Positions 1 through 64,000 of a stretch of DNA of 64,000 bases are shown in pieces (within the stretch, counting starts at the first letter, position 1; every line of letters starts with the position of its first letter). The notes below the pieces were generated by a model. It saw nothing but the letters and a program-made list of their open reading frames with translations. It was not told the DNA's origin and made no database searches. Position numbers and translations under genes: made by a program. The DNA lies in the NCBI GenBank assembly GCA_903904855.1, contig CAIVEH010000167.1, positions 62,001 to 126,000 on the forward strand. The letters are read 5' to 3'. The DNA is from an uncultured Bacteroidota bacterium (GTDB taxonomy: Bacteria > Bacteroidota > Bacteroidia > Chitinophagales > Chitinophagaceae).

Positions 1-387
1 GCAGACGTCAAAAAAATCTATAGGGCGGTAAGTAAGGAACTGGGCGAACAGCACCTAGACGAATTTGAAGAAAAGTGGGGTAAAAAGTATCCTATTGTCA
101 TAAAATCCTGGCGCAATAACTGGCATAAACTCAGCACGTTTTTTAAATATAGTGCTGATATCCGCAAGCTCATTTACACAACCAATACCATTGAAGGATA
201 TCACCGACAAATCAGAAAAGTGACGAAAACGAAGGGGGCGTTTACAAACGATATGGCGCTTCTGAAGCTGGTTTATCTTGCCTCGCAGCGGATAATGGAT
301 AAGTGGACTCAACCGCTTCAAAATTGGAGCCTTACCATTCAGCAATTAAGTATTATGTTTGACGGTAGGATGCCGGAGCTCTTTTAA
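1..387 (+). CDS. IS256-family transposase, C-terminal part (partial)
   Basis: Reading frame 1 is open from the first base to a TAA at 385-387 and encodes 128 residues. It contains the highly conserved segment IYTTNTIEGYHRQIRKVTK (about residues 60-78), the hallmark of the C-terminal third of IS256-type (MULE-related) DDE transposases; the last catalytic glutamate sits in that segment (TNTIEG). The enzyme cuts and rejoins DNA at the IS ends. The first roughly 270 residues are missing because of the window edge, so intactness cannot be judged. Confidence 0.88.
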   Translation, partial: ADVKKIYRAVSKELGEQHLDEFEEKWGKKYPIVIKSWRNNWHKLSTFFKYSADIRKLIYTTNTIEGYHRQIRKVTKTKGAFTNDMALLKLVYLASQRIMDKWTQPLQNWSLTIQQLSIMFDGRMPELF

Positions 388-397
388 AAATTTTATA

Positions 398-441
398 TTC
401 ATCATGTGTTAGGCGGGCATGCCCGCCTAACACATGATGAA
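398..441. terminator. 44-bp perfect palindrome after the transposase
   Basis: Bases 398-441 are a perfect palindrome centred between 419 and 420 (core GGCGGGCATGCCCGCC), starting 10 bases after the transposase stop and ending just before the IS terminal repeat. As RNA it would form a 20-bp hairpin, a likely terminator for the transposase that also shields the gene from readthrough from outside. There is no long U-run. Confidence 0.6.
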
Positions 442-470
442 GGACCTGACACAGTTTACTTTACACTCCC
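442..470 (-). repeat. IS256-family right terminal inverted repeat
   Basis: Read on the minus strand from 470 inward this is GGGAGTGTAAAGTAAACTGT followed by GTCAGGTCC. The pattern GGGaGTGTAAA..AAACTGTGTC is typical of IS256-family ends. The partner repeat is outside the window. Confidence 0.7.
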
Positions 471-721
471 TTTTAAAGTTTATTCTGACATGCACATTGC
501 TTTCGGCAGCCGATTATATACTTTCAGTGTCTCGTCGCGATTTTGAGCAAAAGAAGTGTCATTATGCTCGTTTTAACTTCAAGGCTACAATAATGCTGAT
601 TTGGATGATTTTGCTTTGATAATTTCAATGATATTATTTGACGTTTCGTCATATAGTCGCACACCGGCGAGACAAAACGTCGCCTCTCTTTGGTGCGGGG
701 GCATCATTTTTTTGCCCTTAG

Positions 722-961
722 TCAAGCTGGAACTTTCTGTGATTTATCAGATTTCCACCCGACCCATTTGCCAGTTTTGATGTCCAAGCCTCGGTTTCTC
801 ATTTCCATGCACGCCATTTCAACAGGGTCAATTTTCTCGTTGATTATATCAAGAAGTATTTCCCGGTTTGTTTGGCTAAATAGGAAAAGAGGATTTAGGC
901 AATCATCAACGATGCCCAAAGCTGCTTTCGTGCGCCACGTGTTTATCTCTGTCTGTGTCAT
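722..961 (-). CDS. Small hypothetical protein of the mobile region (79 aa)
   Basis: I do not recognise this 79-residue protein. It is mostly polar and likely helical, with no signal peptide or membrane segment, and ends in a lysine-rich tail. It starts 12 bases after the stop of the DUF6876 gene on the same strand, so the two are probably co-transcribed. An overlapping plus-strand reading frame looks like a shadow, because the minus-strand product has the more protein-like composition and an operon partner. Real-gene status is moderately supported; function is unknown. Confidence 0.5.
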   Translation of the reverse strand: MTQTEINTWRTKAALGIVDDCLNPLFLFSQTNREILLDIINEKIDPVEMACMEMRNRGLDIKTGKWVGWKSDKSQKVPA

Positions 962-973
962 GTCTAAATGTAT

Positions 974-1315
974 TTAGTGTTCGGACGGAAGCAAGGCTAC
1001 GCCGGCCTCTACCCACACAGTGCAAACGTCGGCCTCAAAATAAGTCCAGGGTATATTTTGCGATTTTAACACTCTGTCGTTACCATCTGTGCAGATTACG
1101 ATGGCTGAACTGTCTTCGTTCTTACTCAGGCTCCAAACCTGAAATTCCTCGTTCTCGAGTTGTTGTTGGTAAGATGCTATCACATCGGCAAACCACCAGC
1201 ATGAAAATTTCTCACATAGTGCTTTCACCCCATCGGTGATGATCAGGCCGAAGCTAAACTTGTAATAATTGTCTGTACAATTATATTCTTTCAGAGTTTT
1301 GTTTGCATCAATCAT
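974..1315 (-). CDS. DUF6876 family protein
   Basis: This 113-residue protein shows the features of the DUF6876 family, small proteins common on Bacteroidota mobile elements: a TDGVKALCEKFSCWWFADVI segment near residues 28-47 and a C-terminal run with IPWTYFEADVCT and ending in LLPSEH. No catalytic residues are known for the family, and its role on mobile elements is unknown. It has no signal peptide, so it is presumably cytoplasmic. It heads a probable two-gene unit with the 79-residue protein just downstream. Confidence 0.75.
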   Translation of the reverse strand: MIDANKTLKEYNCTDNYYKFSFGLIITDGVKALCEKFSCWWFADVIASYQQQLENEEFQVWSLSKNEDSSAIVICTDGNDRVLKSQNIPWTYFEADVCTVWVEAGVALLPSEH

Positions 1316-1426
1316 TGCGCGCGTATTTTATAGCGCAGTTTAGCCAATCCTTTTTTCCTGTGGAATAGCGGGAGCGTTAATGTGGCGCAAATATGGCGCA
1401 CACATGTTTCAGTCAAAAAAAAACAA

Positions 1427-1453
1427 TAAAAAAAGGCGCTCATTGTGGGCGCC
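1427..1453 (-). terminator. Rho-independent terminator
   Basis: On the minus strand GGCGC pairs with GCGCC around a 9-base loop, followed by a run of seven Ts. It lies 28 bases after the stop of the winged-helix gene at 1481-2143. Confidence 0.7.
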
Positions 1454-1480
1454 CGTTTTTATCTCATCTAATTTTTGGAA

Positions 1481-2143
1481 CTACTTAATTTTGTAGCCCA
1501 GGGATTTCGCTACCTTTATTAGCGGTTGGATATTCTCAAAAGTCCATTGCGATGACACTACCACCGATGTTTTATCCTTGAGTACGATGACATGATCTGG
1601 TTTAAAAAAATAACGGTCATATTTTGGCCCTGAAATTTTCCGACCTTCTTCAATCGTCTGTATCACACCGAACCTTTTAAGCAATTCGGGTTTGAAAATT
1701 CCTTGTAGCTGCAAATATGTTGTATCCGGATTGTCGGCAACATAGGCTGAAATTATTGCCCGTGCCAGCCCTCCCTTGTTGTATTCTACGCCGTTCAGTT
1801 TGAATTTTGAATTATCACGAGCGGTTGATTTTTCAGCGGGTGTTTCTTCGATGGTTTGCTGAGGCTGTTCTTTCAATGGTTGTACATCCGATGAAACATC
1901 TGCACCTTGAACAGTTTCTTCAACGACGGGTTCTATTGGCTGTTGTTTTACTTCAGTAATTACAGCAGCAGAAAATTTTGCCGTCAGTCCATCGCCCTGG
2001 GTCGTGATCAATCCATCCTTTTGCAGAGATTTGATCGCATTGAATAGCCCTATCCCTTTGATGGTTGTCGCGGCGGTAATCGCTGCTTTGTCCGAATTTG
2101 GGTTGTTCTTTAAGAACTCGAGTACTTGCTCGTTTGTGGTCAT
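1481..2143 (-). CDS. Winged-helix protein with uncharacterised C-terminal module
   Basis: The 220-residue protein has three parts. Residues 1-60 look like a winged helix (TNEQVLEFLKNNPNSDKAAI, then a second helix with NAIKSLQKDGLI and a wing). Residues 65-112 are a Q/E/P-rich linker. Residues 113-220 form a compact domain with KYDRYFFKPDHVIVLKDKT and VVSSQWTFENIQPLI ending in LGYKIK, a combination I associate with hypothetical proteins on Firmicutes and Bacteroidota mobile elements but cannot name. DNA binding is likely; a regulatory role is inference. It is monocistronic, with a terminator downstream and no close neighbour upstream. Confidence 0.65.
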   Translation of the reverse strand: MTTNEQVLEFLKNNPNSDKAAITAATTIKGIGLFNAIKSLQKDGLITTQGDGLTAKFSAAVITEVKQQPIEPVVEETVQGADVSSDVQPLKEQPQQTIEETPAEKSTARDNSKFKLNGVEYNKGGLARAIISAYVADNPDTTYLQLQGIFKPELLKRFGVIQTIEEGRKISGPKYDRYFFKPDHVIVLKDKTSVVVSSQWTFENIQPLIKVAKSLGYKIK

Positions 2144-2440
2144 AAAAATTGTTTTTTTGATTAATAATACCCAAGTGTAGCAGCAGAAAATGGAACCGTA
2201 AAATAATCTGTGAGGATTAGCATGTCTTTAGCGTTTCTGATTATTGATAACTCATTCTACCGCATTGATGTTTAACGACAGTTGCATGATTGGCTTCAAA
2301 ACGACCATCTGCCTTGTTTCAGGCTCATCTGGGGCTTGAAAATTAGTTTTTTAGAGTAATGCTTACAGCAAGCCGGCGATAGTTTAAACGTGAAATTAAT
2401 TAGGCCAGATTTATTGCACTCAGATCATTGTGTATTCTAA
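2144..2440. other. Gene-free spacer
   Basis: About 300 bases between two leftward genes. I see no reading frame, RNA gene or clear hairpin; the promoter of the winged-helix gene presumably lies at its left edge. Confidence 0.4.
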
Positions 2441-3811
2441 TCACATCTTTATTGAGCACTCTAAATTAACGCGCCTAAAATATTCATGCATAAACTCACT
2501 GACGAATATTTTGCTCTCTTTTTTAACGAGCAGGGAATCATGCCGCGTTAATACCCACATCCCCTTCTTTTTCAATTCGTGATATAGGCCATCAATAAAC
2601 AGCTTGGCTTCTTCCTTTTGAAGATATATTGCAAACGCATTGTCACCATGCTTTCGCTTATACTCGTCTGTATAGGTAACTATGGATGGGAATATTTTTC
2701 TAAGTTTAGATTTGTTGGGCGAAGGGTTTTTATGCCCTGAAAAAGCAAGTTCCATCATCATTGCTTTAGCATCATTCCGATTCGGTAAAACAAATTCATC
2801 TCTGATATATTCATATAGCGACCCTTTTGCGGCGTGTTCAGCAAATATTTTGAAATCGGGTGTAGGGATAAACTGTATATCATTAGCCATAAGCCAAGCC
2901 AGTAGCGTGAATTGCGAATTTTTCATGTCAATCTCACATAGGTTATTGTAATCCATAACAACTTCCAACAGCGTTGAACTCAGGGATGTCATGTTGTGGT
3001 CAAGACGGTTGTTTTCAGGGTTTCTATTGGCATAATGGCAGCTATGATTGCACAACATTTCAATTGATTTTAGGTAGCTAAACCGGATATTGCCCTTCTT
3101 TTTTTTAACGTAGTTATCCAGGTTTGCTAAAAAATAGTTTCTGTCGTCTTTTATCAGACTGTTTGTCTGTGTGGTTCTTTCGAGGGATGCTTTAAGGCTT
3201 GTAAACCCCTTGTATCCCGTAATTTTGTCTGCAACCTCAAATCGCATTTCGGATATTTCATCGTTAATTTTAAAATTACTACGGCTAATATCAGCAATAT
3301 ATTTTTCCGCCCGTTCAATCAAAGCATCCTTGTTTATCTGAAGTGAAGCAATGTCGTTGGTAACAATTCTTTTTTCAAAACGCTCGCCGGCAACCCATAG
3401 ATAACCCTTATCCCCTCTATTTATCTTATCCTGATAGCAAGCAGAATCAAATTCACAACTTAGCAGATCAGCTTGTATTTTATATCGTTTACTTTGGCCG
3501 CTGCCTTCCTTGTTGGAATATTTTTCTTTATACTCACCGTCAGCATTTACCCAACTTTCTGCAAATAATATATCCGGTTTTAACTTATCAAAAAACCGAT
3601 GATAGTTGCCCCCAAATAATTTTCGTAAATATCCCTGTGGCAGATCAATGTAGGAATCATAACCATGATCATCACGCAGTTGCTTACTCAAAATTAGGTC
3701 ACAAATTTTATATGCTTTTTCCCTTTGTATCCTGGTAAATTCAAGTCGATCTATTTTGTCCTTTAATAGTTTAGGTAATACTATTGTCCTGCCTGCTTTG
3801 GTTGTTTTCAT
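2441..3811 (-). CDS. Family-A DNA-polymerase-like protein of a mobile element
   Basis: The 456-residue protein has three motifs that line up in order with a family A (Pol I) palm and fingers: EIDMKNSQFTLLAWL around residue 294 (motif A, Pol I DYSQIELR), RNDAKAMMMELAFSG around 342-356 (fingers helix, RRAAKAINFG) and LTRHDSLLVKKE around 425 (motif C, VHDE). There is no room for the 5' nuclease domain, and no 3'-5' exonuclease motifs are visible in the unassigned N-terminal 280 residues. Its expected job is element replication together with the SF3 helicase at 5641-7101. The family assignment is inference from motif order; motif C has S where Pol I has E. It could be an inactive palm relative. 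Confidence 0.6.
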   Translation of the reverse strand: MKTTKAGRTIVLPKLLKDKIDRLEFTRIQREKAYKICDLILSKQLRDDHGYDSYIDLPQGYLRKLFGGNYHRFFDKLKPDILFAESWVNADGEYKEKYSNKEGSGQSKRYKIQADLLSCEFDSACYQDKINRGDKGYLWVAGERFEKRIVTNDIASLQINKDALIERAEKYIADISRSNFKINDEISEMRFEVADKITGYKGFTSLKASLERTTQTNSLIKDDRNYFLANLDNYVKKKKGNIRFSYLKSIEMLCNHSCHYANRNPENNRLDHNMTSLSSTLLEVVMDYNNLCEIDMKNSQFTLLAWLMANDIQFIPTPDFKIFAEHAAKGSLYEYIRDEFVLPNRNDAKAMMMELAFSGHKNPSPNKSKLRKIFPSIVTYTDEYKRKHGDNAFAIYLQKEEAKLFIDGLYHELKKKGMWVLTRHDSLLVKKESKIFVSEFMHEYFRRVNLECSIKM

Positions 3812-4022
3812 TAATTATACTTAATTTTTTTACTCGTCACGGAAGCCGAAATTATTTTCACGTAGGCCTATATCCTCAAAACGATAAATTATTTTACGTG
3901 TAACAGATCAAAGTATGGTTATACGGTACCTGTATTCTATTATTAAATACTACTACCCTTACCAATATTCAGCCTCCTTTTCGTTATTGTTTCGCAAATG
4001 ATATGAACGATATAAATGTTAA

Positions 4023-4049
4023 CAAAAAAAGCCCCACTTTGGGGGCTTT
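4023..4049 (-). terminator. Rho-independent terminator
   Basis: On the minus strand AAAGCCCC pairs with GGGGCTTT around a 6-base loop and runs into seven Ts. It lies 24 bases after the stop of the gene at 4073-4777. Confidence 0.8.
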
Positions 4050-4072
4050 CAATTATCAGGATTCCAGATCGC

Positions 4073-4777
4073 TTAAAGGTTCAGTCCTTCGCAGTTGGTC
4101 AGTAGTAGTATTCTCTCAATGAGCACTACCTCATTGTAACCATCATCGCATGGTACCGTTGTTTGCTTTTTGCTGTGGGCGTCTAAAATCTGTTTGAGTT
4201 TGCTCGTTGTTATCTGGTAAAGCCCCGTTGTGCCGCATATCTTTATCAAATAATGATTAGCTAAAGTGGTGTCGATGTCCATAACAGTTTTTCCGTTAAA
4301 GACACGCCTGGTAGCAATGGAGATGTATTTACTATTTATGTCGCGCTCTGCAACCACGTTAAGCCTTTCAATCTTTTTATCTGCAGTTAGAACCAACATA
4401 TCATACCCTACGCTCTTGCGCATCAAAGCAACTTCTGCGCCCATCTTTAATAATATTCCTGCAACATAAAGCTCAGCAAGGGTTTTGGCCCTCGTATTTC
4501 TGTATACTTCTTTTGGACTGATTTTAACCGGTACATGATCCTGCGTCTTTTTGTCTGGATGACGCTGTTTGGCCTGAGGCTTCAGTTTTCTTTTCTGTGA
4601 AATTGTATTTTCATTTTGCCAGCTGTTCCTTGGTTCAAGGGAGCACAAGTCTTTTTCCGACATCCACGGTCTTCTGAGGAGCTTATCAATGTCATCTTGC
4701 ACCAGTTTGTCTTTAATCCATTGCGGCGTGTAATTGTCTTCTTTCCGTCTAATATCCATAACTATCTTCTCTCGCAT
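4073..4777 (-). CDS. Hypothetical element protein, possible PD-(D/E)XK-type fold
   Basis: I do not recognise this 234-residue protein with confidence. Residues 1-95 are charged and basic (KLKPQAKQRHPDKKTQ). Residues 96-150 read AKTLAELYVAGILLKMGAEV, then SVGYDMLVLT and IERLNVVAER, resembling the helix-strand-strand core of PD-(D/E)XK nucleases (E in the first helix, D after a glycine, a second acidic strand), but the usual ExK is not intact. It may be a degenerate nuclease or a DNA-binding relative. It sits between the polymerase-like and helicase genes and has its own terminator. Confidence 0.5.
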   Translation of the reverse strand: MREKIVMDIRRKEDNYTPQWIKDKLVQDDIDKLLRRPWMSEKDLCSLEPRNSWQNENTISQKRKLKPQAKQRHPDKKTQDHVPVKISPKEVYRNTRAKTLAELYVAGILLKMGAEVALMRKSVGYDMLVLTADKKIERLNVVAERDINSKYISIATRRVFNGKTVMDIDTTLANHYLIKICGTTGLYQITTSKLKQILDAHSKKQTTVPCDDGYNEVVLIERILLLTNCEGLNL

Positions 4778-4828
4778 TGCCTGTCTTTATACTTTAAATA
4801 GTTGAGTGAATTCTTGCCGGGGTAATTT

Positions 4829-5539
4829 CTACATAGGCTTGGAGGTCATTAGCACTTTTTGTTTTTGAAGTAAATCATACAGGAGCACACTCTCACCTTT
4901 GTGATATACCCCGAAGCTATCGGTGGCACCGGACAGCTTTACAAATACAGAAAATTCACCTCTGGAAGTGTATGGTTTGTTTTTTTTATCCTTTATATAA
5001 GCCATCAGCTTTTGGTCATCAGTTGTCATGTCCTTAACATTTATTACTTCCATTGATTCTATGATGTGATTGCCAGGTAACAGAACGCATTGGTTTACCA
5101 AGTATTGGTAGTTGTTTTGTAAGAGGTGCGCTTGTTCCTCCCCCATAAACAAGTCCAATCCCCTTTTTTTACCATGGCGTTCAAGTATTTCATGCAGGCT
5201 ACTTTCTTTCACAATAGGATTGTAGGTTGTAGATATACTTACTGCATTTTGAGCCTCATATGTTGCCCATATGAAACACCTGGGTTGATTGAATGGAATT
5301 TCCCCGTTATGAAAGTAACTATTGATATAGGCGGTAAATTTGGGTCTTTTGTTGTTGCTCATTTCACAGTTTACTGCTTCGAGTGTCAGCAGCCGGATGC
5401 CGTCCAGTTCAAGGTCGTCGACGTAGTAAGGGCCAAAATCGTAGTACTTCAAGTAACTATAGAATTCGATGTATTTTGCTGCTTCAGCGGACGATAGATT
5501 CGGTATTGGCGGGATTTTATTCCTTAGTTCTGGCTTCAT
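4829..5539 (-). CDS. Hypothetical protein of the integrative element (236 aa)
   Basis: I see no recognisable domain in this 236-residue protein. It is soluble, has no signal peptide, and is rich in aromatic residues in the first 60 positions (IEFYSYLKYYDFGPYYVDDL). It lies between the SF3 helicase gene (102 bases upstream) and the gene at 4073-4777, all leftward, so it is probably part of the replication/maintenance operon. Composition and codon pattern match its neighbours. Function unknown. Confidence 0.55.
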   Translation of the reverse strand: MKPELRNKIPPIPNLSSAEAAKYIEFYSYLKYYDFGPYYVDDLELDGIRLLTLEAVNCEMSNNKRPKFTAYINSYFHNGEIPFNQPRCFIWATYEAQNAVSISTTYNPIVKESSLHEILERHGKKRGLDLFMGEEQAHLLQNNYQYLVNQCVLLPGNHIIESMEVINVKDMTTDDQKLMAYIKDKKNKPYTSRGEFSVFVKLSGATDSFGVYHKGESVLLYDLLQKQKVLMTSKPM

Positions 5540-5640
5540 ATATGTAATTTTATGTCACTGGTCGTGTTGTTATGGGTACATTCTTTTATTGTACCACACG
5601 ATTTATTCGGTGGTAGAGTGGTGAAGTGATGGTTGATTGC

Positions 5641-7101
5641 TTACTTAACTATAGGTGGCAATTCACCTGTAATCAGTCTTTGTAGTTCTTGCAGACCCAG
5701 TGGGTCTTGTACCAGGTTAACGGCTTTACCGAAATTCATCTGTTTCCGCATTATACCCAAGTCATCGATTCGCTTTCCAAAATTCACTATGCCAAGCGGG
5801 TGTAATCCGCCGAATTTGCAAAACTTTGAATAATGCATGTAAAGTTCATTTTGTTTAACATAACGTTCATCTGATTTTTTGTACTTAAATTCATCAAGGA
5901 ACACCTGAACGCTATCTGAGTCCTTTTTATATTTGGCGACAGCATTTTTCGTGGCATCGCACTCGCTAAACCGCTGTTGCTGTAGAAGTCGGTCAAGCCC
6001 ATCAAGCACCCAATTGAGCACTCCGGACAATTCAGCGTGTATGATTTTTTTCGCCAGGTAATGATCTTGCTGCTCTTCTGGAATGGTCTGGGTAAATGGT
6101 ATTATTATTAACCTTCTGAAAAAGGCGTTAGTCGCTTCAACCTCCTTTGGCAGGCTGTTGCAGTTGAATACCAGCTTTGCGTAGTTCATCATTATGAAAG
6201 GATCTTTATAGGGTAGACGTGCCTCAATTGGTTCCCCGCTTGCAAGCATTTTAAATAATTCGACATCTTGCTTGTTGCTTATCTCGCTACAGTAGTTTAC
6301 CAGCTTTTTTTCAATTTTGGCCCGGTAGTAGCCGTTTTCATTGGTAAGGGAATTCAGCGTATAACTGCTAAAATTCTCCCATCCAAGCATACCGCACATG
6401 ATGTCATAGAAGACGCTTTTTCCATTTGCACCGCTACCATATAGTAGTAAGGCTTTTTCAAGCTTAAGCGTGCTTGTCCGGGTGAATATGTAGCCCATGT
6501 ATTCTGCCAGCACGGCTTGTGATTGTGGGTCGGGAAGAACCTGGTTAAGGTACGTCTTAAACATTGGCGCTACCGCTTTTGGGTCATAGTCAAAATGTAA
6601 TTGGTGAAATAGATTATCGGTGTTTTTAAAATCCACAAGTTGCCTCACACCCGCATTTACTTCATATGTTCCATTGCGCAGGTTGATCTTCACTTTATCA
6701 GGGTCGGCATACGGGTCGTCTCTCATTAGTGCCTCAATTTTAAAATGTTCAATAAGTTTCTCAGCGAAATCGGGGTTCCAGGCCTTTGCTTCAGGTACGC
6801 CCATTCTTTCCGCGACAGAGGCGAGTGTCTTTTTCACGTCATCAATGCTTCGCTCTTTCCAACTGGCACCGTTGTAAACATAGCACACTTCGTTCCTATA
6901 CCCCATGTCCCAGTTTCTCTGGCGTATCTCCACGAGCATTTGCCGTACGGTGCTGATACCAAATTGGGCATCGCTAAAGCGTTGTGTGCCCCATCGATTT
7001 TGAAAATCATATGGAGTAATCGCGTTTATAATCTCAGTATGTATCATAATGTGTTTCACTGGTATTTTTCTTTCACTTCCGTTGTTTTTTTCTGTACTCA
7101 T
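5641..7101 (-). CDS. D5/P4-family SF3 helicase (phage/plasmid primase-helicase type)
   Basis: The 486-residue protein is a superfamily 3 helicase of the poxvirus D5/phage P4 group. Walker A is GSGANGKS around residues 222-229, Walker B/B' lies near KKLVNYCSEIS, and the C motif is in MMNYAKLVFNCNSLP; the arginine-finger region FFRRLIIIPF follows. Residues 60-200 correspond to the D5_N region. No N-terminal primase (AEP or Toprim) domain is present, so a primase must come from elsewhere. Such proteins load at and unwind the origin of satellites and plasmids; here the likely partner is the PolA-like protein at 2441-3811. The ATG at 7101 is preceded by a hairpin-rich spacer. Confidence 0.9.
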   Translation of the reverse strand: MSTEKNNGSERKIPVKHIMIHTEIINAITPYDFQNRWGTQRFSDAQFGISTVRQMLVEIRQRNWDMGYRNEVCYVYNGASWKERSIDDVKKTLASVAERMGVPEAKAWNPDFAEKLIEHFKIEALMRDDPYADPDKVKINLRNGTYEVNAGVRQLVDFKNTDNLFHQLHFDYDPKAVAPMFKTYLNQVLPDPQSQAVLAEYMGYIFTRTSTLKLEKALLLYGSGANGKSVFYDIMCGMLGWENFSSYTLNSLTNENGYYRAKIEKKLVNYCSEISNKQDVELFKMLASGEPIEARLPYKDPFIMMNYAKLVFNCNSLPKEVEATNAFFRRLIIIPFTQTIPEEQQDHYLAKKIIHAELSGVLNWVLDGLDRLLQQQRFSECDATKNAVAKYKKDSDSVQVFLDEFKYKKSDERYVKQNELYMHYSKFCKFGGLHPLGIVNFGKRIDDLGIMRKQMNFGKAVNLVQDPLGLQELQRLITGELPPIVK

Positions 7102-7132
7102 TTTTATGTGTATTGTTGGTTACTTTGTATGT

Positions 7133-7247
7133 GCCGGGGACGCGTCCCCGGCGTTTGTAGATTGCGCATGCGTGCATGAGCGCTTTTAACCTTATTAATA
7201 ATTGCTAAAGTGACCGGGGTGCCGAAGTAATTGTCTGCTCCGGCACC
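7133..7247. repeat. GC-rich palindrome and hairpin before the helicase gene
   Basis: Bases 7133-7152 (GCCGGGGACGCGTCCCCGGC) are a perfect 20-bp palindrome. Bases 7218-7224 (GGTGCCG) pair with 7241-7247 (CGGCACC) around a 16-base loop. Both lie in the 160-base gap between the genes at 7262 and 5641, in otherwise AT-rich DNA. They could be mRNA processing or terminator-like hairpins or part of a replication origin; the sequence does not decide. Confidence 0.6.
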
Positions 7248-7261
7248 GGCAGTCATTAATT

Positions 7262-7720
7262 TCAAGTGGAACTGTTTGTTCCGTGATTCATGAAAGCATC
7301 GCCAAACTGGTGGAAGAAATCAGCGAAGTCATACACCACGAGGTAAACTCCCCCAGTTTCGGTTACAAGCGCCTCAAGTTCCCGCTGTGCTTCACTTCTT
7401 TCATATTGGGGCTGTACCATTTCTACAAGCAGCTGTGTACCGAGGAATTCAGTAACTAATACATCCCCGGGTTCATAATTCAGTCCTTCATCCTGATCCG
7501 GCTTTGTTTCTTGTATATCTATCTTGCACAATGAATAAGCAAGGCATGTTGCGATAGCCATAATATTGCCCGAATAGGTACTGTAGTCAAAAATTGAAAT
7601 TTCTTTTAATTCCTTTTTTAAGTCTGCGTCGGTATATTGGCAGTATCTTTTTGCTAAGTCTGTAAAGATGTCTTGTGCCCACTTCGGGTCTGTTTGGTAA
7701 ATCGTATTTGTTTGTTGCAT
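7262..7720 (-). CDS. VRR-NUC-like protein, probably without the catalytic lysine
   Basis: This 152-residue protein is a diverged paralogue of the one at 7820-8272. Shared landmarks are YSGNIMAIATCL (versus YAGNIKAVRDYL) and the C-terminal block VEMVQPQYERSEAQRELEAL followed by GGVYLVVYDFADFFHQF. That block resembles the end of VRR-NUC nuclease domains (ExK, then Q, then a glycine and a V-V strand). Here the ExK position reads EMV, so catalysis is doubtful. A partner or immunity/regulatory role is possible. The family assignment is inference from motif shape. Confidence 0.5.
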   Translation of the reverse strand: MQQTNTIYQTDPKWAQDIFTDLAKRYCQYTDADLKKELKEISIFDYSTYSGNIMAIATCLAYSLCKIDIQETKPDQDEGLNYEPGDVLVTEFLGTQLLVEMVQPQYERSEAQRELEALVTETGGVYLVVYDFADFFHQFGDAFMNHGTNSST

Positions 7721-7765
7721 AGTTTTTTTTTAATTTGTTTATTTAGGTTCAAACCTCTTTTACGC

Positions 7766-7810
7766 GCCGGCCGTTCGGGGCCGGCATCTTTAGATGCGCT
7801 TGTGCGCCGC
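7766..7810. repeat. Chain of overlapping GC-rich hairpins between the VRR-NUC-like genes
   Basis: Three short hairpins follow each other: GCCGGCC/GGCCGGC (7766-7785, 6-base loop), GCATCT/AGATGC (7784-7797, 2-base loop) and GCGC/GCGC (7796-7807). They fill most of the gap between the two VRR-NUC-like genes and resemble the structured gap at 7133-7247. Confidence 0.55.
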
Positions 7811-7819
7811 TGTTGTTGG

Positions 7820-8272
7820 TCATGATGTGTCTGCGATCTGGGGAGTATCGCTAAATGTTTGTAGTTGTAGCTGGTGCAGGAGGTCTGCAAGCCCTGTGAC
7901 TGAGTAGTATTTATTGCCTGTAGTCAAAATGTGATCCTCCAGATTAAGTTGGGCCATGCTACGATTGTACCTGGGGTGCTTCATTTCTGCATATATAATG
8001 GTATCCTGATAAACGGATTTGAATGTCATACCTCTGCGTGGATTACGGTTAGTATATCCATCACACCGGGCATCGGGGGTGGTGTGAATGACCTCTGGTG
8101 CCTTGAAGCTGGTGAAGTGCAGGTAATCCCGGACAGCTTTTATGTTGCCAGCATAGCTGTCCAGGTTATAGTCTGCCTCGATCAATTGGTATATTGCCAG
8201 GGCCGCGCTGATGGGTTCGTAAAATTTATACATCGCCCATTTCAGTAGCTGTATAGCGTATCTGTTGTCCAT
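7820..8272 (-). CDS. VRR-NUC-like protein with ExK motif
   Basis: This 150-residue protein is the paralogue of 7262-7720. Its C-terminal half reads VYQDTIIYAEMKHPRYNRSM, then Q, a glycine at TTGNKYYSV and LADLLHQLQL. The D-(9)-ExK arrangement (D..EMK) and the following Q match the active-site layout of VRR-NUC/PD-(D/E)XK nucleases, which in phages and Fan1-type proteins cut branched DNA. The assignment is inference; the fold prediction is untested. Its ATG overlaps the TAA of the HTH gene upstream by one base, so the two are translationally linked. Confidence 0.5.
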   Translation of the reverse strand: MDNRYAIQLLKWAMYKFYEPISAALAIYQLIEADYNLDSYAGNIKAVRDYLHFTSFKAPEVIHTTPDARCDGYTNRNPRRGMTFKSVYQDTIIYAEMKHPRYNRSMAQLNLEDHILTTGNKYYSVTGLADLLHQLQLQTFSDTPQIADTS

Positions 8273-8601
8273 TATGCCCTCCTTTGGTTTTGGGTGATAG
8301 AATTACGTGTAGTGCGTATTTCAGAAGGTGCAGCTTCAAGTTCCGAACGTTTATAAAAAACGCGGTTACCCAGCCGATAGCCCTTCAAAAGCCCAGATTT
8401 AGTATAATTGTTTAGAGTCGGAAGGGAGATATGAAAATATTCCGCGGTAGCCTCACGTGTAAGTAATTCCTCCTGGTTGTTGGTGGGAGAAGTAGGTATA
8501 TTGCGATTTTTCAGTTGCTGAATAACTTCAGCACTGATAGCTTGTGTGAGAGTACTAATAAAATCATCAACACGGATGGGAAAAGATATAATTGGATCCA
8601 T
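8272..8601 (-). CDS. Helix-turn-helix (excisionase/MerR-like) protein
   Basis: The 109-residue protein carries an HTH_17-type DNA-binding domain at residues 47-95: LTREATAEYFHISLPTLNNY, then TKSGLLKGYRLGNRVFYKRSEL, the usual helix-turn-helix plus wing of excisionases and small MerR-like regulators. It lies two genes downstream of the integrase and directly upstream of the VRR-NUC-like pair, so it may be the directionality factor or a repressor of the replication operon. A palindromic site begins 4 bases before its ATG (8605-8631), which suggests autoregulation. Confidence 0.85.
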   Translation of the reverse strand: MDPIISFPIRVDDFISTLTQAISAEVIQQLKNRNIPTSPTNNQEELLTREATAEYFHISLPTLNNYTKSGLLKGYRLGNRVFYKRSELEAAPSEIRTTRNSITQNQRRA

Positions 8602-8604
8602 TTG

Positions 8605-8631
8605 ACCAGTGAGTTTTTAAATTTCACTGGT
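8605..8631. promoter_or_regulatory. Palindromic operator in front of the HTH gene
   Basis: ACCAGTGA (8605-8612) and TCACTGGT (8624-8631) are perfect 8-bp inverted arms separated by 11 AT-rich bases, with TTG/CAA extending the symmetry on the outside. The 19-base centre-to-centre spacing puts both half-sites on nearly the same DNA face, as expected for a dimeric regulator. Its position just upstream of the start codon would block expression of the gene at 8272-8601. Confidence 0.55.
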
Positions 8632-8698
8632 GCAAATTGTCTTTTATTTGCTTTTTTTGTTATCGGTGATAGTCGGTTTTGTGTCGGGTTACGTCGGA

Positions 8699-9619
8699 CT
8701 ATTTTTTGAGCTCGTTTCTATGTGGAAAAAATTTATAGAACTTTGCAGAATCATCTGGATTTATCGGACATTCGTCCTTTTTTAATTTTTGGAATACCTT
8801 TCCCAAGCTTTGTTTGGAGGTGATACCTTGAGCAGAATCCATATCAAAAACAGAGAGTAATAATTCCGCATTTTTTTCACTACTTGCATTTAATTTAATA
8901 AATCCCTTTTCTGTCAACAAGGAAATAAAAAAACCAAATTGCGAAGGTGTACCCAGCCACTTTAATTTGTTTTTTTGATTGCTATTTTCGTTATCAGGAA
9001 AAGGGTTATTTGAATCTCTGTTTTGTGAATCTGGTTTCTGAAAAAAATTGCTGTCTCTCTCTTTTTTAAGGTCACGGTGAAATAATGAATCGGCAATACC
9101 CTTTGCCAACGCGGTGATTGATTGTTTAATTTTAACAGATGGACCAAGCATTACGTCTTCAAATGAGTTTGTAAACAGGAAATAAAGTAAGTCACTTATT
9201 TTTATGTTCGGATCTTGTTGGTTGCAGTAAAACCCAACTGTTTTTATGTCCCACATTTTAACAGGCTTCGGAATTATGTGAATATTGTCAACAACGTTTG
9301 TGATGATATTCTGTTTGTATTCATCTTCTATGTTTTTTATTGTAGATATAAGAGTTTGATAACCATCACCGGCATTTGCTACTCTCTGCTCAAATTCCTT
9401 TTTGCATAGGTTAAAGTAATTATTAGTGCCCGTTGGCTCAACATCATTTTCTATAGGTGATACCATCTTTAATACATCCGTCAATGTGCTTTTTAAACTT
9501 AATTTAAACTGATCCTGTAATTCCATTTCTATTTTAAAAACGGACTTATACGGATATTCATCACCATATTCCGTGTTCAAAATTTTTTTTAGCTCGATTG
9601 ACATTTGTAGTTGTTCCAT
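8699..9619 (-). CDS. RteC-like regulatory protein
   Basis: The 306-residue protein has a helical N-terminal part and a C-terminal segment at about residues 222-300 (LKWLGTPSQFGFFISLLTEK, GFIKLNASSEK, then a later block with LGKVFQKL). This arrangement is typical of the C-terminal domain of RteC-type proteins and related integrase-neighbour proteins of Bacteroidota mobile elements, where RteC regulates excision and transfer. The central region (185-220) is asparagine- and serine-rich and probably unstructured. It begins 5 bases after the integrase stop, so the two form an operon. The family name is moderately certain; the exact role is inference. Confidence 0.6.
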   Translation of the reverse strand: MEQLQMSIELKKILNTEYGDEYPYKSVFKIEMELQDQFKLSLKSTLTDVLKMVSPIENDVEPTGTNNYFNLCKKEFEQRVANAGDGYQTLISTIKNIEDEYKQNIITNVVDNIHIIPKPVKMWDIKTVGFYCNQQDPNIKISDLLYFLFTNSFEDVMLGPSVKIKQSITALAKGIADSLFHRDLKKERDSNFFQKPDSQNRDSNNPFPDNENSNQKNKLKWLGTPSQFGFFISLLTEKGFIKLNASSEKNAELLLSVFDMDSAQGITSKQSLGKVFQKLKKDECPINPDDSAKFYKFFPHRNELKK

Positions 9620-9624
9620 AAAAT

Positions 9625-10908
9625 TTACTTTTTAGCGTCTTCAATTTTTCTTTTTTCCCAATGGTCTTTCATTATCTGTGCATGTTCAGATGGAGTAACT
9701 TTTATGTATTTCAAAAACGCTTTTTCTGTCTTATGCCCTGTGATTGACATTATTGTAAGCGAAGGCAAACCTGCGCGAAATTGATTTGTAGCGAATGATC
9801 TCCTTGCCGTATGCGTACTTACTAAATCACATTTTTGCGAACGAACAGTAACACTTTTCCCGCCTTTGGTAGACGTAATATCCACTTCAATTTTAAGTTC
9901 ATCCACAAGCTTTACAACGTCCTTGATATACTTGTTAAATTTCTGATTAGTTATAGCTTGCGGTAATTGCCCATTGTATTTCACGAGGATACCTTTCACA
10001 ACGTCATGTACAGGAATAACCACAGCGCCACCCGTTTTAATTTGTGTGGTTTCTATAAAGCCGTCTTTGATTTGATTTGGTTTCAATATAGAAAAATCGG
10101 AAAAACGTAAACCTGTGTGACAACCAACCAGAAACATATCACGCACTCGGTCAAGACGGGGGCTGAGAGACAGGTCTAACCCTTCTATTTTTTTAAGCTC
10201 ATCTTCTGTGAGATAAACATTTTGTGCGTCTTCCCGTAATACAACGAACTTCTTACTTTTAAAGGCGAGGTTTGTGTTAAAGCCCGCTTCGGTGGCTTCG
10301 TTCATTATAAGTTTGATGGTCTGAATATGCTTGCCGATTGTGTTAGCACTTAGTTTTATTTTATTTGTCAGGTAGTCTTTGTAATCATTGTAAAATTCCA
10401 AATCAATAGTATCAAAATTAATTGGTCTTCTGCTTATTTTCTTAAACTCATTTAATTTGTTTTGTAAGGTTGTGTAAATCTTGGGTGTGCTTTTTGTAAT
10501 GGCTTTACCCGTTTTGGGATTTATGCGTAACCCACTTGCGGCTTGATCAATTACCTCCTGTAAAAAAGTAAAAAATGTATGATCCGGTTTTGAATTTTTT
10601 CCTTTAAGTGCAACGTCTAATAATTGTTTTAAGAGATCGGGAGAAGGAATTAAACCGGAATTATCATTTTGATAGCGCCTAAAAATTGTTTTTATGTCGC
10701 TTGTAAGATTATTTAGGCGGGTATTAAATTCCGGGTATTCGGGATATTTTCTTGTTTCACGGGCTCTTTGCGTTTCATTATTCCAGAATATGGGATTGAT
10801 TTTTTCTGGTAGATAATATTTCACCCTGTAACCTGGATAGCTTATGCTCGCATAAATGACCGTTTCGATTTTGCTGTCCCTTCGTTTTAAGTATAGTTTT
10901 ATGTCCAT
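9625..10908 (-). CDS. Tyrosine site-specific recombinase (integrase)
   Basis: The 427-residue protein has an N-terminal arm-binding region (1-110), a SAM-like core-binding domain (about 120-220) and a catalytic domain with the tyrosine-recombinase residues: R in GCHTGLRFSDF (about 268), H-x-x-R in HTARRSFATN (about 365-368), H in TGHKTEKAF (about 390) and the nucleophile Y in FLKYIKV. Length and layout match the Bacteroidota integrases of conjugative transposons and genomic islands. It integrates and excises the element to its left. Two GGGGTACA repeats lie 46-65 bases before the ATG. Confidence 0.95.
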   Translation of the reverse strand: MDIKLYLKRRDSKIETVIYASISYPGYRVKYYLPEKINPIFWNNETQRARETRKYPEYPEFNTRLNNLTSDIKTIFRRYQNDNSGLIPSPDLLKQLLDVALKGKNSKPDHTFFTFLQEVIDQAASGLRINPKTGKAITKSTPKIYTTLQNKLNEFKKISRRPINFDTIDLEFYNDYKDYLTNKIKLSANTIGKHIQTIKLIMNEATEAGFNTNLAFKSKKFVVLREDAQNVYLTEDELKKIEGLDLSLSPRLDRVRDMFLVGCHTGLRFSDFSILKPNQIKDGFIETTQIKTGGAVVIPVHDVVKGILVKYNGQLPQAITNQKFNKYIKDVVKLVDELKIEVDITSTKGGKSVTVRSQKCDLVSTHTARRSFATNQFRAGLPSLTIMSITGHKTEKAFLKYIKVTPSEHAQIMKDHWEKRKIEDAKK

Positions 10909-10953
10909 TCTATCAGTCTTTTGTCATGGCTAAGATAACAGATAAAATGACTC

Positions 10954-10973
10954 GGGGTACATATTGGGGTACA
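10954..10973. repeat. Direct repeat GGGGTACA x2 before the integrase
   Basis: GGGGTACA occurs at 10954-10961 and 10966-10973, 12 bases apart, in the integrase leader. It may be a binding site for the integrase, excisionase or RteC-like protein. Short and unproven. Confidence 0.35.
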
Positions 10974-11112
10974 AACTTAGTTCATTTAATTTTTCGACAT
11001 TTCATGCAGTATTATATTGAATCCTCTGTCTGAAGTTACCTATTGTTGGTATTGCTACGTTTGGATAAAATAGAAATAAATACCGTAAAGAGGCTCTGCT
11101 CCTGGCGAGGCC

Positions 11113-11158
11113 ACAAAAAAATAAAGAAACGCCCTGCAGCATAGAGTTGCAGGGCGTT
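11113..11158 (-). terminator. Rho-independent terminator of hup
   Basis: On the minus strand a perfect 12-bp stem (AAACGCCCTGCA with TGCAGGGCGTTT) and 9-base loop are followed by a T-rich tract. It lies 43 bases after the HU stop codon. Confidence 0.85.
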
Positions 11159-11200
11159 TGCTATTTGTTTTTATATTAAGTTGGTTGTTTGAATCCGAAT

Positions 11201-11488
11201 TTATTTCTTACCAGGTTTTGCCATTTTTGTTACAAAGTCTTTGCCGGCTTTAAACTTAGGTACCTTGCGGGCTTTGATTTTAAGGGCGGCGCCTGTTTGT
11301 GGGTTACGGCCTACTCTTGCTGCCCTGGCAGTAACAGAGAAAGTTCCGAATCCAACAAGAGTAACTTTATCACCTTTTTTAAGGGCACCAATTACAGTAT
11401 CTGTAAATGAATCTAAGGCCAGGTTGGCCTGTACTTTGGTAATAGACGCATCCTTGCCAATCTTTTCAATTAGTTCTGCCTTGTTCAT
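11201..11488 (-). CDS. hup: HU-family DNA-binding protein
   Basis: The 95-residue protein is a full-length HU: MNKAELIEKIGKDASITKVQ at the start, the central VTLVGFGTFSV strand pair, and the GRNPQTGAALKI beta-arm with the conserved proline that intercalates DNA, then KVPKFKAGKDF. HU bends and compacts DNA as a dimer and also helps site-specific recombinases, so it may serve the adjacent integrase as host factor. It has its own -7 promoter element upstream and a strong terminator downstream. It marks the return to chromosomal backbone. Confidence 0.97.
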   Translation of the reverse strand: MNKAELIEKIGKDASITKVQANLALDSFTDTVIGALKKGDKVTLVGFGTFSVTARAARVGRNPQTGAALKIKARKVPKFKAGKDFVTKMAKPGKK

Positions 11489-11528
11489 TTTGGAAATTGT
11501 TTTTTAAAGGTTAGAAAATACAGAGAAT

Positions 11529-11536
11529 CAAATGTA
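11529..11536 (-). promoter_or_regulatory. Bacteroidota -7 box for hup
   Basis: On the minus strand TACATTTG is a perfect match to TAnnTTTG, 40 bases before the HU start codon. I see no well-spaced -33 TTTG. Confidence 0.45.
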
Positions 11537-11615
11537 ATGAATTCCAGATAATGTAGTAGCCAATTTTTCCTGAATCTGCCTTAACTTTTATCTTACCCTT
11601 GATTTTCAGAAAACA

Positions 11616-11650
11616 AAAATCCCCGCAGATAGTACATCAGCGGGGATTTT
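11616..11650 (-). terminator. Terminator after tRNA-Cys
   Basis: AAAATCCCCGC (11616-11626) pairs with GCGGGGATTTT (11640-11650) around a 13-base loop, immediately after the 3' end of the tRNA. The AT flanks make it work on both strands. Confidence 0.75.
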
Positions 11651-11653
11651 TTG

Positions 11654-11724
11654 AGGTCGAAAGCGGATTCGAACCGCTGTAGCAGCTTTTGCAGAGCTGA
11701 GCCTAGCCACTCGGCCATCCGACC
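11654..11724 (-). tRNA. tRNA-Cys (anticodon GCA)
   Basis: The minus strand folds as a 71-base cloverleaf: acceptor GGTCGGA pairs with TTTCGACC minus its last bases, anticodon stem CAGCT/AGCTG with loop CTGCAAA (anticodon GCA), T-arm AGCGG-TTCGAAT-CCGCT. The discriminator base is U, as required by cysteinyl-tRNA synthetase. CCA is not encoded. It is about 650 bases from the integrase, but no attachment repeat was found in it. Confidence 0.93.
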
Positions 11725-12075
11725 GTGGGTGCAAATGTAATAAAATTTCGGTGGTTACCAATTTTCTCAGCAATTCAGCTGATAAAAATTTCTTGTAAGG
11801 AAGTATTTTGCTTTTACCCGGGCATTGGATGGGTATTTTTGTTGGTAATCTTCAGGCATTTCAGGATTACTTTAACAGTGTTTCAAGAGTAAACAAAATT
11901 GGCATTTCATTTATTGCTTGTTAGTGGAAATAATTTACGGATTATAATTTTCAAAGCAACCTTTCAAGTGACCAAGGCATATATGTAAAGAGCGAACCTG
12001 TAGCAGTAAGTATTATTCGCTAGGCAAAAAGTCAGTTTATTTTATAACTATCAATATTTACCTAAACAATTCCTT
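11725..12075. other. Gene-free spacer containing a diverged repeat (copy 1)
   Basis: About 350 bases without a gene. Bases 11759-11877 are related to 13159-13259, on the other side of the next gene: shared blocks include CAATTnTCTCAnCAATTCA, GGATGGG, AATCT, ATTT and AGGAT in the same order. The rest is AT-rich leader of the gene at 12076 with no clear promoter match. Confidence 0.6.
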
Positions 12076-13140
12076 ATGAAATTCAATGCCCTGATTCTGT
12101 TTACTATAATTTCATTAGCCTGTACTGCAAAAGACCATAGCAAACTTAAAGACTATCTGCTTCATCACAGTTATACGATAGACCTGAATTCAGACTCAGC
12201 ATTTAATATGCTGCCAACTTTGATGAAAGGTAAAAATGTGCTTGTTCTGGGAGAAGGCGGGTCTCATAAACTGCCATTGTATACAACCCTGAAACCAGCC
12301 CTTATAAACCAGCTTGCCAAACAAAACCTTAAATACTATATCATAGAATGGTCGAGGGCCACGGCTATGCTTATCAATAATTATCTGCAAAGTAAGAATA
12401 AGAATTGTCCCGATGAATTGGAACCCTTATGTGGTCTTTGCAACAAGTTAAAACCAATAATTGAGCGCGGGCATGAATTTAAAGTAGTTGGTATAGATTT
12501 TGAGTTTTGTGGCGATTTGCACACGGAGATGCAATTACTTTTTGGTAAAACAAACCTGGATGTTCTGCCTCATTCCAAAGAACTGCTGCGTGACTTATTG
12601 AGTAACCGGTATAAGAATGTTTTCCGCAAAAAATTTAAGGAGTTTTACCTGGTGGAGCAGGCGAAATTCTGCCAGGACAGTGTTGCTATCAGAAAAGAAC
12701 TGGGAGAAAAGTATGATGAACTCAGATATCTGCTGACCAATCCAAATACAACGTATCCTGGAATAGACAGGAATGGTGGACTGGCTGAGAACCTGCAAAG
12801 TGAATTAACGCCTCTGGATACTTCAGCTGCATACCTGGTAGATGTAGGGCTTGCCCATTCCATACCATCTGAATCTTATTCGATGATGCACAAAATATAT
12901 AGAAACGATACTTTAAGACAAAGGACGATAATTATGAACCTCCATTGCTGGAACTGCACCTTGAACGGCGAAAATTTAGATGCTACAGTACTCAATTTCC
13001 TGAAGGGTGATGTTCTTGATTGTTTCACCAGCGCGACAAATACAACACTTACATTGTTCGATCTTTCAGAGCTTCCTGATGAATATAGTTACATAAAAGA
13101 ATCGGGCGATCTTTTGTTATTTGCCAAAGACCTGCATTAA
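12076..13140 (+). CDS. Exported erythromycin-esterase-like protein
   Basis: The 354-residue protein begins with a hydrophobic signal (MKFNALILFTIISLAC); the cysteine at 16 could be lipidated, although the residue at -3 is unusual. Residues 53-64 read NVLVLGEGGSH, matching the GE..H start of the erythromycin esterase / EreA-ChaN-type fold, followed by KYYIIEWSRATAMLINNYL, where E and R positions of that family are found. A later histidine block (GLAHSIP, about 265) fits the same fold. Many Bacteroidota members are exported hydrolases of unknown substrate. The assignment is inference; a role in drug resistance is not implied. The gene stands alone, bracketed by two diverged repeat copies. Confidence 0.55.
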   Translation: MKFNALILFTIISLACTAKDHSKLKDYLLHHSYTIDLNSDSAFNMLPTLMKGKNVLVLGEGGSHKLPLYTTLKPALINQLAKQNLKYYIIEWSRATAMLINNYLQSKNKNCPDELEPLCGLCNKLKPIIERGHEFKVVGIDFEFCGDLHTEMQLLFGKTNLDVLPHSKELLRDLLSNRYKNVFRKKFKEFYLVEQAKFCQDSVAIRKELGEKYDELRYLLTNPNTTYPGIDRNGGLAENLQSELTPLDTSAAYLVDVGLAHSIPSESYSMMHKIYRNDTLRQRTIIMNLHCWNCTLNGENLDATVLNFLKGDVLDCFTSATNTTLTLFDLSELPDEYSYIKESGDLLLFAKDLH

Positions 13141-13158
13141 TTAGTGTCAGAATTATTG

Positions 13159-13259
13159 CAATTATCTCATCAATTCATCAGATAATAAAATCCTGATTAT
13201 ACCTGGTTTTTTGGATGGGCAAGATTGTGAGAAATCTCCGGATATTTAAGGATAACCTT
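13159..13259. repeat. Diverged intergenic repeat (copy 2)
   Basis: This 101-base stretch, 19 bases after the stop of the gene at 12076, is related to 11759-11877 in the same orientation at roughly 70-75% over the aligned blocks by eye. The first copy carries about 15 extra bases in the middle. Confidence 0.55.
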
Positions 13260-13373
13260 GCCCTCAAAATGCCACAGCTATTCTAGCGCAAAACATCCAT
13301 CGAGAAAACAAAACCTGGGTTAAAGCAGAAAACACACCTTCGTTTTTTACTAAGATTTGTATATTACACAGTA

Positions 13374-14174
13374 ATGAATTGCATAATGAAAGGCTTTTGG
13401 TTTCTCCTGCTGATGCTCTGTCTGCTAAACGAAGTTATTGCCCAAAATAATTCGGTTCAACAGGAGCATCCCATCCCCTGGAAACCTATAAGAGAAGATG
13501 AAAACCTATGGAAGAAGAAGCGGATATGGCGCGAAATAGAGGTGTATAAGCAGGTAAACAGCCCGTTAAGAAGCGGCCAGACAGATGCGTTTGCAATTGT
13601 TTTGCTGACAGGTATAAGGTCTGGCGAAATTAAGGCATATTCGAACGACGATACTACCTACAAACATCCTTTGACAATGCAGGCTATAGATACACTAATT
13701 ATGTGCGATATAGCAGGCCTATCGGCCTATACCCGCAATTACCTGAACTGCTTTTCCAGGCACCAGGGCAATATTACCATCAGAGATACATCCGCGATCG
13801 GATCATGTACATTCCCGCAACAGGTAGAATTTTATGACATCAAAGAAGATTGGATATTCGATGCTGATGAGGGTAAGATGGTGGTGCATATTGATGGCAT
13901 AGCCCCGGTGGCTTATGTTAAAGGTGTGAAAAACCCCCTGTTCTGGCTGCATTACCCGGATATCAGAAGCTATATCAACAATTACGGAGTGTATGATTGT
14001 GGCATAAATATGAATCTGAGTTGGGACGGGTATTTTGAATCCCGCATGTTCAGATCAAGAATCACATATGTTCAGGGGGCTAAGGAGCAGGTAGAAGAGA
14101 AAAAACAACGAAAACGCAGGAAGAAGACTAACGAAGATGATAGTGTATCGTCTCATGATGTGTGGGTTTATTGA
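13374..14174 (+). CDS. GldN-family type IX secretion protein paralogue (first of three)
   Basis: The 266-residue precursor has a signal peptide (cleavage probably after VIAQ, residue 24). It follows the GldN/PorN pattern: IPWKPIREDENLWKKKRIWR (34-53), where GldN has a D-x-LW-x-K-x-W-R block, KEDWIFDADEGKMVVHIDGI (about 158-177), FWLHYPDIRSYI (about 190) and LSWDGYFESRMF (about 214-225). GldN is the periplasmic partner of GldM/GldK in the type IX secretion core. Here there is no gldK, gldL or gldM next to it. The C-terminus is unusually basic (KKQRKRRKKTNED). It overlaps the sigma-factor gene by 38 bases and leads an eight-gene operon. Confidence 0.8.
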   Translation: MNCIMKGFWFLLLMLCLLNEVIAQNNSVQQEHPIPWKPIREDENLWKKKRIWREIEVYKQVNSPLRSGQTDAFAIVLLTGIRSGEIKAYSNDDTTYKHPLTMQAIDTLIMCDIAGLSAYTRNYLNCFSRHQGNITIRDTSAIGSCTFPQQVEFYDIKEDWIFDADEGKMVVHIDGIAPVAYVKGVKNPLFWLHYPDIRSYINNYGVYDCGINMNLSWDGYFESRMFRSRITYVQGAKEQVEEKKQRKRRKKTNEDDSVSSHDVWVY

Positions 14175-14775
14175 TTTTTTGAACATCGGGCAACCCTTAC
14201 CATACAACCAGCATATATATCAATGTAAAGCACACATACTAACTGCATTGACCGAGCAAAAAGCCATAGAGGGATGTAAAAAGCAAGACAGGATATGTCA
14301 GAAGTACCTGTTTGATACCTACTCCGATGGGATGCTGATGGTATGCATGAGATATGTGAAGAGCCTGCCTGATGCTGAGGAAATGATGCTGAATGGTTTT
14401 TATAATTTCTTCAGGGCAATAGACCGGTTTATTTATAGCGGGCAGGGGAGTATTGGTGGATGGCTGAAGAAAATTATGGTGAACGAATGCCTGATGCACC
14501 TGAGAAAAAAAGGACTGAAAATTGTGAATGAATCTGACGCCTGCAACCTTACTGCGGATGACGGATTGATAAGCCGGATGAATGCCAATGAAATCTATAA
14601 ACTGGTGATGACACTGCCTGAAGGATACCGGACTGTCTTTAATCTTTTTGTATTAGAAGGATACAGCCACAAGGAAATAGCAATGATGCTGGGCATTAAC
14701 GAAGGCACAAGTAAATCGCAACTGAATAGAGCAAGAATGCAATTACAGAAAATGATAAAAGAACGTGCGTTATGA
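14137..14775 (+). CDS. ECF-type sigma factor
   Basis: The 212-residue frame contains an ECF sigma factor. Region 2 spans about residues 55-115 (KYLFDTYSDGMLMVCMRYVK, DAEEMMLNGFYNFFRAIDRF) and region 4 about 165-208 (LPEGYRTVFNLFVLEGYSHK, then EIAMMLGINEGTSKSQLNRA). The real start may be later than 14137, since the first 40 residues overlap the upstream GldN-like gene and are not conserved in such factors. It is followed by its probable anti-sigma gene with an ATGA overlap. In Porphyromonas an ECF factor (SigP) controls type IX secretion genes, which makes the company of GldN-like genes notable. Confidence 0.9.
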   Translation: MIVYRLMMCGFIDFLNIGQPLPYNQHIYQCKAHILTALTEQKAIEGCKKQDRICQKYLFDTYSDGMLMVCMRYVKSLPDAEEMMLNGFYNFFRAIDRFIYSGQGSIGGWLKKIMVNECLMHLRKKGLKIVNESDACNLTADDGLISRMNANEIYKLVMTLPEGYRTVFNLFVLEGYSHKEIAMMLGINEGTSKSQLNRARMQLQKMIKERAL

Positions 14776-15554
14776 AATACACTGAGGGAGATCAGATAAC
14801 AAAGCAAAAAATGGAGGCACTGGGGACACTGGATGGTGGTATTGTTTTTGGCAGGGAGGAGGCATGGGAAAAACTACAGAGAAGACTTGATAAAAAGCCG
14901 GCAAAGAAAATAGTTTTGAAATGGTGGCTGGCAGCAGCAGCGGTGTTGCTGATAATAATATTCTGTGCAGGTTTATTGTATATTCCTTCAAAACAGATCA
15001 ACGGAATTTCACAAACAACTGGCCAAACGATTAAGATGGCTGAGGAAAGTAAAATTGATAGTCAGTCATTACCGGTAAATACGACCCCATTGAATTTAGT
15101 AAATGAAAAAGCGCAGGCTGCCAGACCTGAAAAAGTATATAGCAAGCCGGATACCCGTAAGCAGAAGAAAATTGAATCAGTAGCTCTTAAACCTGTGCAA
15201 CAACAATCGGTTGCTGTTCCAGTAAATACCATGCCAGAGATAGCCATTAAAAATAATTCAAACTCAGGTCCTGCAACAGAGTTTAAAGTGGTACACATTA
15301 ACGAGCTGGCTTATGGTGGCAACGTTGGTTATTCTATAACTCAGCCTGGGCAACCACAAACTGTGGTAATAAATAAAATGAAGGTTGTCAGTTTTAATGA
15401 CCTCGAAGACAACAGGTCGAAGAGAATGATGGAAGAAGAAGAGATGAAATGCCAGGAGAAAAATGTAGCAAAAAAACTAAACAACGTTATTACTTCGGAA
15501 GGATACAGTACACTCAATCCCTTGCATAAAATCAAAATAATCACCCAAAAATAA
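14772..15554 (+). CDS. Single-pass membrane protein, probable anti-sigma factor
   Basis: The 260-residue protein has a cytoplasmic N-terminus (1-47, rich in E and K), one membrane segment (about 48-69, WWLAAAAVLLIIIFCAGLLY) and a long low-complexity outer part. The N-in topology and ATGA overlap with the ECF sigma gene fit an anti-sigma factor, although no ZAS zinc motif (HxxxCxxC) is present. The extreme C-terminus reads STLNPLHKIKIITQK, and a very similar LSPLHKIK occurs in the small secreted protein at 17277-17609. Function by context is inference. Confidence 0.65.
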   Translation: MKYTEGDQITKQKMEALGTLDGGIVFGREEAWEKLQRRLDKKPAKKIVLKWWLAAAAVLLIIIFCAGLLYIPSKQINGISQTTGQTIKMAEESKIDSQSLPVNTTPLNLVNEKAQAARPEKVYSKPDTRKQKKIESVALKPVQQQSVAVPVNTMPEIAIKNNSNSGPATEFKVVHINELAYGGNVGYSITQPGQPQTVVINKMKVVSFNDLEDNRSKRMMEEEEMKCQEKNVAKKLNNVITSEGYSTLNPLHKIKIITQK

Positions 15555-15559
15555 AGCTT

Positions 15560-16777
15560 ATGAAGTATTCCTTAATTGGCTTACTGCTGCAGATAGCAGT
15601 TATGCAGCACCCCCTGTTTGCTCAGGATCAAGGCAACCATAGAAAATCGAAAGCAGAAATGCTCTTCAATATGAACCCGCCTTTTGTGAATAATATTCAC
15701 ACGGCCCACCTGCTCAAAAATGAGTCGATGATTATTGAGCTGGCCGACCTTACCGATTACGACCTGCTCAATAACCTTGATTCCATTATGCGGGAGCTGA
15801 TGAAGGATATTGAATTCTATAAAGACTCAATGCCGGTGACAGGTAATATCAGGATTGATTATGTAGTTACGGAAGATAGCCATGAGAAGATAATGCGATT
15901 TGCAAAGTACTCTGCCGAAGGAGAATTTTTTGTGAAGCAAAGAAATGATATAGCAAGGCTGAAACTTGACCAGGATACAGTGCATATTATACTTCAGAAA
16001 AAACCGAACGACCGAAGTAACCATGCTCATTTTTATGATTTCCCGGCCCAGGTTACGTTCTGCCTGAACAATTATACAGATATAGATACGCTGCTGAACA
16101 ACAAAGGGTTTATCAAGGCAGTAGTAGATACGCTGATGAATGCAATTCCACCAAAGAAGGTTAATCCGGAACATGAATTTCCTTATGGCGGGCCTACTCA
16201 ATCAACTGTAGATTATTACCCATACAGTACTTATAATAAAATTCGCAGATCATCTGTAATACTGCCTCATGGCAAACTGGAAGCGCCTTTGCCTTATAAC
16301 AGGACCAAATTTGCAGCTTATGGTAATTTTTCGGCGGGGCTAATCAGAAATACATTTACACCCGGGGTAGAGGCCGGAATTACACACCTCAAGTTTAACA
16401 GGTCGCCCTATCCCGATCATTTTTTCTTTACCAGTCTTTATGTTTCTTCGGTTTATTTCTTCAGTTCGGGTGGCGATGGCAACCAGGTTGTGAATGATAA
16501 TTATTTCGTGAATATAGAAAGTGGAAGCGCAGGTATGGACGACGATATGCTGGGTGTAAAAGTTCGGTCTGTATCCTTAGGAGGCGGGTATTTGATAATC
16601 AGTAAAGGGGAGTATTTTAAGGCTAACACCGTAAGATTATTTATGGGCCTGCGCCTGGGTTCGGGGCTATCCATTTATCCTGAGCTGATTGGTACCAACA
16701 ACCTCAAACAGATATTTCCCGGAATGACACTGAAGATATTTGGTTTCAAACGGGAACAACATTTCAGTATAAGATGA
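15560..16777 (+). CDS. Secreted hypothetical protein of the GldN-like operon (405 aa)
   Basis: I do not recognise this protein. It has a signal peptide (MKYSLIGLLLQIAVMQHPLF-AQ) and a mature part of about 383 residues. The C-terminal half (from about 250) is rich in aromatic-alternating strands and glycine (FAAYGNFSAGLI, FFTSLYVSSVYFFSSGG, VRLFMGLRLGSGLSIY), as in an outer-membrane beta-barrel, but the usual terminal aromatic is absent (it ends FSIR). It starts 5 bases after the anti-sigma gene and overlaps the next gene by 4 bases, so it is firmly within the operon. Confidence 0.6.
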   Translation: MKYSLIGLLLQIAVMQHPLFAQDQGNHRKSKAEMLFNMNPPFVNNIHTAHLLKNESMIIELADLTDYDLLNNLDSIMRELMKDIEFYKDSMPVTGNIRIDYVVTEDSHEKIMRFAKYSAEGEFFVKQRNDIARLKLDQDTVHIILQKKPNDRSNHAHFYDFPAQVTFCLNNYTDIDTLLNNKGFIKAVVDTLMNAIPPKKVNPEHEFPYGGPTQSTVDYYPYSTYNKIRRSSVILPHGKLEAPLPYNRTKFAAYGNFSAGLIRNTFTPGVEAGITHLKFNRSPYPDHFFFTSLYVSSVYFFSSGGDGNQVVNDNYFVNIESGSAGMDDDMLGVKVRSVSLGGGYLIISKGEYFKANTVRLFMGLRLGSGLSIYPELIGTNNLKQIFPGMTLKIFGFKREQHFSIR

Positions 16778-17223
16778 AAAGGATAATACTGGTACTGGTA
16801 CTGTTATTGTTATTCTCGGTAGATATTTTATCCGCTCAATCAGTGTTCCTGAAAAAGGATACGATAGTAGCAGGCAAAACAAACTATGCCTTGTTTAAGA
16901 AGGGGAATACACAACCTTTAGAGTATTTCGTTTACAATCTGAAAGGAGTGGAACTTCTGGAGATGCATTGTGGCAGGATTGAGATCAATGGAAAGCCAGG
17001 ATATGTAGTCAACTTTCTGAATGATATGAAGCAGGCTATGATAACAAAGGATGCCGGGTTTCCTTCGACTTTTATTAAAGAAATAGTGAGCCGGCAATTA
17101 ATAGTTGGGAATATGATAGATAAAGAAAGTGAACTGAAATTTATTGCAGCAAATCCGTTACCAGTAGGATATACTGATGTGGAGCAGTTGATTGAATTTG
17201 ATGGGTACAAGAGTATAAAGTGA
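16774..17223 (+). CDS. Secreted hypothetical protein (149 aa)
   Basis: This 149-residue protein has a clear signal peptide (MKRIILVLVLLLLFSVDILSAQ) and a small mature domain of about 125 residues with no family I recognise. An LEYFVYNLKGVELLEMHCGR segment and NGKPGYVVNFLND suggest a beta-rich fold. It is translationally coupled to the upstream gene (ATGA overlap). Periplasmic or surface location is likely. Confidence 0.55.
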   Translation: MKRIILVLVLLLLFSVDILSAQSVFLKKDTIVAGKTNYALFKKGNTQPLEYFVYNLKGVELLEMHCGRIEINGKPGYVVNFLNDMKQAMITKDAGFPSTFIKEIVSRQLIVGNMIDKESELKFIAANPLPVGYTDVEQLIEFDGYKSIK

Positions 17224-17276
17224 AAAATTTGGCTTGATAAGAAAAATGCATTAGTTTTATTTAATAATCAAATTGT

Positions 17277-17609
17277 ATGAAGAGGATTAATTGTATGCTC
17301 GTGTTAAGTCTTTTGCTACTTGCCAGCAATAGTGAAGTAATGGGGCAAACCACCACACCTTATTATGATAATATCCGTAAGGAGAAAGAATTGTCTCCAT
17401 TGCATAAAATAAAACATGCTCTTATTGATAATAGTCCAACTCGCGAGACTCAGTTCAACCGGAGTTTTAATAATTGGGCGTACAATAATAGAATAGGCCT
17501 GTTTAAACCTGTTACCCAATTTGAACAAATAGGAGAGCTGCATAAAGTAAAGCTTGATTATGTGCCCAAACCCAATATGGGCTTGCTATACAATAAATTT
17601 AAGTTTTGA
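17277..17609 (+). CDS. Small secreted protein with PLHKIK motif (110 aa)
   Basis: The 110-residue precursor has a signal peptide ending near EVMGQ (residue 24) and a polar mature part of about 86 residues that starts TTTPYYDNIRKEKELSPLHK. The LSPLHKIK motif repeats almost exactly the last residues of the putative anti-sigma factor at 14772-15554 (LNPLHKIK). Low hydrophobicity and many N/K residues suggest a soluble periplasmic peptide. Function unknown; a partner role with the anti-sigma factor is speculation. Confidence 0.55.
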   Translation: MKRINCMLVLSLLLLASNSEVMGQTTTPYYDNIRKEKELSPLHKIKHALIDNSPTRETQFNRSFNNWAYNNRIGLFKPVTQFEQIGELHKVKLDYVPKPNMGLLYNKFKF

Positions 17610-17636
17610 TTTTTCCTAACCAAACAAATTGAGATT

Positions 17637-18398
17637 ATGAACATTTTCAGATTCCTAAAAAGTAGCTTACTCCCTGGTATATTGCTTGTAAGTACAATTG
17701 CTCAGGCGCAGATCAATAAATCTGTAACCATTGTCAACTACCTGCAATTGGTATCGTTATTGCACCAGGATAATAACCTTAAAGTGGCAGATGACCCTTA
17801 TGTATTGCCATGGCTGAAAAGTATCCGAAGCGAAACCTTATGGGCTATGTGTGTGTCGCGTAATGTTTATGTCGATGAGCCATCAAACCAGGCATTAGGT
17901 AATATGCCTGCAGGGAAACAGGGTAACCTCGCCTCCATTCTTGTAAAGGGAGTCTTGGAAGGTAAATTCAGTGCGCAGTATGCAAGCAATGAATATAAAC
18001 CTATGGAGCTACCCGCTTTTATATCATTGCTCACTACAGGCAACAAGAGTAGCCTGCATGGATTTAACCCGGAACAAGTAATTGGTTACCGGATAAAAGA
18101 GGATTGGATATACCTGCAGAAGGAAAAGAAAATGGCAGTACAGATTTCGGGCATCGCTCCTTTAATGAAGGTGATCAATGATAAAGGAGTCAGTGTTGAT
18201 CAACCGGTATTCTGGTTATATTACAGTGAAGTTCGGGAGTATCTTGCTTCTGTTAAGGTGCCGGATAATGCCATGAACTTTACCGGCAATATGGATCAAT
18301 TTTTAGTTGGACGCAACTATACCGGCAAAATAGACATGGTTATTGACCGTGGCTGCTCCGGGTATGATTACTGGACTGAAAAGGCCCTGCATTTTTAA
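17637..18398 (+). CDS. Divergent GldN-like protein (second of three)
   Basis: The 253-residue precursor has a signal peptide (cleavage near IAQAQ, residue 25). The N-terminal third is diverged, but it keeps the GldN-family blocks: ALWAMCVSRNVYVD-type segment replacing the LWKK...WR block, YRIKEDWIYLQKEKKMAVQI (about 150-170), SGIAPLMKV and FWLYYSEVREYL (about 195). The final LxWDxxFxxRxF block is replaced by NFTGNMDQFLVGRNYTGKID. It is therefore a relaxed family member that may have changed partner. It is the penultimate gene of the operon, 27 bases after the small secreted protein. Confidence 0.65.
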   Translation: MNIFRFLKSSLLPGILLVSTIAQAQINKSVTIVNYLQLVSLLHQDNNLKVADDPYVLPWLKSIRSETLWAMCVSRNVYVDEPSNQALGNMPAGKQGNLASILVKGVLEGKFSAQYASNEYKPMELPAFISLLTTGNKSSLHGFNPEQVIGYRIKEDWIYLQKEKKMAVQISGIAPLMKVINDKGVSVDQPVFWLYYSEVREYLASVKVPDNAMNFTGNMDQFLVGRNYTGKIDMVIDRGCSGYDYWTEKALHF

Positions 18399-18428
18399 TG
18401 CTTTTTAACCACTATTATTTTTCAGTTT

Positions 18429-19181
18429 ATGAGGAGACATAAATTTATTCTGATACCTGCCTTTATCATTTATTCAGGTATAGCAGGTACCGCAAATGCG
18501 CAAAGCAACAATACGCCAGCCGATTTGGTAAAAGCGCCACAATCGGCAGAAGCCATAAATAAATTGGCGCCGCAGGATACGTATTCAATACCATGGGCGC
18601 AGATAAAGGAAGAAGACATTTTATGGAAGAAAAGGGTGTTGCGCGATATAGATATTAATGAAGCAGGTAATGAGGCATTTCAACATATAAAAGATGCACC
18701 TGATTTTGCCAATATGTTAATTGGAGGAATAAAGGCTGGTGAAATAAAGGCCTATAATGCAGTGGATGGGGGCAGATTCAGTAGTGTATTAACCTCTTCT
18801 GAATTCTCCGGTATAATGTCCGGAGGAAATAATCCGGAGAATCATTTCAGTCCTGCGAAAGTATCAAAATACAGGATCAAAGAAGACTGGTTATTCATTG
18901 AAAAGGATCATAAGATGGTGGTAAGGATAGTAGGTATAGCGCCTGTTATGAAGGTTACAACCCCTGATGGTACCAGCAGTGAGGGAGAATTATTCTGGTT
19001 ATATTATCCTGATATCCAAAATTTTCTGGCACAGCATCTGGCAAATACCAGTGACAAAATAATGAAGTTGAACTGGGATGAGTTTTTTGAAACCAGAAAT
19101 TTCAAAAGTACAATTGTTCAAGTATCAGAAGGTTACAGGCAGGGAGCCAGGAATAAGAGTTCAATGCCATCGGGTAAGTAG
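18429..19181 (+). CDS. GldN-family protein (third of three)
   Basis: This 250-residue precursor is a clear GldN relative. After a signal peptide (to about TANAQ, residue 25) it has IPWAQIKEEDILWKKRVLRD (about 55-75), KIKEDWLFI-type block YRIKEDWLFIEKDHKMVVRI (about 148-167), GIAPVMKV, FWLYYPDIQNFL (about 192) and LNWDEFFETRNFKSTIVQV (about 215-233). It has the same blocks in the same order as the protein at 13374-14174. It ends the operon; a T-rich tract follows without a good hairpin. A structural role in a variant type IX secretion N-ring is possible but unproven. Confidence 0.82.
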   Translation: MRRHKFILIPAFIIYSGIAGTANAQSNNTPADLVKAPQSAEAINKLAPQDTYSIPWAQIKEEDILWKKRVLRDIDINEAGNEAFQHIKDAPDFANMLIGGIKAGEIKAYNAVDGGRFSSVLTSSEFSGIMSGGNNPENHFSPAKVSKYRIKEDWLFIEKDHKMVVRIVGIAPVMKVTTPDGTSSEGELFWLYYPDIQNFLAQHLANTSDKIMKLNWDEFFETRNFKSTIVQVSEGYRQGARNKSSMPSGK

Positions 19182-19272
19182 GATTCTTTTTTTCTTATTT
19201 TTATTTGCCCGAACCCCAAAGATGTAGCAAAAAGTAAAAAACTATTGGGATTAGTAATTGTATAGTTTATAC

Positions 19273-19917
19273 TCAATTATAAAACATATCTTCTTTCCAG
19301 TTCTGAGTATTGGTTAGGATGTAATTCCTGATTTTGTAAAATTCTTCTTCGTTTCTGATGATATGATCGTAAAAACGTTCTTGCCATAAAAATTGAGGAT
19401 TCAACAAATGGGCTTGTTTTGATACTGCAGATTTATATGACCGAAGTATGGTTGAAATAGAACCTTTTTTGGGGGATATGACAGACATTGTTTTATTTTT
19501 AGTTTTTAATTTGGCTTGGGTATCATCATCATCATATTCTGATGTAGAGCTGGTGCGTATTTCAGAGTCATAGGGCATATCAGAGTTGTTACGTATATCA
19601 GATAAGTTGCAGTGCGGCATATCCACCGGACCAGGATTATTGAGGATTAATATGCCATGTAAATGATTTGGCATTACAGTAAATGCATCTAAAGTTATAT
19701 AAGGGAAATGTTCTGGAATTTCAGCCCAGCAATTCCATGCAAATTTGCCGGAATCTGTATAATGCATTTCGTTTTCTTTATTGCCATCGACTATCTCACC
19801 AAAAAAATGCTCTTTGTGTTTTGTACAAATGGTTATAAAATAAGCAGCATTCCATCTATAATCCCATGTTTGCAGCCGCGTAGTTTCTATCCTGTATTTG
19901 TTTTTATACAAGGCCAT
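19273..19917 (-). CDS. REP-associated tyrosine transposase (RAYT, Y1_Tnp family)
   Basis: The 214-residue protein has the IS200-like Y1 transposase fold: WDYRWNAAYFITICTKHKEH at 18-37, the HUH motif in VMPNHLHGILIL (about 80-91), an SYKSAVSKQA segment with the presumed nucleophilic tyrosine (about 162) and the C-terminal FYDHIIRNEEEFYKIRNYIL typical of RAYTs. A linker of about 45 residues (100-145) is of low complexity. RAYTs act on REP palindromes at single-stranded DNA; two such palindromes lie 27 and 92 bases upstream of the gene start. Confidence 0.9.
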   Translation of the reverse strand: MALYKNKYRIETTRLQTWDYRWNAAYFITICTKHKEHFFGEIVDGNKENEMHYTDSGKFAWNCWAEIPEHFPYITLDAFTVMPNHLHGILILNNPGPVDMPHCNLSDIRNNSDMPYDSEIRTSSTSEYDDDDTQAKLKTKNKTMSVISPKKGSISTILRSYKSAVSKQAHLLNPQFLWQERFYDHIIRNEEEFYKIRNYILTNTQNWKEDMFYN

Positions 19918-19943
19918 TTGAATATAAAAGATGATTATAGATT

Positions 19944-20031
19944 GTAGAGACGTTGCACTGCAACGTCTCTACTGTGATTAATGATTTTATTGACGGCTAT
20001 CATTACCTGAGACGTTGCAGTGCAACGTCTC
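19944..20031. repeat. Pair of REP palindromes next to the RAYT gene
   Basis: Copy 1 (19944-19972) is a 29-base palindrome with arms GTAGAGACGTTGCA and TGCAACGTCTCTAC around a single C. Copy 2 (20009-20031) has arms GAGACGTTGCA and TGCAACGTCTC around a single G. They are 36 bases apart, a typical REP pair. They also sit at the 3' end of the DUF3857 gene that ends at 20046. Confidence 0.85.
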
Positions 20032-20045
20032 TACTACCACCTCTT

Positions 20046-22046
20046 TTACCCCTTCTTAGCCAGCAACAAAGTTACTTTATTAAAGTCGGCCGCAGTATTA
20101 ACTACCTGTCTGTAATGATCATATTCGCTTGCTGCAAAGTGCGTTTTGGGGAAGTATTCTTTAACAGTTACCACCAGTTTGTCGCCGTTTTTCTTATCTA
20201 CTTTAAGTGTGTAATCTGAATTAAAACTGATAACAGGTTTCAGGCCAAAATCCACATAGTCGGCATGCATTTTAATTGCTTCGGGGTTCAGTACTTTATA
20301 ACCCTTAGGTATGTTGATGGTAAAGGTTCGGGTTCTGATTTCAGGGTAGTCTCTGTCGATAGGTAACACCCTCTTTTTTTCATAGTACAGGCTGCTGTGC
20401 GGGCCAGCCAGTTCACCTAGTTTGAACAGGTATTTTTTACCGGCTTTTTGTGTAAGCTCACTGGTGTTTACTGTGGCTGTAATTTCAAGTGGGGCATTGG
20501 TATAAAAATTGTTTATTGCCGCATTGCTGATGGTATATTTTTTAATGTCCTCTGGCTTGTCGGTAACAGACACTACTTTTCTTATAATTTCTTTTTCCTT
20601 GCTTTTTGGTTCAAGCATTAAAGACTGCCTGAGGCCAGTAGCAGCATAGCCTGTATAAGAATAGGAGATATCAATATCTGCATCCATATCCTTCGTAAAT
20701 GTTACACCTGCGGAAATGTTATTCTGGCTGGCATCAGGGCCCAAGGATTTGATGGTCCTTAGTTTAGCCATAGGTCCGAAATTATCGTGCTTTGGGGGTA
20801 TTACACAGAATACACCTTTAATTCCCAGCACCTCATCGGGTACAATGGGGTAGCGTACATAAACGCTGAGCGGGGAGATATATTTATCGAGGTGGGGGAA
20901 ATAGAACAGGTAGTTGTCCATATTACCCCAGTTTTCAAAACCGCGCTCAAAACGATTTTCCTTCCTGTTGTATGCCATACCCAACTCGTGCTTAACCTCA
21001 GCCTGTGTGAAACAAGCTGCGAAAAGTTTTAAATAACCACTTGCGGTTGCGGCTTTATTTTTGATAATGCTGTCGAGCACATCCGATTTATTACCATCAA
21101 GATACTGGTAAAGTACAATGTTGTTTTTTATGCCGTCTTCAATCTTTCTTACGTTCACATCATCGTCATCGGTTGGATGCACGCCCAGTGTTATAAGATA
21201 TTTGTTAACCGCAGCGCGCTCTTCTTTGGTAATCTTGTAATGGTCGTCAAATATTTCACGGGCCAGGTGATCCCATGTCAGTATGCGGGCAGTATCTATC
21301 CTGTTTTCATTGATAAACTTATGCACCCTGAATTCGGCGCGCTGGCAATGAAGTTCATAAAAACAATCAGGCTCATCCTTAAGCGCCGGAATATCTCTTT
21401 CCTCAATACTTATATGCCGCCTGTTGTGCAGCAGAACGTCTTTCCCATCAGGGAAACCATTGTAACCCTTCTCTTCAAAAACAATATCATTTGGGTAGTC
21501 AATTTCAAACCTAGTACTGGCTACAGGTACCTTGTACTGGAAAATATGGCTTCCGAATGCAGCCCATGGTTTTATTTCTTTAATCAGCAGCTCCACTTCA
21601 GCATCTTTCACCAGGCCTTCCATAGCGAAAACGATCTCGTACTGGCCGTTCTCGTTTTTGGTAACTTTTATCATGTCTTTGTCAATATCCAATACCTTGC
21701 CGTCTGGCAGTATTGTACGGGCCTTTATCAGTGGAACACGGGTGCGGTATCCTACCGGAATAATTACTTTATTGAACATTTCAATGCCCCGGTTGTCTAT
21801 TATTTTGGCTATCCTGTGCTCTGTATAATAAACATTAATGCCCTTACCTTCAAAACGGTAATCAAGCGTTACATCGTGCTCCAGCAACAGTGCAGATTCC
21901 TGCTTATACTGAGGAGGCAGATCATGAACGGTGGGTTTTTCCACCCATTCGGTAACTGTGTTATTTTTATGAGACAACTTCTTTTGAGCGGTAACAGTTG
22001 TAGCCGCTATTGAAAAAAGTAAAATAAATGCCGCAAGTTTTTTCAT
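20046..22046 (-). CDS. DUF3857 protein with degenerate transglutaminase-like domain
   Basis: The 666-residue precursor has a signal peptide (to about VTAQ, residue 20) and an N-terminal DUF3857 domain (about 50-230: YYTEHRIAKIIDNRGIEMFN, LPDGKVLDIDKDMIKV). The middle corresponds to a transglutaminase-like domain, but where active members have GDCKD it reads KAATASGYLKLFAAC, and the D of the FADG motif is not recognisable, so it is probably catalytically dead. A beta-rich C-terminal domain follows. Its upstream neighbour at 22147-24111 is an intact relative; the two likely act together in the periplasm. Confidence 0.8.
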   Translation of the reverse strand: MKKLAAFILLFSIAATTVTAQKKLSHKNNTVTEWVEKPTVHDLPPQYKQESALLLEHDVTLDYRFEGKGINVYYTEHRIAKIIDNRGIEMFNKVIIPVGYRTRVPLIKARTILPDGKVLDIDKDMIKVTKNENGQYEIVFAMEGLVKDAEVELLIKEIKPWAAFGSHIFQYKVPVASTRFEIDYPNDIVFEEKGYNGFPDGKDVLLHNRRHISIEERDIPALKDEPDCFYELHCQRAEFRVHKFINENRIDTARILTWDHLAREIFDDHYKITKEERAAVNKYLITLGVHPTDDDDVNVRKIEDGIKNNIVLYQYLDGNKSDVLDSIIKNKAATASGYLKLFAACFTQAEVKHELGMAYNRKENRFERGFENWGNMDNYLFYFPHLDKYISPLSVYVRYPIVPDEVLGIKGVFCVIPPKHDNFGPMAKLRTIKSLGPDASQNNISAGVTFTKDMDADIDISYSYTGYAATGLRQSLMLEPKSKEKEIIRKVVSVTDKPEDIKKYTISNAAINNFYTNAPLEITATVNTSELTQKAGKKYLFKLGELAGPHSSLYYEKKRVLPIDRDYPEIRTRTFTINIPKGYKVLNPEAIKMHADYVDFGLKPVISFNSDYTLKVDKKNGDKLVVTVKEYFPKTHFAASEYDHYRQVVNTAADFNKVTLLLAKKG

Positions 22047-22146
22047 CTTCAGATATTTATCATTTTGCCCGATTGAACTTTCTTTTGCTCTGTATCAGGT
22101 CTTGAATATTAATTGTTTCCGGAGCCTTTTTCCTGGACTCTGTTAT

Positions 22147-24111
22147 TTATTTTTTTGCAGTAAGCACCACTGTTTCTTTATACAGGTTTTTCAGTTCGTC
22201 CACCAGTTTATTGTTGTTGGCAAACAGTTTTGGGCTTATATCCAGCGTATTCAGGGTATACTCTTTTATCAGTACTATCCTGTCTTTTTCAGCCTTATAG
22301 GTGATGTCGTAACTCCACAAACCATCCACCGAACCATGTGCTGAAGAAGGAAGGTGAGTTACCTTGAAGCCTTTAGGCACATCAAGCACCACCACCTCTT
22401 TCTCCGTTTGTTTATAATTGTAATAGTAAGGTACAGACCGGTTTTCGGTATCAATTCTGTTATCCTCAAAAGTGTGTTTGAGATTCATATTGATATAGTA
22501 GTCTTTACCTATTTTGCTTACATAATTATCGAGGTTGAAATCGGTCTCAATTGCGGCATCCTTATCAGGAGTAAGCCCGGTTGATGTAATATGCTTGTCG
22601 TGTTGGTATTTGTCAGTACCTCTGATAGTAAGGGCCCTTATTCTTTTATCCCAGTCTTCTCCTTTAAGGTACATTCTCATATACCCGATGTACCAGGCTT
22701 CATCACCCTTATAATATTGTTTTACTTTTCCGGTAAGTTTATTTTCGTTAAAACTTATTAAAGTACTGTCTACCACTACATTTTTATCGGGAGCTGAAAC
22801 AGGAATGTTGATAATTTTATAGTTCTTATCATCAATTGCAATCATTGCTTCCTTACCCTGAATACCTGAAGGTGCCTGACCGAAAGGAATGAAAGGATGT
22901 GTGCCATCGGCAAAAATCCATTCTTGGCCCAATTTGAGAGCACATATCATATGATTACTTGCCAGCGGCAAAGGTGTTTCAGCCAGCTTAAAAGGCAGAT
23001 GGCGCGTACCTATCCATGTATAATGCGCATCAAGGCCGGCCATGCGGAACATGTTCACGAGAAGGGTAGTCATGTCTTTGCAATCGCCGTATTTTCTTTT
23101 AAGAATAGAGTCTGCTTCGCGCGGCACAAATCCTTCCATCCCTTTCTCAAATGCTATATAATGTATGTTCTGCTGCACCCATTCATAAATATGCTTGGCT
23201 TTTTCTCTGGGGTCCGTATCCTTTTTGGTAATATCAGCAACGGTATGCTCCAGCTGTGGCTTTTTTCTCAGATCATGGTTCCTGATGTATTTATAAAGAT
23301 ACTTGTACAGCTGGTCAGGATCTGCAAGCATATCCACCTTTTTATTCGACTCTGATAATTTGTAGGAAGTAATATAAGGAATGATAAGATCGGCATAATA
23401 AAGTGGTGTAGGAACATGGTCGAAATCCCTGAAGGCAGGAACATCAGTAATTTCGAATTTGTAGGTTATCTTATTGCCTTTCTCAGTAACAGTACGCTTA
23501 ATCCGGGAAGTGTCGAGGCCTTTTAATGCAAAAGCCATATTTACAGTTTTGGGTACCGTAACTTCAAATGTGGCTTTATCTACAGGAATATTTTCCTGGA
23601 AAGTAAAGGGTTGCAGCATATGCGGATCGCTGTGCTCAAGGGCATAGTAAGTATGGGTAACAGAATTTTTCAGCAAACCTGAATAGGCAACAACAATCTC
23701 GCGCAGATCATCATAAAAAATGCTTTCGCCATTGGGGTTTACTTCTGCATAATTGCCGCAGTAAACCTTACGGTAACCTTCTTTTTTATCAGGTATCCAT
23801 GACCAGGTTTTGATATCTGTGAGATCGTGAAAATCGCTGCAGATAAGGCCATCAAAGTTATACACGCCCCTCGAGAGGTCGCTGATAAACAGCTTTTCTT
23901 TGGTTACGTAGCTGTTGGCAACCAACTCGCCGTCTACAACAGTTATAATCAGATGCTCATTGTAGTTGATAACCACAGCATCCTCTTTTTTGTATTTGGC
24001 TATCAGGCTGTCATATTCCTGTGCAAATCCTGATCCTGAAATAAGCAGTGAGGCCAATAAAATAAATACCAGCCTGCCGGAAGGATTTTTATGTTTTAAT
24101 AAACTGATCAT
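22147..24111 (-). CDS. DUF3857 / transglutaminase-like exported protein
   Basis: The 654-residue precursor has a signal segment (to about GSGFAQ, residue 31), an N-terminal DUF3857-type domain and a transglutaminase-like cysteine-protease domain with an intact triad: C in KRKYGDCKDMTTLLVNMFR (about 343), H in ASNHMICAL (about 386) and D in WIFADGTHPFIPF (about 401). The C-terminal 200 residues form a beta-rich domain shared with the neighbour. The family acts in the periplasm or at the surface, on peptide or isopeptide bonds; the substrate is unknown. It is 100 bases upstream of the degenerate paralogue and probably co-transcribed. Confidence 0.85.
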   Translation of the reverse strand: MISLLKHKNPSGRLVFILLASLLISGSGFAQEYDSLIAKYKKEDAVVINYNEHLIITVVDGELVANSYVTKEKLFISDLSRGVYNFDGLICSDFHDLTDIKTWSWIPDKKEGYRKVYCGNYAEVNPNGESIFYDDLREIVVAYSGLLKNSVTHTYYALEHSDPHMLQPFTFQENIPVDKATFEVTVPKTVNMAFALKGLDTSRIKRTVTEKGNKITYKFEITDVPAFRDFDHVPTPLYYADLIIPYITSYKLSESNKKVDMLADPDQLYKYLYKYIRNHDLRKKPQLEHTVADITKKDTDPREKAKHIYEWVQQNIHYIAFEKGMEGFVPREADSILKRKYGDCKDMTTLLVNMFRMAGLDAHYTWIGTRHLPFKLAETPLPLASNHMICALKLGQEWIFADGTHPFIPFGQAPSGIQGKEAMIAIDDKNYKIINIPVSAPDKNVVVDSTLISFNENKLTGKVKQYYKGDEAWYIGYMRMYLKGEDWDKRIRALTIRGTDKYQHDKHITSTGLTPDKDAAIETDFNLDNYVSKIGKDYYINMNLKHTFEDNRIDTENRSVPYYYNYKQTEKEVVVLDVPKGFKVTHLPSSAHGSVDGLWSYDITYKAEKDRIVLIKEYTLNTLDISPKLFANNNKLVDELKNLYKETVVLTAKK

Positions 24112-24484
24112 TACGAATGTATATTAATTCTCAATAATTGTATTATCCGCCAAGGCGGGGTATAAATATAATGATAAAAACAGAGTTGCACCTGTTTTTT
24201 CCGGTTTACCCTGAATTTTATCCAATGTTAATAATACGCGAGGTATAAAATGTGCAATGAAAGGTCTCACAGAAAGCCGCAAAGTCGTGACCATAGCGAC
24301 TAAAATATGCAGCTAAAATACAAGACCGCCAATCATCAATTCACTTTTATACAGCCAGGGTATAACAATAACCCAAAATAGAAAATATTTCAATACCCGG
24401 TATATTTTGCAAATTATTCTTTCTGATTTTCATTATAAAATCTTCGATTATGAGCCAAGATTCCCCACAATTGACGCTATTGGA
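24112..24484. other. Gene-free spacer with a dispersed-repeat remnant
   Basis: About 370 bases between two leftward genes. It holds a small hairpin CCGCC-AA-GGCGG (24147-24158) and, at 24263-24288, GGTCTCACAGAAAGCCGCAA-type sequence resembling the repeat at 28118-28148. No gene or terminator with a T-run is evident. Confidence 0.45.
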
Positions 24485-26446
24485 TTAATAGTTATAACTG
24501 GCACATTGAGAAAGTAGCTTTTGAGCATCAGCATAACCTGGCGCTATTTTCAAGGCTTTTGATGCATAGTTTGCAGCCTCCCTGTAATTGCCGGTTGCGT
24601 AATAAGCGGCAGCCAGGTAATACCACGCTTCAGCCTTATCGGGGTTAATCTCTATAAGTTTTTTATACGCATAAATTGCTGAGTCGGGCAGATTGGTTTT
24701 GCCATAATTTATACCCTTGTTGTAATAAAAGCCTGCCGCTGCGGCCATGTATTTGGACAGTTCGGGTTGTGATGGCTGGTATTTTCTTACAGTATCCCAA
24801 TCAGCCAGGGCCTTATCGGGATTGCCCATATTGAAGTAACAAACACCTCTGTTGAGATGAGCCATCATATGGCTGGGGTATATGGATATGGCTTTATCAA
24901 AATACCCGATGGCTTTGGTAAACCATTCATTACACACAGGTACATCGGCCTTATTCTTTTTGGCATTGCTCATGCACGAGGCCGCCGCGTTGTTATTCAC
25001 CAAAACACTGTTGGGCACCGTTTTTACATCATGGAGAAAAAGCGTTTCATCGTTTTTCCAGTCGGCATTACGATCGATGGTTTTATAGCCACAAACGATG
25101 ATAAGCACGCTTATAATTGCGACCAGTCCGGCCTTTGAAACAGTTGCTCTATTTAGTTTTTCAAGGCCTTTTACCAGTAGCCACGCAACTGCAATGGCAA
25201 ACCCGATTGAAGAGTGAAAAACAAGGCGTTCTCCCATAGGCGCACCAATGTTGATCAACAGATTGGAGACAAGAAAAAGCGGAAATAAGTAAAGAGCTAT
25301 TGCAAAACCCAGCAAATGTTTTTTAATGAACATCCAGGCCAGAGTGCCAATCAAAGCGATGTAGGAGGCTAATGATACCCACACCAATGGGTTGGCGAAA
25401 CTAGTATAGGGTAATTGGTTGTAGGAATAATCGGCAGCCAGTGGGTTGGGAAAAACAAGTAGCTTGAGGTATTTCAATAACACCAGGATTTCGGAAGCTA
25501 ATTTCTGTGCCCCGGTAGCTAAGAAGTAGGGGTTATTCATAATGTTGGTTTCTGCGCCTTCGGTTGCGGCAGATACGGAAGCAAGCCGCAGCGCAAAGTA
25601 TAGTGCTAGTGGGATACAGTAGGGTAGAAATGCTTTGAAACTTTTGCTGAGTTGTTCTCCCCTGAATAAACAGAACGATATTGGGATCATGGCTATTAAT
25701 GTTACGGCATACTCTTTTGACAACAACGCCAGGAAAAAGCAGATTAATGCCCAAACCAGGTCTTTTGTTTTACGGTTGTCGAAATACCGGAAAGCTTTGA
25801 TAAAAGTGAGCGCTATGAACAGCACTGAGAGTATCTCATCACGGCTTTTTACGTTTGCTACAACTTCGGTATGGATGGGGTGGATGGTAAAAAGGAGCGC
25901 TGCTACAAATGCTATTACAGGATTGCCTGTGAAAACAATTGTGCGCAAAAAATACAGCAGGGTGATACATGCAAGAATGTACAGCAATACATTAACCACA
26001 TGGCGCGGGTGCATTTCATTGGCTATACGGGTTTCTTTATCAGTGTTTTTTTCATTCTCGTGTGCCGTGCCCATTACCTGCTGCTCTATGGCAAAAGTAA
26101 TAAGCGACAATGGCCGGTAGCGCCCCCCGGCGAGCTGGTTGCTACCCTGGCGATGTTCGAGGTAGCTTTGATAGGCATCCTTGGTTAAGATATCGGGTAT
26201 GCCTGCTAAACCTGCCTGCACATATTCGTTATCGGTAATGGCCATACGGTCGTCGAAGGCGGCTTCGTGGGTAAAGGTATTGGCATAAAAAATAATACAG
26301 AGCCATGCAATTATCAGGGCCTGAACACGGAAAGCAGCAATTGAGAATTTCTGATTTCCTGGAGTAATTGGCAGGCCGGAAGATTTAGCCAGTATGACAG
26401 GTTCTGCTGGTTTATTTGCCGGGATATTTTTTATTGGTTTTGCCAT
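24485..26446 (-). CDS. TMTC-like polytopic membrane protein with C-terminal TPRs
   Basis: From the ATG at 26446 the protein has 653 residues; an upstream TTG at 26512 is possible, but AAGAAAAGAAG precedes the ATG at a suitable distance. Residues 40-460 hold about ten membrane segments with the TMTC/PMT-type loop LLFTIHPIHTEVVANVKSRD and an early FDDR motif (FDD acidic pair at AAFDDRMAITDN). Residues 470-650 carry four TPR units (AWYYLAAAYYATGNYREAAN is one). This is the layout of O-mannosyltransferase-like TMTC proteins in bacteria, probably a GT-C glycosyltransferase of the inner membrane. Substrate unknown. Confidence 0.8.
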   Translation of the reverse strand: MAKPIKNIPANKPAEPVILAKSSGLPITPGNQKFSIAAFRVQALIIAWLCIIFYANTFTHEAAFDDRMAITDNEYVQAGLAGIPDILTKDAYQSYLEHRQGSNQLAGGRYRPLSLITFAIEQQVMGTAHENEKNTDKETRIANEMHPRHVVNVLLYILACITLLYFLRTIVFTGNPVIAFVAALLFTIHPIHTEVVANVKSRDEILSVLFIALTFIKAFRYFDNRKTKDLVWALICFFLALLSKEYAVTLIAMIPISFCLFRGEQLSKSFKAFLPYCIPLALYFALRLASVSAATEGAETNIMNNPYFLATGAQKLASEILVLLKYLKLLVFPNPLAADYSYNQLPYTSFANPLVWVSLASYIALIGTLAWMFIKKHLLGFAIALYLFPLFLVSNLLINIGAPMGERLVFHSSIGFAIAVAWLLVKGLEKLNRATVSKAGLVAIISVLIIVCGYKTIDRNADWKNDETLFLHDVKTVPNSVLVNNNAAASCMSNAKKNKADVPVCNEWFTKAIGYFDKAISIYPSHMMAHLNRGVCYFNMGNPDKALADWDTVRKYQPSQPELSKYMAAAAGFYYNKGINYGKTNLPDSAIYAYKKLIEINPDKAEAWYYLAAAYYATGNYREAANYASKALKIAPGYADAQKLLSQCASYNY

Positions 26447-26716
26447 GGGGGTGTTGATGCTTCTTTTCTTGTTGTTGCGAAAAATACTGAAAGAAACGGG
26501 AAAATTTGGCAATTATAGTTGTTCGCTCAATAATGGGCAATCTCAGTGCATGAAAAGAAGTCGGGTAAAAACCGGATATAGTGTAAAGACAAAACTAATA
26601 TACATACACAGGCTCGATTACAGTGCAGCGCAAGACTGACAATTTAGGATTCAGGATTTCATGTTTGTGAGGAATAGAAAGAAATATTGTAATTTGCAAG
26701 ATGAAATGCGATAAGT

Positions 26717-26932
26717 ATGTACCGGGAGATTATTATACCTACTGAAAAAAAACACAGTATTGAATTGCCGCCTTCTTTATATGGAAAAAAGGTTGAAGTT
26801 ATTGCGTTTGAAATTGAATCTGAAAAAAAGGTGCAGGGTAAAAAAAAGAAATTCCTTGATGATATTGAAGCTATACCTGATTTCCCATCAATTGAGCAAA
26901 TAAGAAAAGAAGGATGGCCGGAAAAATGGTAA
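26717..26932 (+). CDS. Putative antitoxin of a PIN-domain pair
   Basis: The 71-residue protein (ATG at 26717) starts with a short swapped-hairpin-like strand pair (REIIIPTEKKHSIELPPSLY) and a lysine-rich centre, followed by an acidic, aromatic C-terminal tail (FPSIEQIRKEGWPEKW) of the kind that wraps around PIN toxins. Its stop codon overlaps the start region of the PIN gene by 19 bases (or 7 if the toxin starts at 26926). Size, order and overlap fit a VapB-type antitoxin. Confidence 0.75.
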   Translation: MYREIIIPTEKKHSIELPPSLYGKKVEVIAFEIESEKKVQGKKKKFLDDIEAIPDFPSIEQIRKEGWPEKW

Positions 26933-27294
26933 TACTGGATACCACTATAGTTATTGAACTTCAGAGGGGCAACCAGGAAGTAACTGAAAAGGTGTATGAT
27001 TTTGAGCAACAAAATATTTTTGTAACACCAATTGTTATTGCAGAATTCTTAAGAGGGGCGAGGGATAAGAATGAATTGCTTAAATGCCGAAAACTGATTG
27101 GTAAGTTTGGCATACTTGCACTTAACGAAGCCGTTGCTCATAAATTCATCGAAATTTTCGATCAGTTTTCATTAAGCCACAGGCCGGCAGTACCCGATAT
27201 GCTTATAGCTGCCGCTTCGCTTCATTATAACATTCAATTGTATACAATTAATAAAAGAGATTTCCATTTTATTCCAACTATCCAGTTGATCTGA
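26914..27294 (+). CDS. PIN-domain ribonuclease toxin (VapC-like)
   Basis: The 126-residue protein is a PIN domain with acidic residues at the expected places: D in ILDTTIVIEL (about 9), E in VIAEFLRGA (about 44), D in VPDMLIAAAS (about 94) and a late D in NKRDFHFIP. VapC-type toxins cut tRNA or rRNA. The ATG at 26926 (MVILDTT) is an equally good start. It follows its antitoxin gene, and the frame is intact, unlike the PIN gene at 54535-54951. A plain toxin-antitoxin pair without a mobile context. Confidence 0.88.
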   Translation: MAGKMVILDTTIVIELQRGNQEVTEKVYDFEQQNIFVTPIVIAEFLRGARDKNELLKCRKLIGKFGILALNEAVAHKFIEIFDQFSLSHRPAVPDMLIAAASLHYNIQLYTINKRDFHFIPTIQLI

Positions 27295-27418
27295 TTTATT
27301 TCTGCCTCTATTAGGGAGCCTGGCCACCGGATTGCCATCTCCATTTCGATGATTTTTAATTGCTAGATTTAATTTGACAATTAATGGCAAAGTTTGCCCC
27401 CATCCACAATTTTAACTT

Positions 27419-27448
27419 TTTGACTTTGACTATTAGATATTACTTTTA
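27419..27448 (+). promoter_or_regulatory. Bacteroidota promoter of the OmpH-like gene
   Basis: TTTG at 27419-27422 and TACTTTTA at 27441-27448 (7 of 8 to TAnnTTTG) are 18 bases apart; the start codon is 28 bases downstream. Confidence 0.5.
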
Positions 27449-27475
27449 CGTCTGAATAATTAAAAACGTTTTTTA

Positions 27476-28096
27476 ATGAGAAATATTTCTGTTTTTTTAA
27501 GTTCGTTATCTGTAGTGGCTGTTCTTATGGCGGCATCGTGTACACCTCCGTCTACTAAGGAAGGGACTGTGGCTAAGGGAATACCTGTTGAGCAGGCCCA
27601 GGCTGCGGGTGTGCCTGCCAAGATAGCCTATGTGAACCTGGATACCCTGGAGGCCAAGTATGAGGTGCTGAAAACAAAACGTGAGGAGTTTAAAAAACGC
27701 CAGGAGCAGATGGAAAATGAACTGCAGCGTTCGTTCGACCAGATGAACCAGGATGCTGAGGAAGTGCAGAAAAAAGCTCAGGCCAATACGTTGACCCAGG
27801 TGGAATATGAGGCTGCTCAGAAACGCCTCGGACAGATGCAGCACAGTCTGCAGACGCGCAAACAATCGCTTCAGGACCAGCTGATGAAAGAACAGGAAGA
27901 TTTTAATAAAGACCTGAAATCGAAACTGGATTCTTACCTGGAGGAATATAATAAAAACCATCATTACGATTATATCCTCTCTTATTCTTATGCCGGTTCT
28001 TCACTGCTTTATGTGAACAAGCAACTGGAGATAACCAAAGATGTGGTGGATGGCCTGAATGCAGCTGCAAAGAATGATGCCGGTAAAAAGAAATAA
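27476..28096 (+). CDS. OmpH/Skp-family periplasmic lipoprotein
   Basis: The 206-residue precursor has a lipobox MAASC with the cysteine at 22. Residues 48-60 read AKIAYVNLDTLEAKY, the first strand-helix of OmpH/Skp proteins, and residues 60-155 are a long charged coiled coil (REEFKKRQEQMENELQRSFD). The C-terminus YDYILSYSYAGSSLLYVNKQ-LEIT-D is the second beta part, as in Skp. Members chaperone outer-membrane proteins in the periplasm. Being a lipoprotein is common in Bacteroidota relatives. It has its own promoter. Confidence 0.9.
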   Translation: MRNISVFLSSLSVVAVLMAASCTPPSTKEGTVAKGIPVEQAQAAGVPAKIAYVNLDTLEAKYEVLKTKREEFKKRQEQMENELQRSFDQMNQDAEEVQKKAQANTLTQVEYEAAQKRLGQMQHSLQTRKQSLQDQLMKEQEDFNKDLKSKLDSYLEEYNKNHHYDYILSYSYAGSSLLYVNKQLEITKDVVDGLNAAAKNDAGKKK

Positions 28097-28117
28097 GCAC
28101 CAGGATTAATAAAAAAT

Positions 28118-28148
28118 GAGTCTCACGCAAAGGCGCAAAGGCGCTAAG
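28118..28148. repeat. Dispersed intergenic repeat (TCTCACGCAAAGGCGCAAAG type)
   Basis: The 3' spacer of the OmpH-like gene contains TCTCACGCAAAGGCGCAAAG followed by GCGCTAAG, a repeat type I recall from spacers in this phylum. A more degraded relative is at 24263-24288. Confidence 0.5.
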
Positions 28149-28261
28149 CATGACTTATTGATAATAAACCAATTAATAAAAGCAAGGGCGCAAAACCGGA
28201 CTTTTCAAGATTAGATTTAGGCCGATTAAAGTTTTAATAGTATTTTTCTAAAAAATCTCAT

Positions 28262-29713
28262 TTGGAAAATAATAAGTCTGCTACTCCGGAAGCCGGTGGT
28301 CATTTTGTCCGTTCCCTCACATTGCTGGATGGCGCCCTGCTGGTTATCGGGTCCATGATAGGGTCGGGTATATTTATTGTGAGCGCTGATATCTCCAGGC
28401 AACTGGGCAGCGCCGGATGGCTGGTGGTGGTTTGGTTGCTATCGGGGTTTATTACGCTGGCTGCTGCGCTGAGCTATGGAGAGTTTAGCGGCATGTATCC
28501 CAAGGCTGGCGGGCAGTATGTATACCTGAGAGAGGCATTCGGTAAACTATATGGCTTTTTGTATGGCTGGTCTTTTTTTGCTGTCATACAGACAGGGACG
28601 ATAGCTGCTGTGGGTGTGGGTTTTGCAAAATTTACGGGTTACCTGGTGCCGGCTTTGGGCGATGGCAATATATTAATTGGCTATAAAGATGGGTTTAATA
28701 TTTCGGCAGCACAACTGTTGGGTATTAGCATGATATTCCTTCTTACGTATATGAATACCCTGGGTATAAAAAGCGGGAAATGGATACAGTTTGTTTTCAC
28801 CTTTGCCAAGATAGCAGCTATGGCGGCGTTGATATTTTTTGGATTCCTGCTGTTTAAAGATCACGGCATCTGGCATATCAACTGGGCTGATGCATGGATG
28901 GCAAGGAGTGAGATACAAAATACAGGTACTTTAATTTCCCATCAAAGCCTGGTAGGGCTGGCAATAATCGGGCCATTATGCGCGGCTATGGTAGGTGCCC
29001 TCTTCTCCAGCGATGCGTGGAATAATGTAACCTTTATAGCAGGAGAGATAAAGCGCCCTGAACGAAATATTGGTCTGAGCCTGCTTATAGGAACTGTGGT
29101 AGTTACCATCATCTACATATCTATGAACCTTATGTACCTGAATGTGATGAGCATGGATGAAATAGCCCATGCGCAACACGACAGGGTAGCACTGGCAGCC
29201 GCGTTGAAAATATTTGGAGCGGCAGGAACAACTATTATTGCTGTGATGATTATGGTATCTACATTTGGCTGCAACAATGGTCTCATCCTATCAGGGGCGC
29301 GTGTTTATCATACCATGGCTAATGATGGGTTGTTTTTGCCGTCGGCCGGCAAGCTGAACAGTAAGGGTGTACCGGCGGCTGCATTGTGGATGCAGTTTGT
29401 GTGGGCTTCGGTATTGTGCCTGAGTGGCAAATATAGCGACCTGCTTGATTTTATCATTTTTACGGTATTGCTGTTTTACATTTTGACAATAGCAGGTATT
29501 TTTAAGTTGCGTAAAACAAAGCCTGATATGCCAAGGCCTTACAAGGCATTTGGGTACCCGCTGATACCTGCAATATATATTATTCTGGCTTCAACCATTT
29601 GCCTGGTATTGCTGAAATACAAGCCAACCTATACCTGGCCAGGGCTGATTATAGTGCTGATCGGAATTCCAATTTATTTCTTTCTTGAAAAGAGAAACAA
29701 AGCAAATGAATAA
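28262..29713 (+). CDS. APC-family amino acid permease
   Basis: The 483-residue protein has about 12 membrane segments and the APC-superfamily signature at its first helix, LLVIGSMIGSGIFIVSADIS (about 28-47), then GGQYVYLREAFGKLYGFLYG in helix 3. It probably moves amino acids across the inner membrane (LAT/cationic type). The start is a TTG at 28262 (TTGGAAAAT); the next in-frame ATG lies inside the first helix and would remove essential sequence. Its 3' end overlaps the next gene by 8 bases, so the two are probably co-transcribed. Confidence 0.88.
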   Translation: MENNKSATPEAGGHFVRSLTLLDGALLVIGSMIGSGIFIVSADISRQLGSAGWLVVVWLLSGFITLAAALSYGEFSGMYPKAGGQYVYLREAFGKLYGFLYGWSFFAVIQTGTIAAVGVGFAKFTGYLVPALGDGNILIGYKDGFNISAAQLLGISMIFLLTYMNTLGIKSGKWIQFVFTFAKIAAMAALIFFGFLLFKDHGIWHINWADAWMARSEIQNTGTLISHQSLVGLAIIGPLCAAMVGALFSSDAWNNVTFIAGEIKRPERNIGLSLLIGTVVVTIIYISMNLMYLNVMSMDEIAHAQHDRVALAAALKIFGAAGTTIIAVMIMVSTFGCNNGLILSGARVYHTMANDGLFLPSAGKLNSKGVPAAALWMQFVWASVLCLSGKYSDLLDFIIFTVLLFYILTIAGIFKLRKTKPDMPRPYKAFGYPLIPAIYIILASTICLVLLKYKPTYTWPGLIIVLIGIPIYFFLEKRNKANE

Positions 29714-30701
29714 AAGCGAACTGCAAAAGATATTTGATGATATGGACGGCCTGCATGTGGTGGTGGCAGGCGATGTGATGCTGGATAATTACTGGTGGGG
29801 CGGGGTAGACAGGATATCGCCGGAAGCGCCTGTGCCCGTGGTGTCGCTGACCAGGCGGGAGAGCAGGCTAGGCGGTGCTGCAAATGTGGCACTTAATTGC
29901 AAGGCGCTGGGCGCCAAGGTGACACTGGCAAGTATTGTGGGCGATGATAATGAGGGTAGGGCGTTGATTAACCTGGCTGAAGAGGCTGGCATTGATACCA
30001 GCCTGGTAACAAAAAGCTGGCGGCGACCTACAACCAGTAAGACAAGAATTTTAAGCAGAAACCAGCAGGTGCTGCGTATAGATGATGAAGTAACAGATGA
30101 ATTGTATACCGATGAGGAGCATCCGTTTATAGATATTGTACTCAGGTATCTGCAAAGGGTAAAGCCCCATGTGCTGATATTTGAAGATTATAATAAAGGC
30201 TTGCTGAAAGAAAATGTAATAAAACGGATTACCGAGCATTGTAAGGAACTGGGTATAGTAATTGCAGTAGACCCTAAACGCAAGAATTTCCTGGCATATA
30301 AGGGTGTAACAATTTTCAAGCCAAACCTTAAGGAAGTGCGGGAAGGCTTGCACCTGCATATAGATAATGTGAATGAAAAAGAACTCAATGAAGCCCACCG
30401 TAAATTGTATGATATTCTGAAGCATGAGGTATCCTTTATTACGCTATCTGAAAAAGGGGTGTTTTATAATAATGGCTTTACCTCGGCCATCATTCCATCA
30501 AGGATCAGAAATATTGCCGATGTATCAGGCGCTGGGGATACAGTAATTGCTACAGCATCGATGGTATATGCCCTTACTAAGGATGTTCAGCTAATGGCCG
30601 AAATCTCCAATCTGGCAGGTGGGTTGGTTTGTGAAGAAGTAGGCGTAGTTTCTATAAAGAAAGATAAGTTGCGGAAGGAGAGTGAGTTGCTGCTGTGCTA
30701 G
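29706..30701 (+). CDS. hldA: D-glycero-beta-D-manno-heptose-7-phosphate kinase
   Basis: From the ATG at 29706 the protein has 331 residues and is a PfkB-family kinase of the RfaE/HldA type: GDVMLDNYWWGGVDRISPEA near the start (about 18-37), RLGGAANVALN, KTRILSRNQQVLRIDDE (about 108-124), and the catalytic VSGAGDTVIATASM (about 276-289). It phosphorylates heptose-7-phosphate at C1 in ADP-heptose synthesis for LPS. No C-terminal nucleotidyltransferase domain is fused, so that step must be encoded elsewhere. An upstream TTG at 29685 is a weaker start. Confidence 0.85.
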   Translation: MNKSELQKIFDDMDGLHVVVAGDVMLDNYWWGGVDRISPEAPVPVVSLTRRESRLGGAANVALNCKALGAKVTLASIVGDDNEGRALINLAEEAGIDTSLVTKSWRRPTTSKTRILSRNQQVLRIDDEVTDELYTDEEHPFIDIVLRYLQRVKPHVLIFEDYNKGLLKENVIKRITEHCKELGIVIAVDPKRKNFLAYKGVTIFKPNLKEVREGLHLHIDNVNEKELNEAHRKLYDILKHEVSFITLSEKGVFYNNGFTSAIIPSRIRNIADVSGAGDTVIATASMVYALTKDVQLMAEISNLAGGLVCEEVGVVSIKKDKLRKESELLLC

Positions 30702-30803
30702 CGCTTTTTCTAAATATTTATTTACCGGATTTCCTGTCTGATTTTTCAGAAAATGTTGATAACCTATTCAACCGGATTCTTCTATTTGGTTTACCTTTAG
30801 CAT

Positions 30804-31478
30804 ATGGACGAATACATCTCATTTGAACAGATCCCTTTCGGGAGTGATAACTTTGCGGAGAACCCGGAGCCGAGGTGCCCATGTGTGTTGCTGCTCGATA
30901 CTTCAGGCTCAATGGGCGGACAGCCGATTGATCAGCTCAATGAAGGGGTAAGGACTTTCAAACAGGAACTGATGACGGACCCATTGGCTACCAAAAGGGT
31001 AGAGGTGGCTATTGTTACATTCGGGCCGGTAACGGTGGAGGCTGATTTTCATACGGTGCCTAATTTCCATCCCAGGGAGCTGGATACAACTGGCGATACG
31101 CCAATGGGTGCAGCAATTAATATGGGTATTGAAATGGTATCGCGCAGAAAAAAGGAATACAAAGAACATGGAATAGCTTATTATAAACCCTGGATCATAT
31201 TGATAACCGATGGCGCGCCAACCGATGAATGGAGCCGCGCAGCTATGAATGTGAAAGAAGGGGAGCAATCAAAGAAGTTTGCTTTCTTTGCAATAGGTGT
31301 TGAGGGGGCAAATATGGATATACTGAAACAGATTTCAGTGCGTGCTCCTCTTAAACTTAAAGGGTTGATGTTCCGGGAATTTTTTATGTGGCTGTCGGCT
31401 TCCATGAAAATGGTATCGAGTAAAAATCCGGGTGCGGCAATTAATTTATTACCTCCAAGTGGCTGGTCGGAATTATGA
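30804..31478 (+). CDS. vWA-domain protein (TerY/YegL type)
   Basis: The 224-residue protein is almost entirely a von Willebrand A domain with a complete MIDAS: DTSGSMGG (about 32-39), a threonine in TGDTPMGAA (about 92-100) and D in ILITDGAPTDEW (about 134). Such proteins bind metal-dependent partners. Its TGA overlaps the start of the PP2C gene (ATGA), and the kinase gene follows in the same way. The gene order vWA-PP2C-kinase is that of E. coli yegL-yegK-yegI and of the TerY-P triad. Confidence 0.88.
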   Translation: MDEYISFEQIPFGSDNFAENPEPRCPCVLLLDTSGSMGGQPIDQLNEGVRTFKQELMTDPLATKRVEVAIVTFGPVTVEADFHTVPNFHPRELDTTGDTPMGAAINMGIEMVSRRKKEYKEHGIAYYKPWIILITDGAPTDEWSRAAMNVKEGEQSKKFAFFAIGVEGANMDILKQISVRAPLKLKGLMFREFFMWLSASMKMVSSKNPGAAINLLPPSGWSEL

Positions 31479-32242
31479 TCTGGAAAGCAATAGGCAAAAG
31501 TGCAACTGGCACCTCTCATATAGCTGCAGATAAGGGCTGTGATGATTCTATCTGTTATAAAATTATAACCGATAATTATAATAATGAAGTGTTGATATGC
31601 TGTGCCAGCGATGGCGCAGGCAGTGCAAAATATTCAGACTGGGCATCGACATATACCACAATCACTTTTATAGAAAGGCTGACTGAAAATATAAATCAAG
31701 GGTTTATAATTACAGAAGCTATTATCTATTCAATTGCAGAAGAAATATATGAAGGCATAAGAAATGAGGCTGATTCGAAACAGGAACTGATTAATGAATT
31801 TTCCTGTACTTTATTGGGTTGTTGTATTACCGACAATAGGTCTGCATTTTTCCAGATCGGCGATGGAGCTGTTGTGCGCAATGATGGGCTTGACTTTTTT
31901 ACTGCTGTGTGGTGGCCACAGAATGGAGAATACCTGAATACTACTTCCTTTCTTATTGATGACCCTACATTTAAAGATCTGCGGGTAACCATAATTTATG
32001 AGCGGGTAGACGAGGTAGCCATATTTACCGATGGACTGCAAATGCTGGCACTAAATATGGAGGGTGGCGTTGTTCACCAACCTTTTTTCGCCGATCTCTT
32101 CAGGGTGGTGCGGATAGCCCAAAACGAAGATGAGGTAGCTATACTCCAGGTTAAGCTGGAAGAATTCATTAATAGTACCCAGGTAAATAACAGGACAGAT
32201 GATGATAAGACATTGTTTCTTGCTTCAAGGTTGAATGAATGA
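31475..32242 (+). CDS. PP2C-type protein phosphatase (YegK/TerY-P type)
   Basis: The 255-residue protein has the PPM/PP2C metal-binding motifs: CCASDGAGSAKYSDWA (about 43-58, first Asp-Gly), IGDGAVV (about 128-134), IFTDGLQML (about 184) and the final NNRTDDDKTLFLA (about 236-248). It should remove phosphate from Ser/Thr, most likely from the kinase encoded next. It overlaps both neighbours by 4 bases, so the three proteins are probably made in a fixed ratio. The early alpha-helical region is shorter than in stand-alone PP2C enzymes. Confidence 0.88.
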   Translation: MIWKAIGKSATGTSHIAADKGCDDSICYKIITDNYNNEVLICCASDGAGSAKYSDWASTYTTITFIERLTENINQGFIITEAIIYSIAEEIYEGIRNEADSKQELINEFSCTLLGCCITDNRSAFFQIGDGAVVRNDGLDFFTAVWWPQNGEYLNTTSFLIDDPTFKDLRVTIIYERVDEVAIFTDGLQMLALNMEGGVVHQPFFADLFRVVRIAQNEDEVAILQVKLEEFINSTQVNNRTDDDKTLFLASRLNE

Positions 32243-34173
32243 CTTTACATGGTTTAAATACTGAACAATACATAACAGGCCGCGAGCTGGGCAGGGGGGG
32301 TGAAGGGACTGTGTATGAATTGCAGCAGCAGACCAACCTGGTACTAAAGAAATATAATGAGCCGCTTACCCCGGAAAGGATAGAAAAACTCCGGCTGATG
32401 GTGGCCATGCGGTGTGCGGGAATAGAAGCCTATGCCGCATGGCCTGCCGATATTGTTAGCGATGACCAGGGTACAGTTTGTGGTTTTGTGATGCGTAAAC
32501 TATCAGGGTTTGTTCCGCTGCATATGATTTTCAGCCCTATGGATCGGAAAAAACTGTTTCCGGATAAGGGGTATAATTTCCTGGTACATATCGCCAGAAA
32601 CCTTGCAACAGCGTTTCATAAACTTCATGAGGCAGGCCTGGTAATAGGCGATGTGAATGAGGGTAATATTTTAATCAATGCATCAGGGCTGGTAGCCTTT
32701 ATAGATTGTGATTCCTTCCAGTTAAAGGGCGCTGATAATTTCTTTTTTTGCGAAGTAGGCGTACCCCGGTATACACCTCCCGAATTGCTTAAGGAGGGCT
32801 CGTTTGAAAAAGTTGTCCGCACGGCAAATACAGATAGTTTCTCGTTGGCTGTGCTGATTTTTCAGCTGTTGTTTCTGGGCCGGCATCCGTTTGCCGGAAA
32901 GAATAAACTGGCTGCCGACTTTGATGAAGAAACTGCTATCAGAAAACGGGAATTTGCTTATTCGCTGGAAAATAAGAAGAAGAAACTCTTTCCGCCCAAT
33001 GACAGCTTTTCTATTACCAATCTTTCGGATGAACTTGTTTCACTTTTTCACCGGGCATTTGAGCAGGACACCCGGCCTTTGCCTGCCGACTGGATTATGG
33101 AGCTCGATAATCAGTTGAAAGATATTGTAACGTGTGGGGTGTCACGGTTGCATACTTATCCGGCTAAAATGAGTGATTGTCCGTGGTGTTTTTATCAGAG
33201 CAACCGGGGTATACTTTATTTTCTGGATGATGGTTATATAAAGGCCAATACGGTGCTGGGAGATATAGAGAGCTTTGTGAATGGCTTTGTTATTGAAAAA
33301 CTGGAGCTGAAAAAATGGGATGGAAAGCCTGATTACACAACTGTTACCGCATCAGCCATTGATCAGCGATTTTACAGATACCGGAATTACAAATGGGCCA
33401 GTATCTGCATACTGGTTATTTATGCCATCATCTCCTTTGTGCTTCATTTCAATCCGGTTGGGGCAGTGGCGGCAGTGATGATGACGTTTGTTATTTATCA
33501 GTACTCGCCATGGGCAATGAAGCTGAATGAAGAACTGAAAAAAATGATTTCAGTCCGGCAGCTGCTTGGCGCCAAACTGGATGCCGCTATCAGGGAATAC
33601 GACTATCCGGCCGATTTTGGCAACTACAGCAAGGGGCTTGAATTGCTGCATAAATATGTTCATGATTTCAGGCGGTTGCCGGAGGAATTGGCGAGAAGGA
33701 GGAAGCTCATGGAAGAGCGGATTTACAATGAGCAATTGGGGCATTACCTGGCCCTGTTCCCTATTGAGAGCCATGAAATACCATCATTCGGAACAGTTAA
33801 GAAAACTGCACTGAGCGATAATGGAATTAGGACGGCAGCAGATATTTCCAGACTGAACACCGTAAAAGTTCCCGGCATTGGCCCTAAAAATATACAGGTA
33901 TTGCTGAGCTGGCAACGGCAACTTGCTTCGGGTTTTGTTTACATCCCCGACCATAACGCAATGGTATCTCACCTGGAGGAAGTAAGCAATGATATAGGTA
34001 AAATAAAAGCCAAGCTGGAGCAGCTGATACGCAAAGAATACCAGTCTCTCAATTATATAAAGCTCAATATCTCTAACCGGGCAGCTATACTGGAACGTCA
34101 CATTAGTGACCTGGCTTTGAAGAAATACCAGGCTGAACTGGATGTTGATATTTTCAGGAAGCTGGCGGCATGA
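32239..34173 (+). CDS. Protein kinase with zinc-knuckle, membrane and helix-hairpin-helix parts (YegI type)
   Basis: The 644-residue protein begins with a Ser/Thr-kinase-like domain (about 10-290): glycine loop GRELGRGGEGTVYEL, lysine in LVLKKYN, catalytic loop IGDVNEGNILIN (IGD in place of HRD) and IDCDSFQL (DCD in place of DFG). The catalytic and metal-binding aspartates are kept. A CPWC half-knuckle is at about 314, two membrane segments at about 384-424, a coiled region, and a helix-hairpin-helix (VPGIGPKNIQVLL, about 540-553). This is the YegI layout. With the vWA and PP2C proteins it forms a phosphorylation triad that has been linked to stress and phage defence. Confidence 0.85.
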   Translation: MTLHGLNTEQYITGRELGRGGEGTVYELQQQTNLVLKKYNEPLTPERIEKLRLMVAMRCAGIEAYAAWPADIVSDDQGTVCGFVMRKLSGFVPLHMIFSPMDRKKLFPDKGYNFLVHIARNLATAFHKLHEAGLVIGDVNEGNILINASGLVAFIDCDSFQLKGADNFFFCEVGVPRYTPPELLKEGSFEKVVRTANTDSFSLAVLIFQLLFLGRHPFAGKNKLAADFDEETAIRKREFAYSLENKKKKLFPPNDSFSITNLSDELVSLFHRAFEQDTRPLPADWIMELDNQLKDIVTCGVSRLHTYPAKMSDCPWCFYQSNRGILYFLDDGYIKANTVLGDIESFVNGFVIEKLELKKWDGKPDYTTVTASAIDQRFYRYRNYKWASICILVIYAIISFVLHFNPVGAVAAVMMTFVIYQYSPWAMKLNEELKKMISVRQLLGAKLDAAIREYDYPADFGNYSKGLELLHKYVHDFRRLPEELARRRKLMEERIYNEQLGHYLALFPIESHEIPSFGTVKKTALSDNGIRTAADISRLNTVKVPGIGPKNIQVLLSWQRQLASGFVYIPDHNAMVSHLEEVSNDIGKIKAKLEQLIRKEYQSLNYIKLNISNRAAILERHISDLALKKYQAELDVDIFRKLAA

Positions 34174-34250
34174 CTATAATACATTTATATTGTAAGTGCA
34201 GACTCTGCTTTCTGAAACAGGTTTATTTTTTTAGAATCTCCTGAAATTAC

Positions 34251-37200
34251 CTATATCTTAAACGTCTTCAACCTCGGGTTTTCGGCCACATTGCCGGTGC
34301 GCTTGAGGACGCCCCAACTTTGCAACTGGCCGCGGATGGCACGGCGGATGGACCGGTAAAGCACATAGAGCATGAGCCAGCGGTATACGAGGCGCTGGGG
34401 TATAAGCCAGAGCAGCTTCCAGATGCTTTCGCGCTCGAAGACAAATGCCAAAACCCCTACTGAAAGATCTATGAGCATAAAGAGGCCGTAGTAAGTAAGT
34501 ATCATGAGGCCATTGCCGGTGACGATGCCGATGATCATAAACAGATCGGCAAAGGGGGCTATGAGGGGTATGAGTATCTGAAAGATGAGTATGTTGGGCA
34601 GGGCTACCCATCCCAGCGCACCATAAGTGGCATTGAACAGTGCATCCCTGTTTTTCCAGAACGACTGCATCACCCCGAAGCTCCAGCGAAACCGCTGCTT
34701 CAGGAACTGGCCCAGTGATTCGGGCGCTTCGGTAAGGGCTATGGCTTCGTTCTCATTCTTTACGGTATAGCCTGCACGCAGGATGCGCATAGTTAGGTCG
34801 CAGTCTTCGGCAAAGGTATCGCTGGTAAAGCCCCCGGCATCTTCAATGGCCTTTTTGCGGAAAAGGCCTATAGCGCCAGGCACCACCGTAATAGCATTGA
34901 TGCGTGCAAATGCCATGCGGTCGAAGTTCTGGCTGGTAATGTATTCTATGTTCTGCCAGCGGGTGAGGAGGTTTATTTCGTTGCCCACCTTTACATTACC
35001 GGCCACTGCGCCAACCTTTTCATCGGCAAAGTGTCGCACCATAAGGTTGAGTGCATCAGCATTAATATTGGTATCGGCATCAATGCAGAAAACGAATTCG
35101 GAAGTGGTCTGGGCAATTCCGAAATTTAATGCAGAAGCCTTGCCGCCATTGGGTTTGGTGAGTACTTTTACCTTATCAATTCCTTTGAATGCTTCAGCTA
35201 CTTTCTGGTAGGTGGTGTCCTTGCTGCCATCGTCTACAAAGATCACATCGAAATTGGCGTAGGAGCTTTCCAGCAGTTTCTGCAGCGACCGTACTGCATT
35301 CACTTCTTCGTTGTAGGCAGGCACTATGATACTAACTTTTGGGCTGGTGGCTAGTTTTGCGAAAGCCTTTTTGCGCTCTACCCTGCGCTCCTTAATTGCC
35401 AGTACTGCCAGAAATAGTATGCGGCCTATGGAGAGCAGAATGCAGGTTATAAACAGCCCCATCATCATGCGCGACCCCCAGTAGCCAAACTCTGCTATAT
35501 AGTAGGTGAACTGGATAAAATAATAGTGTTTATTCTTTGGCACAGCAGGCATCATCTCATCGTGCGTTTCATTCACAAGATCGGCTACGGTTGTGAATGT
35601 ATAGCCCATGTCTTTGTAAAACTTTATGATGCGTGGAAGGGCTTTAATTGTTTCTTCGCGGTTGCCACCTGCATCGTGCAGCAATATGATACTGCCCAGG
35701 TCCTGCTGGCGCAATATGCGGTTGTAAATAGAGTCGGCGGTTACGCCCTTCTCCCAGTCGTTGGGGTCGATGGACTCGCCAACGGTGAGGTAATTATTTT
35801 CTTTGGCAAAGGCAACAGGCTCCAGTTCCTGCATGGTTTCGGGCTCGGAGTCGGCATTGTAGGGCGCCCGGAAGAGTACAGTGGAATGGCCTGTAATACT
35901 CTCCAGCAGCAGGCGTGTACTGTTAAGTTCCATCAGGGCGCGCTGTTTGCTTACAAGAGCCATGTTGGGGTGTGTGAAAGTATGGTTGCCTATCTCGAAA
36001 CCTTCATTATATATCCTTCTCACAATCGGGATATTATTGAGCGCATTATCGCCGATCATAAAAAACACAGCAGGCACATGCTCCTTACTCAGTATGTCCA
36101 GAATCCGGGGTGTATACTTTTCGTCTGGCCCGTCATCAAACGAAAGAACTACTTTTTTGGGTTTCTTGCCATATTTCTTGATAACGAAAATGGAGGGCAT
36201 GCTCTCATAAGATTCATCGGTTACCAGGTCTTCGGCGGTGTCTTTTACAATATTGATAATGCCCGCCTTTGGCGTGGTGATAACATCCAGAATTTCGCCC
36301 TCGCCTTTATAATCCACATCATAACTGATCTGTACATTCTTCAGTATATCATAGTTGAAAGTATCAACCGCATCATCGTTCAGGTCTTTATTATAGAAGC
36401 TCCAGAGTCGGGGATCGGCTGAGCCCAACCGCCAGAGCGCAACGCCACCTATGTTGTATTGGGTGGCAAAGCGCATAGTGTTAAAGTTGGTAGCAGCATC
36501 GGTAAAATATACCGTGTGGGCTGAGTCGTTTTCATCGGTATAAGTATAGTGCAGATTATAAGTAGCTGTGTCAAAAACTACTTTGGCATCCGACTCTGAC
36601 GCAGTGCTCAACGCCTCGGCATAGGTTACGTCTTTACCTTTGTCGCCTTTTGGCCAGTCGTACCCATAACCGGCTATAGCCAGAATGAGTTTGGTGGAGT
36701 CTATTTTCTGTACGGCTTCATCGAGGGCTGCCTGAATATATTTCTGTGAGCTGATGGGGCCGGGTACACTGCCGCTGTTGTATTCATCGTAGGCCATCAG
36801 GAATACATAATCATTGTACTTTGATAATTCCTTGTAATTATAATCTGAGTTGAAGGGAGAAACATCCTGGGTAACCATCAGGTGCATCGGGTGCAATCGA
36901 TTGTAGAGCTGCTTCATGAATTCAACCAGAATTTCGTCATTGGTCTCTTCAAGTTCTTCGAAATCCACATTTACACCTGCAAAATGATTTTGCACAACCA
37001 CATTCACAATATCATCGAGCAGGCGTTTTTCTTTAGCCTTATCATTCAGTATCCGGTGCAGAATAGCGCCGTTAAAATCCTCACCAATAAAATTGGACAC
37101 CACAGCCACAACCGGAATGCCGGATGCTTTAATGATCTCCTTGCCCCGCATCTCTGAATTAACGAACATTGTATCGCCTACCGAATCAATATTCATCCAT

Positions 37201-37625
37201 AAGGGGAGAAGCATATTGATATTGCCGATGTTGTTTTTTAAAGAGAAATAGGCCTGCTCATCGCTGGCATCATAAAATGCAGCCCTGACAGGCGCACTCA
37301 TGGCATGGAGGCTGTCGGACTTGCTTACATACCTGATGTGCTTTAGCTGGGATGTTTTGCCCATGATATATTTCCCGAAGCCTTCGTATTTTTTATTGAT
37401 AGCCTTAATAGCTACATCCTTGCCGTTTTTCATGATAGCCTGGTACTGGTTGCTATCTGATTTAAGTACCGGCATGGCAGGCGAAAAAACAAATCGCAAT
37501 ACCGCAAAAAGGAGAATAGTAAGTATAAGCAGAATTATCAGCAGGAGTATCCGGAATGACCATTTGAACCGCTGCCACCGTGTTGGAGAATTGGTTAAGA
37601 ATATTTGTTTCTGAGTATCGGGCAT
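34251..37625 (-). CDS. GH18 - polysaccharide deacetylase - GT2 fusion protein
   Basis: From the ATG at 37625 (a TTG 9 bases upstream is less likely) the protein has 1124 residues in four parts. A membrane anchor (about 15-45) leads to a GH18-like domain (about 80-420) with GVNVDFEELEE, the DxE catalytic motif. A NodB deacetylase domain follows (about 485-690: LSFDDGPDEKYTP, then GNHTFTHPNM). The GT2 synthase domain (about 755-1000) has IVPAYNEE, CIDADTN, EDCDLTMRI and the QRFRW motif, between membrane segments. It should polymerise, deacetylate and trim an amino-sugar polymer such as a chitin-like or PNAG-like glycan in one chain. The product is unknown. Confidence 0.85.
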   Translation of the reverse strand: MPDTQKQIFLTNSPTRWQRFKWSFRILLLIILLILTILLFAVLRFVFSPAMPVLKSDSNQYQAIMKNGKDVAIKAINKKYEGFGKYIMGKTSQLKHIRYVSKSDSLHAMSAPVRAAFYDASDEQAYFSLKNNIGNINMLLPLWMNIDSVGDTMFVNSEMRGKEIIKASGIPVVAVVSNFIGEDFNGAILHRILNDKAKEKRLLDDIVNVVVQNHFAGVNVDFEELEETNDEILVEFMKQLYNRLHPMHLMVTQDVSPFNSDYNYKELSKYNDYVFLMAYDEYNSGSVPGPISSQKYIQAALDEAVQKIDSTKLILAIAGYGYDWPKGDKGKDVTYAEALSTASESDAKVVFDTATYNLHYTYTDENDSAHTVYFTDAATNFNTMRFATQYNIGGVALWRLGSADPRLWSFYNKDLNDDAVDTFNYDILKNVQISYDVDYKGEGEILDVITTPKAGIINIVKDTAEDLVTDESYESMPSIFVIKKYGKKPKKVVLSFDDGPDEKYTPRILDILSKEHVPAVFFMIGDNALNNIPIVRRIYNEGFEIGNHTFTHPNMALVSKQRALMELNSTRLLLESITGHSTVLFRAPYNADSEPETMQELEPVAFAKENNYLTVGESIDPNDWEKGVTADSIYNRILRQQDLGSIILLHDAGGNREETIKALPRIIKFYKDMGYTFTTVADLVNETHDEMMPAVPKNKHYYFIQFTYYIAEFGYWGSRMMMGLFITCILLSIGRILFLAVLAIKERRVERKKAFAKLATSPKVSIIVPAYNEEVNAVRSLQKLLESSYANFDVIFVDDGSKDTTYQKVAEAFKGIDKVKVLTKPNGGKASALNFGIAQTTSEFVFCIDADTNINADALNLMVRHFADEKVGAVAGNVKVGNEINLLTRWQNIEYITSQNFDRMAFARINAITVVPGAIGLFRKKAIEDAGGFTSDTFAEDCDLTMRILRAGYTVKNENEAIALTEAPESLGQFLKQRFRWSFGVMQSFWKNRDALFNATYGALGWVALPNILIFQILIPLIAPFADLFMIIGIVTGNGLMILTYYGLFMLIDLSVGVLAFVFERESIWKLLWLIPQRLVYRWLMLYVLYRSIRRAIRGQLQSWGVLKRTGNVAENPRLKTFKI

Positions 37626-37753
37626 AATGTGCAAATATAACAGGGCGGGATGTCTTTATAGTAGATGTAAGGTGATGAGTAGCTAAATTTATAATATAAT
37701 TATCAAAAAACAGGTGCAATCCAATTGCCTTTATCGCTATCAATCCTATTCAT

Positions 37754-37786
37754 TATCTTTGCCATCTCTCAAAAAACAAAGGAGGT
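37754..37786 (+). promoter_or_regulatory. -7 box and Shine-Dalgarno of trhO
   Basis: TATCTTTG (37754-37761) is a perfect TAnnTTTG, with a loose TTTA about 20 bases upstream. GGAGGT (37781-37786) is a full Shine-Dalgarno, unusual for this phylum, and fixes the start codon at 37792. Confidence 0.6.
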
Positions 37787-37791
37787 ACACC

Positions 37792-38865
37792 ATGCCAGTG
37801 CTACACAACCGCGTGAATAATGAGGAACTGAAGCAGCTTATGCTGGCCGAGTCTGAGCCACGGACTACAGTTTCCTTTTACAAATACTTTGCTATTGCTG
37901 ATCCTACAGCATTCCGGAACCAGTTATACATTACATTTACGGCGCTAAAAGTCTTCGGGCGTATCTATGTAGCGCATGAGGGTATTAATGGGCAGGTGAG
38001 TGTGCCTGCCGGTAATTATGAGGCTTTCAGAGATGCCCTATACCTGTCGGCGCCAGAGCTGAATGGTATACGTATGAATATTGCGCTTGAGGATGATGGT
38101 AAATCGTTCTGGGCTTTGAGACTGAAGGTACGGGCAAAAATTGTTGCCGATGGAATTGATGACCCCAATTTTGACCCGGGCAAAACCGGAAAGTACCTGA
38201 AAGCAAGGGAGTATAATGATCTATCGGCAGAGCCGGATACGATAATTGTTGATATGCGCAACCACTATGAGTATGAGGTAGGCCATTTCGAAAATGCAAT
38301 TGAAGTGCCTTCAGATACCTTCCGCGATCAGTTGCCCATGGCAGTGGATATGCTGAAGGACAAGAAGGATAAGAACATTATCATGTACTGCACCGGGGGC
38401 ATACGCTGCGAGAAAGCCAGCGCCTATATGCTTCACAATGGCTTTAAGAATGTGTTTCATGTGGAAGGCGGTATAATAGAATATGCCCGAAAAGCAAAAG
38501 AAGAAAACCTGCCCCTGAAATTCATAGGAAAAAATTTTGTGTTTGATGAGCGCCTGGGAGAAAGGATTACTGAGGATGTACTTGCTGAGTGCCATATTTG
38601 CGGCAAGCCTTGCGATACCCATACCAACTGCCTGAATGATGGCTGCCACCTGCTTTTTATTCAGTGCGAAGAATGTGCTGCTAAGTATGAGGGCTGCTGC
38701 AGTGAAGAATGCAAAGACGAAAAAAAACTGCCACCCGATGAGCAGCGTGCAAAACGTGGAGGCCGGGAAAATGGCATGATGATCTTCAATAAATCGAAAG
38801 AGCACCCGCTGAGGAAGCATCGGAGTGAATGGAAAATGCAGCAAAATACCCAAAACAACGAATAG
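37792..38865 (+). CDS. trhO: tRNA uridine(34) hydroxylase, rhodanese family
   Basis: From the ATG at 37792, chosen because of the GGAGGT before it, the protein has 357 residues. It contains the N-terminal acylphosphatase-like region with [19 protein letters not shown] (about 62-80), a rhodanese domain with the active cysteine in [13 protein letters not shown] (about 196-208), and a cysteine-rich C-terminal zinc-binding region ([30 protein letters not shown]). This is the TrhO/YceA family, which makes ho5U34 in tRNA for mo5U/cmo5U synthesis using oxygen. It stands alone. Confidence 0.93.
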
Positions 38866-38923
38866 CGAACAGAAACCTGCTCACTATTCCATCCTCATTT
38901 ATCCATCCACTAATCGTTGCACT

Positions 38924-39121
38924 TTAAATTGTACGTGCCAGTTTCAGTATCCCGGCTACGGCTTCAGAGCGTGGCTGAAGTAGGTCTTTTGCAGCTTCGC
39001 GCAGCATGTACATTTCGTGTGCCAGGCCTGCCAGCATGTCTTCTCCACTTGGGTAGGTTACTATTTTTGTGTGCCCATAAGTGTGTGTTGCAATAAGTTT
39101 GTTGTGTAAAGTTTTGTTCAT
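38924..39121 (-). CDS. Small hypothetical protein (65 aa)
   Basis: A 65-residue soluble protein with ATG start: MNKTLHNKLIATHTYGHTKI, then VTYPSGEDMLAGLAHEMYML. Its helical second half is regular and amphipathic. I know no family. It sits between trhO (convergent) and the epimerase gene (divergent), which leaves room for its own promoter. Probably a real small gene, but the evidence is only composition and context. Confidence 0.4.
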   Translation of the reverse strand: MNKTLHNKLIATHTYGHTKIVTYPSGEDMLAGLAHEMYMLREAAKDLLQPRSEAVAGILKLARTI

Positions 39122-39253
39122 TTAGAGAATTGGTTTTTCAAAAAAACGTACCATGTGGCTTTTATATTGTATGGAATATAAAAATTAATGTTAAACCCGG
39201 AGTTTCATCATTTATTGACCATTTATATTAATAATTTCGTGTAAATAATTAGT

Positions 39254-40171
39254 ATGAAAACAATAGGCATTACGGGTGGAACAGGTTTTGTAGGCGGGCA
39301 TTTGGTAAGGTTGCTAACAGAGAAAGGTTACAAAGTTGTCATTTTTACCACCGGTACTCCAAGGAGCGCTAATGAATTGCAAGTAAGCTATTCTGGCTGG
39401 AACCCCTCCAAAGGTACAATCGATCAGGAGGCGCTCGGCCAACTGGATGCTATGGTGCACCTGGCAGGGGCTGGCATCGCCGATAAAAGGTGGAAACCAA
39501 AACGTAAACTTGAGATAACCAACAGCAGGGTAAATGGCACTGAATTTATAGTGGAGCAGTTAAAACTTCATGCTACCAATTGCAAGACATTTATTGCGTC
39601 TTCGGCCACCGGATTTTATGGCCCCGACAATGGCGTAAAGCCTTTTACTGAAGATGCGCCACCCTGTAATGACTTCCTGGGAAATACCTGCCGCTTATGG
39701 GAAGAAGCATCTCAAGAGGCAGCCTCTTTTGTAAGAACCGTAATCTTAAGGTTAGGAATTGTATTAGGTAAAGAGAGCGGGGCATTCCCCAAATTTTTGC
39801 AGCCATTATCTATGGGCGTTATGCCTGTACTGGGTTCAGGGGGACAAATGATGAGCTGGATAGAAGTAGATGATCTGGCCAGGATGATCGTTTATGCTAT
39901 TGAAACTGAAAAGGTACATGGCATTTATAATGCTGTTTCTCCCCATGCCAATTCTCATTGGCAGCTGATGCATACGCTTGCAAAAGTAAAGGGCGGCTTT
40001 AAAATTCCTTTTCATGTACCCTCAGCTTTACTGAAAATATTGCTGGGCGAATTGAGTATCGAAATTCTCAAAAGCTGCACTGTAAGTGCACATAAAATTA
40101 TGGATGCAGGGTTTACTTTTCAATATCCTGAACTGGAAGGAGCTGTAAGAGCAATTATGGGTAGGGATTAA
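39254..40171 (+). CDS. TIGR01777-family NAD-dependent epimerase/dehydratase-like protein
   Basis: The 305-residue protein is a short-chain-type extended Rossmann protein of the YfcH/TIGR01777 group: GITGGTGFVGGHLV (nucleotide loop, 4-17), VHLAGAGIADKRW (about 69-81), SSATGFYGPDN (about 115-125, with the YG in place of YxxxK), and SWIEVDDLARMIVYAI. The C-terminal 60 residues are the DUF1731 domain. The biological substrate is unknown. It converges on the DUF6580 gene with a shared terminator. Confidence 0.92.
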   Translation: MKTIGITGGTGFVGGHLVRLLTEKGYKVVIFTTGTPRSANELQVSYSGWNPSKGTIDQEALGQLDAMVHLAGAGIADKRWKPKRKLEITNSRVNGTEFIVEQLKLHATNCKTFIASSATGFYGPDNGVKPFTEDAPPCNDFLGNTCRLWEEASQEAASFVRTVILRLGIVLGKESGAFPKFLQPLSMGVMPVLGSGGQMMSWIEVDDLARMIVYAIETEKVHGIYNAVSPHANSHWQLMHTLAKVKGGFKIPFHVPSALLKILLGELSIEILKSCTVSAHKIMDAGFTFQYPELEGAVRAIMGRD

Positions 40172-40194
40172 TACTTTACCAGGGGAATATAAAT

Positions 40195-40232
40195 TAGAAC
40201 GCCGCTAAAAACATTGTTTTAGCGGCGTTCTA
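40195..40232. terminator. Bidirectional terminator
   Basis: A perfect 16-bp stem (TAGAACGCCGCTAAAA with TTTTAGCGGCGTTCTA) and a 6-base loop lie between two convergent genes, 24 and 16 bases from their stop codons. Confidence 0.9.
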
Positions 40233-40247
40233 ATATAGTTAAAACAC

Positions 40248-40808
40248 TTAAGCATTCGCTTTCACTGCTTTCTTTTCCAGCATCATCTGTGCCATAAAAT
40301 AGCTACCAAACAGCACAATGCCACCTGCCATATCACCCAATAGCGTAAACTTGTAGAATGGAATAGCATCAACATAAGTCTTTACCAATCCGGCAGAAGA
40401 ATACCCATTCCATCCTTGAACGAAATAACCGAAATTAGATACCAGATAAAACAGGCTGGAAGCCCCAAGCAGATAACCGATTGTAGCTAAAGGCTTAGGC
40501 TGCTTCAAAGTCATACCCAGAGCCGTAGCGCCAACAAGGGCGCCATAGTTGAACAACATTCCTGAAAGGCTGTAAAAACCGGGTATTTTGGTAAACAACT
40601 GGAAATAAACATCGCCCAGGAACTGGCCCAGCAAGGGAATCAGGAATGCCAAACTGCGTTTATCTTTAATAATTGCCCCGCTGAACAGACCAATAGCTGC
40701 AATCGGTACCATATTGGGTATATGTAAAGACGCATTGAACACCCGTGCTGATGCAGCCAAGATTACCAGGAATATTGCGATAAGAATATTTGTATTATTA
40801 TTTTTCAT
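40248..40808 (-). CDS. DUF6580 family membrane protein
   Basis: The 186-residue protein has five or six membrane segments. Its SLHIPNMVPIAAIGLFSGAI and LIPLLGQFLGDVYFQLF segments are typical of DUF6580, a family annotated as putative transport proteins related to the S-components of ECF vitamin transporters. No ECF ATPase genes are near, and no riboswitch is visible upstream, so the substrate cannot be guessed. The C-terminus is lysine-rich, as in S-components. Confidence 0.82.
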   Translation of the reverse strand: MKNNNTNILIAIFLVILAASARVFNASLHIPNMVPIAAIGLFSGAIIKDKRSLAFLIPLLGQFLGDVYFQLFTKIPGFYSLSGMLFNYGALVGATALGMTLKQPKPLATIGYLLGASSLFYLVSNFGYFVQGWNGYSSAGLVKTYVDAIPFYKFTLLGDMAGGIVLFGSYFMAQMMLEKKAVKANA

Positions 40809-40871
40809 TTTAAACGTAATTGCAATTACAAAAATAGTTACAAAATTTAAGAATCCATGAAACAGTTTACA

Positions 40872-41876
40872 CTACTTATTCACACCATCATAAGCCCACT
40901 TCAGATAGGTGGATCCCCATGTGAAACCACCGCCAAACGCTGCAAGTATCACGTTATCCCCTTTGTGCAGTTTATCCTGCCACTCCCAAAGGCAGAGGGG
41001 TAAAGTGCCATTTGTAGTATTGCCATATTTTTCAATATTGATCATTACTTTTTCGGCAGGCAATTTCATACGGTCAGCTGTTGCATTTATAATGCGCAGA
41101 TTGGCCTGGTGTGGCACAAGCCAGTTTACGGTATCGGCAGTAAGGTTATTGCGCTCCATTATTTCAGCCGAAACATCGGCCATATTCTTTACTGCAAACT
41201 TAAACACCGCCTGTCCTTCCTGGTACACATAATGCTCTTTGTTCATTACAGTTTCCATAGTTGCAGGTTTTACCGATCCGCCTGCTTTTTGGTGCAGATA
41301 TACCCGGCCGCTGCCATCTGTGCGCAGTATTGAATCAATTAATCCATATCCCTCTGTATTGGGTTCCAGCAGCACAGCTCCGGCCCCGTCGCCGAAAATA
41401 ATGGCCGTTTTACGGTCGCTGTAATCCATAATGGAACTCATTTTATCTACACCTATCACTACCACTTTCTTATGCCTGCCGGTTTCAATAAACTGGGAGC
41501 CAATTGTTAAGGCGAAAATGAAACCGCTGCAGGCAGCGCTCACATCATAGCCCCAGGCATTGGTCATACCAGCCTTATCACATATCACATTGGCTGTAGC
41601 CGGGAACTGCATATCGGGCGTAGTTGTGGCACAAATCACCAGTTCTATTTCCTTAGGGTCTATGCCTCTTCTTTCCAGCAGATTTTTCACAGCTTCTACT
41701 GCCATATCGCTGCTGCCTTTGCCTTCACCTTTCAGTATTCTGCGTTCCTTAATTCCTGTTCTCGACTGGATCCATTCATCGGTAGTATCCATCATTGTTA
41801 TCAGCTCCGCATTGGTCAATCTGTACTCCGGAACATACCCCCCAACAGCAGTAATAGCTGCATGTATTTTCTGCAT
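40872..41876 (-). CDS. fabH: 3-oxoacyl-ACP synthase III (KAS III)
   Basis: The 334-residue protein has the KAS III triad: C in [13 protein letters not shown] (about 113), H in [11 protein letters not shown] (about 254) and N in [11 protein letters not shown] (about 284). The start [15 protein letters not shown] and [15 protein letters not shown] are classical. It condenses acetyl-CoA (or branched primers) with malonyl-ACP to begin fatty-acid synthesis. fabG follows upstream on the same strand after about 190 bases. Confidence 0.95.
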
Positions 41877-42042
41877 TCAAAATCTTATTTAGAGTGTAAA
41901 ATTAATTCAATAATCGTTTAAAACAGAGGAAAGGTGTTCAGGAGGTTCTAATTTAGCAAATTCCTTCTTACTCCAATTAATACATTATTGTATTTGATTG
42001 TTATTGCATTAGTTAATTCGGCTATTCTATTTTGCGCCTATG

Positions 42043-42070
42043 TTAACTGTAAACTGCCTTCTGCCAACTA
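42043..42070. repeat. AACTGTAAACTGCC-type spacer repeat, copy 1
   Basis: TTAACTGTAAACTGCCTTCT and GCCAACTAC run into the 3' end of fabG. Related strings occur at 60925-60946 and 62013-62040, each at the 3' end of a leftward gene. Confidence 0.4.
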
Positions 42071-42814
42071 CATATTCATTCCCCCACACACACTCAATAC
42101 TTGCCCTGTAACATACAAACTCATATCGCTTGCCAGATATAAAGCAGCATTTGCTATATCTTCCGGCTTGCCGAAGCGACCAAGTGGAATTTTCTGAAAC
42201 CATTTTTCAGCGCCACCATCTTTCAGGTAGTGGGTCATATCGGTTTCTACAAAACCCGGTGCAATAGCATTGCAGCGGATGTTGCGGCTGCCTATTTCCT
42301 GGGCTATACTTTTAGTAAACCCTATTATGCCTGCCTTACTGGCGGCATAAGCGCTTTGTCCACCATTGCCCTTCATACCTACTATCGAGCTCATATTAAT
42401 GATGCTGCCGGCGCGTGCCTTCATCATAGGCCGCATCACCTGCTTGGTAAGGTTATATACACTTTTCAGGTTGGCTTGTATCACATCATCCCATTGGTCG
42501 GGCGTAAGGCGCAGCAGCAGATTATCTTTACTGATACCCGCATTATTAACGCAGATATCTATTGTGCCAAAATCCTTCAGCACATCGGCAGTCAGTTGTT
42601 CGGCAGCCTTAAAGTCGCCGGCATCACTTTTGTAGCCCTTAGCTTTTACGCCCAAAGCGACCAGTTGCTCTTCGAGAGCATTGGCTTTCTCGACCGAAGA
42701 AAGATAAGTAAATGCAACGGATGCACCCTGTTCGGCAAATTTCAGCGCTATGGCTTCACCTATTCCCCTGCTTGCACCGGTTACCAGCGCCACTTTATTT
42801 TCAAGCAATTTCAT
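42068..42814 (-). CDS. fabG: 3-oxoacyl-ACP reductase
   Basis: The 248-residue SDR protein has the NADPH loop VTGASRGIGEAIALKFAEQG (about 11-30), NNAGISKDNLLLR (about 90), the catalytic S in INMSSIVGMKGN (about 140) and Y-x-x-x-K in SAYAASKAG (about 153-157), with GFVETDMT downstream. These match FabG exactly in length and motifs. It reduces 3-oxoacyl-ACP in fatty-acid elongation. It is transcribed toward fabH, with an AT-rich spacer containing a short repeat in between. Confidence 0.94.
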   Translation of the reverse strand: MKLLENKVALVTGASRGIGEAIALKFAEQGASVAFTYLSSVEKANALEEQLVALGVKAKGYKSDAGDFKAAEQLTADVLKDFGTIDICVNNAGISKDNLLLRLTPDQWDDVIQANLKSVYNLTKQVMRPMMKARAGSIINMSSIVGMKGNGGQSAYAASKAGIIGFTKSIAQEIGSRNIRCNAIAPGFVETDMTHYLKDGGAEKWFQKIPLGRFGKPEDIANAALYLASDMSLYVTGQVLSVCGGMNM

Positions 42815-42966
42815 TCTTATTAATTTGGACTGCTAAAGTAGTGATTGCCGTTGATATGTTGTAATATGGACAATTTTGTGTTCCTATAATCCGGCTGAAG
42901 ATTTTATTTTTTCGCTCATTGCAGAGAAACTTTATAGTTTAGCCGTATGAATCAAACGAGTATTAG

Positions 42967-44049
42967 TTGACCCCTGCATTACCTCAACCAAATAACCGGC
43001 TTGCCTCCCTCGACTACCTAAGGGGGCTTTCGGCATTTGGTATTATGGTGTTTCATTATGTAATGTGGACCACCAGGCAGCCTGATTCAGCTGACTTCCT
43101 GGGCCGGGTGGGCATTTACGGAGTTGTTATTTTTTATATACTTAGCGGCATTACCTTATATCATGTGTATAATGAGCAGATAGGCAGCCCCGCAAAAACA
43201 GGTCTTATAAAGTTCTTTACAGCCCGGTTTTTCCGAATTTACCCGTTGCTGTGGTTGCTCACTTTAGTCACACTTCTTATCAAGAGAGAAGATTTCTCGC
43301 TGGAAACAAAAATCCTGAATTTCACCGGCCTCTTCAGCCTGTATCATTGGGGCGATACTATTTGTTATGGCGCATGGTCGATAGGTAATGAACTGGTGTT
43401 TTACCTGTTTTTTCCGCTATTTGTATTTATTTCCAAATGGTCAAAACCAATGTTTGCAGCTCTTTCGTGTGTGTTGGTACTTATTTTCCTCTGGTATACG
43501 TTCAGAGTTATGGACAGTTCCAAACCGCTCACGGTTGAGTATTGGGTACCTTTTATCAATCCACTCAACCAGGTACCTTTATTCCTCGGTGGGTATCTTA
43601 TCGGTTATTTTACCAAAAAACTGGTTATCCCGCTCAATGTTACTCTGCCTTTAATCGTACTCAGCATCCTTGCCTTTCTGTATTACCCCGTTGCCGGAGA
43701 TGCCATGCTCTTGGTATCTGGTTTCAACAGGGTAGTGTTTACCCTGATCTGCCTGCTGCTATGCTTTGCTGTATATAAATCAGGTGTTCGCCTGCCAGGG
43801 CCACTGCACGCAGTTTTTGGTACACTGGGCGAGATCAGTTATTCGGTCTATCTGTTGCACCCTTTATCTGCCTACATTTTTCCACGTCTGTTCAGGGGCA
43901 GCTTTCCCCATGCTTCGCTGGCCGGTTTATGTGGTGGCTTTGCCTTTGCCATATTGCTGTCTTTTTTTCTATATCGTTTTTTTGAGCTACCCTTTATGAA
44001 ATTGGGTAAAATAGTTTCCGGTAAATTGATTTCCCGGCGGCACGATTAG
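42967..44049 (+). CDS. Acyltransferase-3 family membrane protein
   Basis: The 360-residue protein has about ten membrane segments and the acyltransferase-3 signature RLASLDYLRGLSAFGIMVFH (11-30), RFFRIYPLLWLL (about 86) and WSIGNELVFYLFFPLFVF (about 138). It transfers acyl groups to sugars of the cell surface. The start is odd: the frame opens with TTG at 42967, directly after a stop in the same frame. An ATG at 42947 is one base out of frame and hits a TGA at 42968. A TTG start or a one-base indel are both possible. Confidence 0.85.
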   Translation: MTPALPQPNNRLASLDYLRGLSAFGIMVFHYVMWTTRQPDSADFLGRVGIYGVVIFYILSGITLYHVYNEQIGSPAKTGLIKFFTARFFRIYPLLWLLTLVTLLIKREDFSLETKILNFTGLFSLYHWGDTICYGAWSIGNELVFYLFFPLFVFISKWSKPMFAALSCVLVLIFLWYTFRVMDSSKPLTVEYWVPFINPLNQVPLFLGGYLIGYFTKKLVIPLNVTLPLIVLSILAFLYYPVAGDAMLLVSGFNRVVFTLICLLLCFAVYKSGVRLPGPLHAVFGTLGEISYSVYLLHPLSAYIFPRLFRGSFPHASLAGLCGGFAFAILLSFFLYRFFELPFMKLGKIVSGKLISRRHD

Positions 44050-44208
44050 GTTATTGGCAGTATCCCGATCTGCCAATTGTTAAAAATCAGCGAATTTATT
44101 GCCTGTTATCACCTTTTTTGGCAGTAACCGTGAAACTTACCTCATATCGGCATTAAGTTTGTATTAAGCTAATGGGCATTAATTTGGGCCTGTAATTTAT
44201 TTACGAAT

Positions 44209-44853
44209 ATGCAGTTATCCTTAAAAGGAATAATACCGGTGCCATTGCGCGAAAAGGTAAATGCCTATCAGAGCGGCCTCTGGAAAACAAATCTGACCAT
44301 CAATCAGGGCGAATATCTTTTTGTTCAGGCGCCATCGGGTACCGGTAAAACCACGCTCATACATATTCTCTACGGACTGCGTAAGGATTATGAAGGCCAG
44401 GTAAACTGGGCCGATACCAATTTCACCGGTTCAGATACTGAAACAGTAGCCGGGCTGCGTACCAATGGCATAAGCGTTATCTTCCAGGATATGCGCCTGT
44501 TCCCCGAACTCACTGCCCTCGAGAACATAGAAATAAAGCGCAGGCTCACCAATACAGTTACGACAGAACAGGCCCAGGAATGGCTCGACCGTCTGGGCCT
44601 CAGGGATAAAAAGAACTCAATGGCTGCAACCCTTTCTTATGGCGAGCAGCAGCGTGTGGCTATTGTCAGGGCATTGCTGCAACCTTTTGAGTGGTTGCTG
44701 ATGGATGAACCTTTCAGCCATCTCGATCATGCCAACACAGCCAAAGCCATAGCATTGATTAGTGAGGTAGTGCAGGAGCGCAATGCAGGTATGATACTTG
44801 CCGACCTCGATGAAAACAACTTTTTTCCTTACACCAAAACTTTAATGCTGTGA
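44209..44853 (+). CDS. ABC transporter ATP-binding protein (LolD/FtsE-like)
   Basis: The 214-residue protein has Walker A in APSGTGKTTLIHILYG (about 43-58), a Q-loop in VIFQDMRLFPELTALENI (about 92-109), the signature LSYGEQQRVAIVRALL (about 143) and Walker B LLMDEPFSHLD (about 164). Short subunits of this kind power MacB/LolCDE/FtsEX-type systems. Its stop codon overlaps the GTG start of the permease gene next to it, so the pair is co-translated. Confidence 0.92.
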   Translation: MQLSLKGIIPVPLREKVNAYQSGLWKTNLTINQGEYLFVQAPSGTGKTTLIHILYGLRKDYEGQVNWADTNFTGSDTETVAGLRTNGISVIFQDMRLFPELTALENIEIKRRLTNTVTTEQAQEWLDRLGLRDKKNSMAATLSYGEQQRVAIVRALLQPFEWLLMDEPFSHLDHANTAKAIALISEVVQERNAGMILADLDENNFFPYTKTLML

Positions 44854-46055
44854 GCAACGACCTGCAAAAAAATATGCTGAAGAAACTGCTGTTGCGCACC
44901 AGCCACAAATCAAGGTTATGGGCGGCCCTTGCGGCATTATTTATAGGCACAACCTTACTGCTGCTATCTGTAATGATATGGTGGAACTTCAGCGAACTGC
45001 TCTATGGCAAAAGCCAGAACGACACACTGGGCAGCACTTTTATGATCATTGGCAAGAAGGTGACGGAGCAAAATATGGGCGTAGCCAATGCCACCGTCTT
45101 TTCGCAAAATGAGATCGACTCACTGAAGCTGGCCCCGCAGGTGCAGGATGTGGGCCTGATCAGTTCCAACCACTTCCCTATATATGCTACCCTAGGCGGC
45201 AGGCTGGCATTTGCCACCGATATGGTGCTTGAAGCTGTACCCGATAAATTCCTCGACAAAATGCCTGCCGAATGGGCCTGGGAACCCGGTAGCCGCAACC
45301 TGCCTATTATAGTCTCTTCGCAGTTTCTGGATATTTACAATTATGTTTTTGCACCCAGCCAGGGATTGCCCCAGTTGTCGCAGGCATCGGTGAAGAATAT
45401 AGCGCTGACCATGAAGGTGGGCAGCGGCGAAAATACCGAAGTCTTTATAGCCCGTGTGGTGGGCTTCTCTGATCGGATAGGCTCAGTTCTTGCTCCGCAA
45501 TCATTTATTGATTATGGCAACAAAAAATTCAGCAAGCCCGGTGACAAGCAATCCACTTCGCAAATTATGCTCAAGGCCAAGGACCCATCGGATGTGCAGT
45601 TTGGCAAATACCTCGACAAGCATGACTATACCACCAACTCTCAGAATATGCGCTGGAGCAAGATCCGAGCCATAGTAGAGGTGGTAACGAGCGCAACAGG
45701 TATACTGGCGCTGCTGCTTATGGGTATAGGCACCCTTGTATTCATTCTGTTCATAGAGCTTACCATTGCCCGTGCGCAGCATTCACTTACACTTTTGCTG
45801 CAGATAGGCTATGGGCCCCGATACCTCAGTCGGTTTATGATAGGCCGCTTCCTGCCCATGGTGTTGGGTACAGTTATTGCAGCCATGATTGTTACTATCC
45901 TTGGCCAGGCGGCAGCGTCTGTTTTGGTGCAGAAGCAGAGCCTTATTTTGCCTCTGGTTCCTGGCTGGCCGGTATGGGCTGCATTGGCTGTAAGTACGGG
46001 TATATTGGTGATGCTGGTGAGCAGGTCTATTAGTGGGGCGATAAAGAAGCAGTAG
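44850..46055 (+). CDS. ABC transporter permease (FtsX/MacB-like)
   Basis: The 401-residue protein starts with GTG at 44850 (GTGA overlap with the ATPase stop). It has one N-terminal membrane segment (about 22-46), a large periplasmic domain (about 47-275) and three C-terminal segments (about 283-400), the FtsX/MacB topology. With its ATPase it likely works as a mechanotransmitting exporter or lipoprotein-release machine, not as a channel. The periplasmic domain does not resemble MacB closely, so the substrate is open. Confidence 0.85.
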   Translation: MSNDLQKNMLKKLLLRTSHKSRLWAALAALFIGTTLLLLSVMIWWNFSELLYGKSQNDTLGSTFMIIGKKVTEQNMGVANATVFSQNEIDSLKLAPQVQDVGLISSNHFPIYATLGGRLAFATDMVLEAVPDKFLDKMPAEWAWEPGSRNLPIIVSSQFLDIYNYVFAPSQGLPQLSQASVKNIALTMKVGSGENTEVFIARVVGFSDRIGSVLAPQSFIDYGNKKFSKPGDKQSTSQIMLKAKDPSDVQFGKYLDKHDYTTNSQNMRWSKIRAIVEVVTSATGILALLLMGIGTLVFILFIELTIARAQHSLTLLLQIGYGPRYLSRFMIGRFLPMVLGTVIAAMIVTILGQAAASVLVQKQSLILPLVPGWPVWAALAVSTGILVMLVSRSISGAIKKQ

Positions 46056-46106
46056 GGTTTGGATGCCGCATTGCCAGAAACACCCTTCCGGTCGTAAACG
46101 ATACCC

Positions 46107-46592
46107 CTAAAATAATTTACCACTCAAACATGCCTCATACAACTCCATCACTCTTTCTCCGATTACTTCTTTATCCTCAAAGAAAGAAACAGACGAAACT
46201 ACCGAAATTCTGCTTTGCTTATACGGCAACCCGCTGATAATTAAACCAAGATTTTTATTGTTTGAGCCATCTATCGAAATATGAATGTACTCAGATTCAA
46301 ACGACCTTACTGACTTGGATTTGCTGCTCTTAAATGCAGGCCATTCGTTCGATTTACTGTCTCTGAGGTTCTTATCAATTACCCTATAGAGGTTCAGGAA
46401 TTCAATGATTTTTATTCCTAGTTCTTCCATATCTATTGGCAATGGATGATCGTAGCAAATACCCTGTTCATAAATAATTCCGGCATCATTCTGGCACCTG
46501 GCAGCAAGTATCAGATGTTTATGTTTATAAGAAGCATAAACCGCAACCCGTTTTGTCAGATCGGTTATATTTGATTTTTTCTGGAAGAACAT
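46107..46592 (-). CDS. Hypothetical protein (161 aa)
   Basis: I do not recognise this 161-residue soluble protein. It has a mixed alpha/beta pattern (RVAVYASYKHKHLILAARCQ, IHISIDGSNNKNLGLIISGL) with no signal peptide. It converges on the ABC permease gene and lies next to the broken DUF2019 gene and a toxin-antitoxin-like pair, all leftward, so this 1.9-kb segment looks accessory. An immunity-type role is possible but unsupported by any motif. Confidence 0.5.
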   Translation of the reverse strand: MFFQKKSNITDLTKRVAVYASYKHKHLILAARCQNDAGIIYEQGICYDHPLPIDMEELGIKIIEFLNLYRVIDKNLRDSKSNEWPAFKSSKSKSVRSFESEYIHISIDGSNNKNLGLIISGLPYKQSRISVVSSVSFFEDKEVIGERVMELYEACLSGKLF

Positions 46593-46672
46593 TAATTGTT
46601 GATTATGGTGTTGCGTAGATTCCAGTAAATGAAATTTAAATTCGATGTTTCTTCAAATTTCAATTGCTTTGT

Positions 46673-47011
46673 TCAAAGCAATAAATTGCCTTTCCGCCAT
46701 TCCTGTAATGTCATTTCCGCATCCAAGCTGTGTATACAGGTAGTTTTAGTAATCTCATCTAATACATTTATTGCCTCTTTCTCATAGGTGAGCAAAAGAT
46801 AGGTAGCAGCCCACAATCTAACACCAATTGATTTATGATTCAATAAGTTTAGCAATTTATCAATCGCATTTGCAACCTTAATATATTCAATTGCTTTTAT
46901 GATTCTGCAGTAATTTTTATTGGCTGTTTAGTAGTCTCCGGTCTCTGTTGCCAAAGCCTGATTTTTCGCTGCTTCTTCAAATAATAGCAGTGCTGAGTTT
47001 GTATATTTATC
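46673..47011 (-). pseudogene. DUF2019 gene interrupted by an in-frame TAA
   Basis: Read leftward from 47011 the frame gives LLLFEEAAKNQALATETGDY, a TAA at 46928-46930, then TANKNYCRIIKAIEYIKVAN and, further on, a block containing VRLWAATYLL and TLQEWRKGNL. The two halves together match the whole length of DUF2019 (HEAT-like) proteins, with the stop where a lysine codon (AAA) is expected. No ATG precedes the first half, so the start is also lost or unusual. The part after the stop could begin at a TTG at 46855 (60 residues). Probably a recent pseudogene. Confidence 0.7.
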
Positions 47012-47036
47012 TTAATTATGTTTATTAGATAATTAA

Positions 47037-47405
47037 TCATCCAGTAGCTCTTAAATTCAAGCTACCAGCAGGCAGGTTAATTGCTTCTTTTTGAGCCGCT
47101 TTATTTTCGATATAAGAAGCCAGTAGTGGTATGTCCAGTACCTGTTGAAGTTTTACAACTGTCTCCAGTTTCAGATTTTGTTTGCCACGTACTATTTTGT
47201 TTATCTGTTGTGGTGATACGCCCAAAGCATTTGCCAGATCTTTCTGAGACCATTTCAGTTCATCAAGCCTCATCAGAATTTTAACTGCTATTCCGAATGA
47301 TTCTGTCAACCAGGCCCAGTTATTTATCCGGTAGTCAACTTCTTTCATAAAACCCTCGTCAGAATCTGTTACCAGCGCAAGAAATTTATCTTTATTAGCC
47401 ATCAT
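47037..47405 (-). CDS. XRE-family HTH protein, probable antitoxin
   Basis: The 122-residue protein has a classical Cro/CI helix-turn-helix at about 45-100: LDELKWSQKDLANALGVSPQ, then QINKIVRGKQNLKLETVVKL. A basic N-terminal helix precedes it and a 25-residue tail follows. The ATG overlaps the TAA of the upstream gene by one base, so the two are translated together. This arrangement is typical of a HigA-type antitoxin with its repressor function. Confidence 0.85.
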   Translation of the reverse strand: MMANKDKFLALVTDSDEGFMKEVDYRINNWAWLTESFGIAVKILMRLDELKWSQKDLANALGVSPQQINKIVRGKQNLKLETVVKLQQVLDIPLLASYIENKAAQKEAINLPAGSLNLRATG

Positions 47406-47926
47406 TATTGATTATTTAAAAGGTCCTTAAATGAAACCAGGTCAAATATTTGTTCACTTAGCAAATAATCCCGGCATTGAGTATTTTTCATTAATTCTTC
47501 CCTGGTATGTATTCTGTCTTCCATCAGGTGAGTGAACTTTATAGTGCCACCAGTAATTACAAAACAGTTTTCATCAATTTTCAGTGCATAAACACGCAAA
47601 TAATTCTCTCTTCCTTTCTGCTCCGCAAGTATCCGGAATTGATATTGAAAGTTGTTGAGCGGAGAAAAAAATGCTTCCATTTTTTCTTTTTTATTAGTAC
47701 CCAGTCTCTTCAAAGTCTCATCAATTTGTTTAGCATTATTTGCAATGGTCTGAGCCAGTTCAGGTATAGTTTTGTTTTCAGGCAAATCATTTTTGTTGTT
47801 CTTTAAAAATTGCACCAAATACATTGGATCAGACCATAAATTCAGCAACCTTCTGAATTCATGATATTTTTCGCCCTGAAATTTAAAGGCATACAATCTT
47901 TCTTCAAATATACTAACAATTTTCAT
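47405..47926 (-). CDS. Hypothetical toxin-like partner of the XRE gene
   Basis: The 173-residue protein has a helical first half and a C-terminal RelE-like run of strands (YQFRILAEQKGRENYLRVYA, LKIDENCFVITGGTIKFTHL) followed by DRIHTREELMKN. The pattern R-x-x-x-x-x-x...LRVYALKI...ITGG resembles Bacteroidota proteins encoded upstream of XRE regulators and, loosely, HigB/RelE mRNA interferases, but the protein is much longer than these. A toxin role is inferred from gene order and the one-base overlap only. Confidence 0.5.
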   Translation of the reverse strand: MKIVSIFEERLYAFKFQGEKYHEFRRLLNLWSDPMYLVQFLKNNKNDLPENKTIPELAQTIANNAKQIDETLKRLGTNKKEKMEAFFSPLNNFQYQFRILAEQKGRENYLRVYALKIDENCFVITGGTIKFTHLMEDRIHTREELMKNTQCRDYLLSEQIFDLVSFKDLLNNQ

Positions 47927-48049
47927 TAAATCAACCTGTAGGTTTATTTTGGTGCCTTTTTAAGGATCAAATTAACGAATTTATTTAAAACAATTTCATT
48001 AACCTATTTTTATAAATGAGCCTTCTGATAAGGAACGCCACAAACTTTT

Positions 48050-48082
48050 TTTGGAAAATTGAAACAACTGCATTTACCTTTG
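48050..48082 (+). promoter_or_regulatory. Bacteroidota promoter of the methionine leader
   Basis: TTTG at 48050-48053 and TACCTTTG at 48075-48082 (perfect TAnnTTTG) are 21 bases apart. Transcription would begin around 48090, just ahead of the SAM riboswitch. Confidence 0.65.
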
Positions 48083-48101
48083 CACCAGTTCTTTACAATT
48101 A

Positions 48102-48210
48102 CTTATCAAGAAAGGCAGAGGGTCATGGCCCTGTGAAGCCTTAGCAACCTCTTCCCGAGGCATCGGGAAAGCTGGTGCTAATTCCATCCTGAGCAATCGG
48201 GATAGATAAG
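48102..48210 (+). ncRNA. SAM-I riboswitch (S-box)
   Basis: The stretch opens with CTTATCAAGAAAGGCAGAGG, includes the strongly conserved GAAGCCTTAGCAACC core and GGTGCTAATTCC, and closes with AGATAAG that pairs with CTTATC. This is a full class I SAM aptamer of 109 bases. Binding of S-adenosylmethionine should favour the terminator at 48262-48296 and shut off the metB-type gene. An aptamer-terminator gap of about 50 bases leaves room for an antiterminator. Confidence 0.93.
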
Positions 48211-48261
48211 TCAGACGCAATAGTTTTCTGATAACACCGTTCCGGCGATTTTCATATAACT

Positions 48262-48296
48262 CCAGCTCCTCTGATTTATCGGTGGAGCTTTTTTTA
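48262..48296 (+). terminator. Riboswitch expression-platform terminator
   Basis: AGCTCC (48264-48269) pairs with GGAGCT (48284-48289), with flanking C and T bases extending the stem, followed by seven Ts. It lies 52 bases after the SAM aptamer and 265 before metB. Confidence 0.75.
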
Positions 48297-48363
48297 TGCC
48301 CCTGCTCGAGACGGGGAATGAAAAAAGCATCGCCGGTAATCTCTTTCAAGGTAAGTACGTGTA

Positions 48364-48521
48364 AGTGAGTATGTCAAAATAAGTTCCACGAAGTTGGATG
48401 GTTATTTTTCTTTTTTGCGAGGCGCAAAATCCGAGAATAGCTACCTATTTAAGGACTTTTGCAACGAAGAAAAAATGGAAAAGAACATTCAAATTGTGGA
48501 AGTTATTTTGACATGCTCACT
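48364..48521. mobile_element. MITE-like foldback element between riboswitch and metB
   Basis: A 158-bp stretch has 26-bp inverted ends (48364-48389 and 48496-48521) with only two mismatches; the shared core is ATGTCAAAATAA...TTCCAC. The inside is also partly self-complementary (TTTTTGCGAGGCGCAAAA against TTTTGCAACGAAGAAAAA). It encodes no protein. The size, long inverted ends and position in a leader fit a non-autonomous element or other dispersed foldback. It would fold in the metB mRNA downstream of the riboswitch terminator. No target duplication is obvious. Confidence 0.65.
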
Positions 48522-48562
48522 AAATTTTAGTTTTTTATTCTTCACTTTTTAAAACCAGAAAG

Positions 48563-49753
48563 ATGAGTAACGCTACAAAACTGATTCACAGCATTCCGGT
48601 CGATCCGCTTACAGGTTCAATTTCCGTACCCATATACCAGACATCCACTTTTGTGCAGGAAGCCCCAGGCGAGAACAAAGGCTACGATTATGCCCGCAGC
48701 AATAACCCTACCAGGGCTGCTCTGGAAGACATTATTGCACAATTGGAGGGTGGCCAGGCAGCATCGGCTTTTGCCAGCGGCCTTGCAGCTATTGATGCAG
48801 TGGTAAAGCTGCTCCAGAGCGGCGATGAGATACTTGCTGTAGATGATATCTACGGCGGCGCCTTCCGGCTGTTCACGCACATCTATGCAAAGTTTGGTAT
48901 CACTGTCAACTATGTCGATACAACCCAGGTAGTTAATGTAATTGATGCCATTACCCCCTGCACAAAGCTGATTTGGCTGGAAACACCCACCAACCCCACA
49001 CTCAAGATTAGCGATATTGAAGCCATTGCAAGGATTGCAAAGCAGCATGGCGCATTGCTTTGTGTGGATAATACGTTTGCATCACCAGCACTCCAGCAAC
49101 CCATAAAGCTGGGCGCTGATCTTGTAGTGCACAGCGCCACCAAGTACCTGGGCGGCCACAGCGACCTCATAGCAGGTATAGTAGTGGCAAAAACGGAAGA
49201 GCTGGGAGCGCGCATAAAATTCATTCAGAATGCAAGCGGGGCTATACTTTCGCCACATGATAGCTGGCTGGTGATAAGGGGTGTGGAAACACTGTATCTG
49301 CGTGTAAAGGAGCATAGCCGCAATGCGCAATTGGTGGCCGAATACCTGCTTACCCATCCTGCTGTAGATATGGTATATTATCCCGGGCTGAAAACGCACC
49401 CAAACCATGATATAGCCGCAAAGCAGCAATCGGGCTTCGCGGGTATTATTTCGTTCAATCTGAAAGAAGATACATTGGAGGCAGCAAAGGAAGTGGTCTG
49501 TAGAACAGCTTTTTTCAAACTGGCGGAAAGCCTTGGTGGTGTGAAAAGCCTGCTCTGCCATCCGGCCACAATGACCCACAAAAGCATACCATCCGACACG
49601 CGCCGGGCAGCCGGTGTATCAGATAGCCTCATCCGCCTCAGCGTAGGCCTCGAAGATGCCGGTGACCTTATCAGCGACATTGCTCAGGCGTTGGACCAAT
49701 TAGCAGGAGTATTATCGCGACAGGTGGAGACTGAAGCTGTGGTTCAGCTTTAA
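48563..49753 (+). CDS. metB: Cystathionine gamma-synthase / trans-sulfuration PLP enzyme
   Basis: The 396-residue protein belongs to the Cys/Met-metabolism PLP family: IYQTSTFVQEAPGENKGYDY (YxR in YARSNNPTR) near 24-50, ASGLAAIDAVV (about 73), DNTFASPALQQPI (about 167) and the PLP lysine K194 in SATKYLGGHSDLIAG. The SAM riboswitch upstream points to methionine synthesis, so cystathionine gamma-synthase or O-acylhomoserine sulfhydrylase is more likely than a lyase. The exact substrate cannot be read from sequence. Homoserine dehydrogenase follows 145 bases downstream. Confidence 0.88.
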   Translation: MSNATKLIHSIPVDPLTGSISVPIYQTSTFVQEAPGENKGYDYARSNNPTRAALEDIIAQLEGGQAASAFASGLAAIDAVVKLLQSGDEILAVDDIYGGAFRLFTHIYAKFGITVNYVDTTQVVNVIDAITPCTKLIWLETPTNPTLKISDIEAIARIAKQHGALLCVDNTFASPALQQPIKLGADLVVHSATKYLGGHSDLIAGIVVAKTEELGARIKFIQNASGAILSPHDSWLVIRGVETLYLRVKEHSRNAQLVAEYLLTHPAVDMVYYPGLKTHPNHDIAAKQQSGFAGIISFNLKEDTLEAAKEVVCRTAFFKLAESLGGVKSLLCHPATMTHKSIPSDTRRAAGVSDSLIRLSVGLEDAGDLISDIAQALDQLAGVLSRQVETEAVVQL

Positions 49754-49759
49754 GTACGT

Positions 49760-49792
49760 AGTTGTGCTACACTTCCAAAGTGTGGCACAACT
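49760..49792. repeat. Hairpin after metB
   Basis: AGTTGTGCTACACTT and AAGTGTGGCACAACT form a 15-bp stem with one G-T pair and a 3-base loop, 7 bases after the metB stop. There is no T-run, so it is more an mRNA 3'-end hairpin or REP-like palindrome than a classical terminator. Confidence 0.55.
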
Positions 49793-49898
49793 GGGCAAAT
49801 AGTACGCTAAAAGCACAAGCGAGAGCCCCCGCTTCAATACTTAACATAAAGCACTCCCCTTCAGGGGCCGGGGGTTTGCTTGCATTAAATTAGTTCAC

Positions 49899-51179
49899 AT
49901 GTCCATATATAATCAACAAACTAAACTCACCATTGGCCTGTTTGGCTTTGGCGTAGTAGGCGAGAGTCTCTATAAAGTACTAGCATGTACTCCCACACTT
50001 AATGCGCAAATAAAGAAAGTATGCATAAGGCATCCGCACAAGAAAAGGAATGCCCCGGCAGATCTGTTCACCACCGATGTTGCATTGCTGCTCACAGATC
50101 CGGAGATCAATGTGATCATTGAATTGATTGATGACCCTGTTGCTGCATACTATATTGTAACTACCGCCCTGAGCGGTGGGAAAGCCGTGGTAAGCGCCAA
50201 TAAAAAACTGATTGCCGAAAATATGCAGGAACTCATTGCCCTGCAACAGCAATATAATGTGCCTTTCCTTTACGAAGCTGCATGTTGTGCAAGTATCCCT
50301 GTTATCCGCAACCTGGAGGAATACTATGACAATGAATTGCTGCAGGGAATCAGTGGTATTGTAAATGGCTCAACAAACTATATTCTCACGAAGGTAACCG
50401 AAGAAAGGACCTCTTTCATTACTGCATTGCAGCAAGCGCAGACCGAAGGCTTTGCCGAAAGCGATCCCTCGCTTGATGTGAACGGTATTGATGCCGTAAA
50501 TAAACTATCCATACTGCTCACACACGCATATGGTATAATTGCCAGCCCCTCCGATCTATTACACACAGGCATACAAAACCTGGATGAAAATGATGCCCGT
50601 TTCGCAGCTGAAAAGGGTTATAGTATCAAGCTTGTAGCTACGGCCTGCAAATTGCAGGATGGAACTATTGCAGCTTTTGTTTTGCCGCAGTTTGTTGGTA
50701 AAACTAGTCAGCTTGCTACAGTTAGAAATGAGTACAATGGGGTAGTGATTGAAAGCAGTCTGGCAGACCAGCAGTTCTTTTATGGCAAGGGTGCAGGCGG
50801 TTTCCCAACGGCATCGGCTGTGCTAAGTGATTTGTCGGCACTGCACTATAACTACCGCTATGAGTACAAGAAGCTGAACTATCAGCAACCTGCAAGCCTT
50901 TCTGGTGATTTTTATCTGAAAGTGTGCATACGGTTCAAAAGTATACACCAGGTGCCACATAAGAAGTTTGATATCATCCTGGGGTGGAGCAGCAACAGCC
51001 ATCATTGTCATGTTACAGGCATTATCCGGTTTTCCAACCTTGCAGAAGGTTACTGGTGGAAACAACCCGGCGTATCAGTAATTCTGTACCCTGGTGGCAT
51101 AATAGATAACTACCAAGCACAGAATGATCACGATGATGAATACTATGATTTTGTAGAGCAATTGGCAGAGGTGGAGTAA
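49899..51179 (+). CDS. hom: Homoserine dehydrogenase
   Basis: The 426-residue protein has the NAD(P) loop IGLFGFGVVGESLYKVL (12-28), VVSANKKLIAENMQEL (about 94-109), EAACCASIPVIRNLEEYY (about 125) and the catalytic-domain signature GIVNGSTNYILTKV with FAESDPSLDVNGIDAVNKLS (about 188-207). These define homoserine dehydrogenase, which makes homoserine from aspartate semialdehyde for methionine and threonine. It has no fused aspartokinase; the C-terminal 90 residues do not look like a standard ACT domain. It lies behind metB and may share the riboswitch. Confidence 0.93.
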   Translation: MSIYNQQTKLTIGLFGFGVVGESLYKVLACTPTLNAQIKKVCIRHPHKKRNAPADLFTTDVALLLTDPEINVIIELIDDPVAAYYIVTTALSGGKAVVSANKKLIAENMQELIALQQQYNVPFLYEAACCASIPVIRNLEEYYDNELLQGISGIVNGSTNYILTKVTEERTSFITALQQAQTEGFAESDPSLDVNGIDAVNKLSILLTHAYGIIASPSDLLHTGIQNLDENDARFAAEKGYSIKLVATACKLQDGTIAAFVLPQFVGKTSQLATVRNEYNGVVIESSLADQQFFYGKGAGGFPTASAVLSDLSALHYNYRYEYKKLNYQQPASLSGDFYLKVCIRFKSIHQVPHKKFDIILGWSSNSHHCHVTGIIRFSNLAEGYWWKQPGVSVILYPGGIIDNYQAQNDHDDEYYDFVEQLAEVE

Positions 51180-51186
51180 ATAATAC

Positions 51187-51228
51187 ATTCCCATGGAATC
51201 TCCGGGCATTTGGAGATTCCATGGGAAT
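51187..51228. terminator. 17-bp perfect hairpin between hom and the TonB receptor gene
   Basis: ATTCCCATGGAATCTCC (51187-51203) and GGAGATTCCATGGGAAT (51212-51228) form a perfect stem with an 8-base loop between two convergent genes. No U-run on either side, but the position suits bidirectional 3'-end protection. Confidence 0.55.
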
Positions 51229-51276
51229 AAAGGATTGTTAGCAGATTTAGACAGTCACTATATGGGAGTTACACAC

Positions 51277-53643
51277 TTAAAACGTAAGCCGGAACAAAGG
51301 CACAGGGAAGAAGCCCTGCTGGTAGTTCTTTATTATTTTGCCGGTATGCACATCATAGGTCTGGTTGAAAATATTTTTGTTGTTGGTTACATTTTCCAGG
51401 TCGAACGAGAATTCCATGGTACTCTTCCGGAATTCCCTGCGGTAAGAAAACTTTACATCTGTGCGGAAATAATCAGATTGTTTCAGTGAAAATGCCTGGC
51501 TGTTAATATCCACTTCCTTACCAGCGGCCTGCGATGCGGCAATGTCAATAGGTGTCAGATACCTTCCGCCAATTTCAGAAATCTTAAGATTGAAGCCAAG
51601 TGATGCACCTTTCTTACCCACTTTCCATTCTTTGCCGGCCAGCATGTTCAGTACATGCCCTGTATTGAAGGCCGTATTCCTTTCTATACCATCGCTGCCT
51701 TTGTATTTCGAATTGACCAATGAGCCGGTAACCAGGAAATAAAATCCCTTTTTCAGAAAATGCTCCAGGGTCAGTTCAGCGCCATAGTTAGTACCTGTGC
51801 CTTTATTTACCAGGCTGTCATTATTATCCAATGTGAACGCTGCACCACTGTTCAGAGTAGTATACGATGATGGGTATTGTTCCACCGGCACTTTATCCAA
51901 CGCCTGATAATAGGCCTCCAGCTTTATGCGCATGGTGGCAGATATATTCAGGTCGTATGCTGCTACTATATGCTGACTACGTGTGAAATTGAGGTTTTTA
52001 TTGGTATTGGCCTCACCACCGGCTACAGGGGTCTGTATAAAATAGGTATAGATATTCTGCATCTGGCTATGAAGGCCATAACCCAGGCTCAGAGAGTTCC
52101 GGCTGTTGATGCTGTATCTTATTGCAGCCCTTGGCTCTATGGCAATGCTGCTGTTAATGTCCAGGTATTGCGAATGCAGTCCTGCAACAAACGAAAGATT
52201 CCGGTTAAACCTGTGCTTCCATTGTATATATGCCTGCTCAAGGCCCAGGTTACCGGTCTGGTTTTCATATACTATATCAGGTTGGTTAGGATGCCTTTCT
52301 GTAAAGTTGGTGTTGTAAGCTGTGTTTTCATAAGTTACCCCAGCCTGTAAGTTATTTTTGGCATTGAACTTATGCATATAAAGCCATTGCAATGACATTT
52401 TTTGAGTTTTAAAATAAGCAAGGTTGCCTGGGTATGTTGATCCACTTGTATAACTGATAGAATCGCTGGTAAAATGCTGGTCGGTAGTACAGTAACCCGC
52501 TATCAGCTTTGTAGATGACTTTTCTGATATCTGGTAATCGTAGGTAAGGCCGGTTATGGTAGTGGTAAACCGGCTTTTTTGATTTTGAAATGGATCTCCT
52601 CCATAAAGATCTGGTTTGGTAGAATCATAGTCCTTGCCCATGAAGTCCACCTTGCTACTTCCAATAATCCCAAACAGTGACAACTTACTTTTTTTGCTGA
52701 GGTTTGAAACCAGTTTGTAATTGGCATCCTGGTATATCGGCACTGCTGTACCTGTTCCAAGATTGATGCCCAGATCTTTGAATACACCCAATGTACTGTA
52801 CCTGTAATTGATAAGATAAGATGTTTGTTTTTTGGCTCCTATTGGCCCTTCAGCTCCGCCCTCAAAGCCATTAAAACCCACCTGAGCCACGTATTCGGGC
52901 TTGTCCATATTCCCGTTCCTGAGCCGGATATCGAAAACCCCTGCCAGGGCATCGCCATATTGTGGAGAAAAAGCGCCTGTCAGAAAATCAGACTTATCAA
53001 TATTGTTATTGTTCAGCATACTCACAGGCCCGCCGGTGCTGTTCAGTGTACCAAAATGATTCGGATTAGGCACATTCATGCCTTCTATCTGCCACAGCAT
53101 ACCGGTAGGCGAGTTGCCTCTTACCACAATATCATTTCTGCTGTCGTTGCCAGCTATCACACCACCAAAATTGGCTGCCATACGCGATGGGTCGCCCAGT
53201 GCGCCTGCATATAGTTTTGTCTCGTCTACATTAAATGATCTTGCGCTTACCAGTGCCATATCATTAATGGTCTGGTTCTTATCCTTGCTCCTGTTATACG
53301 AGATTGTTACTTCTTCAATTTTGTGAATCGCCTCCTGCAGACTCACATTCAGGTTCACTTCCTTTCCTGCCGATACCAGGATATCATGGAGTATCTGCTC
53401 CTCGTAGGTAATATAGGAGAACTTAATGGTACAGCGGCCCAGCAATACACTGTCCATCTTAAAATGACCGTTTTCGTCAGTTACAGTACCCCTTAGCGGA
53501 TTACTGTTTATCACGGTTACGCTTACGCCGGGTAATGGAGCTTTGGAAGCTTCATCATAAACATTACCAGTAATGGTCTGTGTCTGGGCAAACAATGTGT
53601 CAGCTAATATGACTAATAAAAGTGTGAGAATGGTTCTTTTCAT
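51277..53643 (-). CDS. TonB-dependent outer-membrane receptor
   Basis: The 788-residue precursor has a signal peptide (to about LFAQ, residue 20), a carboxypeptidase-regulatory-like domain (about 22-110: ITGNVYDEASKAPLPGVSVT), a plug domain (about 115-235, with DIVVRGNSPTGMLWQIEGMN and YGDALAGVFDI) and a beta-barrel that ends in the aromatic FRLTF needed for Bam recognition. It imports an unknown ligand with TonB energy. No SusD gene is adjacent, so a glycan-uptake (Sus-type) role is not supported. The Crp/Fnr gene behind it is on the same strand. Confidence 0.92.
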   Translation of the reverse strand: MKRTILTLLLVILADTLFAQTQTITGNVYDEASKAPLPGVSVTVINSNPLRGTVTDENGHFKMDSVLLGRCTIKFSYITYEEQILHDILVSAGKEVNLNVSLQEAIHKIEEVTISYNRSKDKNQTINDMALVSARSFNVDETKLYAGALGDPSRMAANFGGVIAGNDSRNDIVVRGNSPTGMLWQIEGMNVPNPNHFGTLNSTGGPVSMLNNNNIDKSDFLTGAFSPQYGDALAGVFDIRLRNGNMDKPEYVAQVGFNGFEGGAEGPIGAKKQTSYLINYRYSTLGVFKDLGINLGTGTAVPIYQDANYKLVSNLSKKSKLSLFGIIGSSKVDFMGKDYDSTKPDLYGGDPFQNQKSRFTTTITGLTYDYQISEKSSTKLIAGYCTTDQHFTSDSISYTSGSTYPGNLAYFKTQKMSLQWLYMHKFNAKNNLQAGVTYENTAYNTNFTERHPNQPDIVYENQTGNLGLEQAYIQWKHRFNRNLSFVAGLHSQYLDINSSIAIEPRAAIRYSINSRNSLSLGYGLHSQMQNIYTYFIQTPVAGGEANTNKNLNFTRSQHIVAAYDLNISATMRIKLEAYYQALDKVPVEQYPSSYTTLNSGAAFTLDNNDSLVNKGTGTNYGAELTLEHFLKKGFYFLVTGSLVNSKYKGSDGIERNTAFNTGHVLNMLAGKEWKVGKKGASLGFNLKISEIGGRYLTPIDIAASQAAGKEVDINSQAFSLKQSDYFRTDVKFSYRREFRKSTMEFSFDLENVTNNKNIFNQTYDVHTGKIIKNYQQGFFPVPLFRLTF

Positions 53644-53756
53644 ACAAAAGCAATTTGATTACAAAATTGCGTGCATAATCACAGTTGTTCATTGACCTGG
53701 GTTAAGATGTTGCTGGTGGCATTTATTTCTTAACCCTGATCAATTTTTTGAAAACT

Positions 53757-54374
53757 TCACATAACCAGTTCCTTCGGTTGCCTTTGCTTGCTGAATCTTG
53801 ATTTTATGCGGCTGAGAGCTTCTGGTGTTATGCCAAGGTAAGATGCAATCATATATTGAGGTACCCGCTGCAGCAGCCATGGCTGACTTATTATTAGGTT
53901 GGTATAGCGTTGTAAGATAGTTTCTTTGGCTTCCGAATTGCTTCCATTACACATTTCCAGGAATATCTGCTCTGCTATGAGCCTGCCTATTATATTTGAT
54001 TCCGGTACTCTTTTGTACAGCATCTGCAGGTCATCAAAAGAAGTATCAACAACCTCTGTATCCTCCAATGCCTGTATGAAAGTAAGTGCTGGTCTGCGGG
54101 TCAGAAAACTCTGGTAATCGCTTATGTAGTTTCCTTCATTGCAAAAACTGATAATCTTGTCCTTGCCATCTACATGGTAGTACATACGTACAAGCCCGTG
54201 ATTAAGGTAAGATACGTAATTGCATACACTACCTTCCCGCACTATAAAGTCACCTTTACGGAAAGATCGAACACTTAATACACTTTCCGTAATTGCCCAG
54301 CTTTCTTCATTCATAGAGGGGAGCAATTGCTGATAAAAGGTCCGTACCTTTTCAAATTTATTGTTTGAAGACAT
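53757..54374 (-). CDS. Crp/Fnr-family transcriptional regulator
   Basis: From the ATG at 54374 (a TTG at 54419 is a poorer start) the protein has 205 residues. Residues 15-125 form a cyclic-nucleotide-binding-like domain (LSVRSFRKGDFIVREGSVCN, GLVRMYYHVDGKDKIISFCN) without the cAMP-binding arginine-serine cluster. Residues 145-195 hold the helix-turn-helix (PQYMIASYLGITPEALSRIK). It belongs to the Bacteroidota Crp/Fnr group of unknown ligand. It is 113 bases upstream of the TonB receptor gene and could control it. Confidence 0.88.
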   Translation of the reverse strand: MSSNNKFEKVRTFYQQLLPSMNEESWAITESVLSVRSFRKGDFIVREGSVCNYVSYLNHGLVRMYYHVDGKDKIISFCNEGNYISDYQSFLTRRPALTFIQALEDTEVVDTSFDDLQMLYKRVPESNIIGRLIAEQIFLEMCNGSNSEAKETILQRYTNLIISQPWLLQRVPQYMIASYLGITPEALSRIKSRFSKQRQPKELVM

Positions 54375-54534
54375 AGATTCACGGTTTGGAACACCAGCTA
54401 AATTACTAAATTTAAACAATGTTGTATTTACCTCTTTAATTCAGTATTGGTTCAACATAGAAATGCACTATTTCTGAGTAGTCTTTGTGTTTTATTTCAG
54501 GGTTCATTATAGAAACAGTCAGGCAATAGTTCAG

Positions 54535-54951
54535 TTATAATAACTTCTTCAATGCTTCGCCTGGCGTTAAAACTGGTATTTCACTTTTTCTGAAGCCTTT
54601 AGGATCGCGGGTGATAATTGCGTTTACATCAGGATTAGTTAATGCTACATACTACTGAACTGAATCTTCAAAATCAGGATTATCTGATACCAATGCTTTT
54701 TTAATGATTGCATGTGTGAGATCCATTACATTTGTAAATGAGGAAAGCTTAACCAGCCTATTAATCGCTTCTGCATGACCAATTTTTTTGCGTATGATGT
54801 AGTAAATATTATTAAAAGATACCGCTGCAATGAATAAAATAATCTTACCCTCTATTGCAAATTCAAACAAGTCTGCTGCATCGTCTGAAAATGGTTCACG
54901 ATCCATTAAGAAGTCTATAATTACATTAGCATCAACAAAAAATCTGTTCAT
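54535..54951 (-). pseudogene. PIN-domain toxin gene interrupted by an in-frame TAG
   Basis: Leftward from the ATG at 54951 the frame encodes a PIN domain: FFVDANVIIDFLMDREPFSD at the start and DNPDFEDSVQ before a TAG at 54652-54654. In the same frame translation continues as YVALTNPDVNAIITRDPKGF, RKSEIPVLTPGEALKKLL to a TAA at 54535. This is the regular end of PIN proteins of this type (DFEDAxQYxxA...ITRNPKDF), so the TAG replaces one residue. The truncated 99-residue product would lack the last strand and one active-site acid region. The antitoxin at 54948-55202 is intact. Confidence 0.78.
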
Positions 54952-55202
54952 ATACCAAGATACCTGTTAGTTAATTCATTTTCAAGCTCTTTTTTATAAT
55001 CAAAATCTTTTGGAAGAGGTACTGAACCTTTAAGCTCTTCAATCAAAGAAGAATACCGTTTTTTCTTTCCAACTTTTTTTACCGGTAAACTTTTAAAATA
55101 ACCTTCAACGAGATCTGACAAACTTTTGCCACTAACGTCAGCATATTCTTTAGCTGCGGTTATCACATCTTCTTGTAACGTAAGCGTAAGTTGCGTTGTC
55201 AT
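54948..55202 (-). CDS. DUF6364-family antitoxin
   Basis: The 84-residue protein has the ribbon-helix-helix-like start of DUF6364 antitoxins (TTQLTLTLQEDVITAAKEYA, then GKSLSDLVEGYFKSL) and an acidic, aromatic tail (PLPKDFDYKKELENELTNRY) that should bind the PIN toxin. Its 3' end overlaps the PIN gene by 4 bases. Since the toxin gene is broken, the antitoxin may now be unneeded or may still bind its operator. Confidence 0.85.
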   Translation of the reverse strand: MTTQLTLTLQEDVITAAKEYADVSGKSLSDLVEGYFKSLPVKKVGKKKRYSSLIEELKGSVPLPKDFDYKKELENELTNRYLGI

Positions 55203-55356
55203 AACACATGTGTTTTATAGTGCAAATATACGATCTAATCCTGAATCCAGAAGGAGCGGAATCTGTTTATCAGAAATTACCAATACGGGGCAAAAATAAA
55301 AATCAACAAAATGTCTTCCCCTGTTCATTCCAAAACTTTAACTATTTTACGTCATT

Positions 55357-56274
55357 ATGGGCACAAACATGATCAGTATCCGCCACATCGTTAAGCAATA
55401 TGCCAGTCAGAGGGCATTGGATAATGTGAGTATGGAAATTGAGAGAGGTACAGTTTTTGGTCTTCTTGGGCCCAATGGCGCCGGCAAAACATCTCTTATC
55501 CGCATCATCAACCAAATTACCGCACCTGATTCGGGTGAAATCCTGTTTAATCGTGAAAAACTGAACCAGAAACACATAGAACGCATAGGCTATCTGCCTG
55601 AAGAAAGAGGGCTTTATAAAAAGATGAAGATCGGTGAGCAGATTTTATACCTTGCTCGGCTAAAAGGTTTGGATAAGCAGGAAGCTATGCGCCGCATAAA
55701 ATACTGGTTCGTGAAGCTGGAGATAGAAAGCTGGTGGGATAAAAAAGTGGAAGATCTCTCGAAAGGAATGCAGCAAAAGGTACAGTTTGTAGCTACTGTT
55801 TTGCACGAACCCGAATTGCTCATACTCGATGAACCCTTCACTGGTTTTGATCCGGTAAATGCCGAAATCATAAAGAATGAAATTCTGGAACTGAACAAGA
55901 AGGGCGCCACTATTATATTCTCTACTCACCGCATGGAGTCGGTTGAAGAACTCTGCGACTCCATTGCACTGCTGAACCTCTCTCACAAAATACTGAATGG
56001 GAAGGTGAAGGATATCAGGAACACCTACCGTAATGGCACTTATCTGCTGGAGTATGAAGGTGACCATCTGGCATTTAATGGAAGTGCTCCTTTCACCTTG
56101 TTATCCGAAACCAATCACGAAGGCAGCTACCAGGTAAAAGTGAAAATCCAGGATGGTAAAAAAGTAAATGATGTGTTACATTATTTATTGCCACTGGTTA
56201 CCATAAACAGGGTAGAAGAAATAGTGCCGACCATGAACGAAATATTTATCCAAACAGTAAGTAAATCCAAATAG
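55357..56274 (+). CDS. ABC-2-type transporter ATP-binding protein
   Basis: The 305-residue protein has Walker A in GLLGPNGAGKTSLIRI (about 34-49), signature LSKGMQQKVQFVA (about 132), Walker B LLILDEPFTGFDP (about 151) and a H-loop in STHRMESVEEL. A C-terminal DUF4162-like region follows. It powers the permease encoded 3 bases downstream, as in NatAB sodium-extrusion or drug-export systems. The ATG at 55369 (MISIRH) is an alternative start. Confidence 0.93.
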   Translation: MGTNMISIRHIVKQYASQRALDNVSMEIERGTVFGLLGPNGAGKTSLIRIINQITAPDSGEILFNREKLNQKHIERIGYLPEERGLYKKMKIGEQILYLARLKGLDKQEAMRRIKYWFVKLEIESWWDKKVEDLSKGMQQKVQFVATVLHEPELLILDEPFTGFDPVNAEIIKNEILELNKKGATIIFSTHRMESVEELCDSIALLNLSHKILNGKVKDIRNTYRNGTYLLEYEGDHLAFNGSAPFTLLSETNHEGSYQVKVKIQDGKKVNDVLHYLLPLVTINRVEEIVPTMNEIFIQTVSKSK

Positions 56275-56277
56275 GCA

Positions 56278-57606
56278 ATGAACAAGATATGGCTCATTAT
56301 ACAACGTGAATACATTTCCAGGGTAAAGAAAAAGTCTTTCCTCGTCATGACCTTCCTGGTGCCTGTACTGTCAATGGGCATGATGGCGCTTATTATTTAT
56401 CTGGTCGCAAAACAGGATGACCTGTGCGATAAGAAAAAGGTTGAGGTGGTGGATGAAAGCGGTATGTTTCGCAACAAGCTAAAGAGCAGTGGGTCTATTG
56501 AATACAGCTATTCTGCCGATAATTATGCCACCGCAAAGGCTGGCCTTCTCAAATCAGGCTACGACTATCTGCTTTATGTACCTGGCTCCATCACCGGCGT
56601 TCAGTTGTTCAGTGAAAAGAAAGCCAGCGCCCTGACTATACAGAATATTCAGAGTGCCCTAAGTGATATTGCACAATCGCAGCGCCTGGTTTCTGCCGGT
56701 ATCGATACGGCGGTTCTTGCAAAAGCACAGAGACCTATAACACTCGATGCAAAGCAAATCACAGAATCAGGCGAAAAAGATGCCCAGACATATGTTGCCT
56801 ACGCTATCGGGTTTATTTCAGCATTCCTCATTTATATGTCACTCTTCATTTACGGTGCCCAGGTTATGCGTGGTGTGATTGAAGAAAAGGTAAGTCGCAT
56901 TGTTGAAGTAATCATTTCTTCTGTAAAACCATTCCAGTTGATGCTGGGTAAGATCATCGGGATAGGATTGGTTGGCCTTACACAATTTGTACTCTGGATA
57001 GCGCTTTCCCTCGCATTATCAACTGTTGCCGGAACTGTGATGATGAGCAAGTCGACCGGTAACATTACTGAGCAGGTCGCAAAATCACAAGGCGTTTCCT
57101 CTGCACAGTTATCGCAGGCATCGGCCACTCAGGTTCAGGAAAATGGTACGGCTAAAATCATGAAGTCAATTGAGAGCATCCCTGTTGCCTATACTATTTT
57201 TTGCTTCCTTTTTTATTTCCTTACAGGCTATATGCTCTACAGCGCCATATTTGCAATGGTAGGCTCTGCTGTAGACAACGAAACCGAAACACAGCAATTC
57301 ATGTTGCCCATTACTTTGCCGCTAGTCTTTACCTTTATTATTTCTATGAACTTCATCATCAACAATCCCGATAGCTCATTATCCATATGGCTGTCTATGA
57401 TTCCATTTACATCGCCCATTGCCATGATGATACGCATACCGTTTGGTGTGCCTGCATGGCAACTGGCAATATCCATGATGCTAATGATTTTAGGCTTCTT
57501 GTTTACTACATGGGTAGCAGCTCGTGTGTATAGAGTAGGCATTCTTATGTATGGCAAAAAAGCCAGTTATCGGGAGTTGGCAAAATGGTTTATGTATAAA
57601 GAGTAG
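56278..57606 (+). CDS. ABC-2-type transporter permease (NatB-like)
   Basis: The 442-residue protein has one N-terminal membrane segment (about 19-42), an extracytoplasmic domain (about 43-165) and five or six C-terminal segments, with the ABC-2 signature region MRGVIEEKVSRIVEVIISSV (about 198-217). This is the NatB/YhaP layout. With its ATPase it probably exports a small molecule or ions. The gene pair stands alone. Confidence 0.88.
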   Translation: MNKIWLIIQREYISRVKKKSFLVMTFLVPVLSMGMMALIIYLVAKQDDLCDKKKVEVVDESGMFRNKLKSSGSIEYSYSADNYATAKAGLLKSGYDYLLYVPGSITGVQLFSEKKASALTIQNIQSALSDIAQSQRLVSAGIDTAVLAKAQRPITLDAKQITESGEKDAQTYVAYAIGFISAFLIYMSLFIYGAQVMRGVIEEKVSRIVEVIISSVKPFQLMLGKIIGIGLVGLTQFVLWIALSLALSTVAGTVMMSKSTGNITEQVAKSQGVSSAQLSQASATQVQENGTAKIMKSIESIPVAYTIFCFLFYFLTGYMLYSAIFAMVGSAVDNETETQQFMLPITLPLVFTFIISMNFIINNPDSSLSIWLSMIPFTSPIAMMIRIPFGVPAWQLAISMMLMILGFLFTTWVAARVYRVGILMYGKKASYRELAKWFMYKE

Positions 57607-57646
57607 TTCTCCGCAATAGTAAAATTCTTAGTTTTGGGTATATTAT

Positions 57647-58375
57647 ATGATGGAAGCAAAAGCAAAATACCTGACTTACCTGTTTATTGTTTGTTTCTTA
57701 TTTACCCCTGGCATTTCCCGGGGCCAATTCGAAGTATCTTCTGGCATAGACCTTAGTTACCCCTTATTGACCAATAAGTACAACAAAATACTTAATTACG
57801 GCCAGCTCAGTTTTGGCCTCAGGGCTGGTATCGCCTACAAGCCGCCTGAAACCCAGTTTTTCCCCATCCTTAATCTGAGTATTGGCCGATGCAGGTTGCC
57901 CTTGTTACAGATTAATAAGAATGTTGCCGCAATCAATTTCGATTACATCAATGTAATGCTCAATGAAAATTTTATTGTTCATTTTCCTAAAAGCGAAGTA
58001 TTTATATACGGCGGCATAGGCTTTACCAACCTGAAGCGCAAAAACATCGTTTTTACCGGCCCCGGCTATTCGCAGCTGGAAGCCACAGTTGATTCGGTTA
58101 AAGATGTAACCAATCTGTTTCCGGCAATGAATATCGGATTTGAGTACAACTATGGCGAATCGGCCGGCAAAGATCTGTATATCACTATGGGTATCAACTT
58201 TCAGTACATAATGCTGCTCGCCGAGCGGAATAATTATTACCTTACCGTAAAGCAATCAGCCTTTAATTACGCGCCTTATAATGCAGGTTTCTCAGGCGAT
58301 GTTATTGCCCCATCTTTTTATCTTGCCATTCACTACCTCCTCCATCACAACAAAAAGAGTAAAATGTACCTCTGA
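57647..58375 (+). CDS. Outer-membrane beta-barrel-like hypothetical protein
   Basis: The 242-residue precursor has a signal peptide (to about ISRGQ, residue 27). The mature part has alternating strands and glycine-aromatic turns (YGQLSFGLRAGIAYKPPETQ, FIYGGIGFTNLKRKN, LYITMGINFQYIMLLA), as in small outer-membrane beta-barrels such as the PorT or OmpW-like group. It ends in KMYL, not an aromatic. The start could be either of two adjacent ATGs (57647 or 57650). It is about 40 bases behind the ABC-2 pair. Confidence 0.6.
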   Translation: MMEAKAKYLTYLFIVCFLFTPGISRGQFEVSSGIDLSYPLLTNKYNKILNYGQLSFGLRAGIAYKPPETQFFPILNLSIGRCRLPLLQINKNVAAINFDYINVMLNENFIVHFPKSEVFIYGGIGFTNLKRKNIVFTGPGYSQLEATVDSVKDVTNLFPAMNIGFEYNYGESAGKDLYITMGINFQYIMLLAERNNYYLTVKQSAFNYAPYNAGFSGDVIAPSFYLAIHYLLHHNKKSKMYL

Positions 58376-58592
58376 AACTATCTGCTAACTTTATGTCTTA
58401 AAATAGCAATAAGTTGAGATAAAGTACTTCAGCACAATGTATGGTCCCCTATAGCGAAAAGGGTTACATCCATGGAAAAGGTTGCTACCTATAGATATTC
58501 TCAAAATTGGCCAGAAACCCTTTGTCCTACCATTTTCCAAATTTGAAATCCTGACTGAAAGCCAAATGGATGGTTCCCTTTAGGGACAGGGT

Positions 58593-59534
58593 TTACCCCA
58601 GCAGGCTTTTCTTGATCTTCCACATCAAAGCATCATTTTTCTGTAGCACCATATACAGTTCCCGTTCTCCTCCGAAGGTTCGGAAAAACCGCTCCACGCC
58701 CTCATCCATGCTGCCCTCAAGGTCAAAATACTGTTGTCTCCGCTTCTTCGCTTGTTTTATGCAGGTCCATAAAAGCAGCGACATTGCTTTATATCCATTA
58801 GACTCAGGGTTTTGCCCACCCATAAAGTAGTAGCTTCGGGTATCATCCCACACATTCCACACTATTGAAAGGGTATTTTCACCATTTTTGGCAACCAGGA
58901 GTTCGCCGGCATTATGCGCAATACAGGCATCAAGTATTTTTTTAAGATCAGCCACTTTATAGTTAATTTCCTTTCCCTTTCCGGTGAGAGTATTGAGCTG
59001 AAACTGATACAGGTGTTCCAACGCACCATTGTCTGTTAATATTGTTTTCACTTGTTCTGCCTGCTTTATATTCCGGCGGGCCGAATCCTTAATGTTTGCA
59101 AGCAGTTCAGTTTCTGATTGTGCAAGATTTATCAGGAAGGTCTGCTGCACCTCAGTATGTAATTTATATTGCCTGAAGATGCCTGCCTGTTTTATTCCGG
59201 GGGTAATTGCCATATGCCATACCTTGCAATCGGGCAATTGTTTCATCAGTTCGGCAACAGTCTCATATTCATAAGCATCAATCCGGCTTTGCCTCAGATC
59301 AGAAGGATAAAAAACATGCGGCCCAAGGTAAGGCGTCAGTACCGGATTGCGCATCAGGCTCACACCCATTTTATTTTCAATAGGGTAGGCCCATACACCC
59401 CTTACGTCCTCTCCCTTCATCGAAATAGCTACATCCCACTCATCACAAACCACATCCAGCCACCATGGCTGCATGAAGACCGGAATACCGGGCTTTTCTG
59501 TGCATATCTTTCTATAAAGTTCTTTATCTGACAT
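58593..59534 (-). CDS. FemAB-like / GNAT-fold acyltransferase
   Basis: The 313-residue protein has two GNAT-type halves, as in FemAB and GNAT_6 proteins: N-terminal FMQPWWLDVVCDEWDVAISM (about 20-39) and C-terminal LSIVWNVWDDTRSYYFMGGQ (about 225-244), followed by a long helix with GYKAMSLLLWTCIKQA and YFDLEGSMDEGVERFFRTFG. The last motif is typical of family members that work on peptidoglycan precursors or exopolysaccharide. The acyl donor is unknown. It lies 27 bases downstream of the LolC/E-like permease gene and may be co-transcribed. Confidence 0.75.
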   Translation of the reverse strand: MSDKELYRKICTEKPGIPVFMQPWWLDVVCDEWDVAISMKGEDVRGVWAYPIENKMGVSLMRNPVLTPYLGPHVFYPSDLRQSRIDAYEYETVAELMKQLPDCKVWHMAITPGIKQAGIFRQYKLHTEVQQTFLINLAQSETELLANIKDSARRNIKQAEQVKTILTDNGALEHLYQFQLNTLTGKGKEINYKVADLKKILDACIAHNAGELLVAKNGENTLSIVWNVWDDTRSYYFMGGQNPESNGYKAMSLLLWTCIKQAKKRRQQYFDLEGSMDEGVERFFRTFGGERELYMVLQKNDALMWKIKKSLLG

Positions 59535-59560
59535 TTTTGCTATCGCCGACTAATAATCAT

Positions 59561-60787
59561 TTACTTAAACTGCAAAACTCTTGCCGGTTGAATCCGTCGA
59601 ATATATAACGTCGGTAACCACATACAAAATACACAAAGCACCAGGGTTGCGGCATCAATTAATCCTACCTGCCACCAGACAATCCTTATAGGTGCATAAT
59701 GCATATAGTATATATCCTCCGGCAATTTTATTATCCCATAATGCACCTGCAGCCAGCAAAGACCCAGAGCCAAGGCATTGCCCAGCAATATCCCCGCCAA
59801 CCCTATCAGTGCTGCAATACCCAGGAAAATGTTCCGGGTCTGATTAAACGGCATACCAAGTGCTTTTAGCAGGCCTATCATATTGGCCCTGTCCACCATC
59901 AGTATCAGCAATACAGCTCCCATATTGATTATGGACACCACAGCCATTATTACCAGCAGAATAACGCCATCCAGGCTTATTAATTGCAGCCAGTCGAAAA
60001 TGGATGAATAATTTTCAACGGTAGTATAGGCTTCCAGTGGCGGATAAATCAGGTTGTAATGTATGTATGCACCAACAGTATCGGCATATTGATTGTCTGT
60101 CAGGTCCACCTGGTAGCCATTTATACTGTCGGCAGGCCAGTTGTTGATACGCTGCAGCAGCCTCATATCGCATATCCCGAAATTTTTGTCTACCTCCTCC
60201 ATGCCGCTATGAAAGATGCCGCATACCCTTACCTTTCTTATCCGCAACGAGCTGTTTTCGTAAAAATCAAGCAATACCGAATCACCGGCATTTACATTCA
60301 GTAAATTGGCTGTTGTTGTAGAGAGAATTACTTGTTTGGAGTAGGAGGTATCGCTGAAATCAATCCAGTTGCCTGTGGTTGAGATCCCCTTCATAAAGTG
60401 GTAATCCTTATTTACGCCTTTCAGCGCCAATACTTCCATATTGCCATTGGCCTGCACCAGTACAGGTTTTTCAGTAAATGGGTATACATCAGTAACATGC
60501 GGTATCTTTCTGATAGAGTCGGCCAATCCCCGGCTGTGATAAACCGGCTCAGAATAGTTTAGTGCCGACGATTTTGTTTCATCAAACCGCACAACATGCA
60601 CATGTCCCATAAAACTGAATAACTTCTCGGTAACGGCGTATCTGAATCCCGTAACCACGGCTATCGAAACAATCATAACTGCCACGCTTAGCGCAGTAGC
60701 CACAATAGCAAGCCTTATCATAAACGAAGAGAATGTTCCCTTCTGCTTTGCAAGGTATCGCCGAGCTATAAAAAATGGCAGATTCAA
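59561..60787 (-). CDS. FtsX-like permease, LolC/LolE type
   Basis: The 408-residue protein has the LolC/E start NLPFFIARRYLAKQKGTFSS, a first membrane segment (about 25-47), a periplasmic MacB-type domain (about 48-270) and three C-terminal segments (about 275-400) with NMGAVLLILMVDRANMIGLL and KALGM, the typical FtsX-family cytoplasmic loop. In Proteobacteria this releases lipoproteins to LolA. The start codon is TTG (60785-60787): no in-frame ATG lies upstream before a stop, and the next one falls inside the first membrane segment. No LolD is adjacent. Confidence 0.88.
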   Translation of the reverse strand: MNLPFFIARRYLAKQKGTFSSFMIRLAIVATALSVAVMIVSIAVVTGFRYAVTEKLFSFMGHVHVVRFDETKSSALNYSEPVYHSRGLADSIRKIPHVTDVYPFTEKPVLVQANGNMEVLALKGVNKDYHFMKGISTTGNWIDFSDTSYSKQVILSTTTANLLNVNAGDSVLLDFYENSSLRIRKVRVCGIFHSGMEEVDKNFGICDMRLLQRINNWPADSINGYQVDLTDNQYADTVGAYIHYNLIYPPLEAYTTVENYSSIFDWLQLISLDGVILLVIMAVVSIINMGAVLLILMVDRANMIGLLKALGMPFNQTRNIFLGIAALIGLAGILLGNALALGLCWLQVHYGIIKLPEDIYYMHYAPIRIVWWQVGLIDAATLVLCVFCMWLPTLYIRRIQPARVLQFK

Positions 60788-60924
60788 ATTATATATGGAT
60801 TGAACTCAAAAGTAACCCATTTCCTGTTCCCATGCATACTGCCCAGGTCAGATAAACCATTCAGGAAAAGCAATACTCCGGAAAATTTATTGGCGAAGCT
60901 AATCAGGCAAAACTCTAAACGGCA

Positions 60925-60946
60925 AATTGCCAACTGTCAACTGTTA
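60925..60946. repeat. AACTGTCAACTG-type spacer repeat, copy 2
   Basis: AATTGCCAACTGTCAACTGTT directly precedes (on the plus strand) the stop codon of the LptA-like gene. It is a tandem of 7-8 base units CCAACTG/TCAACTG. Confidence 0.4.
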
Positions 60947-60947
60947 A

Positions 60948-61433
60948 TTACTTCCTCCCTGGCGGCGTAATGTTGCCCATACCTATGCGGTAAGCTTCGC
61001 GGCTCATATCCACCTCTACATTTTCAGAGCTTCCTATTACATTGCCGTTGAGCGCAGTAATATTTACGTTCTTGGTAACATTGCCCCTTTTGGTTTCCTT
61101 GTTGTAGTTGAGCTGTTCGCCCACAGTGGTAAAATAGATTGGATTGGAAATGGTAACATTATAGGCCTCTACAAGGCCGTCATTTTCAAATATTATGGCG
61201 CTGTCGCAAGTAATCTGGTTGTTGCCAATCTTGAACTGTACTGTACCCAGGTACTTTGTATTGTCTTTTTGTTTCTTTTTACCTTCTTTTTGTTCGGCAG
61301 GCACAGCTACCGTCTTGTCGGCATGAACGAGGTTCAGAATACCATCACTCTCTTTGTTTTCATCTTCTTTTTTATCGGTCTGGGCATTACTGAATAAGGG
61401 CAGTAATAATAATATAAATATGATCTTCTTCAT
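60948..61433 (-). CDS. LptA/OstA-like periplasmic protein
   Basis: The 161-residue precursor has a signal peptide (to about SNAQ, residue 18), a lysine/glutamate-rich linker (20-60) and an OstA-type domain (about 62-155): YLGTVQFKIGNNQITCDSAI, IFENDGLVEAYNVTISNPIY and repeated beta-jellyroll strands through VNITALNGNVIGSSENVEVD. OstA-like proteins bridge LPS across the periplasm. This one is short, with only one or two repeats. It may act in the Lpt pathway; it is not part of an lptB or lptC cluster. Confidence 0.75.
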   Translation of the reverse strand: MKKIIFILLLLPLFSNAQTDKKEDENKESDGILNLVHADKTVAVPAEQKEGKKKQKDNTKYLGTVQFKIGNNQITCDSAIIFENDGLVEAYNVTISNPIYFTTVGEQLNYNKETKRGNVTKNVNITALNGNVIGSSENVEVDMSREAYRIGMGNITPPGRK

Positions 61434-61535
61434 CTTGAAATTTTGCTAAAGATACAATGAAATTAAACTCACTAATCAGCTTATAATTTTTTTAACGCTT
61501 TGCCCTCACCTATCAACTTATCACTTATCTCCTTA

Positions 61536-61943
61536 TCAACTCTTATCAATAGATAATGATCCGGCACCCAGGAATATCAATCCGAAAAACACAAACATCA
61601 ATTCTATTGCTTCCGATGACTCTTTTATACCATTGCCGCTGGCAAACAAAGTAGCCACCGCCACAATAAAATTAATCACCATCAGCACACACACCAGCCG
61701 GAACCACAATCCTAGCACACAAAATATCCCCCCGATAGTCTCCGTAATGGCACACATAAACCCCCACATCACAGGTATAAAGTGGATATGCAGATGTCCC
61801 ATATTCTGCCCCAGCATCTCCCACTTGGCTATTCCACCGGTCAGCTTTGGCAATCCATGCAGAAACATCATTACCCCCAGTCCTGCCCGCAAAACCAGCA
61901 GCCCGAAGTTGCGGTAATTACCCAATTGTGAAAATAAAGCCAT
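61536..61943 (-). CDS. DoxX family membrane protein
   Basis: The 135-residue protein has four membrane segments and DoxX landmarks: RNFGLLVLRAGLGVMMFLHG (about 10-29), ITETIGGIFCVLGLWFRL (about 65-82) and the final FGLIFLGAGSLSIDK. Family members are small inner-membrane proteins, some linked to redox defence. Its last five codons lie inside a degenerate GATAAG-type tandem repeat that continues past the stop codon. Confidence 0.88.
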   Translation of the reverse strand: MALFSQLGNYRNFGLLVLRAGLGVMMFLHGLPKLTGGIAKWEMLGQNMGHLHIHFIPVMWGFMCAITETIGGIFCVLGLWFRLVCVLMVINFIVAVATLFASGNGIKESSEAIELMFVFFGLIFLGAGSLSIDKS

Positions 61944-62012
61944 GGCAGATTTTTATTGAGGGTAAAGATAATTGAAATGATGGAATTTGGAACAAACTCG
62001 CCAGGCAGGTTG

Positions 62013-62040
62013 AAACTGTAAACTGTGAATTGCCAACTAC
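62013..62040. repeat. AACTGTAAACTGTG-type spacer repeat, copy 3
   Basis: AAACTGTAAACTGTGAATTG followed by CCAACTAC lies just beyond the stop of the GT2 gene, like the copies at 42043-42070 and 60925-60946. Confidence 0.4.
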
Positions 62041-62044
62041 AAAA

Positions 62045-63109
62045 CTACCCCAGCTTCTTCGGTTTCCACCCAAGGTCCGAGAACTTCTTCCGCCTAAGCA
62101 GGAAATAATCCCACACTATGCTGCGCCGGTAAATTCCTTCTTCGTTGCGCCCCTTCGATAAACTCAGGGCGATCAGTTGCTTGTTCTCACGCCGGCGCTG
62201 CAGCCATTTGCCCAGGTCACGGTAAAAATGGAAATGAGCCTTGAGTATGGTTCCGGTTTGCTTGTATTCACCGGTCAGCAGCAGCCTCAGCCCTGCCACA
62301 CCATCCAGTATCAGCCTGAACGGGAAAAGCCACAGCAGCTTGCTGGTCTTTTCATTCTTTATCAGCAGTATCAGGTTATTCCGGAAGTTGTAATACAGCT
62401 TGGCAGGGCTGCCATAGCTTATCACACTGCCACCTACATGATACACCAGCGATTTGCCTATGTACCCAATCTTATAGCCTGCATTCTTCAGCCGCCAGCA
62501 TACATCCACCTCCTCCATATGGGCATAGAGGTCTTTGTCCAGTCCGCCTACTTTTTCATACAGGTCGGCGCGCACCATAAAGCACCCGCCTGAGGCCCAG
62601 AACACCTCTATATTATCGTCATACTGGCCCTTGTCTTTTTCTATATCAAAGAAGATACGCCCGCGGCAAAAGAGGTAACCCCAGTTGTCCATAAACCCGC
62701 CACCTGCGCCTGCATATTCAAAGCACTCCCTGTCTCTCCAGTAGCGTATTTTGGGCTGGCAGGCCGCCAGCATTTCGTCGCGCTCCATAGCAACGTGCAG
62801 CGGCGGAAACCATCCCTCCGTTACCTCAAAGTCGGCGCTGAGCAGCACAAAGTATTTGGCCTTTATCTGTTTCAGCCCTTCGTAATAGCCATTTGCAAAG
62901 CCATGGTTTACGGCTATCTGTAGCGTATGTATGCTCGGAAAGTTGGTTTGCACATAGCTCAGTGTATCGTCGGTCGACGCATTATCTACCACAATCACCT
63001 CATAGCCGGTATGGGCTTCGGCTACAATTTTTGGCAAAAAAAGTTCATGCCACTTAGTTCCGTTGTAGCTGAGTATTACAACGGCTGTATCCTTATGGCA
63101 TTCTATCAT
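62045..63109 (-). CDS. Family 2 glycosyltransferase
   Basis: The 354-residue protein is a GT-A glycosyltransferase: VVILSYNGTKWHELFLPKIV (about 10-29), VIVVDNASTDDTL (about 38), the DxD-like VLLSADFEVTEGW (about 89), and the acceptor-side EEVDVCWRLKNAGYKIGYIG (about 194-213). Related enzymes (rhamnosyl or N-acetylglucosaminyl transferases) act on surface glycans at the inner membrane. The C-terminal tail contains ENKQLIALSLSKGRNEEGIY, where the stretch LSLSKG is encoded by a palindromic repeat at 62147-62173. The repeat is in frame and does not break the gene. Confidence 0.88.
   Translation of the reverse strand: MIECHKDTAVVILSYNGTKWHELFLPKIVAEAHTGYEVIVVDNASTDDTLSYVQTNFPSIHTLQIAVNHGFANGYYEGLKQIKAKYFVLLSADFEVTEGWFPPLHVAMERDEMLAACQPKIRYWRDRECFEYAGAGGGFMDNWGYLFCRGRIFFDIEKDKGQYDDNIEVFWASGGCFMVRADLYEKVGGLDKDLYAHMEEVDVCWRLKNAGYKIGYIGKSLVYHVGGSVISYGSPAKLYYNFRNNLILLIKNEKTSKLLWLFPFRLILDGVAGLRLLLTGEYKQTGTILKAHFHFYRDLGKWLQRRRENKQLIALSLSKGRNEEGIYRRSIVWDYFLLRRKKFSDLGWKPKKLG
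62147..62173. repeat. Palindromic CCCTTCGATAAACTCAGGG repeat inside the GT2 gene
   Basis: The plus strand reads GCGCCCCTTCGATAAACTCA then GGGCGATC, a CGCCC/GGGCG stem around an AT-containing loop. It is a variant of the widely dispersed CCCTTCGACAAGCTCAGGG palindrome, which when translated yields the tell-tale LSLSKG peptide. Confidence 0.7.
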
Positions 63110-63128
63110 AGCGGGGTTGTGCTATTGA

Positions 63129-63347
63129 TTATTTATACTTGGGTTCGTAAAGAGTATTATCCGGCGCAGTTATTTTATCGTTGGGCTGGTAGTGGTGCTC
63201 ATACAGATTGTAGCATCCGGCCCAGGCAAAAATAAAAATGCCGAAGAAACTCAGTACAAATAAAAAACGCGATTTAGTAGGCTTATTCAGCTCTATATCA
63301 TGCGGATTGTCAATTTCAATTTCGTGATCGTTAGTATGGCTATCCAT
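63129..63347 (-). CDS. Small single-pass membrane protein
   Basis: From the ATG at 63347 the protein has 72 residues: a charged N-terminus (MDSHTNDHEIEIDNPHDIEL), one membrane segment (about 28-46, FLFVLSFFGIFIFAWAG) and a short outer tail. A farther ATG at 63398 would add 17 residues. It lies 19 bases upstream of the GT2 gene on the same strand and divergent from the sensor kinase. The family is unknown to me; accessory subunits of surface-glycan or respiratory complexes have such sizes. Confidence 0.5.
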   Translation of the reverse strand: MDSHTNDHEIEIDNPHDIELNKPTKSRFLFVLSFFGIFIFAWAGCYNLYEHHYQPNDKITAPDNTLYEPKYK

Positions 63348-63436
63348 GAAGTATTTTGATTTCCGGGGCAAAAATAATAGTAATTCCCTCAAAATCATAA
63401 TATTTTTACCGTTCCTTCGTTAATCGGGTTAGAATT

Positions 63437-64000
63437 ATGCGACAGTACCTGAATTGGAAAACTTATTTCTCTTTAATTGCGCTTTTTATTGTTGGCGCTT
63501 CACTCTATTATACCAATCAGTTGGCAGGCAAGCTGGCCGAAGAGGAAAAGAAAAAAGTGCTCGAAGTTGCCAATGCCATCAAAACACTCAGCAGCAGTAA
63601 ATCCAATCCCCAGGACTATGGATGCGCTTCAAATATTCTCTCTCAGAATACCACCATTCCCCTTATATATACCAACGATTCAGGCATAATACAGGGCTCC
63701 ATCAATATTGATACCATTCACTCACTTACCCCCAAGGATAAAATTGTTCAGGAAAAGCTGGATGAGTTCAAAAAAATACACCCCGAAATTGTTGTCGACT
63801 TTGGCACCGGCAAAAACTATGTTTATTATGGCGAGTCGTACCTGCTCACGCAGTTGCGGTATTTTCCATATGTTCAGCTCGCTATTATCCTTATCTTTCT
63901 GGCTGTAGTACTTTTTGCCTTAACCTCCGCCCACCGCAGCCTGCAAAACCAGGTGTGGGTCGGACTATCCAAAGAAACGGCCCACCAGCTCGGCACGCCG
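63437..64000 (+). CDS. Sensor histidine kinase, N-terminal part (cut by window edge)
   Basis: The frame is open from the ATG at 63437 to the last base (188 codons). It has a membrane segment (about 10-28), a periplasmic sensor domain of about 110 residues (29-143), a second membrane segment (about 146-166) and then VWVGLSKETAHQLGTP at the window end. That is the H-box with its phosphorylated histidine (about 184), in the HQLGTP form of Bacteroidota kinases. The dimerisation and ATPase domains are outside the window. Signal unknown. Confidence 0.88.
   Translation, partial: MRQYLNWKTYFSLIALFIVGASLYYTNQLAGKLAEEEKKKVLEVANAIKTLSSSKSNPQDYGCASNILSQNTTIPLIYTNDSGIIQGSINIDTIHSLTPKDKIVQEKLDEFKKIHPEIVVDFGTGKNYVYYGESYLLTQLRYFPYVQLAIILIFLAVVLFALTSAHRSLQNQVWVGLSKETAHQLGTP

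Follow-up and report, generated by a model that had tools for sequence, protein, structure and literature searches.

GldN paralogues linked to a conserved sigma factor cassette in an uncultured Bacteroidota genome: a possible envelope-sensing circuit acting on or through type IX secretion

What are three proteins of the GldN family doing beside an ECF sigma factor and a membrane anti-sigma candidate? Such a cluster occupies positions 13374–19181 of the window, the whole stretch of 64,000 nt analysed here, and the sequence-only reading had proposed a self-regulated operon of eight genes without gldK, gldL or gldM, acting as an alternative ring module or as a sensor of secretion stress. All eight ORFs were confirmed in the ORF list at their positions; they are given below with a neighbouring gene and two promoter-like elements.

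11955..11984, + strand: sigma-promoter-like element AGCAACCTTT-N12-GCATATAT, 1 mismatch, upstream of the P354 gene
12076..13140, + strand: ORF for a 354-aa protein (P354), no Pfam or NCBIfam match
13374..14174, + strand: GldN A, from the GldN clade that is linked to sigma (PF19841 2.7e-35)
14189..14218, + strand: sigma-promoter-like element GGCAACCCTT-N12-GCATATAT, 1 mismatch, following GldN A and preceding the sigma gene
14248..14775, + strand: ECF sigma factor of 175 aa with a TTG as start codon, PF08281 and PF04542 above cut-off; relatives align from this position
14772..15554, + strand: anti-sigma candidate with an N-terminal segment, one transmembrane (TM) helix and a long tether with VVHINEL-type motifs
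15560..16777, + strand: 405-aa secreted protein, alpha/beta N-terminal domain and C-terminal 8-strand outer-membrane-type barrel (predicted)
16774..17223, + strand: 149-aa secreted protein, no Pfam or NCBIfam family above cut-off
17277..17609, + strand: 110-aa secreted protein, no Pfam or NCBIfam match
17637..18398, + strand: GldN B, divergent, without the canonical C-terminal helix (PF19841 6.9e-25, TIGR03523 64.4 bits)
18429..19181, + strand: GldN C, without the canonical C-terminal helix (PF19841 1.6e-41, TIGR03523 103.3 bits)

The assignment of A, B and C to the GldN family held: they score 122.5, 88.5 and 142.9 bits, respectively, with PF19841, for which the Pfam cut-off is 23 bits. The stricter TIGR03523 equivalog, which describes the type IX ring subunit (cut-off 85.9 bits), is passed by C and narrowly by A (86.8 bits), while B lies below it. 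The cluster does lack gldK, gldL and gldM, and no extra gldK adjoins A, B or C; elsewhere, however, the genome has gldKLMN clusters at two places (C72 and C96) and, in all, ten matches to GldN. Both clusters retain their own gldN, so no GldN is missing from the host genome, and the idea that a window protein fills the place of N in an N-less gldKLM cluster was ruled out. Of the two outcomes that the sequence-only reading had named as refuting, neither was therefore seen.

The ORF opening at 14137 encodes an ECF sigma factor, as had been read. That position was rejected as the gene start, since relatives align to the ORF only from residue 38 (41 for one of them, 60 for a piece at a contig end); the real start is the TTG at 14248. 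GldN A and the sigma gene are thus 73 nt apart, and their apparent overlap is an artefact of the ORF start; the 4-nt overlaps of 14772 with the sigma gene and of 16774 with 15560 stand. The order of the sigma and anti-sigma candidate genes is conserved in the genus. The 14772 product has one strong TM stretch by hydropathy (KD19 2.83 at residue 53), and an alignment of 21 sequences (A2) showed a conserved N-terminal stretch around GGIVFGKEEAWxKLQ, followed by a variable tether. No Pfam or NCBIfam family, anti-sigma families included, was above cut-off for this protein, so the anti-sigma label rests on its position, its topology and its relatives; as a membrane anti-sigma candidate the protein agrees with the earlier proposal.

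The next gene encodes the 405-aa protein, whose relatives form an alignment of 26 sequences (A1). In its AF2 model (mean pLDDT 75.9, pTM 0.50), residues 249–398 are predicted to form a barrel, with a VIA Z of about 13 against NspA, OprF and PagL. The full model gave no Foldseek match at 0.001, though VIA revealed the barrel; a PDB sequence search returned nothing useful, and a fold search with the N-terminal domain gave no lead (best VIA Z 3.7). The 149-aa protein has a 56% identical relative located 3′ of the barrel gene in another locus (L055).

The arrangement can be compared with Dma/Das of Bacteroides thetaiotaomicron, dual membrane-spanning anti-sigma systems described as exclusive to the Bacteroidota (in the relevant part of PMC13088901). 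In both, an ECF sigma factor neighbours an anti-sigma end (in the window a candidate, like its tether), a TM helix, a long tether and an outer-membrane barrel. They differ in that Dma is one chain, whereas in the window the tether and the barrel belong to two proteins, the latter with an additional N-terminal domain, and in that cassettes of the window type have linked GldN genes in part of the genomes. The sigma factor, tethered anti-sigma candidate and 8-strand barrel thus appear, by this comparison, to resemble a split Dma system. In two loci (L220 and L222) anti-sigma-like and barrel-like parts occur on one chain. The analogy first drawn with SigP of Porphyromonas gingivalis is looser. In PorX/PorY-SigP an ECF sigma factor governs genes of the type IX secretion system (T9SS), but the input is a two-component system, and the relevant parts of PMC4800418 and PMC8265659 do not mention a linked anti-sigma factor or barrel; the window sigma factor, as in Dma/Das, has a barrel and a tethered anti-sigma candidate for neighbours. 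Another related case is Flavobacterium psychrophilum SM6, for which an ECF-type motif is reported upstream of gldN, porU, further T9SS genes and a pair of ECF and anti-sigma genes (in the part of PMC9723704 on this motif). There, however, the target is the core-component gldN and the motif carries a CGT box; in the window the element is another one, a barrel is linked, and the GldN paralogues lack the canonical C-terminal helix.

The element of the window is bipartite, GGCAACnTTT-N12-GCATATAT, and lies within the 73-nt gap ahead of the sigma gene. In the whole host genome it is found, at up to one mismatch, at two sites only, ahead of the sigma gene and ahead of 12076, the second with a core score of 28.0 versus -9.0 for the reversed element. 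Own-genome sites with two or three mismatches were set aside as weak (30 sites at up to three mismatches, against 23 reversed). The element precedes the sigma gene in all 22 genus cassettes with upstream DNA read: in 21 of them the leave-one-out core score ranges from 22.7 to 31.9, the best reversed score being 1.2, and in the remaining one (G023) an exact site lies 44 nt ahead of the sigma match. Across 35 genus genomes, at up to one mismatch, 13 of 20 sites are before sigma genes and the reversed control gave none, while 296 genomes of the phylum contained two exact sites, neither immediately 5′ of a gene. Leave-one-out scoring is a cleaner test than a matrix scan, whose 64 hits are not independent because loci fetched by the element pattern and overlapping loci were included. 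Ahead of more distant sigma genes it is only weakly present or missing (L217, 12.0; L222, 11.5; L218, 3.1; L220, -8.2), and likewise within 104 nt upstream of a sigma paralogue on C68 of the host genome. Scans for sigma-70 promoters and terminators gave signals no higher than shuffles.

In relatives the element also precedes other genes. In G002 it lies directly 5′ of a lone GldN gene, and in G025 and G017 it lies 168 and 208 nt, respectively, before two related proteins with a T9SS type A sorting domain (TIGR04183, 47 bits, cut-off 23). These lone-GldN and cargo sites were found in relatives and not in the host genome.

Since the promoter-like element at 14189–14218 follows A, a single eight-gene operon is improbable. 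Behind it runs a co-directional unit that encodes the sigma factor, the anti-sigma candidate and the barrel protein, followed by both small secreted proteins and by GldN B and C; A lies upstream, so A and B/C may differ in role. The position of the element before the sigma gene is autoregulation-like, which agrees with the self-regulation proposed earlier. Before A the element was not visible in eight upstream regions, where scores range from -5.0 to 7.7. The P354 gene, itself behind the element, ends 233 nt upstream of A, which could be reached by read-through from it. Relatives of P354 (46–47% identity) adjoin the same cassette in four loci (L051, L058, L060 and L143), and P354 is a candidate member of the regulon of the cassette sigma factor. 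Gene 12076 and its element fall outside the cluster as delimited by the sequence-only reading.

The sigma/anti-sigma/barrel cassette is conserved across the genus. Among the 24 genus genomes with a sigma factor of at least 63% identity, a GldN gene lies directly upstream of sigma on the same strand in nine, 14 are without it, and in one the contig ends before the neighbour; metagenome bins make up many of these genomes, in G005 and G006 the neighbouring genes fall beyond a contig end, and for G019 the cassette was judged by contig numbers alone. The neighbourhood comparison thus extends the association beyond the host genome. It occurs in two different chromosomal surroundings and is scattered over the sigma tree (on which G005, with its hidden neighbours, is marked as unlinked); in G027 a second GldN lies 3′ of the barrel gene. 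Because 14 of the 24 cassettes have no neighbouring GldN, the circuit can exist without one. The sigma-linked GldN proteins form one clade with an SH-aLRT of 100 in a quick tree of the fetched GldN loci, 11 of its 15 rows being sigma-linked and coming from ten genes; C of the window was not firmly placed and B sits on a long branch. Two cysteines are invariant in this clade, in 11/11 aligned members versus 0/4 canonical proteins.

Could A, B and C, under some condition, enter the GldK ring of the C72 cluster beside GldN or in its place, as GldO partly replaces GldN? Both GldN and GldO of Flavobacterium johnsoniae are reported to contact the periplasmic domain of GldM, and a reference cited in the same source names their partial redundancy in its title (PMC8986121, in part). 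The likeness lies in the presence of GldN paralogues within one genome, and the ring reading also draws on the GldN domain of all three proteins and on the equivalog scores of A and C. However, that source counts GldO among the components of the GldKN/O ring, and in the PorKN ring structure PorK is bound by the C-terminal helix and the N-terminal part of PorN (as described in part of PMC12421860). In A, B and C, judged by alignment and tail length, the canonical C-terminal helix is missing or replaced. Among the fetched loci, canonical tails have 41–50 residues with a terminal tryptophan in 30 of 30, and those of B and C have 21 residues without the terminal motif. The tail of A, 36 residues rich in lysine and arginine, ends in HDVWVY, which resembles the canonical EHDMWVY and speaks for a ring; of 12 A-type proteins whose C-terminus could be read, six, among them A of the window, have retained the terminal tryptophan motif, which could still contact GldK. 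Ahead of the core, canonical proteins align with 47–59 residues, A with about 20, C with 39 and B with about 40. By alignment, the canonical N-terminal stretch is absent from A, which also has a cysteine-bearing loop in place of the hairpin between core strands; the residues kept in B and C, although without the canonical PSKTPDGAYDR-type stretch, could give room for an N-terminal helix, another point for a ring. No gldK travels with the three proteins. As the C-terminal GldK-binding part is absent, the GldN cores are probably not ordinary ring subunits. The alternative ring module proposed earlier is weakened by these differences; we consider it unlikely, and less likely than an envelope-sensing sigma circuit.

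Two other explanations concern the linkage itself. GldN genes may simply have multiplied in the genus, copies landing beside the cassette as passengers without joint function. There are 2 to 10 GldN domain matches per genus genome (located among the matches listed, some weak ones being without coordinates) versus exactly one in 34 of 37 other family members, and the scattered linkage on the sigma tree points the same way. Against this stand the cysteines that are invariant in the single sigma-linked clade, the persistence of that clade in two chromosomal surroundings and the element before the GldN gene of G002, and we regard mere passengers as improbable. Alternatively, the GldN proteins might be the input of a secretion-stress sensor, binding GldM tips or the ring, their free or bound state being read by the barrel/anti-sigma pair. 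This would fit A, which is conserved beside sigma and is not behind the element in the upstream regions scored, and it would fit a fusion seen elsewhere in the genus, in which a GldN domain is joined to an M56 peptidase of the BlaR1 type, next to a repressor of the BlaI type; the fusion is intact in G017 and split over two frames in G031. No full-length M56-GldN was found in a 147-genome family sample, in whose list G017 and G031 do not appear, and a literature search found no work linking GldN with BlaR1. The 14 cassettes without an adjoining GldN argue against such an input, and B, C and the lone GldN of G002, located behind the element, look like outputs; GldN as the sensor input is possible but doubtful.

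We therefore propose, with roughly an even chance (about 0.48), that the cassette is an envelope-sensing sigma circuit acting on or through the T9SS by a split-Dma mechanism. In the resting state, the anti-sigma candidate would hold the sigma factor with its cytoplasmic end, while its TM helix and long periplasmic tether would reach the outer-membrane barrel protein, the two together acting like a Dma-type anti-sigma factor divided over two proteins. A change affecting the outer membrane or the secretion machine would loosen the contact between tether and barrel, and the freed sigma factor would transcribe the unit that encodes it and also gene 12076. The GldN cores would most likely bind the GldM tip, or the GldM-tip-like proteins also encoded in the host genome, such as those on C39 with just the final GldM domains, and so modulate the T9SS or report its state. 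GldN A, which stays next to sigma in nine genomes without standing immediately behind the element, would be the best candidate for an adaptor between the T9SS and the barrel/anti-sigma pair. It is conceivable, as a tentative extension, that the GldN ring protein was turned into a periplasmic signalling domain in this genus, the sigma-linked clade and the BlaR1-type fusion both reading the secretion/gliding motor via the GldM tip.

A sigma circuit with GldN paralogues and a clear promoter-like element, which in relatives also precedes T9SS cargo genes, offers a direct handle on how Bacteroidota sense the load on the machinery of type IX secretion and gliding, or its failure. The core cassette is also present in a named strain, Flavipsychrobacter stenotrophus RB1R16 (L198), with no GldN within the 15 kb examined, and the sigma/anti-sigma/barrel part could be tested there. 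The results suggest that Dma-type anti-sigma systems exist also in a two-protein form, and the extra GldN copies, often found beside the cassette, suggest that ring parts find a second use in the envelope signalling of these bacteria.

The contig that carries the window (C167) is part of a 5.6-Mb draft genome, and nine genes of the window, all on the plus strand, are relevant to the analysis, together with two promoter-like elements.

Genes and promoter-like elements of the window, in order
11955-11984, promoter-like element before the 354-aa gene
12076-13140, plus strand, secreted protein of 354 aa without family match, behind the sigma element
13374-14174, plus strand, GldN A, GldN domain over the Pfam cut-off
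14189-14218, promoter-like element before the sigma gene
from 14248 (TTG start), plus strand, ECF sigma factor
from 14772, plus strand, membrane protein, candidate anti-sigma
from 15560, plus strand, secreted barrel protein of 405 aa
from 16774, plus strand, small secreted protein
17277-17609, plus strand, small secreted protein of 110 aa
17637-18398, plus strand, GldN B, GldN domain over the Pfam cut-off
18429-19181, plus strand, GldN C, GldN domain over the Pfam cut-off

The sequence-only reading had placed three proteins in the GldN family, and the profile search bore this out for all of them; the stricter ring-subunit model accepted C, accepted A narrowly and rejected B. The overlap that it had drawn between GldN A and the sigma gene is not real, since the relatives of the sigma start at the position of TTG 14248. 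The 354-aa gene lies 233 nt upstream of GldN A, which transcripts from it may reach by read-through; those of A may likewise run on into the sigma unit. By eye, the 354-aa product may resemble erythromycin-esterase-like proteins, and its relatives adjoin the cassette of sigma, membrane protein and barrel protein in other genomes. A short stretch, PLHKIK, is common by eye to the end of the anti-sigma candidate (about 15510-15551) and the 110-aa protein.

Of the 34 other genus genomes, 24 encode a relative of the 405-aa protein, as do three genomes outside the genus, and in these neighborhoods the genes for sigma, membrane protein and barrel protein repeatedly follow one another in that order. 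Database records retrieved with the barrel protein carry names such as Flavipsychrobacter, Taibaiella, Chitinophagaceae and uncultured Bacteroidetes. A sigma of at least 63% identity is present in 24/35 genus genomes. The membrane protein combines a conserved N-terminal segment with one transmembrane helix and a tether that is variable apart from two short conserved motifs. Structure prediction and fold comparison gave the 405-aa protein an N-terminal alpha/beta domain, for which the fold search returned no matching solved structure, and a C-terminal eight-strand barrel. The same genome holds on contig C68 (locus L142) a paralogous sigma (47% identical), a membrane protein and a barrel-like protein at the contig end; the promoter-like element was not found in the 104 nt examined upstream of this set.

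In two loci from more distant Bacteroidota (L220 and L222), a single chain beside the sigma runs from an anti-sigma-like end, which includes a hydrophobic stretch, to a barrel-like end with 27% and 26% identity to the 405-aa protein. As outlined for Bacteroides in PMC13088901, the dual-membrane-spanning anti-sigma (Dma) consists of an anti-sigma domain, a transmembrane helix, a disordered tether and a barrel, with the sigma adjoining, a plan that these two single chains share. The window cassette, whose tether and barrel are on two proteins, resembles a Dma divided into two parts; classing it as a Dma was rejected, because a single chain is among the defining features of a Dma.

The association of GldN with the sigma, which had been read from the window, extends beyond it. 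In the neighborhood comparison, a same-strand GldN gene was directly upstream of the sigma in nine of the 24 sigma-bearing genus genomes (G000, G001, G004, G013, G020, G022, G024, G026 and G027); 14 were unlinked, and the remaining one, G005, is cut off by its contig end. On a quick tree, built from 102 GldN domains, the linked ones fell in one clade, hereafter A-type, with support of 100. Its 15 rows comprise 11 linked ones (ten genes), the rest being from G007, G011 and G006; the G006 member, at the end of its contig, shares its neighbors with the linked loci. No sigma match was found in G007 and G006, and the G011 sigma is elsewhere in the genome. Linked cassettes occur in two different chromosomal surroundings, and the linkage requires five changes on the best sigma tree, at least two of them by well-supported branches; therefore, it had losses or repeated gains.

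Upstream of the sigma gene lies a bipartite element with fixed spacing, GGCAACnTTT-N12-GCATATAT. With at most one mismatch it was found at 20 sites in the 35 genus genomes, 13 of them before the sigma gene, and at none in the reversed control; in the window's own genome, the two sites listed are the only ones. Of the 22 genus cassettes covered, which exclude G005 (contig end) and G019, 21 scored 22.7 to 31.9 with a matrix built from the other genomes, at 20 to 227 nt before the sigma start, and the best reversed score was 1.2; the 22nd, of G023, has an exact site by pattern search. Scores of 20.6 to 28.5 were obtained before the sigma genes of loci L198, L204, L208 and L213 and, from other genera, L046 and L047; before the sigma in L217, L218, L220 and L222 the element was weak or absent. 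Across 296 genomes of the phylum, the exact element turned up twice, in neither case just ahead of a gene. The element at 14189-14218 has GldN A on its upstream side and GldN B and C on its downstream side; the upstream regions of eight A-type genes scored -5.0 to 7.7.

Other genes also stand behind the element. In G002 it directly precedes a GldN gene that stands alone, at a distance of about 20 nt from a start chosen inside a longer frame. The sites in G025 and G017 stand 168 and 208 nt ahead of genes for two related secreted proteins, both with a type A sorting domain of the type IX secretion system (T9SS). Judged from these sites, the sigma regulon in the relatives appears to touch GldN and T9SS cargo; the cargo link was not seen in the window's own genome. 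In G015 and G028 the element precedes secreted-looking proteins without family match, and one G009 site has no convincing target.

That a canonical cluster lacking its N might simply use one of the window proteins was contradicted by the genome itself, where both clusters have their own N; GldN matches number ten in all. Contig C72 encodes gldK, gldL, gldM and gldN, each over the curated cut-off. C96 carries another set, in which GldM and GldN pass the cut-off and GldK (317 vs 350 bits) and GldL (61.8 vs 68.3) fall short of it; a weak PorG match (34.5 vs 130 bits) comes next. The T9SS core is complete without GldN A, B and C. Three adjoining C51 genes, one of which also has MORN repeats, contain four GldN domains, and C39 encodes a longer protein similar to the C51 GldN-MORN protein; these tandem GldN and GldN-MORN proteins (L011:6817-10068 and L012:4544-6667) form a separate GldN clade within the genus. 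Partial GldM-like proteins, all below the GldM cut-off and possible partners of GldN cores, are encoded in the same genome at L140:4616-5284, L140:3306-4076, L141:3945-4703 and L138:3907-5133. Each of the 35 genus genomes has 2 to 10 GldN matches, and 34 of 37 other family members have exactly one (the exceptions have 3, 2 and 0); a raised GldN copy number characterizes the genus.

In the cryo-EM structure of PorKN reported in PMC12421860, PorK is held by both terminal helices (N and C) and a loop of PorN, and PorM D4 contacts other PorN loops; PorN was mapped to GldN A, B and C by sequence alignment only. In canonical GldN of the genus, 47 to 59 residues precede the core, and the C-terminal tail, 41 to 50 residues long, closes with a tryptophan motif (30/30). 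In A-type proteins, the stretch ahead of the core is 17 to 22 residues long (39 in one case) and the tail is lysine/arginine-rich or truncated; the motif is kept in six of the 12 with a readable end, window A included. Among the remaining extra GldN genes that lie beyond the window, a terminal tryptophan is kept in 2/25, and in the C51/MORN group in 0/19. In window B and C, some 40 residues precede the core, with a sequence unlike the canonical one; C is without the terminal tryptophan, and that near the end of B falls outside the motif. Two cysteines are common to the A-type (11/11) and absent from the four canonical proteins aligned. A GldM-like protein of 222 aa in the same genome spans only GldM model positions 326-517, and such last-domain proteins may be partners for the extra GldN cores.

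One G017 gene (L105:3964-5361) encodes a BlaR1-type M56 peptidase (PF05569 over cut-off) that carries a fused GldN domain; its cluster also encodes a BlaI-type repressor (PF03965). The same fusion is broken over two frames in G031 (L107). No full-length match was found in a sample of 147 family genomes, in whose listing neither G017 nor G031 appears. In G022 (contig C653, L145:6921-8287), a different, second ECF sigma is directly upstream of a GldN gene. The M56 fusions and this sigma are separate hints that GldN domains may serve regulation in this genus.

ECF control of T9SS genes has been described for PorXY-SigP in Porphyromonas (PMC4800418, PMC8265659), a Flavobacterium psychrophilum promoter class is reported to include an ECF/anti-sigma pair, gldN and porU (PMC9723704), and GldN paralogues are already known as GldN/GldO (PMC8986121). 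Our literature search found no description of a Dma-like sigma cassette with a GldN clade linked to it, nor of GldN fused to BlaR1-type peptidases. The arrangement is real, conserved and partly explained. Its architecture, a Dma-like sigma circuit in split form to which GldN paralogues are linked, is well supported, and we infer that this circuit most likely acts on or through the T9SS.
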